Below are positions 1-33,045 of a stretch of 33,045 nucleotides of DNA, in pieces. The first letter of the stretch is position 1. Every line of letters starts with the position of its first letter. The notes under the pieces are model-generated. The model was not told the DNA's origin, ran no database searches, and worked only from the letters and a program-made list of their open reading frames with translations. Source of the stretch: a virus; IMG/VR virus record IMGVR_UViG_3300044612_001039, positions 1-33,045 of that record. One strand, written 5' to 3'. A program made the position numbers and the translations under genes.

Positions 1-368
1 ATAATAAGTTTGCCAACAATCAGAAATACCAGACCGTATTGCGTGATGGTAAACTGTACGACAAGGTAAACCACACCTATACCTTCCCTGCTGGATCCAC
101 CATCAAGTGTGATATTGTATGGAAGTTCGACTTTGAGGATTTGCCTCAGGTCTTTAAGAATTACATCACCCTGTGGGCTACCCGCGTTCTTGCTGGTAGA
201 ATCCTTGGGTCTCAGGAGATGGTCTCCTTTAATGCCAACGACGAGGGGGTTCTCAGGGCAAACTGTATTGCCTACGATACCAACACCTCAGAGGCAAACA
301 TCTTTGGTCTGGAAACAGGTCAGAACTTCTACATCAGTTACACCCCATTTCGTGCTATTGCTAGGTAA
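1..368 (+). CDS. Tail tubular protein A (T7 gp11-like), 3' part only
   Basis: This is the C-terminal end of a tail tube (gatekeeper) protein. The reading frame is open from base 3, so the gene begins outside the window and about 121 codons remain. The visible part aligns in order with the end of T7 gp11: LYDK matches the VYDR region, the DLPQVFKNYI stretch matches the EMPECFRYWI region, and an Asn/Glu-rich stretch is followed by a short hydrophobic end. In T7 this protein forms the ring below the portal and joins head to tail. The stop codon is 2 bases before the tail tubular B start, the usual gp11-gp12 order. Homology is weak residue by residue, but length, order and context agree. Confidence 0.85.
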   Translation, partial: NKFANNQKYQTVLRDGKLYDKVNHTYTFPAGSTIKCDIVWKFDFEDLPQVFKNYITLWATRVLAGRILGSQEMVSFNANDEGVLRANCIAYDTNTSEANIFGLETGQNFYISYTPFRAIAR

Positions 369-370
369 TC

Positions 371-3052
371 ATGGCTGCTGTATCTCAGAAAGTTATTGGT
401 CTGATTGGTGGTGTATCGCAGCAACCAGACTCCTTGAAGCTTCCTGGTCAGCTCCGTGAATGCACTAACTACTATCCTGATCCAACGTTTGGTTTGCTTA
501 AGAGGCCTGGCATTCGTCTGACTCGTAAGCTGGACAACAGCGTGGCAGGTGGTACTTGGTTCCTCATCTCAAAGGGCCAGAATGATAAGCTTTTGATGCA
601 GGTCGGATTTAATGGTACGGTAAGGCTGTGGGATGCTCAGAGCGGCATTCAGCAGACCCTCAACGCCTTGTCTGGTACTGCTCAGACCTACGCAACACAC
701 ACCAAGCAGAGCGATCTGGACATCCTTCAGATTAATGATTACGTTTTCTTTCTTAATAGGACTGTTAATGTTGCAGCTTCTGCTACGTTATCTAGTGCTC
801 AGATTCCTTTTGGCTATGCGGTCCTGACCAGTGTTGCTTACGACACGACGTACAAGATCACACTTGACGCAACAACATATTCTTACAGCACTCCTACTAC
901 CTCTGGTAGCTCTTTGAATGCTGATACGATTATTGCTGGCCTGGTAAGTGCCATCAACGCTGGCGGTATTTATACTGCGACTGGCATTGGTAATGCTATC
1001 CACGTCAAGCGTGTCAACAACGCAGACTTCTCTATTGAAGCAAAGGGTGGTCTGTCTGGAACTGGCATCATTGCTTACAAAGGAACAGTTGATGGTCCCC
1101 AGGATCTTCCAAAGCAGTTCCTTAATGGAGAGGTCATCCAGATTGCTGCGGACAATAACTCCTCAGGAGATGACTATTATGTCAAGTTTGTAACAAGCAA
1201 TGGTGGATCCAAAGGCGCTGGTGTTTGGGAAGAGACGATTGCCCCTGGTGTGTCTGTTGGTTTGAATCCAACAACCATGCCTCATGCCCTTATCAAAGAG
1301 GCAAACGGTTCGTATACCTTTAGGGAACTGAGTGCGTCGGCAGCAGCTGCCTTTGTGACTTCCACAACTGTTACTGGCATTCCTACGGCAGTGAGCATCA
1401 CTTCTGTTGGTAATGCTCGGTGGAGCATCGGTCAGTCCTTTGCTGTCTATGGTGGATCAGGAATCAACCTGCGACTTGAAGTCACCTCCGTCAATGCCAA
1501 CCGTCAGATCACTGGCATTCGTATTGCTCGTGCTGGACAAGGCTACACAGCCACGAACAGTGTCAGCAACAACGAGGGTGATGTCTTTCAAATCACAACC
1601 GTTGGTAGTGCTACAATTTCAGGAACTAGCTGGGCCACCCAGTTCTGGGCAAATCGTGCCGTTGGAGACCTGGAAACCAACCCTAACCCTAGCTTTGTAG
1701 GATTCCCTATCTCAGGCATTTCGTTCTTTAAGAACCGCCTGGTGTTGATGAGTGAGTCCAACATCATCTGCTCACAGGCTGGGGACTACCTAAACTTCTT
1801 TGCTTCAACGGTTATCACGCTTGTTGATAACGATCCGATTGATATTTCAGCTGGTTCCACGGTCAACACACAGTTCCGTCATGGAATCCAGCAAGCCGAT
1901 GGTTTGATTGTGTTTGCGGATAACTCGCAGTACATTCTTCAGACCAACTCAGAAGCCTTCTCGGCCTCTACTGCTGAACTTAACCTAGTTTCTAACTACA
2001 GTCAATCCATCACTATTAATCCTGTTGACCTTGGAGCAACCATCGCCTTCATTGAGGAGAACCCAACCTCAAGCTTGGTGACGGAGATCCAGGTTGCTAG
2101 AAACCAGCAGCCTCAAAGCACACAGCTTACAAAGGTTATTCCTTCCTATATTCCTACTGGAATTGTAGAGTTTAGAAATAGCCTTAGTGCGTCGGTGTTT
2201 GGTATTCGATCCATTCAAGAACCGGATGCTGTGTACCTCTTCAGGTATTATACCCAAGGAGATGAGCGACAGCTTGCTTCCTGGTTTAAGTGGAAGTTTC
2301 CAGCAGCGTTGAATATCGTTGCTTTTAGTGAGGACGAGGTATTCTTCGTTATCCAAGCAGACAACGGTCCGGTGCTTGGTAGTATGCTGTTGCTGGCTGA
2401 GAGTCCTGGTGGAGCCATTGAGTTTGAGAATGAGTACATTGACCTTCGATTGGATCTTGTTGATTACAACCCCAGCAAGACCTACGACTCGGTAAATGAA
2501 GTGACCAAGATTTTCTTCAAGGAGAACGTCAACATCGCTTCTGCTCAGCCCTGTGTCGTTACCACCACCTCCACAAACGCTGGTGCTGTAGAGTATCCAA
2601 CGATGCAATACAACGCTGCTGCTCCAGCAGGACAGAAGTACTATGTGGAGCTGGATGGTGATCAGACTACTCAACAGTTTGCTCTTGGTTATCAAATTGA
2701 CTCAACCAGTCTGCTGCCAAACTTCTACTTGGTCAAGGATAAGGTGTCGGACAACATGAACATACCAACCATTCACAGGGTACGAGTCTATAGTCATAAC
2801 TCTGGACCGTTTACCTCCGTGTTGGATGTGATTGGACGCAACACCTTTACACTTGAACTGCCTCAGATTACTGGTGATGTCAGCGAGTTTAACGAACCAC
2901 CCATGCTTCGTTCTGCTGAGAACATTATTCCAGTGATGGCATCAGGTAAGTACGTTGAGCTTCAACTCAACTGCAGCAGCCCCTTCCCCCTTGCTCTTGT
3001 TAGCTTGACCTGGGAAGGCACCTACAATAACAAAGGCATTAAAGCCCTATGA
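371..3052 (+). CDS. Tail tubular protein B (T7 gp12-like, tail nozzle)
   Basis: This 893-aa protein takes the place and approximate size of T7 gp12 (794 aa), which forms the nozzle of the short tail. The N-terminal segment ISQKVIGLIGGVSQQPDSLK is the typical gp12 opening, in which the phrase GVSQQPD is strongly conserved. The rest is beta-rich with many Thr, Ser and Asn. Residues of roughly 375-410 carry an IxIxxxGxGYT stretch like the repeats of the Gly-rich protein at 18444-19268, perhaps an inserted beta module that accounts for the extra length. Its ATG follows the gp11 stop by 2 bases, and its stop overlaps the next ATG. It should be a late virion protein. Confidence 0.93.
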   Translation: MAAVSQKVIGLIGGVSQQPDSLKLPGQLRECTNYYPDPTFGLLKRPGIRLTRKLDNSVAGGTWFLISKGQNDKLLMQVGFNGTVRLWDAQSGIQQTLNALSGTAQTYATHTKQSDLDILQINDYVFFLNRTVNVAASATLSSAQIPFGYAVLTSVAYDTTYKITLDATTYSYSTPTTSGSSLNADTIIAGLVSAINAGGIYTATGIGNAIHVKRVNNADFSIEAKGGLSGTGIIAYKGTVDGPQDLPKQFLNGEVIQIAADNNSSGDDYYVKFVTSNGGSKGAGVWEETIAPGVSVGLNPTTMPHALIKEANGSYTFRELSASAAAAFVTSTTVTGIPTAVSITSVGNARWSIGQSFAVYGGSGINLRLEVTSVNANRQITGIRIARAGQGYTATNSVSNNEGDVFQITTVGSATISGTSWATQFWANRAVGDLETNPNPSFVGFPISGISFFKNRLVLMSESNIICSQAGDYLNFFASTVITLVDNDPIDISAGSTVNTQFRHGIQQADGLIVFADNSQYILQTNSEAFSASTAELNLVSNYSQSITINPVDLGATIAFIEENPTSSLVTEIQVARNQQPQSTQLTKVIPSYIPTGIVEFRNSLSASVFGIRSIQEPDAVYLFRYYTQGDERQLASWFKWKFPAALNIVAFSEDEVFFVIQADNGPVLGSMLLLAESPGGAIEFENEYIDLRLDLVDYNPSKTYDSVNEVTKIFFKENVNIASAQPCVVTTTSTNAGAVEYPTMQYNAAAPAGQKYYVELDGDQTTQQFALGYQIDSTSLLPNFYLVKDKVSDNMNIPTIHRVRVYSHNSGPFTSVLDVIGRNTFTLELPQITGDVSEFNEPPMLRSAENIIPVMASGKYVELQLNCSSPFPLALVSLTWEGTYNNKGIKAL

Positions 3053-3531
3053 TTTGTAAGCAACTGATCCATCCGGCCAGTAGGCTTGACGCGCTGTATG
3101 TTGCTGAAAACCTGCAACCAGAAGATAAGCAGGAAATTGAGGGTCTCGGGCTTAACCCGCTTGAGGCCCTTCCTTATTCTGTCATGGCTTCCGAGTCTGC
3201 CGTTACCTTCTGGAATCCAGATGGTATGATTTGCGGGGTAGCGGGGGTATCCAGAACAGATGCCCTTTGTGGAGCTATCTGGATGTTAACCACACCCGAT
3301 GTTCGCCCCTACCCAAAACTATTCTTTAAGGAGGCAAAAAAATGGGTCGATCAACAGACCTCCTTTACGATGCTTCATAACATCGCTGATCCACGGAACC
3401 GAATGCACATGAAACTTCTCCACATGCTTGGATTCAAGAAGCTTTCGTATGTCAGTGTCGGACCACAACAATTAACTTATGTTGAATTTGCCAAACTAAC
3501 ATCATGTGTACCGGAGTTGAATGGGCAGTAG
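3049..3531 (+). CDS. T7 gp13-like protein, GNAT-like fold (DUF2833 type)
   Basis: This 160-aa protein sits where T7 gene 13 lies, between gp12 and gp14. It starts in an ATGA overlap with gp12 and ends inside gp14. The C-terminal half has the acetyltransferase-like pattern seen in the gp13 family: a helix with FFKEAKKWVDQ, then an Asn-Ile-Ala-Asp strand end, RNRMHMKLLHMLGF and a final beta strand. T7 gp13 is needed for infectious virions but is not thought to be a stable structural part. No acetyl-CoA loop is clear, so catalytic activity should not be assumed. The assignment rests on position plus the fold-like pattern. Confidence 0.75.
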   Translation: MICKQLIHPASRLDALYVAENLQPEDKQEIEGLGLNPLEALPYSVMASESAVTFWNPDGMICGVAGVSRTDALCGAIWMLTTPDVRPYPKLFFKEAKKWVDQQTSFTMLHNIADPRNRMHMKLLHMLGFKKLSYVSVGPQQLTYVEFAKLTSCVPELNGQ

Positions 3532-4160
3532 TTGGAGCAATCGCTTCTGCTGCTTCTACTGCCGTTGGATCTATCGCTTCGTATTCTGCCCAGCAACAGC
3601 AAGCAGAGTACGAATATCAAAACGCTATTCGAGCCAGAGATTACGAGTATGCCGTTAATATGCGGGCATATGAGGCATCTCAGCAGGCCTACAATCAACA
3701 GATCGAACAGAACCGTTTGGCTGCCAACCGAGGCTATGAGCGGGAACAACTGAAGCTCAAGGGTGAGTACGACAAGGCTGCCCAACAGGCTCAGGTGCTC
3801 TTTGTTCAGCGGATGCAGGCCCAGGGTCAAGCCCTTGCTGCTGGTCGTACAGGTCAGTCAATTGGTCTTATGATCAACGATGCCCAACGAGAGTATGGTA
3901 GAGACCTGGCCAACCTAGGAACTAACTTAGGCTACGCTACAACTGAATCCGTCCTTGGCATGGAAAGCATCTTCCTTGAGCAGAAGTCTTCTGATCTCTT
4001 GGCTGCCAGTCAAAGGATGCTTGAACCATCTAAGGGTCCTGCTCCAGTCAAAGCTCCTGTCAGTGCTGGATCGCTGGTTGCTGGTATCGGTGGTGGCGTT
4101 CTCGGCGGCATTGGCACCTATTCAAGTTCTAAAGCGCCTGGCGCTAAGGTTGGAGGTTAA
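3504..4160 (+). CDS. Internal virion protein B (T7 gp14-like)
   Basis: This 218-aa protein matches T7 gp14 (196 aa) in layout. It has a Met-Cys start followed by a hydrophobic Ala/Ser/Gly/Val helix (about residues 4-27), a Gln/Ala/Arg-rich coiled-coil body (about 30-115), and a C-terminal Gly-rich hydrophobic patch (about 187-206). In T7, gp14 is ejected first and forms a pore in the outer membrane for the gp15-gp16 tube. The start overlaps the previous gene by 28 bases, and the shared MC beginning supports this start. The stop lies 2 bases before the gp15 ATG. Confidence 0.85.
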   Translation: MCTGVEWAVVGAIASAASTAVGSIASYSAQQQQAEYEYQNAIRARDYEYAVNMRAYEASQQAYNQQIEQNRLAANRGYEREQLKLKGEYDKAAQQAQVLFVQRMQAQGQALAAGRTGQSIGLMINDAQREYGRDLANLGTNLGYATTESVLGMESIFLEQKSSDLLAASQRMLEPSKGPAPVKAPVSAGSLVAGIGGGVLGGIGTYSSSKAPGAKVGG

Positions 4161-4162
4161 TA

Positions 4163-7100
4163 ATGGCTATCTATGAACCCAAAGGAGAACGCATCAATCT
4201 GACTGGCTACCAGCAGGGCGGTGAGTTTCGACCTGGACGTGTCTATGATCCTAGCCAACAGATTCTTCAAGCTGGACAGCAAGATGTTGGCAAATACAAG
4301 GAGATTCTGAATCTTCAAGAACGTCAGTATGCTCGTAACCTTGAGACTGACATTCAGGCCCTGACTCAGTTCAGTGGCACTCTTAATGAGTTTGTTCAGA
4401 GCACTGTTAAGCGCAAGAACGAAGAACAGTATGCTCTTGGTTTGGCAGATGTCATCAATGGTACTGCTGAACTAAAGCCTGAGTTTCTGGAAAAGCATCG
4501 GCGTGATTCCTTGATCCTAAAGGAGTCTGCTGAGGCTGATAGTTCTGTTGCCAATACGCTGGAAAATCAGGGGCAGATTGCTGTTGCTGAAGAGTTCCGT
4601 AACAAGAGCCAAGCCATCTCTGGATGGAGGGCATACGGACAGGCTGTTGGTACTGCCAAGAAGGCGGCATCCAAATCTCAGGCCTTCTTCTCGTCGTTTA
4701 TGGAGGGCACTCAACCGGTTGTTCCTCTGCCTGATGGACGCTTCATTGCTCCTAACCAGGCAGCCAATCCAGCCGAAATTGAGGCTGCTCTTGAGGTAGC
4801 TCAGCAGCAGTTCCTTGCTGATTATGGTGTCAAGCAGGTCAATCCTGCCATCATTGTTGAGCATCTGGCTCCTACCCTTCAAGCAGTTCGTGGTCAGCTA
4901 GCCACCAACCAATTGATGGGCAAGGCGAAAGAGGCCCGAGAAAATGCTGTTAGCGATCTGGATGGTCAAACCATCAGTGAGTTCAGCAACCCTTCCATGA
5001 CTTCTGGCGATATGTCAGAAAGCTTCCAACGGCTTACCTCTGATTATCAGATCAAGGGTGGACTCAGTCGTGGTGCTGCCTCTGATAGGGCACTTGAGCG
5101 GGCTCTTGCTGGCATCAAGTCACTTCCAAAGGACGTTGCTGAATCGCTTCTTGCTAATCTGGCTCAGGTTCCCAAGATTGCCAACGATCCAAATAGCATT
5201 TCTCTTGGTTCAGCCTATGCTGATCAGTTTGCTGCTGCTGCGGATGGCATCAATGACCGAGCCATTGCTCTTGAACAGCGGGCAGACGCAGAACGAGAGA
5301 AGCTGGCAACACGCGCCATCGATACCCTGACTAAGGCACGTCAGGATGTTAACATGCCTGCTCAAGAACTGAAGCTGCTCAAGCGGCAAACAGTTCAAAC
5401 GCTTGGCCTGCTGGCAGATCAAGGCAGCTCCAGGGCGCTTCAACTGCGTGGAGAGCTTCTTGCTGAGCCTGAGAACGTGGATTACACGCTCTACCGTCAG
5501 TACCGTCAAGGCATTGCTCAAGGACAGCGTCCATCAAAGGCACAACTTGATAAGGATTTCCAGGCAGGTCTTCTTACTGCTAACATGGTCGATGAGTTGG
5601 ATGACTATTCAACTGGATCTGACCGTAATGACTTTATGAAGCAGTTTGGATCTTCATTTAAGGAAGCTGTTACCTCTAAACTTAAGCAAGAAGGTGCCAT
5701 CAGTCTTAATCCATTTGGTCAGCCTCTTCAACATACTCAGCACGTTAATCAAACCATCAATGATTTGGGAGAGATTGCTTACAAAGTCTATGATGCAGAA
5801 CGTCGCAAAGGTAATACCCTTGACGATAATGCAATCAACCAACTCATTGAAAACCAATTGCCTCGTGTTATTGGACGCTACTTCCAATACAATAAAAATA
5901 GTAATTCCTGGACAACTCGGCCAATCAGCCTTAACCCAGCAATTACTCCTGATAAGATAAAATCAACACTTCGGGGCTATGTCCCTGATGCGGGTGGTTT
6001 CGATCCTAGAACCATCCAACTCCGTAGGCTCACTTCTGGTGGGTCTCGGCAAATGTCCAAAGCAGAAACAGAAGACAACATCAATCGTTTTCTAAATGGC
6101 CAACCTCCTACGCCGCGAGCTGCGACGCTTGCGACATCCAATCCCGGAGGTTTGATCCAGCTGCTGAACAACCAAGCACAAATTAATGATCTCGACCCAA
6201 CTCCGATTACCAATAGTCCGCAAGCGAAGCGTTTTGCTGAGTTTCAGTCTGTTGCCCCTCGCGCTACCGAACGTCTGGTTTCCAGCAACAATTACCTGGA
6301 CCAAATGTTACAGCTGCGACGCATTGCAGAGGCTCAACAAAGAGCGGCGCGGATCAGAGAAATCGGGAAAGGTCCTGGGCCTGCTGTTGACCTGAAACCA
6401 GGCGCAAGAGTAGGCACAAGGGAAATGCTTCAGTTGGCTCTTCAAAATGGACTTGATCCAGAAAGAGCTATTCTGATGGCAGCCGTTGGCATGGCTGAGT
6501 CTTCTGGTGACTCCGGTGTTCGTAATCAGAACGCACAAACTGGAGATGATTCCTATGGACTCTGGCAAATCAACATGATTGGTAATCTTGGTCCTGATCG
6601 TCTGAGGCGTTACGGTCTTCGTAGTGCTGAAGAATTGAAGGATCCAGAAACAAACGCTCGTGTGATGGCACAGATGCTGAGTACCGATGGTACAGGTGCA
6701 TGGGGTGCCTTTAGAGACAAGCGTTACCTTCAATACATGGGTGAAGCCCGTCGTATTTACTCTCAGCTCAAGCGAGAGGGTTTTAGCCAGGCCCGTGGTG
6801 GTCGGGCCAACTTCTCTCCCACCAATGTTCAGTCTGTTCGGATTGAAACACCCGGTAACTCCTTTCAACCTGGATTAGATCTTTGGTTTGCGGATAAACA
6901 ATTCGGTGCAGTGCTTCCTGGCAGGGTCAAAGAGATCCGACGAAATTACGGGAACTATGGCAACATGATTGTTGTCGAATCAACCGATACCCAAACTGGA
7001 GAACCCGTTGATGTGGTTTATGCCCACCTAGATGCGATTAATGTACGAGAAGGCGATCAAATCTCGATTGGCTCCGTGCTAGGCAAACAGGGTGGTACTG

Positions 7101-7246
7101 GACGTGTTGTATCTCAAGATGGAACCATTGCCAGCATTGACTTCTTGGCTCCAGCTCCGAAAGGCAGCACATCGATGACCCCTTATCGTAGGTGGAAGCC
7201 GTTGGCCAATCGGATCAAGCAAGGCATTCAGTCTGGTAGACTTTAA
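4163..7246 (+). CDS. Internal virion protein (T7 gp15-like) with lysozyme-like and degenerate M23-like domains
   Basis: This 1027-aa protein holds the gp15 position but is much longer than T7 gp15 (747 aa). The first 750 residues or so are helical and rich in Gln, Ala and Leu. Near the C-terminus is a soluble lytic transglycosylase/lysozyme-like domain: MAESSGDSG (Glu779 as candidate acid) followed by DDSYGLWQINM (795-805). After it comes an M23-peptidase-like segment with GLDLW at 904-908 and YAHLD at 953-957. The first M23 metal His is replaced by Gln and the final HxH is missing, so this part looks catalytically dead. A GGAGG site lies 7 bases before the ATG. A terminator follows the stop. 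Confidence 0.85.
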   Translation: MAIYEPKGERINLTGYQQGGEFRPGRVYDPSQQILQAGQQDVGKYKEILNLQERQYARNLETDIQALTQFSGTLNEFVQSTVKRKNEEQYALGLADVINGTAELKPEFLEKHRRDSLILKESAEADSSVANTLENQGQIAVAEEFRNKSQAISGWRAYGQAVGTAKKAASKSQAFFSSFMEGTQPVVPLPDGRFIAPNQAANPAEIEAALEVAQQQFLADYGVKQVNPAIIVEHLAPTLQAVRGQLATNQLMGKAKEARENAVSDLDGQTISEFSNPSMTSGDMSESFQRLTSDYQIKGGLSRGAASDRALERALAGIKSLPKDVAESLLANLAQVPKIANDPNSISLGSAYADQFAAAADGINDRAIALEQRADAEREKLATRAIDTLTKARQDVNMPAQELKLLKRQTVQTLGLLADQGSSRALQLRGELLAEPENVDYTLYRQYRQGIAQGQRPSKAQLDKDFQAGLLTANMVDELDDYSTGSDRNDFMKQFGSSFKEAVTSKLKQEGAISLNPFGQPLQHTQHVNQTINDLGEIAYKVYDAERRKGNTLDDNAINQLIENQLPRVIGRYFQYNKNSNSWTTRPISLNPAITPDKIKSTLRGYVPDAGGFDPRTIQLRRLTSGGSRQMSKAETEDNINRFLNGQPPTPRAATLATSNPGGLIQLLNNQAQINDLDPTPITNSPQAKRFAEFQSVAPRATERLVSSNNYLDQMLQLRRIAEAQQRAARIREIGKGPGPAVDLKPGARVGTREMLQLALQNGLDPERAILMAAVGMAESSGDSGVRNQNAQTGDDSYGLWQINMIGNLGPDRLRRYGLRSAEELKDPETNARVMAQMLSTDGTGAWGAFRDKRYLQYMGEARRIYSQLKREGFSQARGGRANFSPTNVQSVRIETPGNSFQPGLDLWFADKQFGAVLPGRVKEIRRNYGNYGNMIVVESTDTQTGEPVDVVYAHLDAINVREGDQISIGSVLGKQGGTGRVVSQDGTIASIDFLAPAPKGSTSMTPYRRWKPLANRIKQGIQSGRL

Positions 7247-7259
7247 TCATTTCTTTGTT

Positions 7260-7289
7260 GGGGAACTGGTGCGCTGGTTCCCCTTTTTT
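7260..7289 (+). terminator. Intrinsic terminator between the gp15-like and gp16-like genes
   Basis: A 7-bp stem GGGGAAC/GTTCCCC (7260-7266 with 7277-7283) has a 10-base loop and is followed directly by six T. It starts 14 bases after the gp15-like stop. It should reduce transcription into gp16 and the tail fibre unless the phage polymerase reads through. Confidence 0.8.
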
Positions 7290-7306
7290 ATTTGCCAACC
7301 TTTTGT

Positions 7307-7318
7307 CCCCTGCGGGGG
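7307..7318 (+). promoter_or_regulatory. Small hairpin covering the gp16 ribosome-binding site
   Basis: CCCC at 7307-7310 can pair with GGGG at 7314-7317 around a TGC loop. The G run at 7314-7318 is the only purine-rich stretch at Shine-Dalgarno distance (8 bases) from the ATG at 7327, so the hairpin could hide the ribosome site of gp16. This is inferred from pairing only. Confidence 0.4.
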
Positions 7319-7326
7319 TATTTAAT

Positions 7327-10300
7327 ATGTCTCAATTAACTGGTCCTGTTGGGTCTGGTCCAACAGATCCGTATTATACTAGCGATCAATACGAGAAGGA
7401 ACAAGAAAAGTTCCAAGCCGTTGAAGAAGCTGCTCAAGAGAAACAAAAGGTAAAGAAAGGGGAAACAGGGCCTAGCCAAGTCAATCCTCTTGCTGGCATT
7501 CAGCAGGCGATGAGTGGCTTTGATGCCACCGAAGCTGTTACTGGTGCCATTGATAACACCTTTGGTACCAATCTTCAAGAAGGATACCTTCAGAGGCGTG
7601 CAGAATCCGAAAAGACTGGGCTTACTGCTCGTGCTCGTCAAGCAACAGAAGCCGATAAAAGTATCGGAGCTGAAGCTATTCGGGTGGCTGCCAACGTTGG
7701 TGTTGGTGCTATTGAAAGCACGCTGGATACCCTGGATCTTACTGGGGACATCCTCAAGGCTGGGGCTCTTAAGCTTACTGGTGGTAAGGTCAAGCCTACC
7801 GAAGATCCGTTCAGTGATCGGTACACTGCTGCTGCTTACTCATTCGGTATTCGCAAACCGAAAACACAGATTGGACAGACGGCAGCCAAGCTTGCTAATC
7901 TGATTGTTGTTACCCGTCAGGCTGCTAAGTTCCTGCCAAAGAGCCTGGTTCAGCTGGGCACAAAGGGTGTTGGCCTCCGTGGTGCAATTGCTTCTGGCAT
8001 TGTTCCTGGTGCTGTGGCTGACTTCCTGCTGACCACTAAGGATGATGGAAACTTCTCCAAGATGGTCAAGGATCTGCTTCCCCAAGATAGTGCTGTTAAG
8101 GATTCGTTCCTCCTTGCTCTTGCTTCGGATGATGATGACAACATCTTTACTTCTAAACTGAAGGGTACCCTTGAGGGTGGCGTCTTTGGTTCGGTTGTGG
8201 ATGGTGCTGGATTCCTTTTGTTTGGCCGTAAGGCAGCGCAGGCAGCCCTAAAGGCAGGCGCTACAAAGGAAGAGGCTGTTGTTGCTGGCCTTAAAGCAAC
8301 CGAAGTCAAGGCAAAAGAGATCGAAGCTGAGCGTATCAAGGCGGTTGAAACCGAAGCCAACCGGTGGGGTGAAGCCCATCAGATGGAGCTGGATGAACTG
8401 ACTGGCCTTCAAACAAGGTACGGAGAACAGCTGGATGCCATGCGGGCGTCTGGTATTGATGAAACCGATACCCAGTTTGTTGCTCTCAAGGAAACCCTTG
8501 ATTCGGTCAACAAGAACATCGAAGAGCTGGATGAAGCCATTTCTCGTGGCTATGATCCAGACGATGCCAAGGAGCTTCTGCCACAGGAGGCCGCTGCAAG
8601 GGTCGTGGAGGGCAATCCAACACGAGCCGTGGCCCAACAGTACGAAGCCTATTCAACGCCCGGTGCAAGGGCTGCTGGAGTGGACCTACCGCCTGGTACG
8701 GTGAGGGGCGCTACCCACATGATGACGGATGCTCAGTTTAGGATCTCCAACATTACCGGAGATGCTGAGCAACTGATTCGTGAGATTAGTAAGCGCACCG
8801 ATCTTCAACAGGCTGCTGCTGAGGCAAGAACCTCCGTCAATGGGGTTGTTAAGTCTGCTGCTGAGGAACTTCAAAACTTCCGAGCCGCGATTGATGGAGA
8901 AACCAGCAACGAGCAGCTCATCGATCTGATGCGGCAGGCCGAGCTGATTGATCCAGAGAACGTGACTGGTAAGGTCCTTTCCAAGAAGGGTATCCTTGTC
9001 ACTAAAGCTCTCATTCGTGACACGGCACTTCAGATTAACGAGCTTGCAACCAACGCTGCTGCTCTGCGGGAAAGTGGAGAACTGACTGGTAATACCTATG
9101 ATCGTATTGTTGATCGTCTGGTTACCCTGCTCGACTTCCACAAGTACACAGCATACAAGACTGGTTCTACCCTGAACATCTTCAAGTCAAATGCTGAGGT
9201 GTTTGATGATGTTGCGGAAGGAGCCAATGCTGAGATTACTCGTGGTCAGATCCGTGAGTGGGCACTTCGCGTTAAGCAGCTCCAACGCAGCAGTGATCCA
9301 AAGGCACAGGAAGAGCTGGATAAGCTAATCCAAGCGATGGTTCTTGCTGGTGGTGACCCATCCAAGACCGTTCGATTTGGTGCGGTTGCTGTTAGGCAGG
9401 GCATCAACGCTCTGACAACCAGCATGTATCAATCGATGCTGTCTGGTCCTATTACCCACCTCCGTAACACCTTTGGTAATACCTATTCATTGCTGGAGCG
9501 TCCATTCTCGACGTACCTGCGTGGTGTGTTGAAGAATGATAAGAATCTGCGGGCAAGCTCTGTTGCTGGCCTCCATGGCATGTTTAACAGCATTGGAGAC
9601 TCCTGGCAGACTGCTCTGACAACGTTGCGTACTGGAGACTCGGTTAACTTCAACCAGAAGTTCGTGGTGGATGACTTTGAAACCAGAGCCATTCTGGAGC
9701 AAATGAATCTTGCTGCTAGAACTGATGGTGAGAAGGTGGCTGCTGGTCTACTTTACAACACCTACAAGGCCCTGAACAACCCATGGCTGTCCTGGCCTAG
9801 CCGTGCTCTGATGGCTGGAGATGATTTCTTTAAGGGAATGTCTGCTCGGTATCGGATGCACTCCAAGGCAATGTATGAGGCAATGGCCCACTCGGCAGAT
9901 GATGCTGATGTGGATACACTGTTCAACAAGTACATTGATGGCTTTTCTAAGGGCATTGACCCTCAGACGGGACGTATCATTGATAAGGATCTGCTTGACT
10001 ATGCCGAGCGTGTTGCCTTCCAGAATGAACCATCCTCTTGGGTTAATAGCATTGCCAACGCGGTTGATCAAGCACCCCTTGGTCTTGGACGCCTGTTTAT
10101 TCCCTTTATTCGTACTCCTGCCAACCTACTTGGTTATGGTCTGGAGCATATGCCAATCGTTAGCCGTGGCATCCGTCAATTCAGTGAGACCTATCAGGCA
10201 GCACTGAAGAGTGGAGACCAGCTTCTGATTGCTGAGATGGAGGGAAGGGAAGCAACCGGAACGCTGTTGGTTGGTACCATGGTCATGCTTGGTTTGTCAA

Positions 10301-11295
10301 CCGACATCACTGGAAACCTTCCGTTTGATCAAGCCGAACGTCAGGCCTGGAGGGAAGAAGGTCGTCCTGCTATGTCCATCAAGGTGGGCGATAAGTGGGT
10401 GTCTTATGCTTCCTTTGAACCAGTCAACTCGATGCTTGCCATTGTTGCTGATGCGATGAGGCTTGTGAAGATTGGTGGTGCGGAAGCGGCAGGCAATGTT
10501 CTGCGTCAGCTTCAGTATTCCATCATGGCATCGTATACCGAAAAGAGTTTCCTTGCTGGTATTGCAACGCTTGGGGAAATGATTAATCCAAAGGCTCTCA
10601 CAGATCCTAGCGGAATGAACTTCCTCCTCAACTCCGTCAACACGGTTCTTCCGTACTCCGGTGTTAGGCGTGCCTTTGCCAACTCCTTGGATCCGTATCT
10701 CAAGGAAACCCGTGGGGAACTGGATCGTATGTTGGTTTCGGCAGCTCCTGGTTTTGGCCGTGATCTGGCAACCGTGACCAGTCCCATCACCGGCAAGAAG
10801 ATCCGTAGCACGGGTGGTGGCATCTTCAATGCCGTAAGTCCCATTCGTGTTTACGATGCCGATAATGATCCGGTGGTGCGTAAGCTGACGGAGATTGGAT
10901 ACCCAACAAATCAAATCCTCAAGAGAGGCACAGATAATGTTGAACTGCTTCCGCAACAACGGGAACGGTTGGCAGAGATTCTTGCATCTTCTGGACTGCG
11001 TAACGAGTTGAAGAAGGCCTTTGATAATCCTTCCTGGAAGGCAATGGCCAACGCATACAAAGGTCGGCCCATTACGGCTGACATGGTTATCACTGGTGAA
11101 GAAGGACCAGCGCCTCCGCACATTAAACAGATCAATAAGATCGTTAGTGGGTTTAAGAAGGCTGCTCTTCGCCGTCTCTTTGAGGAAGACCCTGAGTATC
11201 GTGCTCTTGTGGCTAAGAGCCGTGACCGTGATATTCGTGCTCTTCAAGGTGACTTTGGACCCAATCCTGAACTTGAATCTCTTCTGGAGTTCTAA
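7327..11295 (+). CDS. Internal virion protein D (T7 gp16-like)
   Basis: This is 1322 aa from the ATG at 7327, very close to T7 gp16 (1318 aa), and it follows the gp15-like gene as in T7. The frame is open upstream to a TTG at 7255, but that stretch lies in the terminator, so MSQLTGPVGSG is the better start. The N-terminus is acidic and helical. A long charged coiled coil lies at roughly residues 300-400, and the C-terminal half alternates amphipathic helices with hydrophobic patches. T7 gp16 forms part of the DNA ejection tube and has a transglycosylase at its N-terminus. I see no such motif here; it lies in the gp15-like protein instead. The stop overlaps the tail fibre start (TAATG). Confidence 0.85.
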   Translation: MSQLTGPVGSGPTDPYYTSDQYEKEQEKFQAVEEAAQEKQKVKKGETGPSQVNPLAGIQQAMSGFDATEAVTGAIDNTFGTNLQEGYLQRRAESEKTGLTARARQATEADKSIGAEAIRVAANVGVGAIESTLDTLDLTGDILKAGALKLTGGKVKPTEDPFSDRYTAAAYSFGIRKPKTQIGQTAAKLANLIVVTRQAAKFLPKSLVQLGTKGVGLRGAIASGIVPGAVADFLLTTKDDGNFSKMVKDLLPQDSAVKDSFLLALASDDDDNIFTSKLKGTLEGGVFGSVVDGAGFLLFGRKAAQAALKAGATKEEAVVAGLKATEVKAKEIEAERIKAVETEANRWGEAHQMELDELTGLQTRYGEQLDAMRASGIDETDTQFVALKETLDSVNKNIEELDEAISRGYDPDDAKELLPQEAAARVVEGNPTRAVAQQYEAYSTPGARAAGVDLPPGTVRGATHMMTDAQFRISNITGDAEQLIREISKRTDLQQAAAEARTSVNGVVKSAAEELQNFRAAIDGETSNEQLIDLMRQAELIDPENVTGKVLSKKGILVTKALIRDTALQINELATNAAALRESGELTGNTYDRIVDRLVTLLDFHKYTAYKTGSTLNIFKSNAEVFDDVAEGANAEITRGQIREWALRVKQLQRSSDPKAQEELDKLIQAMVLAGGDPSKTVRFGAVAVRQGINALTTSMYQSMLSGPITHLRNTFGNTYSLLERPFSTYLRGVLKNDKNLRASSVAGLHGMFNSIGDSWQTALTTLRTGDSVNFNQKFVVDDFETRAILEQMNLAARTDGEKVAAGLLYNTYKALNNPWLSWPSRALMAGDDFFKGMSARYRMHSKAMYEAMAHSADDADVDTLFNKYIDGFSKGIDPQTGRIIDKDLLDYAERVAFQNEPSSWVNSIANAVDQAPLGLGRLFIPFIRTPANLLGYGLEHMPIVSRGIRQFSETYQAALKSGDQLLIAEMEGREATGTLLVGTMVMLGLSTDITGNLPFDQAERQAWREEGRPAMSIKVGDKWVSYASFEPVNSMLAIVADAMRLVKIGGAEAAGNVLRQLQYSIMASYTEKSFLAGIATLGEMINPKALTDPSGMNFLLNSVNTVLPYSGVRRAFANSLDPYLKETRGELDRMLVSAAPGFGRDLATVTSPITGKKIRSTGGGIFNAVSPIRVYDADNDPVVRKLTEIGYPTNQILKRGTDNVELLPQQRERLAEILASSGLRNELKKAFDNPSWKAMANAYKGRPITADMVITGEEGPAPPHIKQINKIVSGFKKAALRRLFEEDPEYRALVAKSRDRDIRALQGDFGPNPELESLLEF

Positions 11296-14200
11296 TGGCC
11301 ATTACATCGAATAGCTATACAGGGAATGGTTCGACCACCCTGTATTCTTTTACTTTCCCATATCTTGACCAGAGTGACGTAAAGGTTTCCCTTAACGGCT
11401 CTCCTACAACTGCATACACCTTTGCTAACGCAACCACAATTCAATTTAACACAGCCCCTGGAGCAGGGGTAGCTATTCGGATTTATCGGGAAACGGATGA
11501 TTCGACCCTTCAGGCCGTCTTTTCGCCAGGGTCGTCCATCCGAGCGTCTGATCTCAATAGTGACTTTGATCAGCTGCTGTATCTGGGACAAGAGTCTAGC
11601 AATACAGCCAACAGCGCAACAACCACCTCCAACACGGCACTGACCACAGCCAACACGGCTCTCAGTACCTCCAATACCGCACTCAGCAACTCGTCTACTG
11701 CTGTTAGCACGGCCAACTCTGCTGTGTCAACGGCAAACGCAGCCAATGCTAGTGCTGCTGCTGCGGTTTCGACGGCCAACACTGCCTCTTCAAACGCCTC
11801 TGCTGCGGTTACCACGGCAAATGCTGCCAGCTCTGCTGCTAGTACGGCTGTATCAACGGCCAATGCTGCCACCAGCACAGCCAATACAGCTCTCAGCAAC
11901 TCTACCACAGCAATCAGTACGGCCAACACGGCATCCACCAATGCCAGCAACGCAGTTTCTACTGCGAATACAGCATCCTCCAATGCTACCACAGCTGTTG
12001 CTACGGCTAATGCAGCCACGACAACGGCAAACAACGCCCTGAGCACCGCCAACACGGCTCTGAGTAACTCTGCTACTGCTATTAGTACTGCTAATAGTGC
12101 GATTGCAGCTGTGGCCAGTGCTGTGATCTACACTCCGGTTGCTAACCTGACTGCTCTGGCAGCTCTCACCCCGACAAACGGTGACTACTTTGAGCTGACC
12201 GATTCTACTGGTGCGGAGTCCTCGGCTCTGATCACTGGTGTGACCGTTGGTCTGGTTGGTGCCCCTGGTCTGACCTTCCGTCTGCGGTATGATGCCCCTC
12301 CTGGTATCTTTACCTTCCTTGGCTACTTTGCCAATGACTCGGAAACTCGGTATCTGAAGCTTCAGGGTGGTACAGTCACCGGCAACCTGGAGATCGGAAC
12401 TACTGGTTCTCTGACGTTTGAAGGTTCCACTGCAAATGCCTTTGAAACGACGGTGGCAGTTGTGGATCCGACTGCTGATAGGACCATTACGCTTCCAAAC
12501 GTCACTGGAACGGTTGTTACCACTGGAGATACTGGTACTGTTACCAGCACGATGATTCTTGACGGAACCATTGTTGATGGTGATGTTAATGCTAGTGCTG
12601 CGATTGCTGGTACCAAGATCAGTCCTAACTTCGGCAGCCAGAACGTCGTTACTACTGGAACTTCCAGTGCTGCTGCTCTGATTCCTACCGGCAGCTCGGT
12701 GCCCACGAATGGCGTTTACCTGCCATCCGCCAATAACGTAGCCATCTCAACTAATGGGTCTGGGCGGTTGTATGTTGATGCGACGGGATTAGTTGGCATA
12801 AATCAATCTTCTCCTGGATCGGCGCTAGATGTTGCAGGAGAGATCAGGATCTATCCATCTTCTGGCGCTGGCAATCTTCGATTTGGCAGTGGTGGCGTTG
12901 AGAAAGGGAAGGTTTCTGTTGATGCGTCAAGCAACTACACAGTTGAAACTGCAGGAAGCGAACGGCTCAGAATCGACTCTAGTGGGAGATTAGGTCTGGG
13001 GACTACTTCGCCTGATGCGAATAGCCAGCTTCATGTTGTTGGATCTAGTTATCAACCTTTATACATTAATACCACTGGCACTGGTGGGGGTGGCGCAGCG
13101 TTTCTTCGCTCAGGCACTCAAGCCCTTTATGTGGGCACCGCTGGGTCAAGCTGGCTTTCTGGGTCTTCGACCGCAGATGGACTTATTCGATCAGAAGCAA
13201 ATCTCATTTTTGGTATTGGCAACAACGAACGCATGAGGATTGACTCCTCAGGTCGAGTAGGGATTGGCACTACGAGTCCTGCGACGCCTCTTCACGTCGA
13301 AGTATCTAGAACATCAAGCACAAATGCAGTTGCTCTAACCTTTAGCGACAATGTAACAGGTACTCAGACAAATGGTGTTTACAAGGCTATCAGGTCCACA
13401 AGCAATAACAGTGCTAGCGTCTCAGAAATTCGATTTTTAGAAACAGACGGAACAAATAACAACACCGGCATTGCTTTTGCAACACAAAGCACTGGTGGTG
13501 GGTTGACTGAGCGAGGCCGGTGGGACAACTCGGGACGCCTGTTAGTTGGCACGTCTACTGCCCAGGGCACTTCTATTGTCCAAGTGTGCGGTAATTCAAC
13601 TGCATCAACTGATCCTGGTGATCTTCGGATTATTCGCGGTCTAGGGGTTTCAAGTATTGGCGCCAATGTTGGTGCAGCTCTTGGTTACATTCGATTTGGG
13701 ACGTTTGAAGGAGCTGTTGGTGCAACCATAGAGGCACAAAGCGACGCAACTTGGAGCAGCACAAGTGATACTCCAGGCAGGCTAGTGTTCTCCACTACCG
13801 CCGACGGAGCGAGCAGCCCAACGGAGCGGATGAGGATTTCAAATAATGGAATTTTAGATACTTTCTCTAGCGTCAGTTCAACATTTCTTCCGCGTTCGAC
13901 TCAAGGCGCAAATACCTCAAACCAACTAATTCAAGGTTGTTATGGCGCAGCCAATACCCAAACCGGAACAGTCAGCTTTATTGTTTATACAAATGGCAAC
14001 GTTCAAAATACAAACAATTCTTACGGACAAATCTCAGACGTCAAGCTGAAAGAAAACATTGTCGATGCTGGTTCTCAGTGGAGTGACTTGAAAGCAGTAC
14101 GGGTCCGCAACTTTAACTTCAAAGAAGGCCAAACTCACCGTCAGATTGGCGTCATCGCCCAAGAGCTTGAGGAGGTTTCGCCTGGTCTTGTCTACGAGAC

Positions 14201-14366
14201 ACCCGACCGGGACGAAGACGGCAATGAAACTGGGGAAGTCACCAAAGGCGTCAACTACAGCGTCCTCTACATGAAAGCCGTCAAGGCGCTGCAAGAAGCA
14301 ATGGAACGCATCGAACAACTGGAGTCCGAGATGGCCGAAGTCAAAGCTCAGCTCCAAGCCTCGTAG
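11295..14366 (+). CDS. Tail fibre with T7 gp17-type N-terminus and S74 C-terminal chaperone
   Basis: This 1023-aa receptor-binding fibre has four parts. Residues 1-95 (YTGNGSTTLYSFTFPYL onward, to LNSDFDQLLY) are the T7 gp17-type tail-attachment domain. About 100-275 is an Ala/Ser/Thr/Asn repeat likely to form a trimeric shaft. About 440-880 is beta-rich and contains bacterial/phage-type repeats such as RMRIDSSGRVGIGTTSP. The last 110 residues are a peptidase S74 intramolecular chaperone: ISDVKLKENI, with Ser914 and Lys919 spaced as in the known self-cleaving dyad, then QIGVIAQELEEV and a final coiled coil. Self-cleavage just before Ser914 is expected. It is the last gene before the integrase. 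Confidence 0.95.
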   Translation: MAITSNSYTGNGSTTLYSFTFPYLDQSDVKVSLNGSPTTAYTFANATTIQFNTAPGAGVAIRIYRETDDSTLQAVFSPGSSIRASDLNSDFDQLLYLGQESSNTANSATTTSNTALTTANTALSTSNTALSNSSTAVSTANSAVSTANAANASAAAAVSTANTASSNASAAVTTANAASSAASTAVSTANAATSTANTALSNSTTAISTANTASTNASNAVSTANTASSNATTAVATANAATTTANNALSTANTALSNSATAISTANSAIAAVASAVIYTPVANLTALAALTPTNGDYFELTDSTGAESSALITGVTVGLVGAPGLTFRLRYDAPPGIFTFLGYFANDSETRYLKLQGGTVTGNLEIGTTGSLTFEGSTANAFETTVAVVDPTADRTITLPNVTGTVVTTGDTGTVTSTMILDGTIVDGDVNASAAIAGTKISPNFGSQNVVTTGTSSAAALIPTGSSVPTNGVYLPSANNVAISTNGSGRLYVDATGLVGINQSSPGSALDVAGEIRIYPSSGAGNLRFGSGGVEKGKVSVDASSNYTVETAGSERLRIDSSGRLGLGTTSPDANSQLHVVGSSYQPLYINTTGTGGGGAAFLRSGTQALYVGTAGSSWLSGSSTADGLIRSEANLIFGIGNNERMRIDSSGRVGIGTTSPATPLHVEVSRTSSTNAVALTFSDNVTGTQTNGVYKAIRSTSNNSASVSEIRFLETDGTNNNTGIAFATQSTGGGLTERGRWDNSGRLLVGTSTAQGTSIVQVCGNSTASTDPGDLRIIRGLGVSSIGANVGAALGYIRFGTFEGAVGATIEAQSDATWSSTSDTPGRLVFSTTADGASSPTERMRISNNGILDTFSSVSSTFLPRSTQGANTSNQLIQGCYGAANTQTGTVSFIVYTNGNVQNTNNSYGQISDVKLKENIVDAGSQWSDLKAVRVRNFNFKEGQTHRQIGVIAQELEEVSPGLVYETPDRDEDGNETGEVTKGVNYSVLYMKAVKALQEAMERIEQLESEMAEVKAQLQAS
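11597..12117 (+). repeat. Degenerate coding repeat of the tail-fibre shaft
   Basis: About 520 bases of imperfect repeats encode units such as STANTALSNS and AVSTANAAS, roughly 7 or 14 residues each. Codons for the same residues vary between copies, so the repeat is kept at protein level. Recombination or assembly collapse between copies is possible. Confidence 0.8.
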
Positions 14367-14384
14367 TCCTACTCACTTCGGGGG

Positions 14385-14413
14385 TTGACAAGGGTTGACG
14401 GCCCTGGTACGGT
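14385..14413 (+). promoter_or_regulatory. Candidate sigma70-type promoter for the integrase
   Basis: TTGACA at 14385-14390 is followed after exactly 17 bases by TACGGT at 14408-14413, 26 bases before the integrase ATG. The -35 box is perfect and the -10 box matches 3 of 6. A second TTGACG at 14395-14400 overlaps the spacer, as a nearly repeated GGGTTGAC. It is one of the few gaps (72 bases) in the late region. Confidence 0.5.
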
Positions 14414-14438
14414 AGTGGAGTACTGAGCCATTACCCCC

Positions 14439-15296
14439 ATGGGCCTCACCCTTATGTCCGCCTGGGACCAGTTCGTTGCTGAACGGTCCATTTCCCTGTC
14501 GGCCACAAGCCTCACGTCCGACTACCGCCAAGCCCGAAACTGGCTGAGCCGCTGTCCCCACCAGAATTTTGAGACCGAGGGTCGCCTGATTCTGACCTGG
14601 GTTCTTCAGCAACAGCCGGTTCAGTCGGCAAGGCGGGTGGCCATGTACCTCAAGGCGCTCTACCGCTGGGCTAGCCAAGAGGATATTGCTATCATCGCCC
14701 GAAATCCGATCATGACCTTCCGGATGCCCAAGGCTCCACAGAAGGACGAAGAAATTGTGGTGATTCCCAGGGACGAGATCGGTCTGGTGATGGTTGCCCT
14801 TGAGGCAAAGCAAACCTACCGGTCTACCAACTGGGCCACCTACGCGGAGTTCATGCTCCAGACTGCCATGAGGACCGGCGAGGTCAGGGCCCTTACTTGG
14901 AACGACATTAAGGACGATAAAATCCTGGTCCACAAGAACTTTACCCTGACCCACGGCCTTAAAAACAGCACAAAAACGAATAAGAAGCGTTGGGTACCCC
15001 TCAATGCGAAGTGTAAAGAGATCCTTGACACTTTGGATCAGAACGAAGAGTATCTCTTTCCTTGGGATAGGTCCTCGTTTCAGAGTTACTTTCGCAAAAA
15101 GATGGATCGGCTCCGTGCTGCGGACCTGATTACCCACCTCTATCGCCCCTACGATCTGCGTCATACAGCAATCAGTCGCTGGATCGAGGCAGGCATTCCT
15201 GTTGCTCAGGTTGCATCCTGGGCTGGAAATACGGCAGACGTTATCTGGCGTCACTATGCCAACACCACTCAAACCTACGAAATTCCTGTTCTTTAA
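14439..15296 (+). CDS. int: Tyrosine recombinase (phage integrase)
   Basis: This 285-aa protein is a tyrosine recombinase that would join phage and host DNA at att sites. Residues 7-95 look like a SAM-like core-binding domain. The catalytic domain has Arg145 (AMRTGEVRALTW), Lys near 183-186 (KTNKKRWVPL), Arg241 and His242 (YDLRHTAISRW), and the nucleophile Tyr273 (WRHYANT). The usual His of the HxxR box is Tyr238, and the usual LGH box reads WAGN; related phage integrases can show Tyr here. The start could also be Met6 (14454); neither has a clear Shine-Dalgarno site. It lies between the tail fibre and lysis genes, whereas integrases of marine T7-like cyanophages usually lie near the RNA polymerase. 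Confidence 0.92.
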   Translation: MGLTLMSAWDQFVAERSISLSATSLTSDYRQARNWLSRCPHQNFETEGRLILTWVLQQQPVQSARRVAMYLKALYRWASQEDIAIIARNPIMTFRMPKAPQKDEEIVVIPRDEIGLVMVALEAKQTYRSTNWATYAEFMLQTAMRTGEVRALTWNDIKDDKILVHKNFTLTHGLKNSTKTNKKRWVPLNAKCKEILDTLDQNEEYLFPWDRSSFQSYFRKKMDRLRAADLITHLYRPYDLRHTAISRWIEAGIPVAQVASWAGNTADVIWRHYANTTQTYEIPVL

Positions 15297-15301
15297 TTGT
15301 C

Positions 15302-15637
15302 ATGTCTGACACCAACACCTCTTTCACCTGGCGCGTCGTCAACCTGGAAAGGGAAACCGCTGATGGGTATGTGTATACCGCACATTATACCGTCAATGCA
15401 ACCGATGGCACCTACTCCGCTGGGGCCTATGGTTCGATTGGTTTTGAGCGTCCTGAAGGTGAATTGATTCCCTTCTCTCAGCTGACTGAGGACCAGATTG
15501 TCATGGAATGGCTTCTGCCTAAGTTTGGTGAAGAGAAGGTTCAGGAGATCCATGCTGCCCTTCAGACTCAACTGGATGAGCAGCGTCAACCTACCCGTGC
15601 TGCGGGTCTGCCCTGGGTGAGCGATGTCCAAGCCTAA
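15302..15637 (+). CDS. Conserved small phage protein of unknown function
   Basis: This 111-aa protein begins 5 bases after the integrase stop. It has an N-terminal beta-rich half (FTWRVVNLERETADGYVYTAHYTVNA, a likely antiparallel sheet) and a C-terminal half with an acidic amphipathic helix (LTEDQIVMEWLLPKFGEEKVQEIHAALQ). I recognise this pattern as a common small protein of cyanophages found near tail and lysis genes, but I know no function. There is no signal peptide or membrane segment. It overlaps the next small gene by 14 bases. Confidence 0.75.
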   Translation: MSDTNTSFTWRVVNLERETADGYVYTAHYTVNATDGTYSAGAYGSIGFERPEGELIPFSQLTEDQIVMEWLLPKFGEEKVQEIHAALQTQLDEQRQPTRAAGLPWVSDVQA

Positions 15638-15755
15638 AGGCGCCCTTAACAAGGTCGTCCACGTCCCCGGCCCCCCGAAAAAGACTAAACAGGGGCAGGG
15701 GCAACATTCTTTACCAAATCACTCTCGTAAACAATCACGAGGACAAGGCAAATGA
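15624..15755 (+). CDS. Very small basic protein
   Basis: A 43-aa reading frame beginning MSKPKGALNKVVHVPGPPKK and ending in RGQGK. It starts inside the preceding gene and ends in an ATGA overlap with the next membrane-protein gene. It is rich in Lys, Gly, Pro and Gln, with no hydrophobic segment. Coupled overlaps at both ends and the absence of any other gene in 15638-15751 support expression. It is too short for a family assignment. A nucleic-acid-binding role is possible from the charge alone. Confidence 0.6.
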   Translation: MSKPKGALNKVVHVPGPPKKTKQGQGQHSLPNHSRKQSRGQGK

Positions 15756-15949
15756 TCACCATCTTCGGCCTTAAGCTTTCTTATGAAGCTGCCATTTTCT
15801 TCGGACTCTTCATTGCATCCGAGGTCATTGGACTGAGCAAGTATCGCTCCAACAGCGTTGTTCAAGTCTTTCTTAAAGTCGTCACTCTGCTGAAGCCCCT
15901 TCGGTCTGAGGACGACAAGATCCGTAAATTCAAGGATTCCCTCCGGTGA
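15752..15949 (+). CDS. Small one-helix membrane protein, candidate holin
   Basis: This 65-aa protein has one hydrophobic segment (about residues 9-28, SYEAAIFFGLFIASEVIGLS) followed by a basic, polar tail (DDKIRKFKDSLR). The size, single membrane helix and position directly before the endolysin fit a small phage holin, which would open the inner membrane for the lysin. It overlaps the previous small gene at ATGA and the endolysin start at GTGA, so the three are likely translated together. Holins are too variable for sequence proof. The later small membrane protein at 17475-17687 is a rival candidate. Confidence 0.6.
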   Translation: MITIFGLKLSYEAAIFFGLFIASEVIGLSKYRSNSVVQVFLKVVTLLKPLRSEDDKIRKFKDSLR

Positions 15950-16926
15950 CAAACATCCTCCTGCCGGTTGCCCAGTACTACCCACAAACAGATAGTCGCA
16001 CGGCCCACGCAGACAGGATGTGCTTCTCCAGCACGATGGCCATGGGTGTCAAATACCTGTGGCCTTCCGCTTTGTCGGGCGTCAATGCCGATGATGACTA
16101 CCTGAGAACTGTTCTCAAGTACGGGGACACCACGAACCCACAGTCACAGATCAAGGCAGCCGCTACTTACAACGTCAAGGCCACCTTCTACAAGAATGGC
16201 AGCCTCCAAAGCCTCTATGATCGCCTTGGTGCGGGCCTTCCGGTGCCTGTTGGCTTCCTTCATCATGGTCCCTCCTCGGCCCCTCGGGGTGGTGGGCACT
16301 GGATTCTGCTGATTGGAGCAACCGAAACCCACGGCATCTTCCATGACCCCTATGGGGAACTCGATAACCTTAATGGTGGGTACCCTCACCGTGGTATTGG
16401 TGGCAAGAGTGTCAGCTATACCTGGAAGAATTGGCTTCCACGGTGGACACACGGCGGTGAAGCATGGTTCATGGACCTCCGTCGCATTGAAGAGGTCAAG
16501 ATTGCCCCTACTTCCCTGACCTTTGAGAACTCATGGAAGGGCGTCAAGGCCGTTGCTAAGGCCTGTGGGGCCAAGTTTCCTGAGGTTGTGGCAGCCCAGT
16601 GGGCCCTGGAAAGCAGCTGGGGTCAACACACGTCTGGCAAGAACAACTTCTTTGGCATCAAAGGCACTCCTGGCACGCTCCAGGAAACAAAAGAGTTCCT
16701 GAATGGCCGTTGGACCACGGTTGTGGCCAGCTTTAAGGACTATCCTAGCCCTACTGCTTGTATCGACCATCTGATTGCCATGTGGTACAAAGATTACAAG
16801 GGCTACAAGGGCATCAACCGTGCTACGTCGTGGAAGGAGTGCTGTCAGCTGCTCCAAAGCGAAGGCTACGCGACCGATCCGTCCTACCCTAGCAAACTCA
16901 TCCGCCTCATTGAGGAGAATAACTAA
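15946..16926 (+). CDS. Two-domain endolysin: C39-like peptidase plus GH73-like glucosaminidase
   Basis: This 326-aa protein begins at a GTG that overlaps the preceding stop. Residues 1-180 look like a papain-fold C39-type peptidase: Cys26 (DRMCFSSTMAM), His118 (GGGHWILLIG) and Asp134 (FHDPYGE) form a plausible catalytic set. Residues 190-326 look like a GH73/FlgJ-type glucosaminidase: Glu222 in AAQWALESSWG, then KNNFFGIKG and a final helix with SYPSKLIRLIEE. Together they could cut both peptide and glycan bonds of peptidoglycan. There is no signal peptide, so release needs a holin. T7 itself uses a single-domain amidase, so this is a different lysis enzyme. Confidence 0.85.
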   Translation: MTNILLPVAQYYPQTDSRTAHADRMCFSSTMAMGVKYLWPSALSGVNADDDYLRTVLKYGDTTNPQSQIKAAATYNVKATFYKNGSLQSLYDRLGAGLPVPVGFLHHGPSSAPRGGGHWILLIGATETHGIFHDPYGELDNLNGGYPHRGIGGKSVSYTWKNWLPRWTHGGEAWFMDLRRIEEVKIAPTSLTFENSWKGVKAVAKACGAKFPEVVAAQWALESSWGQHTSGKNNFFGIKGTPGTLQETKEFLNGRWTTVVASFKDYPSPTACIDHLIAMWYKDYKGYKGINRATSWKECCQLLQSEGYATDPSYPSKLIRLIEENN

Positions 16927-17267
16927 TGGCTTCACTTACTACTGGCGGTACAACTACTGCTGGAACCTTTCTGAGCAGTGATACGACCACTGCTTTTGAA
17001 GTGGGAACTGCCCGTACTATTGCACTTGGAGCATCCAGTGTCAATTTGGCGTTGACTTCAACGTGTCGGTTTGTTTCCCTCATTTGTACTGGTGGTAATC
17101 ATTGTCATTACCAGATTGGAGTCGGTGCTCAAACTGCTTCAGCCACTACTCATTACTTGAAGACTGGTGAACGCATTACTTTGGCCGTTCCAATTGGCGC
17201 TAACATTGCTGCCATTCAAGGAACTGGTGCTAGCACTACCCTGTTCATCACTGAACTGGTAAACTGA
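16926..17267 (+). CDS. Small Thr/Ala/Gly-rich beta protein, possible virion component
   Basis: This 113-aa protein is dominated by Thr, Ala, Gly, Ser and short hydrophobic strands, with few charged residues. A compact beta sandwich is likely. The sequence CRFVSLICTGGNHCHYQIG gives three Cys and two His close together. It starts at TAATG with the endolysin and ends at TGATG with the small terminase. I do not recognise a family with certainty. The composition is typical of small head-decoration or tail proteins, and its late position supports a virion role. Confidence 0.6.
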   Translation: MASLTTGGTTTAGTFLSSDTTTAFEVGTARTIALGASSVNLALTSTCRFVSLICTGGNHCHYQIGVGAQTASATTHYLKTGERITLAVPIGANIAAIQGTGASTTLFITELVN

Positions 17268-17497
17268 TGACAATGAGAGCCACTGAAGATCAATTCAACG
17301 AGCTTCACGGCCTCGTCACCAACGAATTGATCGACCGCATCAAGAGCGGCGTTGCCACCACCCAAGATCTTAAGGCCGCAGCCGATTGGCTATCCAAAAA
17401 CAACATTACAGGGCTGCCTGTGACTGGATCTCCTCTTGCTGCCCTCTTTGAATCACTCGAATTGGAGATGGAGGATGTCGAACGGGCCATCAGATGA
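17267..17497 (+). CDS. Terminase small subunit (T7 gp18-like DNA maturase A)
   Basis: This 76-aa protein resembles the T7 gp18 type of small terminase: an N-terminal helix with FNELHGLVTNELIDRIKSG, a second helix with TTQDLKAAADWLSKNNI, and an acidic C-terminal helix with ELEMEDVERAI. The small subunit recognises concatemer DNA and regulates the large terminase. T7 gp18 is 89 aa. It overlaps both neighbours. The large subunit lies 3.2 kb downstream, whereas in T7 only two small lysis genes separate the pair. Confidence 0.8.
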   Translation: MTMRATEDQFNELHGLVTNELIDRIKSGVATTQDLKAAADWLSKNNITGLPVTGSPLAALFESLELEMEDVERAIR

Positions 17498-17687
17498 TGA
17501 CACTCAGGACTTAATCAGAAACGTTATAGCAACTGCGGCTCTTGGTTTGTTTGGATGGCATCTTTTGACGCTCCATAACATTGCTAAATCCGTTGATGTG
17601 CTAGTAAATCGCGCTGATTCAGCCAACCAACGCCTTGAGCGCCTAGAAAATTATGTCTTTGTAGAAGATGGCGCCCTCAAAAAGTAA
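17475..17687 (+). CDS. Small membrane-anchored protein with coiled coil, holin- or spanin-like
   Basis: This 70-aa protein from the ATG at 17475 has an acidic N-terminus (MSNGPSDDDTQDL), one membrane segment (about residues 12-33, IRNVIATAALGLFGWHLLTL) and a heptad-like tail (SVDVLVNRADSANQRLERLENYV). A start at 17436 is also open but would extend further into the small terminase gene. In T7, genes 18.5 and 18.7 between the terminase subunits encode the spanin pair, so a lysis role by position is reasonable. No lipoprotein box is present, so it would be the inner-membrane type. The 20-base overlap with the next gene suggests coupled translation. Confidence 0.6.
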   Translation: MSNGPSDDDTQDLIRNVIATAALGLFGWHLLTLHNIAKSVDVLVNRADSANQRLERLENYVFVEDGALKK

Positions 17688-17934
17688 GTCCGCTAAGTAT
17701 TATGCGGCAAATCCAACGGCAGCTGCTAAAAAGGCTGCCTATCAACGCAAACTGAATAAGAAACCCACCGTTAAAAATGCTTCGGAAGAGCGGTGGACAG
17801 AACGGAGACGGCGCGGCATTGCCAGCAAGGGTGGTGCCGACCTATCACATACAAAGGATGGCCGCATGGTGCTTGAATCGCCATCCAAAAACCGAGCCAG
17901 AAACGGTCACAACGGCAAGAGTACCAAAAAATGA
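17668..17934 (+). CDS. Small basic cyanophage-type protein, unknown function
   Basis: This 88-aa protein is very rich in Lys, Arg and Asn. It starts MAPSKSKSAKYYAANPTAAA and has a central DLSHTKDGRMVLESPSKNRARN segment. I recognise the pattern (SK..KYYA.NP.AA, SHTKDG, S.NRARN) from small late proteins of cyanophages and related phages, with no known function. It overlaps the previous gene by 20 bases and the next by 4. The charge suggests nucleic-acid contact, perhaps in the virion or in packaging, but that is inference. Confidence 0.7.
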   Translation: MAPSKSKSAKYYAANPTAAAKKAAYQRKLNKKPTVKNASEERWTERRRRGIASKGGADLSHTKDGRMVLESPSKNRARNGHNGKSTKK

Positions 17935-18077
17935 ACAAAGGAAATGCCAAGCCCCCCGGCCTTTACGCTAACATTAACAAGCGTCGCAAGGCAGGAACCA
18001 GCCGTCCAAAGAGTAAGAGCACGGTGTCGCCTAAGGCGTATGCCAATATGAAAGCAGGATTCCCCAAAAAGAAGTAA
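17931..18077 (+). CDS. Very small basic protein (48 aa)
   Basis: This gene starts in an ATGA overlap with the previous stop and encodes 48 residues beginning MNKGNAKPPGLYANINKRRK and ending MKAGFPKKK. The GLYANI-xxKRxxxAG pattern is one I associate with tiny basic phage proteins encoded beside terminase or structural genes. About one third of the residues are Lys or Arg. There is no membrane segment or metal motif. The close coupling on the 5' side supports it as a real gene. Function is unknown. Confidence 0.65.
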   Translation: MNKGNAKPPGLYANINKRRKAGTSRPKSKSTVSPKAYANMKAGFPKKK

Positions 18078-18095
18078 ACCACCGAAGTAGGCCTC

Positions 18096-18413
18096 ATGCC
18101 TCTCAAAGATCCTTCTGAATACCTCTACTTTCTTAAGGCCATGACCGCAGCCGAAGCCAAGCGTATGTGGAGGACAGCCATTAAGGAACATTGGAACAAC
18201 CAGTGTGTCTATTGTGGCTCATCTGAAAATCTAACGCTCGATCATGTCCATCCAAAAGCCCGTGGTGGGCACGACACTACCCACAATGTTGTGCCCGCTT
18301 GTCTAGATTGCAACCAGTCCAAAGGTTCGAACCACTGGTTGTCGTGGTGGGTTGGTCAAGACTCTTTTGACCACAAAAACTTCTCCAGGGTTCTGTCCTG
18401 GACTACCGGTTAG
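18096..18413 (+). CDS. HNH endonuclease
   Basis: This 105-aa single-domain HNH nuclease has CVYC (Cys37, Cys40), LDHVHPKARGG (Asp49, His50), HNVVPACLDCNQSKG (Asn64, Cys69, Cys72, Asn73). This is a complete zinc-stabilised beta-beta-alpha-metal site. Residues 1-35 form an N-terminal helix pair. Small HNH proteins beside terminase genes assist DNA cutting during packaging in phages such as HK97. Because it lies between the two terminase subunits, the same role is possible here; a free-standing homing nuclease is the alternative. It has no long DNA-binding extension, which favours a packaging role slightly. Confidence 0.9.
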   Translation: MPLKDPSEYLYFLKAMTAAEAKRMWRTAIKEHWNNQCVYCGSSENLTLDHVHPKARGGHDTTHNVVPACLDCNQSKGSNHWLSWWVGQDSFDHKNFSRVLSWTTG

Positions 18414-18429
18414 TACTAACGTAATTTTT
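18409..18429 (+). terminator. Weak hairpin followed by a T-run
   Basis: The 12-base palindrome GTTAGTACTAAC (18409-18420) overlaps the HNH stop codon and is followed by GTAA and eight T. The stem can have only about 4 bp with a loop, so it would be a weak terminator or a partial one before the Gly-rich protein gene. Confidence 0.35.
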
Positions 18430-18443
18430 TTTAGGTAAATCAA

Positions 18444-19268
18444 ATGGCTACTCTTCCCGCAGGCGGTTCCAGTTACGGCAACATCTCGACGGCTCCTGGT
18501 CGTCAAGACGAGGACGAACTCAAGAACCGGACGCACACCACTGCTAACGTGTCGGGTGGTGTGACTACAACGACCACCGTTCCCGCTACCTTCGCTACCC
18601 TCGCCACGACTGTTGCTGCTAACGGTACCGTTGCTGCCTGTAAGACCGCAATCCGTACTGTTCGTCGGACCGATCGTATTCCCTCCTCGAACAACGCAAA
18701 CAAGACTGGTCGTGTGACCCGCGTTGATACCGTTCAAGGCCGCATCCTGACCGTTGGTACCCTGGTTGGTGGTTCCAACTACGTGACCGGCGTCTACTCG
18801 GCTGTTGCGCTGACTGGCGGTACCGGTACTGGTGCTACTGCTAACATCACCGTGAACAACGCTGGTGGTATTATTGCCCTCGACACCCTTGTTGGTGGTA
18901 CCCTCTACGGGAATGGTACTTATACCGCTGTGCCTCTGACTGGCGGCACGGGCACTGGTGCTCAAGCCACCATTGTGGTTGCTAGCGGCATTGTGACCAC
19001 CGTGACCCTGACTGCTTCCGGCACCGGCTACACCGACAACAACGTGCTGTCTGCGTCTGATGCTAACCTGGGTAACCTGGGCACTGGCTCTGGCTTCACT
19101 ATCTCCGTTAATGGCACCAAGGGTGCTGTGAGCGCGGTGTCGCTGGTTGCTGGTGGTGCCGCCTACGACGTGGGCGAAGTGCTGAGTGCTGCTGCTGCCA
19201 ACATTGGTGGTACTGGTTCCGGTTTCTCCGTTACTGTGGCTACGACTTCCGGTCCCATCAACGCCTGA
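18444..19268 (+). CDS. Gly/Thr-rich repeat protein, likely virion protein
   Basis: This 274-aa protein has an N-terminal segment (1-100) followed by about four beta repeats of 35-40 residues: LVGGSNYVTGVYSAVALTGG, LVGGTLYGNGTYTAVPLTGG, then units with GTGYTDNNVLSA and GAAYDVGEVLSA, each ending in (G)TGxGFxxxV or GTGTGAxAxIxV. Repeats of this kind occur in phage fibres and tail proteins and probably form a beta solenoid or linked beta domains. An AGG 15 bases before the ATG is the only ribosome-site candidate. A related GYT unit occurs in the gp12-like protein. It could be a decoration or fibre-like protein. No catalytic motif is seen. Confidence 0.65.
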   Translation: MATLPAGGSSYGNISTAPGRQDEDELKNRTHTTANVSGGVTTTTTVPATFATLATTVAANGTVAACKTAIRTVRRTDRIPSSNNANKTGRVTRVDTVQGRILTVGTLVGGSNYVTGVYSAVALTGGTGTGATANITVNNAGGIIALDTLVGGTLYGNGTYTAVPLTGGTGTGAQATIVVASGIVTTVTLTASGTGYTDNNVLSASDANLGNLGTGSGFTISVNGTKGAVSAVSLVAGGAAYDVGEVLSAAAANIGGTGSGFSVTVATTSGPINA

Positions 19269-19279
19269 GGCTAAATACT

Positions 19280-20110
19280 ATGGCTCCTAAAAAGAAAGGT
19301 CCGTCAATGCGGACCCAGCAGCAGCGCAAAGCTCAGATGCAAAAGATCGCCAAGGGCGGTCCCCAGCTGAGCGGCACCAAGGGCATCAGTGCAAAGCCCG
19401 CTGCTAAACCAGATGGCCGTCAGCCTCGTGCCATCACAAACGGCAACAGCCCTGCCATGCGTCAGATCCGTGCCAAGGCCATTGAGTCTCGCCGTCAAGC
19501 ACAAGGCAAGTCTACCGTTGCCAGCCGCAACACCACTGTAACCCCAACCAATCCTCGGGGTGAGCGTATCCGCAGCATGGCCAAGGCTCAACGTACCATC
19601 GGTGATTCCGGTCAGGTGCGTGCTGCTGCCAAGCGTGGTCAAGAGATCCGCAAGGCTGCTCAGGCTGCTCGTGGTGCTAAACAGGCCATGGGTCGGATGG
19701 GCAGCACTCTTGCTCGTGCCCGCTTTGCTCGTGGTCCCTTGTCTGCTGCTGTTGGTGTGGCTGCTGATGCAACCCTGAGCCCTCTGGCTGAAAGAGCTGG
19801 TCGTGCCCTTGGTCGTGCTCTTAAGCCCGCTGCTCGTAAGCTGGACGATACCCTTCCCGGTGTTAATAGCCGTGATGAAGCACGTCGTCGTAACGCACAG
19901 GCCGCTGCTAAGGGCTCCACGTCCCGCTTTAAGGGCGCTCGTGAGGCTGCCATGAAGAAGGCATCTGCCATTAAGGGTAGCCCCGTTGTGGGCCCTCGCA
20001 AGAGTGGTGCTTCGAGCTTCGACTCGTCCTTTGCTGCTGCCCGTAAGGCTGGCAAGAGCACCTTCACCTGGCGTGGTAAGAAGTATAATACAAAACTTAA
20101 GGGTGAATGA
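19280..20110 (+). CDS. Lys/Arg/Ala-rich protein, possible DNA-binding virion protein
   Basis: This 276-aa protein is strongly basic throughout, from [17 protein letters not shown] at the start. The middle has a more hydrophobic segment ([20 protein letters not shown], about 152-171). The C-terminus, [20 protein letters not shown] then RGKKYNTKL, matches a short module (FxxAFxxARxxGxxxFxWxGKxYxT) that I know from the ends of various phage virion-associated proteins. A role in contacting or condensing packaged DNA is plausible but unproven. TGAGG lies upstream of its ATG, and its stop overlaps the next tiny gene at ATGA. Confidence 0.65.
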
Positions 20111-20247
20111 TTATGCCACTGTCAAAGGGTAAATCACAGAAAGCCGTCTCCAAGAACATCAGCAAGATGGTCAAGGAAGGTCGTCCTCAGAAACAAGCAA
20201 TTGCCATCGCCCTCAGTAAGGCTGGCAAGAGCCGCAAGCGTAAATAG
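20107..20247 (+). CDS. Very small basic protein, KNIS...[15 protein letters not shown] type
   Basis: This encodes 46 aa from the ATG at 20107, or 44 aa from Met3 at 20113. The core [20 protein letters not shown] followed by [10 protein letters not shown] matches a small family that I have seen in many phages and some bacteria (pattern KNI..E...G.PQ.QAIAIAL..AGK), of unknown function. It probably forms a helix-turn-helix-sized two-helix unit with a very basic tail. The ATGA overlap with the preceding basic protein indicates co-translation. A hairpin follows the stop. Confidence 0.7.
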
Positions 20248-20253
20248 CCATCA

Positions 20254-20286
20254 TTGGGGGTTCTACGGTCCTGTAGGGCCCCTCAA
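20254..20286 (+). terminator. Long hairpin between the basic-protein cluster and the second HNH gene
   Basis: TTGGGGGTTCTAC can pair with GTAGGGCCCCTCAA around a GGTCCT loop, giving about 13 pairs with two G-U pairs and one bulged T. Only a weak T-rich stretch (TTGTTTA) follows. It could be an inefficient terminator or a processing site. Confidence 0.55.
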
Positions 20287-20309
20287 CTATTGTTTAGGTA
20301 CATTCTACC

Positions 20310-20771
20310 ATGGAGCTACGCAAATGCCCTCAGTGCGGCTTAGAAAAGCCTCTGAGTGAATGGTCAAAAAATAAAGCAGCTACAAAAGGTCGCTGGCCAG
20401 GATACAGTTCATGCTGTACTACTTGCCAATACGCAAGAAATGCGCGTCGATCTTTGGAGCAAAAAATGTTATCAAGATCAAAAAGCCGGGCCCTAGCAAA
20501 AGGGTTGGAGCATACCATTACTCTTGAAGACATTAAAATTCCTGACACCTGCCCGTTGCTGGGCATACCCATTAAAGATAATACGGGAAACGGTCGTGGT
20601 AATTGCCGAGATTCTCCGTCTCTTGATCGATTAGATTCTTCCAAAGGATACACACCAGACAATGTATGGGTAATTTCAAATAGAGCTAATGAAATCAAAT
20701 CAAATGCAACCCTCGATGAACTCGAAACAATCGCAGCCAGACTTAGAGCAAAGATTGAAGGAAGACTTTAG
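20310..20771 (+). CDS. HNH homing-type endonuclease with N-terminal zinc finger
   Basis: This 153-aa protein has a zinc-finger-like N-terminus (CPQC at 6-9 and CTTC at 36-39) and a nuclease-like core: CPLLGIPI (81-88), SPSLDRLDSSKGYTPDNVWV (102-121) and SNRANEIKSNATLDEL. This is the pattern of mobile phage HNH nucleases in which the second half reads PSLDRxDxxKGYxxxNVxxIS. Its DNA is richer in A and T than its neighbours. It lies directly before the large terminase and overlaps its first codons by 83 bases in another frame. Insertion by homing beside a conserved gene is likely. Confidence 0.85.
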   Translation: MELRKCPQCGLEKPLSEWSKNKAATKGRWPGYSSCCTTCQYARNARRSLEQKMLSRSKSRALAKGLEHTITLEDIKIPDTCPLLGIPIKDNTGNGRGNCRDSPSLDRLDSSKGYTPDNVWVISNRANEIKSNATLDELETIAARLRAKIEGRL

Positions 20772-22464
20772 TCTTTTTCTTAGGCTATGCTGGAAGTCTC
20801 TTCAGCTTCCTGCCCCTACTCGCGCTCAATTGGCAATGGCCCGTTATCTTCAAAATGGAGGTAAACGTATACAACTGCAAATGTTCCGAGGATGTGGCAA
20901 GAGCTGGGTTACGGCTGCGTTTGTGTTGTGGAGTTTGTTCTGTGACAGGGACAAAAAAATTATGGTGGTGTCGGCCAGCAAGCAGCGTGCCGATGACTTT
21001 AGCATTTTTTGCCAACGTTGTATTCTTGAGTTTTCCTGGTTGAACCATTTGGCTCCAGTGGACGACGATCAACGGTGGAGTCGAGTATCATTTGATGTGG
21101 CCGGTGCAAAACCAGCTCAAAGTCCCTCAGTAAAGAGTGTTGGTATTGGCGGTCAGTTGACTGGTAGCCGAGCTGACCTTATTGTAGCTGATGACATCGA
21201 AGTTCCGAACAACTCAGCTACAGATTTGATGAGGGAAAAGCTGCTTCAGCTGGTCACTGAATTTGAATCCGTGTTGACACCTAAAAAGGACAGCCGTGTT
21301 ATCTTTCTTGGCACGCCTCAAACTACGTTTACCATCTATCGCACGTTGCGAGAACGCGGTTACACTCCAATGGTATGGCCTGCTAGGTATCCGCGTAGTT
21401 TGACCGGCTATGAAGACATCCTTGCAGAAGAACTTCAAAGGGACATTGAACAGCAAGGGTTAGATAATCTTGCGTGGAAACCAACAGATACACGGTTTTC
21501 CGAGATTAACTTGCTTGAACGTGAACAGTCAATGTCACGCAGCAACTTTATGTTGCAGTTTCAGCTGGACACGAGCCTCTCCGATGCCCTTAAATTCCCC
21601 TTAAAGCTATCCGACTTCTCCGTTCTTGCCCTGGACCCTGCTCGTGGTCCGTCTGATCTGGTGTGGGGTGCTGACAAGGAGACCCTGCTGGATCTACCAG
21701 CTGTTGCGCTTCCTGGTGACCGCTGGCACAGGCCAAAGGCAACCGGAGAGTTCATTCCCTGGAACGAAACGATTACCGCTGTGGACCCCTCAGGCCGAGG
21801 GAAAGACGAAACAGTCAGCATCATCCTTTCTCAGATCAATGGTTTTATTTACATTCGGGACATCTATGCGACCCAAGACGGATACTCCGACACAACTCTG
21901 AGAGAGATCCTAAGAAGGTCTCGGCAGTTCGGGTCAAAGACGTGTCTGATCGAATCCAACTTTGGTGACGGTGCGATCATGGAACTTCTCAAGAAGCACG
22001 CCATTGAAATGAAGGTCGGCATGAACTTTGAGGAGACCAGAGCCACCACTCGAAAGGAAGACCGAATCATTGACACGCTGGAGCCAGTCCTTAACCAGCA
22101 CCGCCTTGTCATTGACCAACGCCTCATCACCTGGGACTACCAGTCAAACAACGACATGGCACCAGAAGAGAGGCTGCCTCGAATGCTGATGTATCAGCTG
22201 ACCAGGATGTGTCGGGAAAAAGGAGCCGTAAAGCACGATGACCGAGTAGACGCACTTGCCCTTGGAGTCAAGTACTTTCAAGACATCCTTGCCATATCTT
22301 CAAAGGAAGCACTGATCCAAGAAAAGCGTCAGGAGTGGGACAGAATGATCACCATGTTCTTTGATCAACCCGTCCTCGCAACCGACATGCTGGTCGCCGG
22401 AAAGTCCTTCGCAAATGACACAGAAATCCCAGTAGACACAACGGTTTATTCATGGATTCCCTAA
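20689..22464 (+). CDS. Terminase large subunit (T7 gp19-like DNA maturase B)
   Basis: This 591-aa packaging motor and nuclease is close to T7 gp19 along its whole length. ATPase motifs are Walker A FRGCGKSW (66-73), VVSASKQRAD, and Walker B LIVADDIEV (Asp168, Asp169), with SPSVKSVGIGGQLTGSRAD between them and FLGTPQT after. The nuclease domain has VDPSGRGKDE (Asp366), ESNFGDG and HDDRVDALALG (Asp517, Asp521). Met10 (20716) gives a leader almost equal in length to the T7 N-terminus, so it may be the true start; neither start has a good ribosome site. The gene begins inside the HNH nuclease gene. T7-type terminases usually make direct terminal repeats. Confidence 0.96.
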   Translation: MKSNQMQPSMNSKQSQPDLEQRLKEDFSLFLRLCWKSLQLPAPTRAQLAMARYLQNGGKRIQLQMFRGCGKSWVTAAFVLWSLFCDRDKKIMVVSASKQRADDFSIFCQRCILEFSWLNHLAPVDDDQRWSRVSFDVAGAKPAQSPSVKSVGIGGQLTGSRADLIVADDIEVPNNSATDLMREKLLQLVTEFESVLTPKKDSRVIFLGTPQTTFTIYRTLRERGYTPMVWPARYPRSLTGYEDILAEELQRDIEQQGLDNLAWKPTDTRFSEINLLEREQSMSRSNFMLQFQLDTSLSDALKFPLKLSDFSVLALDPARGPSDLVWGADKETLLDLPAVALPGDRWHRPKATGEFIPWNETITAVDPSGRGKDETVSIILSQINGFIYIRDIYATQDGYSDTTLREILRRSRQFGSKTCLIESNFGDGAIMELLKKHAIEMKVGMNFEETRATTRKEDRIIDTLEPVLNQHRLVIDQRLITWDYQSNNDMAPEERLPRMLMYQLTRMCREKGAVKHDDRVDALALGVKYFQDILAISSKEALIQEKRQEWDRMITMFFDQPVLATDMLVAGKSFANDTEIPVDTTVYSWIP

Positions 22465-22810
22465 AAGGGTACTTGCCCCTATAGGGGAGAGGGGTTAAGG
22501 GGAGAGGGGGACCTCTGAGGAAGCCGCGCTAGCGGCGCCCCGAAGACCAAGTTAGGCCCCCGATAGGGGGACTGACGCGGAGCCGACTACCGTAAATGTA
22601 ATTGCGTGAGTCGGACGACTATTGCTAGACTTGTTGAGGGCAAGAGTCCAGGAGCCCCTCTTGGGGGCGAGTGGAGTCGAAGACCTTCGGAAAGACAAGT
22701 GAGTCAATAGTTGCTCACTATATTACTATAGCCACACCAGCAATAGCAACAGCTATTACCTTCCCTTACCTACCCCTACCCTCTCCTATCACTACCACTT
22801 ACTCCTTTGT
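22465..22810 (+). other. Non-coding region between terminase and thyX (346 bases)
   Basis: I see no credible gene here. It holds a palindrome CCCCTATAGGGG (22476-22487), a G-quadruplex motif, and hairpins GCCGC-GCTA-GCGGC (22523-22536), CCCCC-GATA-GGGGG (22557-22570), CCGACT/AGTCGG (22583-22588 with 22609-22614) and GCCCC/GGGGC (22654-22658 with 22664-22668). A pyrimidine-rich leader runs from about 22755 to the thyX ATG. By comparison with T7, a genome end or terminal repeat may lie here. Confidence 0.7.
22484..22510 (+). other. G-quadruplex-type motif
   Basis: Four G runs of at least four bases are separated by AGA, TTAA and AGA (G4-AGA-G4-TTAA-G4-AGA-G5). This satisfies the standard four-tract rule with very short loops. 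It lies 20 bases after the terminase stop and overlaps the right arm of the CCCCTATAGGGG palindrome, so the two structures compete. Confidence 0.75.
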
Positions 22811-23455
22811 ATGCCCTCCACAAAGCTTGTCTGGATCACACCAAACGCAGAACAGATCATTACCTACTGTGCCCGTGTATCCAACCCTAAGTCCCAAGAA
22901 GAGAACAAGAGCCCAGAACGGCTGCTTAAGTATCTGATCAAGCATAAGCACTGGAGTCCGTTTGAGATGGCCAGCTGCTGCGTAGAAATAAACACGACCC
23001 GTGATATTAGCGCACAGATCCTGAGGCATCGGAGCTTTTCCTTTCAGGAGTTCAGTCAGCGGTACGCGGAGGTTACACTTAGGCCTGAGATTCCCTGCTT
23101 CCGGCGTCAGGACCTGACCAACCGGCAGAACAGCATCGATGACCTTGACCTGGAAGCAATTGCTGAGGCAGACCAGCTCTGTGCCAACGTGATTAAAGAA
23201 TCAACGCTTGCGTATCAGCGGCTGCTTGAGCTTGGAGTGGCTAAGGAGTGTGCCAGGAAGATCCTTCCCATCAACAGCCCTACCCGGCTCTATATGAGTG
23301 GAACGCTGCGGTCGTGGCTTCACTACCTTCAGGTGCGGCGTGGGCCGGAGACTCAGCTTGAACATAGACAGATTGCAATGGAGGTTGCCAGCCTGCTTTG
23401 TAAAGAAATCCCAAGTATCTTCAACGTTATCCAAGAAACCGATGACCAAGATTGA
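22811..23455 (+). CDS. thyX: Flavin-dependent thymidylate synthase
   Basis: This 214-aa enzyme makes dTMP from dUMP using FAD, NADPH and methylene-tetrahydrofolate, supplying thymidine for phage replication. The ThyX signature (RHRxxSxxExSxRY) is present as RHRSFSFQEFSQRY at about residues 74-87. The C-terminal region LRSWLHYLQVRRGPETQLEHRQIA gives the second conserved Arg and substrate-binding block. Length is typical of the family (about 200-250 aa). The ATG follows a pyrimidine-rich leader without a clear Shine-Dalgarno site. It overlaps the next small gene by 14 bases. ThyX is common in cyanophages and is also used by many marine picocyanobacteria. Confidence 0.95.
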   Translation: MPSTKLVWITPNAEQIITYCARVSNPKSQEENKSPERLLKYLIKHKHWSPFEMASCCVEINTTRDISAQILRHRSFSFQEFSQRYAEVTLRPEIPCFRRQDLTNRQNSIDDLDLEAIAEADQLCANVIKESTLAYQRLLELGVAKECARKILPINSPTRLYMSGTLRSWLHYLQVRRGPETQLEHRQIAMEVASLLCKEIPSIFNVIQETDDQD

Positions 23456-23609
23456 TTTGACAGTGGATCAGGCTCGTAAAGTTATCGCCGTAGCTCCAAA
23501 GGATAGCCCGTACTATGTGGAAGCTCAGCGGGTTCTGTTTGCCAAAGGATACGTTCCTTCTCCGATGAATCTGGATGAGGAGTATCCGCCTGTGGCTCCT
23601 GGGACCTGA
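23442..23609 (+). CDS. Small protein co-translated with thyX, unknown
   Basis: This 55-aa protein from the ATG at 23442 begins MTKIDLTVDQARKVIAVAPK. It has one amphipathic helix (LTVDQARKVIAVA), a second (SPYYVEAQRVLFAKGYV) and an acidic, Pro-rich end. The frame extends upstream inside thyX, but this ATG is the first start with a natural N-terminus and a short overlap. No motif is recognised. A strong hairpin begins 26 bases after its stop, so thyX and this gene probably form one short transcription unit. Confidence 0.55.
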   Translation: MTKIDLTVDQARKVIAVAPKDSPYYVEAQRVLFAKGYVPSPMNLDEEYPPVAPGT

Positions 23610-23635
23610 GAGAGGTCTAGAAGGCTCTGGAAGAC

Positions 23636-23683
23636 CCCTCTGACTCCCCGCAGGTGTCAATACACCTACGGCTCCTCAGAGGG
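23636..23683 (+). terminator. Nested hairpin after the thyX unit
   Basis: The outer stem CCCTCTGA/TCAGAGGG (8 bp) encloses an inner stem AGGTGT/ACACCT (6 bp) with a CAAT loop. No T run follows, so it may end transcription weakly, stabilise the thyX RNA or be processed. It lies 16 bases before the promoter pair. Confidence 0.55.
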
Positions 23684-23698
23684 CCCTCCAAGGGGCAT

Positions 23699-23713
23699 AT
23701 ACAGGCACCCGTA
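23699..23713 (+). promoter_or_regulatory. Candidate phage RNA polymerase promoter (Syn5 type)
   Basis: TACAGGCACCCGTAA matches the reported Syn5 RNA polymerase promoter ATTGGGCACCCGTAA in its last 11 bases without a gap. The polymerase encoded at 28356-30704 is nearly the same length as Syn5's. A weaker relative, TATGGGCACCGTTGA, lies at 23889-23903. Confidence 0.6.
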
Positions 23714-23717
23714 AATT

Positions 23718-23746
23718 TTGACACAAATTTCTGAAGTCCTTATACG
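23718..23746 (+). promoter_or_regulatory. Strong candidate host sigma70 early promoter
   Basis: A perfect -35 box TTGACA (23718-23723) is followed by a 17-base spacer and TATACG (23741-23746), matching the -10 consensus in 4 of 6 positions. It points toward the early genes that end in the phage RNA polymerase, the expected site for host-driven early transcription in a T7-like phage. Confidence 0.75.
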
Positions 23747-23901
23747 GTGGCTGCGGCGGCCGGTACCCCCCATGGCGGGGGTCTGGGGGCTCTCAAGGCG
23801 CATGGGTGGGGGCCAGGGCCGGTAGTCTGGCGCACTACAAGGGTGAGGCATTAGTACATATGTACCTAGAGTGCGCTGCATCCGCATCTATGGGCACCGT
23901 T

Positions 23902-23917
23902 GATACGAATTCGTATC
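23902..23917 (+). promoter_or_regulatory. Perfect 16-bp palindrome, operator-like
   Basis: GATACGAATTCGTATC is a perfect palindrome. A third half-site copy ATTCGTAT follows at 23925-23932, in direct repeat with that at 23909-23916 and 16 bases on. It lies downstream of the sigma70 promoter and before the first early gene, where a dimeric regulator could act. Confidence 0.55.
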
Positions 23918-23933
23918 GATATGGATTCGTATT

Positions 23934-23980
23934 TTCTCAAAAAATCTGTGCGATTCTCAATTAAATGTGCTTGTTGAGAA
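23934..23980 (+). repeat. Three 7-bp repeats at 20-bp spacing
   Basis: TTCTCAA occurs at 23934-23940 and 23954-23960, and its inverse TTGAGAA at 23974-23980, so the three sites start exactly 20 bp apart. The last two extend to an 8-bp inverted repeat ATTCTCAA/TTGAGAAT. The spacers are A/T-rich. They resemble iterons or cooperative protein-binding sites. Confidence 0.65.
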
Positions 23981-24055
23981 TGTTACGGTTTGTTGCGACG
24001 GGTTGACCATGGCCCGGCGATGTGACCATGATGAGCGCAGTTCACAACCAAACCA

Positions 24056-24349
24056 ATGAACACCCCAACATTCGCCCGCAACATTGCAGCCGCTGACCCT
24101 TTCATCGATTGGCTGGTGGCTTCTGCTCGCTTTGAAGATCTGCGCTGGCAGGATGATGAGTCCGGCATGTGGTTTCAACGTAAGCCCAGCGATGAGCTTT
24201 TCGATAGCGCTTCTGAGGCACTGGCTGAGGCCTGGGCTGACCTGAATTGGGCTGAACAGAAATACGTGATCGGCTCTGCTGCTGATCAGCTGGCTGAGAT
24301 TGAAACCCTTAGCAAAGAAGCTGAGGCTCTGGTTCGTGATAGGATCTGA
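24056..24349 (+). CDS. Small acidic early protein, unknown
   Basis: This 97-aa protein, rich in Ala, Glu, Asp and Trp, is the first gene after the control region. It looks mostly helical: FARNIAAADPFIDWLVASAR, then DELFDSASEALAEAWADLNW and a last helix with AEIETLSKEAEALVRDRI. There is no metal, membrane or DNA-binding motif. Acidic small proteins at this position in T7-like phages often act on host proteins, but nothing here proves that. Its leader CACAACCAAACCA has no Shine-Dalgarno sequence. A hairpin follows the stop. Confidence 0.65.
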   Translation: MNTPTFARNIAAADPFIDWLVASARFEDLRWQDDESGMWFQRKPSDELFDSASEALAEAWADLNWAEQKYVIGSAADQLAEIETLSKEAEALVRDRI

Positions 24350-24357
24350 ATCAACAC

Positions 24358-24381
24358 GGGCAGTCATCTAAAAAGCTGCCC
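24358..24381 (+). terminator. GGGCAG/CTGCCC hairpin
   Basis: A 6-bp stem (24358-24363 with 24376-24381) has a 12-base A-rich loop and starts 9 bases after the previous stop. There is no T run, and an A/C-rich stretch follows. A weak terminator or RNA-stability element is possible. Confidence 0.4.
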
Positions 24382-24413
24382 ACAACAAACACAAACACAC
24401 AAACCTAGTCACA

Positions 24414-24584
24414 ATGACCGAACCTAAATTATTTGTCTGGGGCGTCCAAGGCTGGGACACAAAACAGGATCGTTATCAGGTCCTAGCTTATGTCAAGGAA
24501 ACGAAAGCCGAAGCTTACGCTACTTGCGCTAAGTTGCATCCAACAATTGACATAATGTCAGTCTATCTTATTTGCGACTACTGA
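24414..24584 (+). CDS. Small early protein (56 aa), unknown
   Basis: This 56-aa reading frame begins MTEPKLFVWGVQGWDTKQDR and ends YLICDY. It reads as a small alpha/beta unit: a strand (KLFVWGVQG), a second strand (RYQVLAYVKE), a helix (KAEAYATCAKLH) and a third strand (IDIMSVYLIC). Proteins of this beta-beta-alpha-beta type are common among tiny phage early genes. It is preceded by an A/C-rich leader with no ribosome-binding consensus. No family is recognised. Confidence 0.6.
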   Translation: MTEPKLFVWGVQGWDTKQDRYQVLAYVKETKAEAYATCAKLHPTIDIMSVYLICDY

Positions 24585-24621
24585 TCACACAATCAACAAC
24601 AACAACCACGCATCCAAACGA

Positions 24622-25257
24622 ATGGCAAACCGGGTCAAGCATCGCGCCAACACGCGCAACATCACGGGCATTCTCAGTCTCGCTACTGAGGCCGACATCT
24701 TCGAAGGCAAGGAGTGGTACGACAGGGCCCACCGCTTCGGCATTAAGCTGATCGCAGCCTATGACATTACAATGGGTCAGGCTATCGGCGTGATCGCAGC
24801 ACTATCACCCAACAACAAATGGGAAAGGAACTGCGCGGATGCCGATAGGTTAATCGAAGCGTATCTTAGTGGCCATGATCTCAGCCTGACTAAGGTTTGC
24901 ACTTATAACAGCAACAAAGACAAGGCTATCAGGATTTTAGAATTGGACACAGAATCATTAGACAATGAGGCTATCGTGTCAATCCTGAATGGTCGTAAAG
25001 TAACGGCATTCTATCGGTCAATCATGGGCGATCCTAACGCGGTCTGTGTTGATGGTCACGCTTATTCAGTGTTCATCGGCCAACGGATACCAACAACAAA
25101 GACACCAGCGATTAGCGCGTCCCTGTATGAAACAATCCAGCGGGCCTATTGCTTAGTGGCTGATCGATCCTATGACATTTGCGGCCACAAACTAACACCG
25201 ACCCAGGTTCAGGCTGTTACTTGGGTTACCTATCGGAGGATGCTTAAAGATGCATGA
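24622..25257 (+). CDS. Conserved phage protein with possible HhH-GPD-like features
   Basis: This 211-aa protein has a recognisable conserved pattern: EWYDRAHRFGIKLIAAYDIT, GVIAALSPNNKWERNCADAD, a YNSNKDKAIRIL block, NGRKVTAFYRSIMGDP, AVCVDGHAYSVFIGQRIPTT, and QVQAVTWVTYRR. I have seen this set in uncharacterised proteins of many phages and some bacteria. The KA-IL, KVTAFY and VDGHA blocks resemble the helix-hairpin-helix and catalytic Asp region (VDTHV) of EndoIII/OGG-type DNA glycosylases, so a DNA-base enzyme is possible; this is an inference. The leader is a CAACAACAACAACC-type sequence. It overlaps the next small gene. Confidence 0.75.
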   Translation: MANRVKHRANTRNITGILSLATEADIFEGKEWYDRAHRFGIKLIAAYDITMGQAIGVIAALSPNNKWERNCADADRLIEAYLSGHDLSLTKVCTYNSNKDKAIRILELDTESLDNEAIVSILNGRKVTAFYRSIMGDPNAVCVDGHAYSVFIGQRIPTTKTPAISASLYETIQRAYCLVADRSYDICGHKLTPTQVQAVTWVTYRRMLKDA

Positions 25258-25369
25258 TCTAGACTACGCTGCTGATCAATTGTTCTATTATCTCTTTGAG
25301 GTTCCCGACAATGAGACAGACAACACTGAGCCCAATGATGAACCGCTCTGGCTGCCATGGGAGAATTGA
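25250..25369 (+). CDS. Very small acidic protein (39 aa)
   Basis: This 39-aa protein, MHDLDYAADQLFYYLFEVPD then an Asn/Glu/Asp-rich part and LWLPWEN, is strongly acidic. It has one of the better ribosome-binding sites in the early region (GGAGG at 25235-25239, 10 bases before the ATG). It overlaps the end of the preceding gene by 8 bases, and the following gene begins inside it. Size and charge recall DNA-mimic inhibitors, but there is no motif to support a specific target. Confidence 0.55.
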   Translation: MHDLDYAADQLFYYLFEVPDNETDNTEPNDEPLWLPWEN

Positions 25370-25847
25370 TGCTGAGACCTTAGCTATTGAATGGATGAGC
25401 GCACCTAACACCGTGCCTACACTGGCAGAGCGTAAGACCTTCAGGTTGTGGTTACTTGATCAATTCTCGCGGATGCGGGCTGAGCGAATCGAACCCTTAT
25501 TTGTGACGCGAGAGGTTAGCATTGATGAGGCAATGATGGCGCTTAATAGAGTTGTCTTGCCTGGTGAGGTTAGGTGGCTTCCAATTAGTCGTCTCAATAA
25601 TGAGCCTAACCCTGACCTTATGTCAACACAACAGAACCTTATGTTCAGAGCGGTTCATGATTGGATCCACCATAAGATAGGGGCGGATGCCACCTTTGAG
25701 GGTGAATTATCAGTAACCCTTGCTCACATCGAATCAGCACCGCCTGAGATACACTGGCTGTTGTGGTCAGAGGTAGCATGTCAGGCAGCAGTTACAATCA
25801 GCACCGGTAGTTTCCCAGCACAGAAATTAGCTAAGCTTACTATGTGA
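25338..25847 (+). CDS. Unknown early protein with a His-Asp/His-His motif
   Basis: This is about 169 aa from the ATG at 25338; an ATG at 25335 and earlier starts are also open, so the start is uncertain. The body has ETLAIEWMSAPNTVPTLAER, then DQFSRMRAERIEPLFV. The most conserved-looking block is NLMFRAVHDWIHHKIGADAT followed by FEGELSVTLAHIESAPPEI and LWSEVACQAAV. The spacing HDxxHH-x(n)-E-x(n)-H suggests a metal site. I recall an uncharacterised phage family with FRAVHDxxxH, FxxxGE and TExxxQ in this order. An intrinsic terminator follows the stop. Confidence 0.7.
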   Translation: MNRSGCHGRIDAETLAIEWMSAPNTVPTLAERKTFRLWLLDQFSRMRAERIEPLFVTREVSIDEAMMALNRVVLPGEVRWLPISRLNNEPNPDLMSTQQNLMFRAVHDWIHHKIGADATFEGELSVTLAHIESAPPEIHWLLWSEVACQAAVTISTGSFPAQKLAKLTM

Positions 25848-25881
25848 TGACGGTTCCTGATAATTATCACCGGCAACATAG

Positions 25882-25914
25882 ACCGGGGTTCCTTAATCGG
25901 GCCCCGGTTTTTTT
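25882..25914 (+). terminator. Strong intrinsic terminator
   Basis: ACCGGGG (25882-25888) pairs with CCCCGGT (25902-25908) around a 13-base loop, followed by seven T up to 25914. It closes the 24056-25847 gene block and is the strongest terminator in the early region. Confidence 0.9.
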
Positions 25915-26023
25915 ATTTGCCCAATGAGTAGTACAACCGTACCATTCTCACAAGCCGCACCGAACCTTATCACGACTGGGCAGACCCATAAGCAATGACT
26001 ATCAGTTGTGGCCTTGTTTGGGG

Positions 26024-26052
26024 TTGCACTATGGGGGTGGGGTCTGTATATT
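26024..26052 (+). promoter_or_regulatory. Candidate sigma70 promoter after the terminator
   Basis: TTGCAC (26024-26029), a 17-base spacer and TATATT (26047-26052) lie 54 bases before the next gene's ATG. The -10 matches 5 of 6; the -35 only 3 of 6. The position just after a strong terminator supports a restart of transcription here. Confidence 0.45.
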
Positions 26053-26105
26053 ATGTTCAAGAGAGGCGAGGGACGCACCTAAGCCCAAGCCACTCTCCAT
26101 CACTT

Positions 26106-26336
26106 ATGAACTACTCACCTGCTACTGTCTACCCAGATGTTGACGCAGCCGCTTATGTGTGGCCACCACGAAACAATGTCGATGAGAATACCGACTCGTG
26201 GCTCAAGCGTATGATGATCGACTACTGCAACAAAACCATTGACTGCCTCAACGATGAAACCCTCTCAGCTTCCTACAAAGTCGGCTACTCCAAAGCCTAC
26301 ATCAAAGGACTCAAAAGGCTCATCGAACTATCGTAA
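26106..26336 (+). CDS. Small early protein, unknown
   Basis: This 76-aa protein from the ATG at 26106 begins MNYSPATVYPDVDAAAYVWP. The second half is helical and moderately basic (SWLKRMMIDYCNKTIDCLND and SASYKVGYSKAYIKGLKRLIEL). The frame is open upstream to 25995, but that part overlaps the candidate promoter and has an unlikely composition. The start lies in the context CATCACTTATG, shared with two other early genes. No family is recognised. Confidence 0.6.
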   Translation: MNYSPATVYPDVDAAAYVWPPRNNVDENTDSWLKRMMIDYCNKTIDCLNDETLSASYKVGYSKAYIKGLKRLIELS

Positions 26337-26390
26337 ATCAAAGGATAGTCGTCCGTATCGTTTGCCCTTTATCATTGTTGGTTAGCATCA

Positions 26391-26732
26391 ATGGTCCCAT
26401 CCACCGCAACAACCTATCAGATCTACCTTGGTAGAGTCATTCCAACACCACAGCTTGGGCATGAAGAAACGAGACGAGTTACTGACAAGCTCTTTAACAA
26501 GTTTGTCAAGCAGAACATTGTTCCTCGGTTCAAATCGTTTTCGATTACTCAAAGCATTGGCTATTGGAATGGTGATCCTGAGGATATTAGTATCGTGACG
26601 GTTACGAGTGAGCAGTACTTTGATGCTATTGATGTTCATAAGATAGCAAAGGAGTACTGCGAACAGTTCGATCAGGAGGCAGTCTTTATCAACTCACTGT
26701 CCAGCTTTCCTAGCCTTATTCTCCATGACTAG
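26391..26732 (+). CDS. Early protein of unknown function
   Basis: This 113-aa protein has a plausible alpha/beta ferredoxin-like layout: strand TYQIYLGRVI, helix EETRRVTDKLFNKFVKQNI, strands FSITQSIGYWNG and DISIVTVTSE, helix AIDVHKIAKEYCEQFDQEAV, last strand FINSLSSF. The IGYWNG and FDQEAVFI parts are reminiscent of small one-domain alpha/beta proteins that take a GxWxG turn and an FxQEAV helix end; I do not assign a family. It overlaps the next gene by 8 bases. Confidence 0.6.
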   Translation: MVPSTATTYQIYLGRVIPTPQLGHEETRRVTDKLFNKFVKQNIVPRFKSFSITQSIGYWNGDPEDISIVTVTSEQYFDAIDVHKIAKEYCEQFDQEAVFINSLSSFPSLILHD

Positions 26733-26964
26733 AAAGATGCCAGCAACAAAGGAAAGACCACGAGGTGATAACCACCCACCTGAGATTGGTCGCATCATTG
26801 AAAAGATTAAAAGACGGGGCAGCAACAGCCTCACACCAACTGAAAGGATGATGGTGGTAGAGATCTTCCGAGCAGCAGCAATGACTGGTCAGAAGCACTT
26901 ACTTGCGATTAAGGAGGACATTCAACGAGCACACCTTTCTTATTGTTGGAGGTTGACACAATGA
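26725..26964 (+). CDS. Small basic early protein, unknown
   Basis: This 79-aa protein begins MTRKMPATKERPRGDNHPPE and has two helical stretches (EIGRIIEKIKRR and TPTERMMVVEIFRAAAMTGQ). A start at Met5 is also possible. The N-terminus is basic and Pro-rich and the rest amphipathic, which would fit a small nucleic-acid- or protein-binding factor; there is no diagnostic motif. It overlaps the previous gene by 8 bases and the next start at ATGA. Confidence 0.55.
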   Translation: MTRKMPATKERPRGDNHPPEIGRIIEKIKRRGSNSLTPTERMMVVEIFRAAAMTGQKHLLAIKEDIQRAHLSYCWRLTQ

Positions 26965-27323
26965 CCCACCCCATCACCGTGCCACTGGAACTTGTTGAAA
27001 AGTGGGGGCACGACGCCAATCTTTCAGGCGTGCCATACAACGATGAACACTGGGCTTATGAACAGCACATCGCCACCCGCGCCGCCCAATGGGGCGCAGA
27101 CCAAGAGTTACTAGCTTGTGGAAATTACCTTAAGCAGTGCGCTGCGTGGGAGGAAGAAGATGTAATTGAGTTTTATAATTATCGCCGTCCCGAGCCCAAG
27201 CCGTACAGCCTGAAAGAGCAGGCGCTCAGTGATCTCACTCACGCCTACAACGCAGACAAAATAGACGACACGACGTTTGAAAACCTCCGCCGCGCCCTGG
27301 AGCAACTTCCCGATAACGAGTAG
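26961..27323 (+). CDS. Cyanophage-type protein with AAQWGAD and SLKEQAL...RRALEQLP motifs (copy 1)
   Basis: This 120-aa protein starts at the ATG at 26961, with GGAGG 8 bases upstream (26948-26952). It contains AAQWGADQELLACGNYLK, then RRPEPKPYSLKEQALSDL and ends with NLRRALEQLPDNE. This C-terminal pattern is one I associate with small proteins found repeatedly in picocyanobacteria and their phages. The next gene is a paralogue. Function is unknown; the module looks like a pair of helices joined by a Pro-rich linker, perhaps for protein-protein contact. Confidence 0.65.
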   Translation: MTHPITVPLELVEKWGHDANLSGVPYNDEHWAYEQHIATRAAQWGADQELLACGNYLKQCAAWEEEDVIEFYNYRRPEPKPYSLKEQALSDLTHAYNADKIDDTTFENLRRALEQLPDNE

Positions 27324-27342
27324 TCATTCCCACTAACCACTT

Positions 27343-27672
27343 ATGACTCAACTATCCCCACAAGCGCAGGCAGTGTTGGATGCTGTCTGCGAAAACACTG
27401 AGCCTGACTGCGACACACAGCACTTAATCGCTGCCGCCCAATGGGGCGCCGACCAGGAGCTGGAGGCGTGCTGCGAGTGGCTTCGCACTAAATCCAAAAC
27501 CGCGCTATGGCAAACAGAAGCCCTCCGCGCCGCCCGCCGCCCTAAGCCGCCGAGCTTGAAGGAGCAGGCGCTTGCTGACTTTGACTGGATGGTTGGCCGC
27601 ACTTTAGGGAGGCCAGAGTTTGATGAAAGGTCGGAACGAATTCGCCGCGCACTGGAGGCTTTACCTGAATGA
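27343..27672 (+). CDS. Cyanophage-type protein with AAQWGAD and SLKEQAL...RRALEALP motifs (copy 2)
   Basis: This 109-aa protein is a diverged tandem copy of the preceding gene. Shared blocks in the same order are AAQWGADQELEAC (with ACGNYL versus ACCEWL following), RRPKPPSLKEQALADF and IRRALEALPE. Its DNA is richer in G and C (GCGCCGCCCGCCGC around 27530) than most of the early region, which may mean separate acquisition from a cyanobacterial source. It starts in a CCACTTATG context and ends in an ATGA overlap with the next gene. Confidence 0.65.
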   Translation: MTQLSPQAQAVLDAVCENTEPDCDTQHLIAAAQWGADQELEACCEWLRTKSKTALWQTEALRAARRPKPPSLKEQALADFDWMVGRTLGRPEFDERSERIRRALEALPE

Positions 27673-27878
27673 CCCTCCGAGCATGGTCCTACCACTATCC
27701 AGACGGAACAAAGGGTTGTGTCCTTGCTTTCACTAAATCTCATGCCATTCAAAGCATAACGGAACTCAATCCGTCACAGAACATTCTCACCTTGAACTTG
27801 TTCCTTGAACCCGAATGGACTTCCAATCCGCTCTGCGACTCACAAGCCGCCAACACCTCCCCAACCCGGAGGAATTAG
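27669..27878 (+). CDS. Small early protein (69 aa), unknown
   Basis: This frame begins MTLRAWSYHYPDGTKGCVLA in an ATGA overlap with the previous stop. It reads as strand (TLRAWSYHY), turn, strand (CVLAFTKSHAIQSI) and an Asn/Leu-rich end. The last 64 bases overlap the next gene in another frame, an unusually long overlap, so either the C-terminal end here or the upstream start of the next gene may be wrong. No family is recognised. Confidence 0.5.
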   Translation: MTLRAWSYHYPDGTKGCVLAFTKSHAIQSITELNPSQNILTLNLFLEPEWTSNPLCDSQAANTSPTRRN

Positions 27879-28066
27879 CCGATCACCTAAAGGATGTCTT
27901 GACGTGGAGACAGCTGCGGCAGCTGGCAAAGCGTAACAACATCCATCAATACAGCTATCTGAATAAAAAGGGGCTTGCTATTATGCTGGCCTATCAAGCG
28001 TTCAACCGAGCATCACGACACCCACAGATAAATGGCCTACTCAGTCCCCAATCAACAGTTGTATGA
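27815..28066 (+). CDS. Small SAP/Rho-N-like protein
   Basis: This 83-aa protein contains LTWRQLRQLAKRNNIHQYSY followed by LNKKGLAIMLAYQAF (about residues 29-63). This is the helix-extended loop-helix pattern of SAP and Rho N-terminal domains (xLxxLAKxxxIxxYSxLxKxxLIxxL), which bind nucleic acids. It is a likely small DNA- or RNA-binding protein. It overlaps the previous frame by 64 bases and the next by 35; an internal start nearer residue 16 cannot be excluded, but no later Met lies before the domain. Confidence 0.65.
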   Translation: MDFQSALRLTSRQHLPNPEELADHLKDVLTWRQLRQLAKRNNIHQYSYLNKKGLAIMLAYQAFNRASRHPQINGLLSPQSTVV

Positions 28067-28352
28067 AGAAACGATTCACAGCCTGATGCACCTGGCTTTG
28101 GATCAGCTCATTGACATTGGTGCTAAACTCAATCTTCACTCGGATGTTCTATCGACCCATGAGGTTGATGAGGATGGCAACATGGAAGAGCTTCCTGATG
28201 TTCATCCAGAACGTCTTCTTCATGCTCAACTGGGCATTGAGGGGGCAGAGGAGGAGATCAACACAACACAGGAGCTGATCAAGAACCTTTCCCACATCCT
28301 GATCACCCGACGGATGCGGCAACTGATCTTGGAGACACACAACCACAACTGA
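28032..28352 (+). CDS. Early protein directly before RNA polymerase, unknown
   Basis: This 106-aa protein is acidic and mostly helical: QQLYEETIHSLMHLALDQLI, then a polar loop (STHEVDEDGNMEELPDVHPE) and a long helix pair (IEGAEEEINTTQELIKNLSH). His residues are frequent near the end (ETHNHN). The gene overlaps the SAP-like gene by 35 bases and ends 3 bases before the polymerase ATG, so it is co-expressed with it. No family is recognised. Confidence 0.6.
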   Translation: MAYSVPNQQLYEETIHSLMHLALDQLIDIGAKLNLHSDVLSTHEVDEDGNMEELPDVHPERLLHAQLGIEGAEEEINTTQELIKNLSHILITRRMRQLILETHNHN

Positions 28353-28355
28353 TAC

Positions 28356-30704
28356 ATGGCCACACCTGAACAACTCGATCGTCAGTTTCATCGAGAACTG
28401 GAGGCACGCAGGGAAGCCATCAAGAGGCTCCGGGAACGCACACGAGTAGCTGAAGAGCGGTCCTATGCCAGCTCTACGGTTTATGGCTCTGCGTTCATCA
28501 ACAGCGGCCTCCAAAAGATCACAGAGAACATTGAAACCAAACTCAGCCACATCACCCGTGGTTGGGCTTCGGACAAGGCAGCAGCAGCCATGGTGATCAA
28601 GGACTGCGATCCGTGTGTCCTTGCTTTGATCACGGCAAAGGCTGTGCTTGATGTGCTTGGCAATCGCAAGGTAGAGAAGCCAACCTACACTGCGGTTACT
28701 CATCGCATTGGAACATTGATCTATGATCAGCTTCTGTTGGATGACTTCCATGCCAAGCACAAGGACCTCTTTGAACAGGCAAAGAAACGCATCCACCACA
28801 ACAAGGGCTATTCGTATCGGGTCCAACACTATCGGGCCACGATGCGGAAGAACAACTTCCAAGCTCCACGATGGTCATCTGCTGTCAAGGTGCTTGTTGG
28901 TGGATGGCTGATGGATCGGCTCTGTGAGGCAACTGGGTGGATTGGTGTCAGCTGCCACCGTACGTCCGCCAAGAAGACCCTGAACGTCCTGGTGTACCAG
29001 CCAGAGTTTCTAAGGGCCAAGGAGGCGCTTATGGAGCAGGCTGAGGCCTTTTCGGCCTGTATGTGGCCCATGCTGTGTGAGCCAAACGACTGGTCAGGGG
29101 ACACCAACGCCAGCTCCGGTGGGTACCTCACCAACGAGCTGAGACGCCTCACGACCCTGATCCGAGGGACCCGCTTCAAGAAAAGGCACTTGCCCCTATA
29201 CGGAAGCAGGGCACTCGCCATGCTGAACCGTCTCCAGAAGGTCCCCTACCGGATCAACAGCCGCGTCCTTGACGTAGCCAACTTCTGTATGGAACGCCGC
29301 ATTACTGTGGGTAAGTTCCGAGCTGAGGAGCCATCACCTCCACCGCCAAAGCCAGACCCCTGGGAATCAGCCTCCGAAGAGGAGCAGCTGTACTATCGAA
29401 GAACTCGAACAGAGATCGAAGATAGAAACTCGGGACTGGCACAGAAGAACTACAGAACCACAGAGGCAGTCTTTGTGGCGAACAAATACAAGGACGATGT
29501 CTTCTGGATTCCCTGGTCATTTGACTTTCGGGGCCGTTGCTATCCAATTCCCACAAGCCTCAGCCCCCAGGGAACTGACTTCGACAAGAGCCTCATCTAT
29601 TTCAATGAGGAGGGTCCTGTTAATGAGTGGTGGTTAGCCTTTCAGGTTGCTACTACCTATGGACTGGACAAAGCAACGATGGACGATCGAATCCAATGGA
29701 CTCGGTCTAACCATGAGTTAATCAGCAGAATCGCTGAGGATCCAGAGGGAACAATTCCTGAGTGGTCAAAGGTTGAGGAGCCCTGGTGCTTCTTGGCTGC
29801 TACCATTGAGTATCATCAATGTGTAATCACAAAGGAGAAACAGACATCTGGTCTTCCTGTGTCTGTTGATGCCACCTGCTCTGGTCTTCAACATCTATCG
29901 GCTCTTGCACTTGATAAGACTGCTGCTCAGATGGTCAATGTGGTTCCCACAAATAAACCGTCTGATGGATATGCCATCGTTGCTGAGAAGGCCAAGGATG
30001 TACTTCCAGAACATCTCCACCACCTGATGAACCGTAAGGTGACCAAGCGAACCGTCATGACCACACCGTATGGGGTCACTGAGGGCAGCGCACGGGACTA
30101 CATCAGGCAGGAACTCAAGGGGGTGGAGCTGGAGAAGGGAGAGTTACAGGCAATCGTCAAGGCCGTCTACCGGTACGCAGTGAGGCAAGTCTTTGCTGGT
30201 CCGTGTGCGTCCATGACATTCATTCAACGGGTTGCTGGACAGAAGATCAAAGAGGGCAATGCCACCATTGAGTGGACCACACCTTCTGGATTTCATGTCA
30301 TTCAGGAATACCGAAAGATTGAACTTAAGCCTGTTCAGACACGTCTCCTTGGTCAACGGATGCAGACCTGGCTTAACAAGGAATGGGAGGACAGACAGGT
30401 CGATCTTAATAGATCACGAACTGCTGCCAGCCCAAACCTGATTCATAGCCTGGATGCTGCTCTACTTCATCTGGTCTTTGCTGATTGGATCAAACCATTC
30501 ACGGTCATCCATGATTGTGTGCTTGGTAGGTCCTGCGACATGGATCAGATGGCCTTTGCAATACGGGACAAGTTCGTTGAGATCTATTCCCAGCCGATCC
30601 TTAAACAGTGGTCGGAATCTCTTGGGGTAGAGTTTGATGAGTCCGTGATGCAAAACACATTGGACATCAATGATGTTCAATCCTCTGCTTACTTCTTTTG
30701 TTAA
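28356..30704 (+). CDS. Single-subunit DNA-directed RNA polymerase (T7 gp1 family)
   Basis: This 782-aa enzyme (T7 has 883; Syn5 about 779) transcribes middle and late phage genes. Catalytic motifs are FDFRGRCYPIP (Asp390, motif region T/DxxGR), VSVDATCSGLQHLSAL (Asp505, equal to T7 Asp537), RKVTKRTVMTTPYG (Arg560, Lys564, Tyr572, Gly573, equal to T7 Arg627, Lys631, Tyr639, Gly640) and TVIHDC (His719, Asp720, equal to T7 His811, Asp812). The C-terminus SAYFFC keeps the aromatic foot seen in T7 (FAFA). The shorter N-terminus is typical for cyanophage polymerases. It would be read first by host polymerase from the promoter near 23718 or 26024. Confidence 0.98.
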   Translation: MATPEQLDRQFHRELEARREAIKRLRERTRVAEERSYASSTVYGSAFINSGLQKITENIETKLSHITRGWASDKAAAAMVIKDCDPCVLALITAKAVLDVLGNRKVEKPTYTAVTHRIGTLIYDQLLLDDFHAKHKDLFEQAKKRIHHNKGYSYRVQHYRATMRKNNFQAPRWSSAVKVLVGGWLMDRLCEATGWIGVSCHRTSAKKTLNVLVYQPEFLRAKEALMEQAEAFSACMWPMLCEPNDWSGDTNASSGGYLTNELRRLTTLIRGTRFKKRHLPLYGSRALAMLNRLQKVPYRINSRVLDVANFCMERRITVGKFRAEEPSPPPPKPDPWESASEEEQLYYRRTRTEIEDRNSGLAQKNYRTTEAVFVANKYKDDVFWIPWSFDFRGRCYPIPTSLSPQGTDFDKSLIYFNEEGPVNEWWLAFQVATTYGLDKATMDDRIQWTRSNHELISRIAEDPEGTIPEWSKVEEPWCFLAATIEYHQCVITKEKQTSGLPVSVDATCSGLQHLSALALDKTAAQMVNVVPTNKPSDGYAIVAEKAKDVLPEHLHHLMNRKVTKRTVMTTPYGVTEGSARDYIRQELKGVELEKGELQAIVKAVYRYAVRQVFAGPCASMTFIQRVAGQKIKEGNATIEWTTPSGFHVIQEYRKIELKPVQTRLLGQRMQTWLNKEWEDRQVDLNRSRTAASPNLIHSLDAALLHLVFADWIKPFTVIHDCVLGRSCDMDQMAFAIRDKFVEIYSQPILKQWSESLGVEFDESVMQNTLDINDVQSSAYFFC

Positions 30705-30706
30705 AC

Positions 30707-31033
30707 ATGACCGCGCCCACACCTGCTCAAGAGATCATTGATCTGGCAATTGATCTGACTGGGTTCAATCCCCATGTTGTTTCTTTTCTCTACGATGAGT
30801 TTGAAGAGAACAAGTCTTGCCCTGGTCAAACCTTCTTCGAGTATCTTGGCGAATTTCTTGGTGATGCTGCCTTTGTGATTGCGGCATCGAAGGGCTTCAG
30901 CATTGATGGTTGCCTGGCTGCCTATGAGGTTGGCTACGACATCGTCAACGAAGGCTTTGCCACCGAGGATCTGGAGAGCATCATCGACAGCATTGAGATT
31001 GCTGGTCTTCCCTTAACGGAAGATGAAGACTGA
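30707..31033 (+). CDS. Acidic early protein, unknown
   Basis: This 108-aa protein from the ATG at 30707 lies 2 bases after the polymerase stop; an upstream TTG is in frame but would overlap it. It begins MTAPTPAQEIIDLAIDLTGF and is helical and strongly acidic, ending LPLTEDED. Aromatic residues are frequent in the first half (FLYDEFEEN, FFEYLGEFLG). In T7 the corresponding interval holds small genes that act on host enzymes, and this could be an analogue. There is no clear homology. Confidence 0.6.
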   Translation: MTAPTPAQEIIDLAIDLTGFNPHVVSFLYDEFEENKSCPGQTFFEYLGEFLGDAAFVIAASKGFSIDGCLAAYEVGYDIVNEGFATEDLESIIDSIEIAGLPLTEDED

Positions 31034-31070
31034 TCATCCACATCCATCAACAAACCACCGCTACCTACTT

Positions 31071-31649
31071 ATGTCCGAAGGACGTTTCATCATCACCACC
31101 ACGCTGGAAGGCTACATCAACGCCCTCAAGCCCTCGGGTAAGTTTAACAACTGCTCGATCAGCTTTCGCATTCCTCAGGACCAGCTCGGAACGTTTGACG
31201 CAGCCTATGACAAGGCCATTGCCGTGGCCAAGAACAAGATGTCAGGCAAGCGTCACACCGAAGAGCTTCCTAAGTGGGACGACGAGGGTCTTGTCAAATA
31301 CTCCTATGGTGGAGATGCTTCTGCCCCTATGTTCCCGTGGGTGGATACTGATGGCGTGCCGATTGATCTTGACACTCAGATCTGGAAAGGCACAGTTGTC
31401 AAACTGATCATTGATCTTCGTCCTTATGTTTATGCCACTAAGGTTGGCTGTTCCCTCAAGGTACGAGGGGCTCAAATTCTCAAGCTGGTTAGCTCTGGAG
31501 GTTCTGACAGCGGCGGGCTGGATGAAACTGAAGTGGCAGCTCTCTTTGGCAAAGCGGATGGATTCAAGGCTGATAGCCCTTCTTTTGAACCCACCGAAGA
31601 CCCAGGCCCAGGTCCTGCTAACTACGAAGACGACGATCTTCCGTTCTGA
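31071..31649 (+). CDS. Single-stranded DNA-binding protein (T7 gp2.5-like)
   Basis: This is 192 aa from the ATG at 31071, which follows a C/A-rich leader; an in-frame ATG at 31023 would overlap the previous gene and add a His/Pro-rich tail. The OB-fold region includes SEGRFIITTTLEGYINALKP, YSYGGDASAPMFPWVDTDG and LRPYVYATKVGCSLKVRGAQ. The C-terminus is acidic and ends DDDLPF, as in gp2.5 proteins, whose acidic tail with terminal Phe binds the polymerase and helicase. It coats ssDNA and organises the replisome. The position before endonuclease I and primase-helicase is exactly that of T7. Confidence 0.92.
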   Translation: MSEGRFIITTTLEGYINALKPSGKFNNCSISFRIPQDQLGTFDAAYDKAIAVAKNKMSGKRHTEELPKWDDEGLVKYSYGGDASAPMFPWVDTDGVPIDLDTQIWKGTVVKLIIDLRPYVYATKVGCSLKVRGAQILKLVSSGGSDSGGLDETEVAALFGKADGFKADSPSFEPTEDPGPGPANYEDDDLPF

Positions 31650-32029
31650 TGCCAAAGTACCGGAGCCGACTTGAAGAGAAGCTGGCCCGGTGGTTCGAAC
31701 TCAATGGGCAACCGTTTGAGTATGAGACACTGCGTCTTAACTACACCGTTTCAGCTGTATACACACCAGACTTTATCTTGCCCAACGGGGTCATCCTGGA
31801 AGCCAAAGGCTACTTCAAGCCTGAGGATCGAAGGAAGATGCTTGCCGTCAAAAAGCAGCACCCAGAGCGAGACATACGTCTGGTGTTTCAAGCACCTTAC
31901 AATACGCTCACGAAGGACAGCAAGACCACCTACGCTATGTGGGCGGAGAAGCATGGCTTTCTGTGGGCACCCTCTCATGACATTCCCCTCGAATGGTTCG
32001 ACAGCATGACTCCGAATCAGAGTTCGTGA
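31649..32029 (+). CDS. Endonuclease I, Holliday-junction resolvase (T7 gp3-like)
   Basis: This 126-aa nuclease (T7: 149 aa) keeps the catalytic set of T7 endonuclease I. RSRLEEKLARWFE gives Glu9, equal to T7 Glu20; YTPDFILPNGVILEAKG gives Asp41, Glu51 and Lys53, equal to T7 Asp55, Glu65 and Lys67. The later blocks HPERDIRLVFQAPYNTLTKD and EKHGFLWAPSHDIPLEWF also match. It resolves branched DNA and degrades host DNA. It lacks the basic C-terminal tail of the T7 enzyme. It starts in a TGATG overlap with the SSB stop and overlaps the primase-helicase by 37 bases. Confidence 0.96.
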   Translation: MPKYRSRLEEKLARWFELNGQPFEYETLRLNYTVSAVYTPDFILPNGVILEAKGYFKPEDRRKMLAVKKQHPERDIRLVFQAPYNTLTKDSKTTYAMWAEKHGFLWAPSHDIPLEWFDSMTPNQSS

Positions 32030-33045
32030 GGCATGAGCCCTGTCCAGTCTGTGGGAGTAGCGATGCAAATGGTATCTACACTGATGGCCATTCGTATTGC
32101 TTCTCCTGCGGTCACTGGGACCCTGGCTCTGACTCCGACATCACCACTGTTCACAAGCCACATCGTCGCATCATGGAACTCACCGGGGACGTTGTTCCCC
32201 TTCGGACCAGAAACATCCTTGAAGAAACCTGCCGCAAATTTAACGTTCGCCTTGATCGGGATTCGAAGGTTATTCAGTTTCCCTACTACTCACAATCTGG
32301 ACAGCTCATCGCGTATAAAGCTCGTGATGTTGAGAAGGATTTTCGGTGGGTAGGAAAGAACGAAGACCACACGCTCTTCGGTCAACAGCTATGGGGTCAA
32401 GGCAAGTCCATCGTCATTACCGAGGGTGAGTTTGACTGCCTCAGTGTGTTTCAGGTTCGCAACAGCTGGCCCGTCGTCTCCGTCCCAAATGGAGCCCAAG
32501 GCGCTAAGCGTGCCCTCCAGCACCAGCTGAAGTGGCTTCTGGGGTTTGAGGAGATCATCCTCCTGTTTGACAATGATGACGCTGGAATCCAAGCAGCACA
32601 AGACTGTGCGAGTCTCTTTCCACACGATCGGCTATTCATTGCCAGAACCAGCCCCTACAAGGATGCCAACGAAGCGCTGATTGCCAAGGACAACGACGCA
32701 ATCAGACAGGCGCTGTGGAACAAGAAACCATTCTCACCAAAGACCGTCATTGATGGGCGTGAACTTTTCGATCTGGCCACTCGTCCCCTTCATGGTCGAG
32801 ACGCTGACTGGCCTTTCTCTGCTCTCAACTCCATCACCGGAGGACTTCGCAGAGGCGAGCTGGTTACCGTTACCGCCGGATCGGGTGTTGGTAAATCCAC
32901 ATTTTGTGGAGAGGTAGCTCAGAAGTTGGTTGACCAGGACCAGAGTGTGGGCTATATTGCCCTTGAGGAGAGTCTTCAACGGACTGCTCTTCGCTTGATG
33001 TCCGTCAAGGCCAACCGTCCACTTCACCTCAACAATGAACTTCCA
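31993..33045 (+). CDS. Primase-helicase (T7 gp4-like), 5' part only
   Basis: The first 351 codons of a replicative primase-helicase, open at the window edge. The ATG at 31993, inside the endonuclease gene, gives MVRQHDSESEFVRHEPCPVC, aligned with T7 gp4 from residue 1; the zinc-binding cysteines fall at 17, 20, 36 and 39, the same numbers as in T7, which fixes the start. The TOPRIM primase site has ITEGEFD (Glu144) and LLFDNDDAG (Asp193, Asp195). The helicase domain begins near residue 270, with Walker A GSGVGKST (296-303) and ALEES at about 320. The remaining RecA motifs lie beyond base 33045. Confidence 0.97.
   Translation, partial: MVRQHDSESEFVRHEPCPVCGSSDANGIYTDGHSYCFSCGHWDPGSDSDITTVHKPHRRIMELTGDVVPLRTRNILEETCRKFNVRLDRDSKVIQFPYYSQSGQLIAYKARDVEKDFRWVGKNEDHTLFGQQLWGQGKSIVITEGEFDCLSVFQVRNSWPVVSVPNGAQGAKRALQHQLKWLLGFEEIILLFDNDDAGIQAAQDCASLFPHDRLFIARTSPYKDANEALIAKDNDAIRQALWNKKPFSPKTVIDGRELFDLATRPLHGRDADWPFSALNSITGGLRRGELVTVTAGSGVGKSTFCGEVAQKLVDQDQSVGYIALEESLQRTALRLMSVKANRPLHLNNELP

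Follow-up and report, generated by a model that had tools for sequence, protein, structure and literature searches.

The window, a linear virus record of 33,045 nt, is a 33-kb fragment of a T7-like phage, encoding a single-subunit RNA polymerase, a T7-type terminase, a gp14-like internal protein and endonuclease I. Its early region lies between ThyX (22811–23455) and the RNA polymerase gene (28356) and contains three overlapping plus-strand genes. The first (24622–25257) encodes a 211-aa protein of Pfam family DUF7178 with the blocks KVTAFY (residues 126–131) and VDGHA (143–147). It overlaps by 8 nt an ORF for a 39-aa acidic peptide (25250–25369, GGAGG upstream), which in turn overlaps by 59 nt, counted from the ATG, the gene for a 178-aa protein with the motif HDWIHH (25311–25847; alternative start TTG at 25296), here called the HD protein. 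The first-pass annotation had described this series of genes correctly. Elsewhere in this T7-like phage fragment, a tyrosine integrase (14439–15296) adjoins the tail-fibre gene.

The annotation had also drawn the cassette as a block running from the control region, with its start at 24056, to a strong terminator, and only the right-hand part of that outline held up. On the right, the intrinsic terminator at 25880–25914 (plus strand) is real: its folding energy is -18.2 kcal/mol, while the most stable of 60 shuffled sequences reaches -6.8, and among the 15 relatives with at least 100 nt of sequence after the HD stop codon, 13 have a similar hairpin and T-run 29–67 nt past that stop, with compensatory changes in the stem, and a 14th has a different hairpin 9 nt after it. 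On the left, position 24056 belongs to a variable 97-aa ORF (24056–24349, plus strand) that few relatives have, and near relatives replace this ORF and the 56-aa ORF that follows (24414–24584, plus strand) with unrelated ones; we therefore rejected both as members and limit the conserved unit to the three overlapping genes at 24622–25847. Sigma-70-like sites at the left edge were no more frequent than chance predicts (4 found against 4.9 expected), which lends no support to a promoter there, and the cassette is "terminator-bounded" on its right side only: what lies at the left edge of the control region, 3' of the ThyX operon, is a conserved plus-strand hairpin at 23629–23688 (CCCTCTGA..AGGTGTcaatACACCT..TCAGAGGG) without a T-run, kept by compensatory changes in nine distinct sequences with folding energies of -24 to -30 kcal/mol. 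Within the otherwise fast-changing control region, TTGACACAAATTTCTGA (23719–23735) is kept among relatives and is possibly a promoter -35 element or a regulatory site. AC-rich leaders (ACAACA..ACACACA..ATG) without a clear Shine-Dalgarno sequence, at 24376–24413 and 24584–24621, precede early ORFs, and occur too in relatives whose early ORFs differ. The accessory ORFs at 24056–24584 are exchanged wholesale even between phages whose DUF7178 proteins are >90% identical.

Both flanking genes of the unit are under strong purifying selection, with dN/dS against the five closest relatives of 0.05–0.08 for DUF7178 and 0.09–0.13 for HD. The same comparison gave 0.23–0.76 for the acidic peptide, whose ORF overlaps another gene. 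The peptide (consensus xDLDYxADQLFYYLWEVP...PLWLPWED) is conserved in the closest clade only, and we rejected it as a general partner of the other two. At one related locus (L087, 5222–6522) DUF7178 is ~60% and HD 85% identical to the window's proteins; alleles are therefore exchanged, here apparently by a recombination that replaced one member without breaking up the pair.

To place the 211-aa protein we combined profile searches with structure prediction. It is a full member of DUF7178 (PF23802; E = 5.8e-46, 157.3 bits against a gathering cut-off of 27) and of phrog_3842 (E = 1.1e-55). The family is found in 155 phage records, several of which carry the GenBank name "glycosylase" or "N-glycosylase/DNA lyase". 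A scan of genome contigs returned a single DUF7178 locus, on a MAG contig, and of 398 genomes from the phylum concerned this same genome was the one that carried it; the family therefore looks phage-restricted, and a chromosomal origin was rejected. An AlphaFold2 model built with 72 relatives (pLDDT 92, pTM 0.87) had the six-helix-bundle fold of the HhH-GPD glycosylases, the resemblance that had been proposed from the motifs. Its best Foldseek match was MjaOgg (3knt, probability 0.99), and VIA aligned it over 177 residues with SsOgg (3fhg, Z 12.3, 3.8 Å) and over 176 with 3knt (Z 12.1, 3.5 Å); among the VIA matches listed, all 50 were HhH-GPD glycosylases or homologues.

The predicted active site fits this fold. 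K126, D144, Q197 and W201 do not vary among the 72 relatives or among 14 very divergent members, and neither do S62, N70 and F130; this holds even for the fused forms and for those of mycobacteriophages, Rhodococcus phages, I3 and E3. H146 is not universal. K126 lies 18 residues before D144, which follows a Gly/Pro-containing loop (GDPNAVCVD144). These two residues mirror the catalytic pair K249/D268 of hOGG1 (PMC9638937), where the spacing is 19, and Q197/W201 likewise correspond to the base-pocket residues Q315/F319 of hOGG1 and D194/W198 of MjaOGG2, with the same +4 spacing (PMC3397491). The canonical LPGxG hairpin is absent: DUF7178 has only LNG, two residues shorter, and the model retains the helices around it (115–122 and 125–134). 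AGOG departs from the canonical hairpin too (PMC3397491). By sequence, a Pfam scan of the protein gave no PF00730 match, a PDB sequence-profile search with the family returned noise only, and the hhalign score against HhH-GPD (18.4) fell within the shuffle range, with the GRK and VDxH motifs paired up. Given the shortened hairpin and these non-significant comparisons, DUF7178 is best described as a remote HhH-GPD branch, assigned by predicted fold and active site rather than by sequence. Base processing by DUF7178 is well supported on structural grounds.

The partner was harder to place. A Pfam scan of the window's HD protein gave no match; it belongs with phrog_3170 (E = 2.1e-6). H116, D117, H120 and E132 are invariant in 31 relatives, and R113 and G131 are among the other invariant residues. 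The resulting spacing, H-D-x2-H-x11-E, falls within the COQ4 metal motif HDxxH-(x)10-13-E and is identical to that of Nostoc Alr8543 (H120/D121/H124/E136; PMC9774615), so the check for a metal motif came out positive. The COQ4 sequences compared show the longer pattern R-x2-HD-x2-H-x11-E, with Gly before Glu in five of six. When the HD profile, built partly from loci collected via DUF7178, was compared with COQ4 by hhalign, it scored 33.6 over 34 columns (P = 1.6e-4 for this single comparison, probability 50%), whereas the highest score among 40 COQ4 profiles with shuffled columns was 16.2, and the zincin families M78 and SprT reached 14.6 and 10.6. The Pfam COQ4 model (PF05019) itself reached a best E of 0.016 in 4 of 31 members, below the cut-off, and did not match the window protein; a PDB sequence-profile search with the HD family gave noise only. 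The AlphaFold2 model (pLDDT 90.6) has a two-stranded sheet and a helix-loop-helix around the motif, and its fold matches were weak, the recurring ones being zincins (3e11, selecase, abylysin, IrrE and SprT; Z 2.5–3.7). No COQ4 structure was among the matches listed, which weighs neither way. Because the fold search gives only these weak zincin matches, we consider homology to COQ4 likely but confined to the motif region. The viral structural relatives of HD include small early proteins from three T7-like phages (LKA1, Percy, AS12), whose sequences fit the HD profile as well and retain HDxxH, and domains within large polyvalent or head-morphogenesis proteins. I3 and P59 have the variant HDxxxH-x11-E, as read from their sequences.

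Joint transmission of the two families had been proposed, and we find it well beyond the closest clade. In the first-round HD loci DUF7178 lay directly upstream in all 17. In a wider scan, which together with two earlier loci comprised 78 viral HD loci, DUF7178 was either fused to HD or adjacent, at no more than 0.5 kb and in the same orientation, in 45: DUF7178 came first in 25, HD came first in 18, and the two were fused in 2. This count is biased upward because the HD profile came partly from loci collected via DUF7178; the change of gene order and the fusions are free of that bias. The fused frames (L158, 4105–10071; L159, 3937–9843) encode ~1,980 aa each, HD then DUF7178. The pair also occurs as overlapping genes in mycobacteriophage I3 (gp110, DUF7178; gp111, HD), as adjacent genes in Gordonia phage Skog (gp165/gp166) and as one 858-aa protein, HD then DUF7178, in Rhodococcus phage E3 (gp205). 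Since DUF7178 is found in only 0.3% of phage records, such linkage is not due to chance. Neither is the pairing obligatory, as each protein also occurs without the other (SIO1, S-CBP2 and many mycobacteriophages; LKA1 and AS12). Altogether, joint occurrence and occasional fusion in very different phages suggest an undescribed two-part enzyme module.

Where these genes lie points to when they may act. Of the 37 phages listed, 32 have DUF7178 no further than 12% of the genome from an end, where 8.9 would be expected; some of these records are circular with an arbitrary start. In many Pseudomonas T7-like phages the HD gene is found at 0.6–2.3 kb, among the first early genes, at the position of the anti-restriction gene in T7. 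In large phages HD often carries an N-terminal leader of the MKLLLENWRKFLNE type, seen in 54 ORFs from 18 of 30 large-phage loci (L140–L169) and in none of 3475 ORFs from T7-like loci; it resembles a capsid-targeting and prohead-protease signal of the kind that would mark ejected proteins. A second candidate packaging signal is the leader IVTAREQ or IVSARDQ common to gp110/gp111 of I3 (L110, 1384–4726), where it reads IVTAREQ, and gp165/gp166 of Skog (L106, 1206–4345). E3 gp205 is annotated as structural. Being either first-transcribed or, probably, virion-carried, the pair would therefore act at genome entry in both cases.

These results lead us to a tentative reading, to which we give somewhat less than an even chance, of the pair as an early two-enzyme module, an OGG-like glycosylase with a COQ4-motif metal protein, directed against host defence or host DNA. 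DUF7178 would be a phage-specific HhH-GPD branch, with its greatest likeness to the 8-oxoguanine glycosylase/AP lyases OGG2 and OGG1. Its target is probably a guanine-like purine, flipped out of DNA into the pocket lined by W201 and Q197, where K126, aided by D144, would attack C1' and so remove the base, possibly nicking the strand. The HD protein, small and with its putative metal site, probably works on the substrate of DUF7178 or on its product. In T7-like phages the pair would be transcribed among the first genes; in some large phages, where fused or leader-bearing forms occur, it is probably carried in the virion. Its likeliest purpose is to counter host defence, or else to damage host DNA or bring it under phage control; a part in anti-defence or takeover as the genome enters is what we would best infer. 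A PADLOC scan gave no family match at E 0.1 and an NCBIfam scan gave no match. A wider version is conceivable but somewhat doubtful: a phage-wide entry module that arrives together with the DNA, or is the first to be made, and whose target, a nucleic acid or nucleotide signal used in host defence, would be edited or destroyed.

Other readings were weighed against the same evidence. If DUF7178 served repair, it would remove oxidised guanine from incoming or replicating phage DNA, with HD tidying the ends; the closest folds are all 8-oxoG glycosylases with a matching Q/D-x3-aromatic pocket, and photosynthetic cyanobacteria are among the hosts. However, DUF7178 is common in phages of soil actinobacteria too, its gene is early and usually near a genome end rather than with the replication genes, and HhH-GPD glycosylases are already encoded in 21 of 21 host genomes, which together make repair unlikely. 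Early expression, the predicted bifunctional glycosylase/lyase residues and the occurrence in probable virion-delivered proteins would fit an attack specifically on host DNA, where the pair makes abasic sites and nicks that lead to host shutdown or supply nucleotides. We think this quite unlikely, as nothing indicates how phage DNA would be distinguished from host DNA, and the endonuclease I homologue of the window (31649–32029) could serve host-DNA breakdown.

It is just as improbable that HD is a zincin-like metallopeptidase, with HDxxH for HExxH, which cuts host or phage proteins and has no joint function with its glycosylase-like neighbour. The recurring zincin matches speak for this, as does the presence of HD within large polyvalent proteins, which often contain peptidase domains (PMC5512222). 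Yet all of those matches have Z < 4, the M78 and SprT profile comparisons are at noise level while the COQ4 score is twice that of any shuffle, and HDxxH, in which the D is invariant, lacks the catalytic Glu of the zincins.

HhH-GPD-related enzymes serve thymidine hypermodification, and DUF7178 could by analogy, like aGPT-PPlase, act on bases that are modified in the DNA of the phage itself; ThyX lies 1.2 kb upstream of the pair in the window and is near gp9 in SIO1. Gene clusters for such hypermodification are named in PMC11955845. This role for DUF7178 is very unlikely: among the annotated neighbourhoods and the scanned proteins of the window, a 33-kb fragment, no hydroxymethylase, 5-hmdU kinase, aGPT-PPlase or other modification gene was recognised near the pair, and the excision residues K and D are fully retained. 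We also dropped the ThyX neighbourhood as evidence for base modification, since, SIO1 excepted, the linkage is plain shared synteny inside one cyanophage clade.

One or both proteins occur in hundreds of phages that infect cyanobacteria, roseobacters, pseudomonads or actinobacteria, at the gene positions of takeover and anti-defence functions. Assigning one as a base-excision enzyme and the other as a metal enzyme of COQ4 type, with natural fusion, would make of two "hypothetical proteins" a biochemical pair open to testing, and the HD protein would be an added viral relative of COQ4, whose chemistry long lacked clarity. The suggestion that the system had not been described applies to part of it. 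The components come from known superfamilies and DUF7178 is already catalogued, both in Pfam and under the GenBank "glycosylase" names; our literature search found no mention of DUF7178 or of a phage COQ4-like protein, and no description of the pairing, the fusion, the OGG-type active-site assignment or the partner's COQ4-type motif.

Compared with known systems, DUF7178 shares with OGG2/OGG1 (SsOgg, MjaOgg, hOGG1) an all-helical fold that spans the entire protein (Z 12), the Lys and Asp used in catalysis, a Gly/Pro-containing loop before the Asp, and a Q-x3-aromatic base pocket on the last helix. It differs from them in its ~10–14% identity, the lack of a significant profile match, LNG-RK in place of LPGVG-RK, its restriction to phages and its HD partner. 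The window protein's own family, DUF7178/phrog_3842, which includes gp9 of Roseobacter phage SIO1 and proteins that SEA-PHAGES calls "glycosylase", had been annotated without a mechanism or a partner. With COQ4 (PF05019; Alr8543, 6E12) the HD protein has in common the R-x2-HD-x2-H-x11-E motif, the Gly before Glu and the helix-loop-helix, whereas the remaining sequence is unrelated, the model has a two-stranded sheet, and no link to quinone synthesis is seen. The same two domains as in the window pair make up phrog_3170, phrog_7806 and phrog_2878 (Bixzunavirus I3 gp110/gp111; LKA1 ORF7), adjacent in I3 and fused in E3, but the forms there are larger, have N-terminal leaders and are probably virion-carried. 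The aGPT-PPlases of thymidine hypermodification are phage enzymes that reportedly descend from glycosylases of the HhH type; unlike those systems, the window pair has no recognised hypermodification gene set beside it. Finally, HD occurs, twice together with DUF7178, within multidomain proteins of ~1,800–1,990 aa that are comparable to the polyvalent proteins of Iyer et al. 2017 (PMC5512222), a paper which mentions neither a glycosylase nor COQ4; unlike these giants, the genes of the window are separate, small and early.
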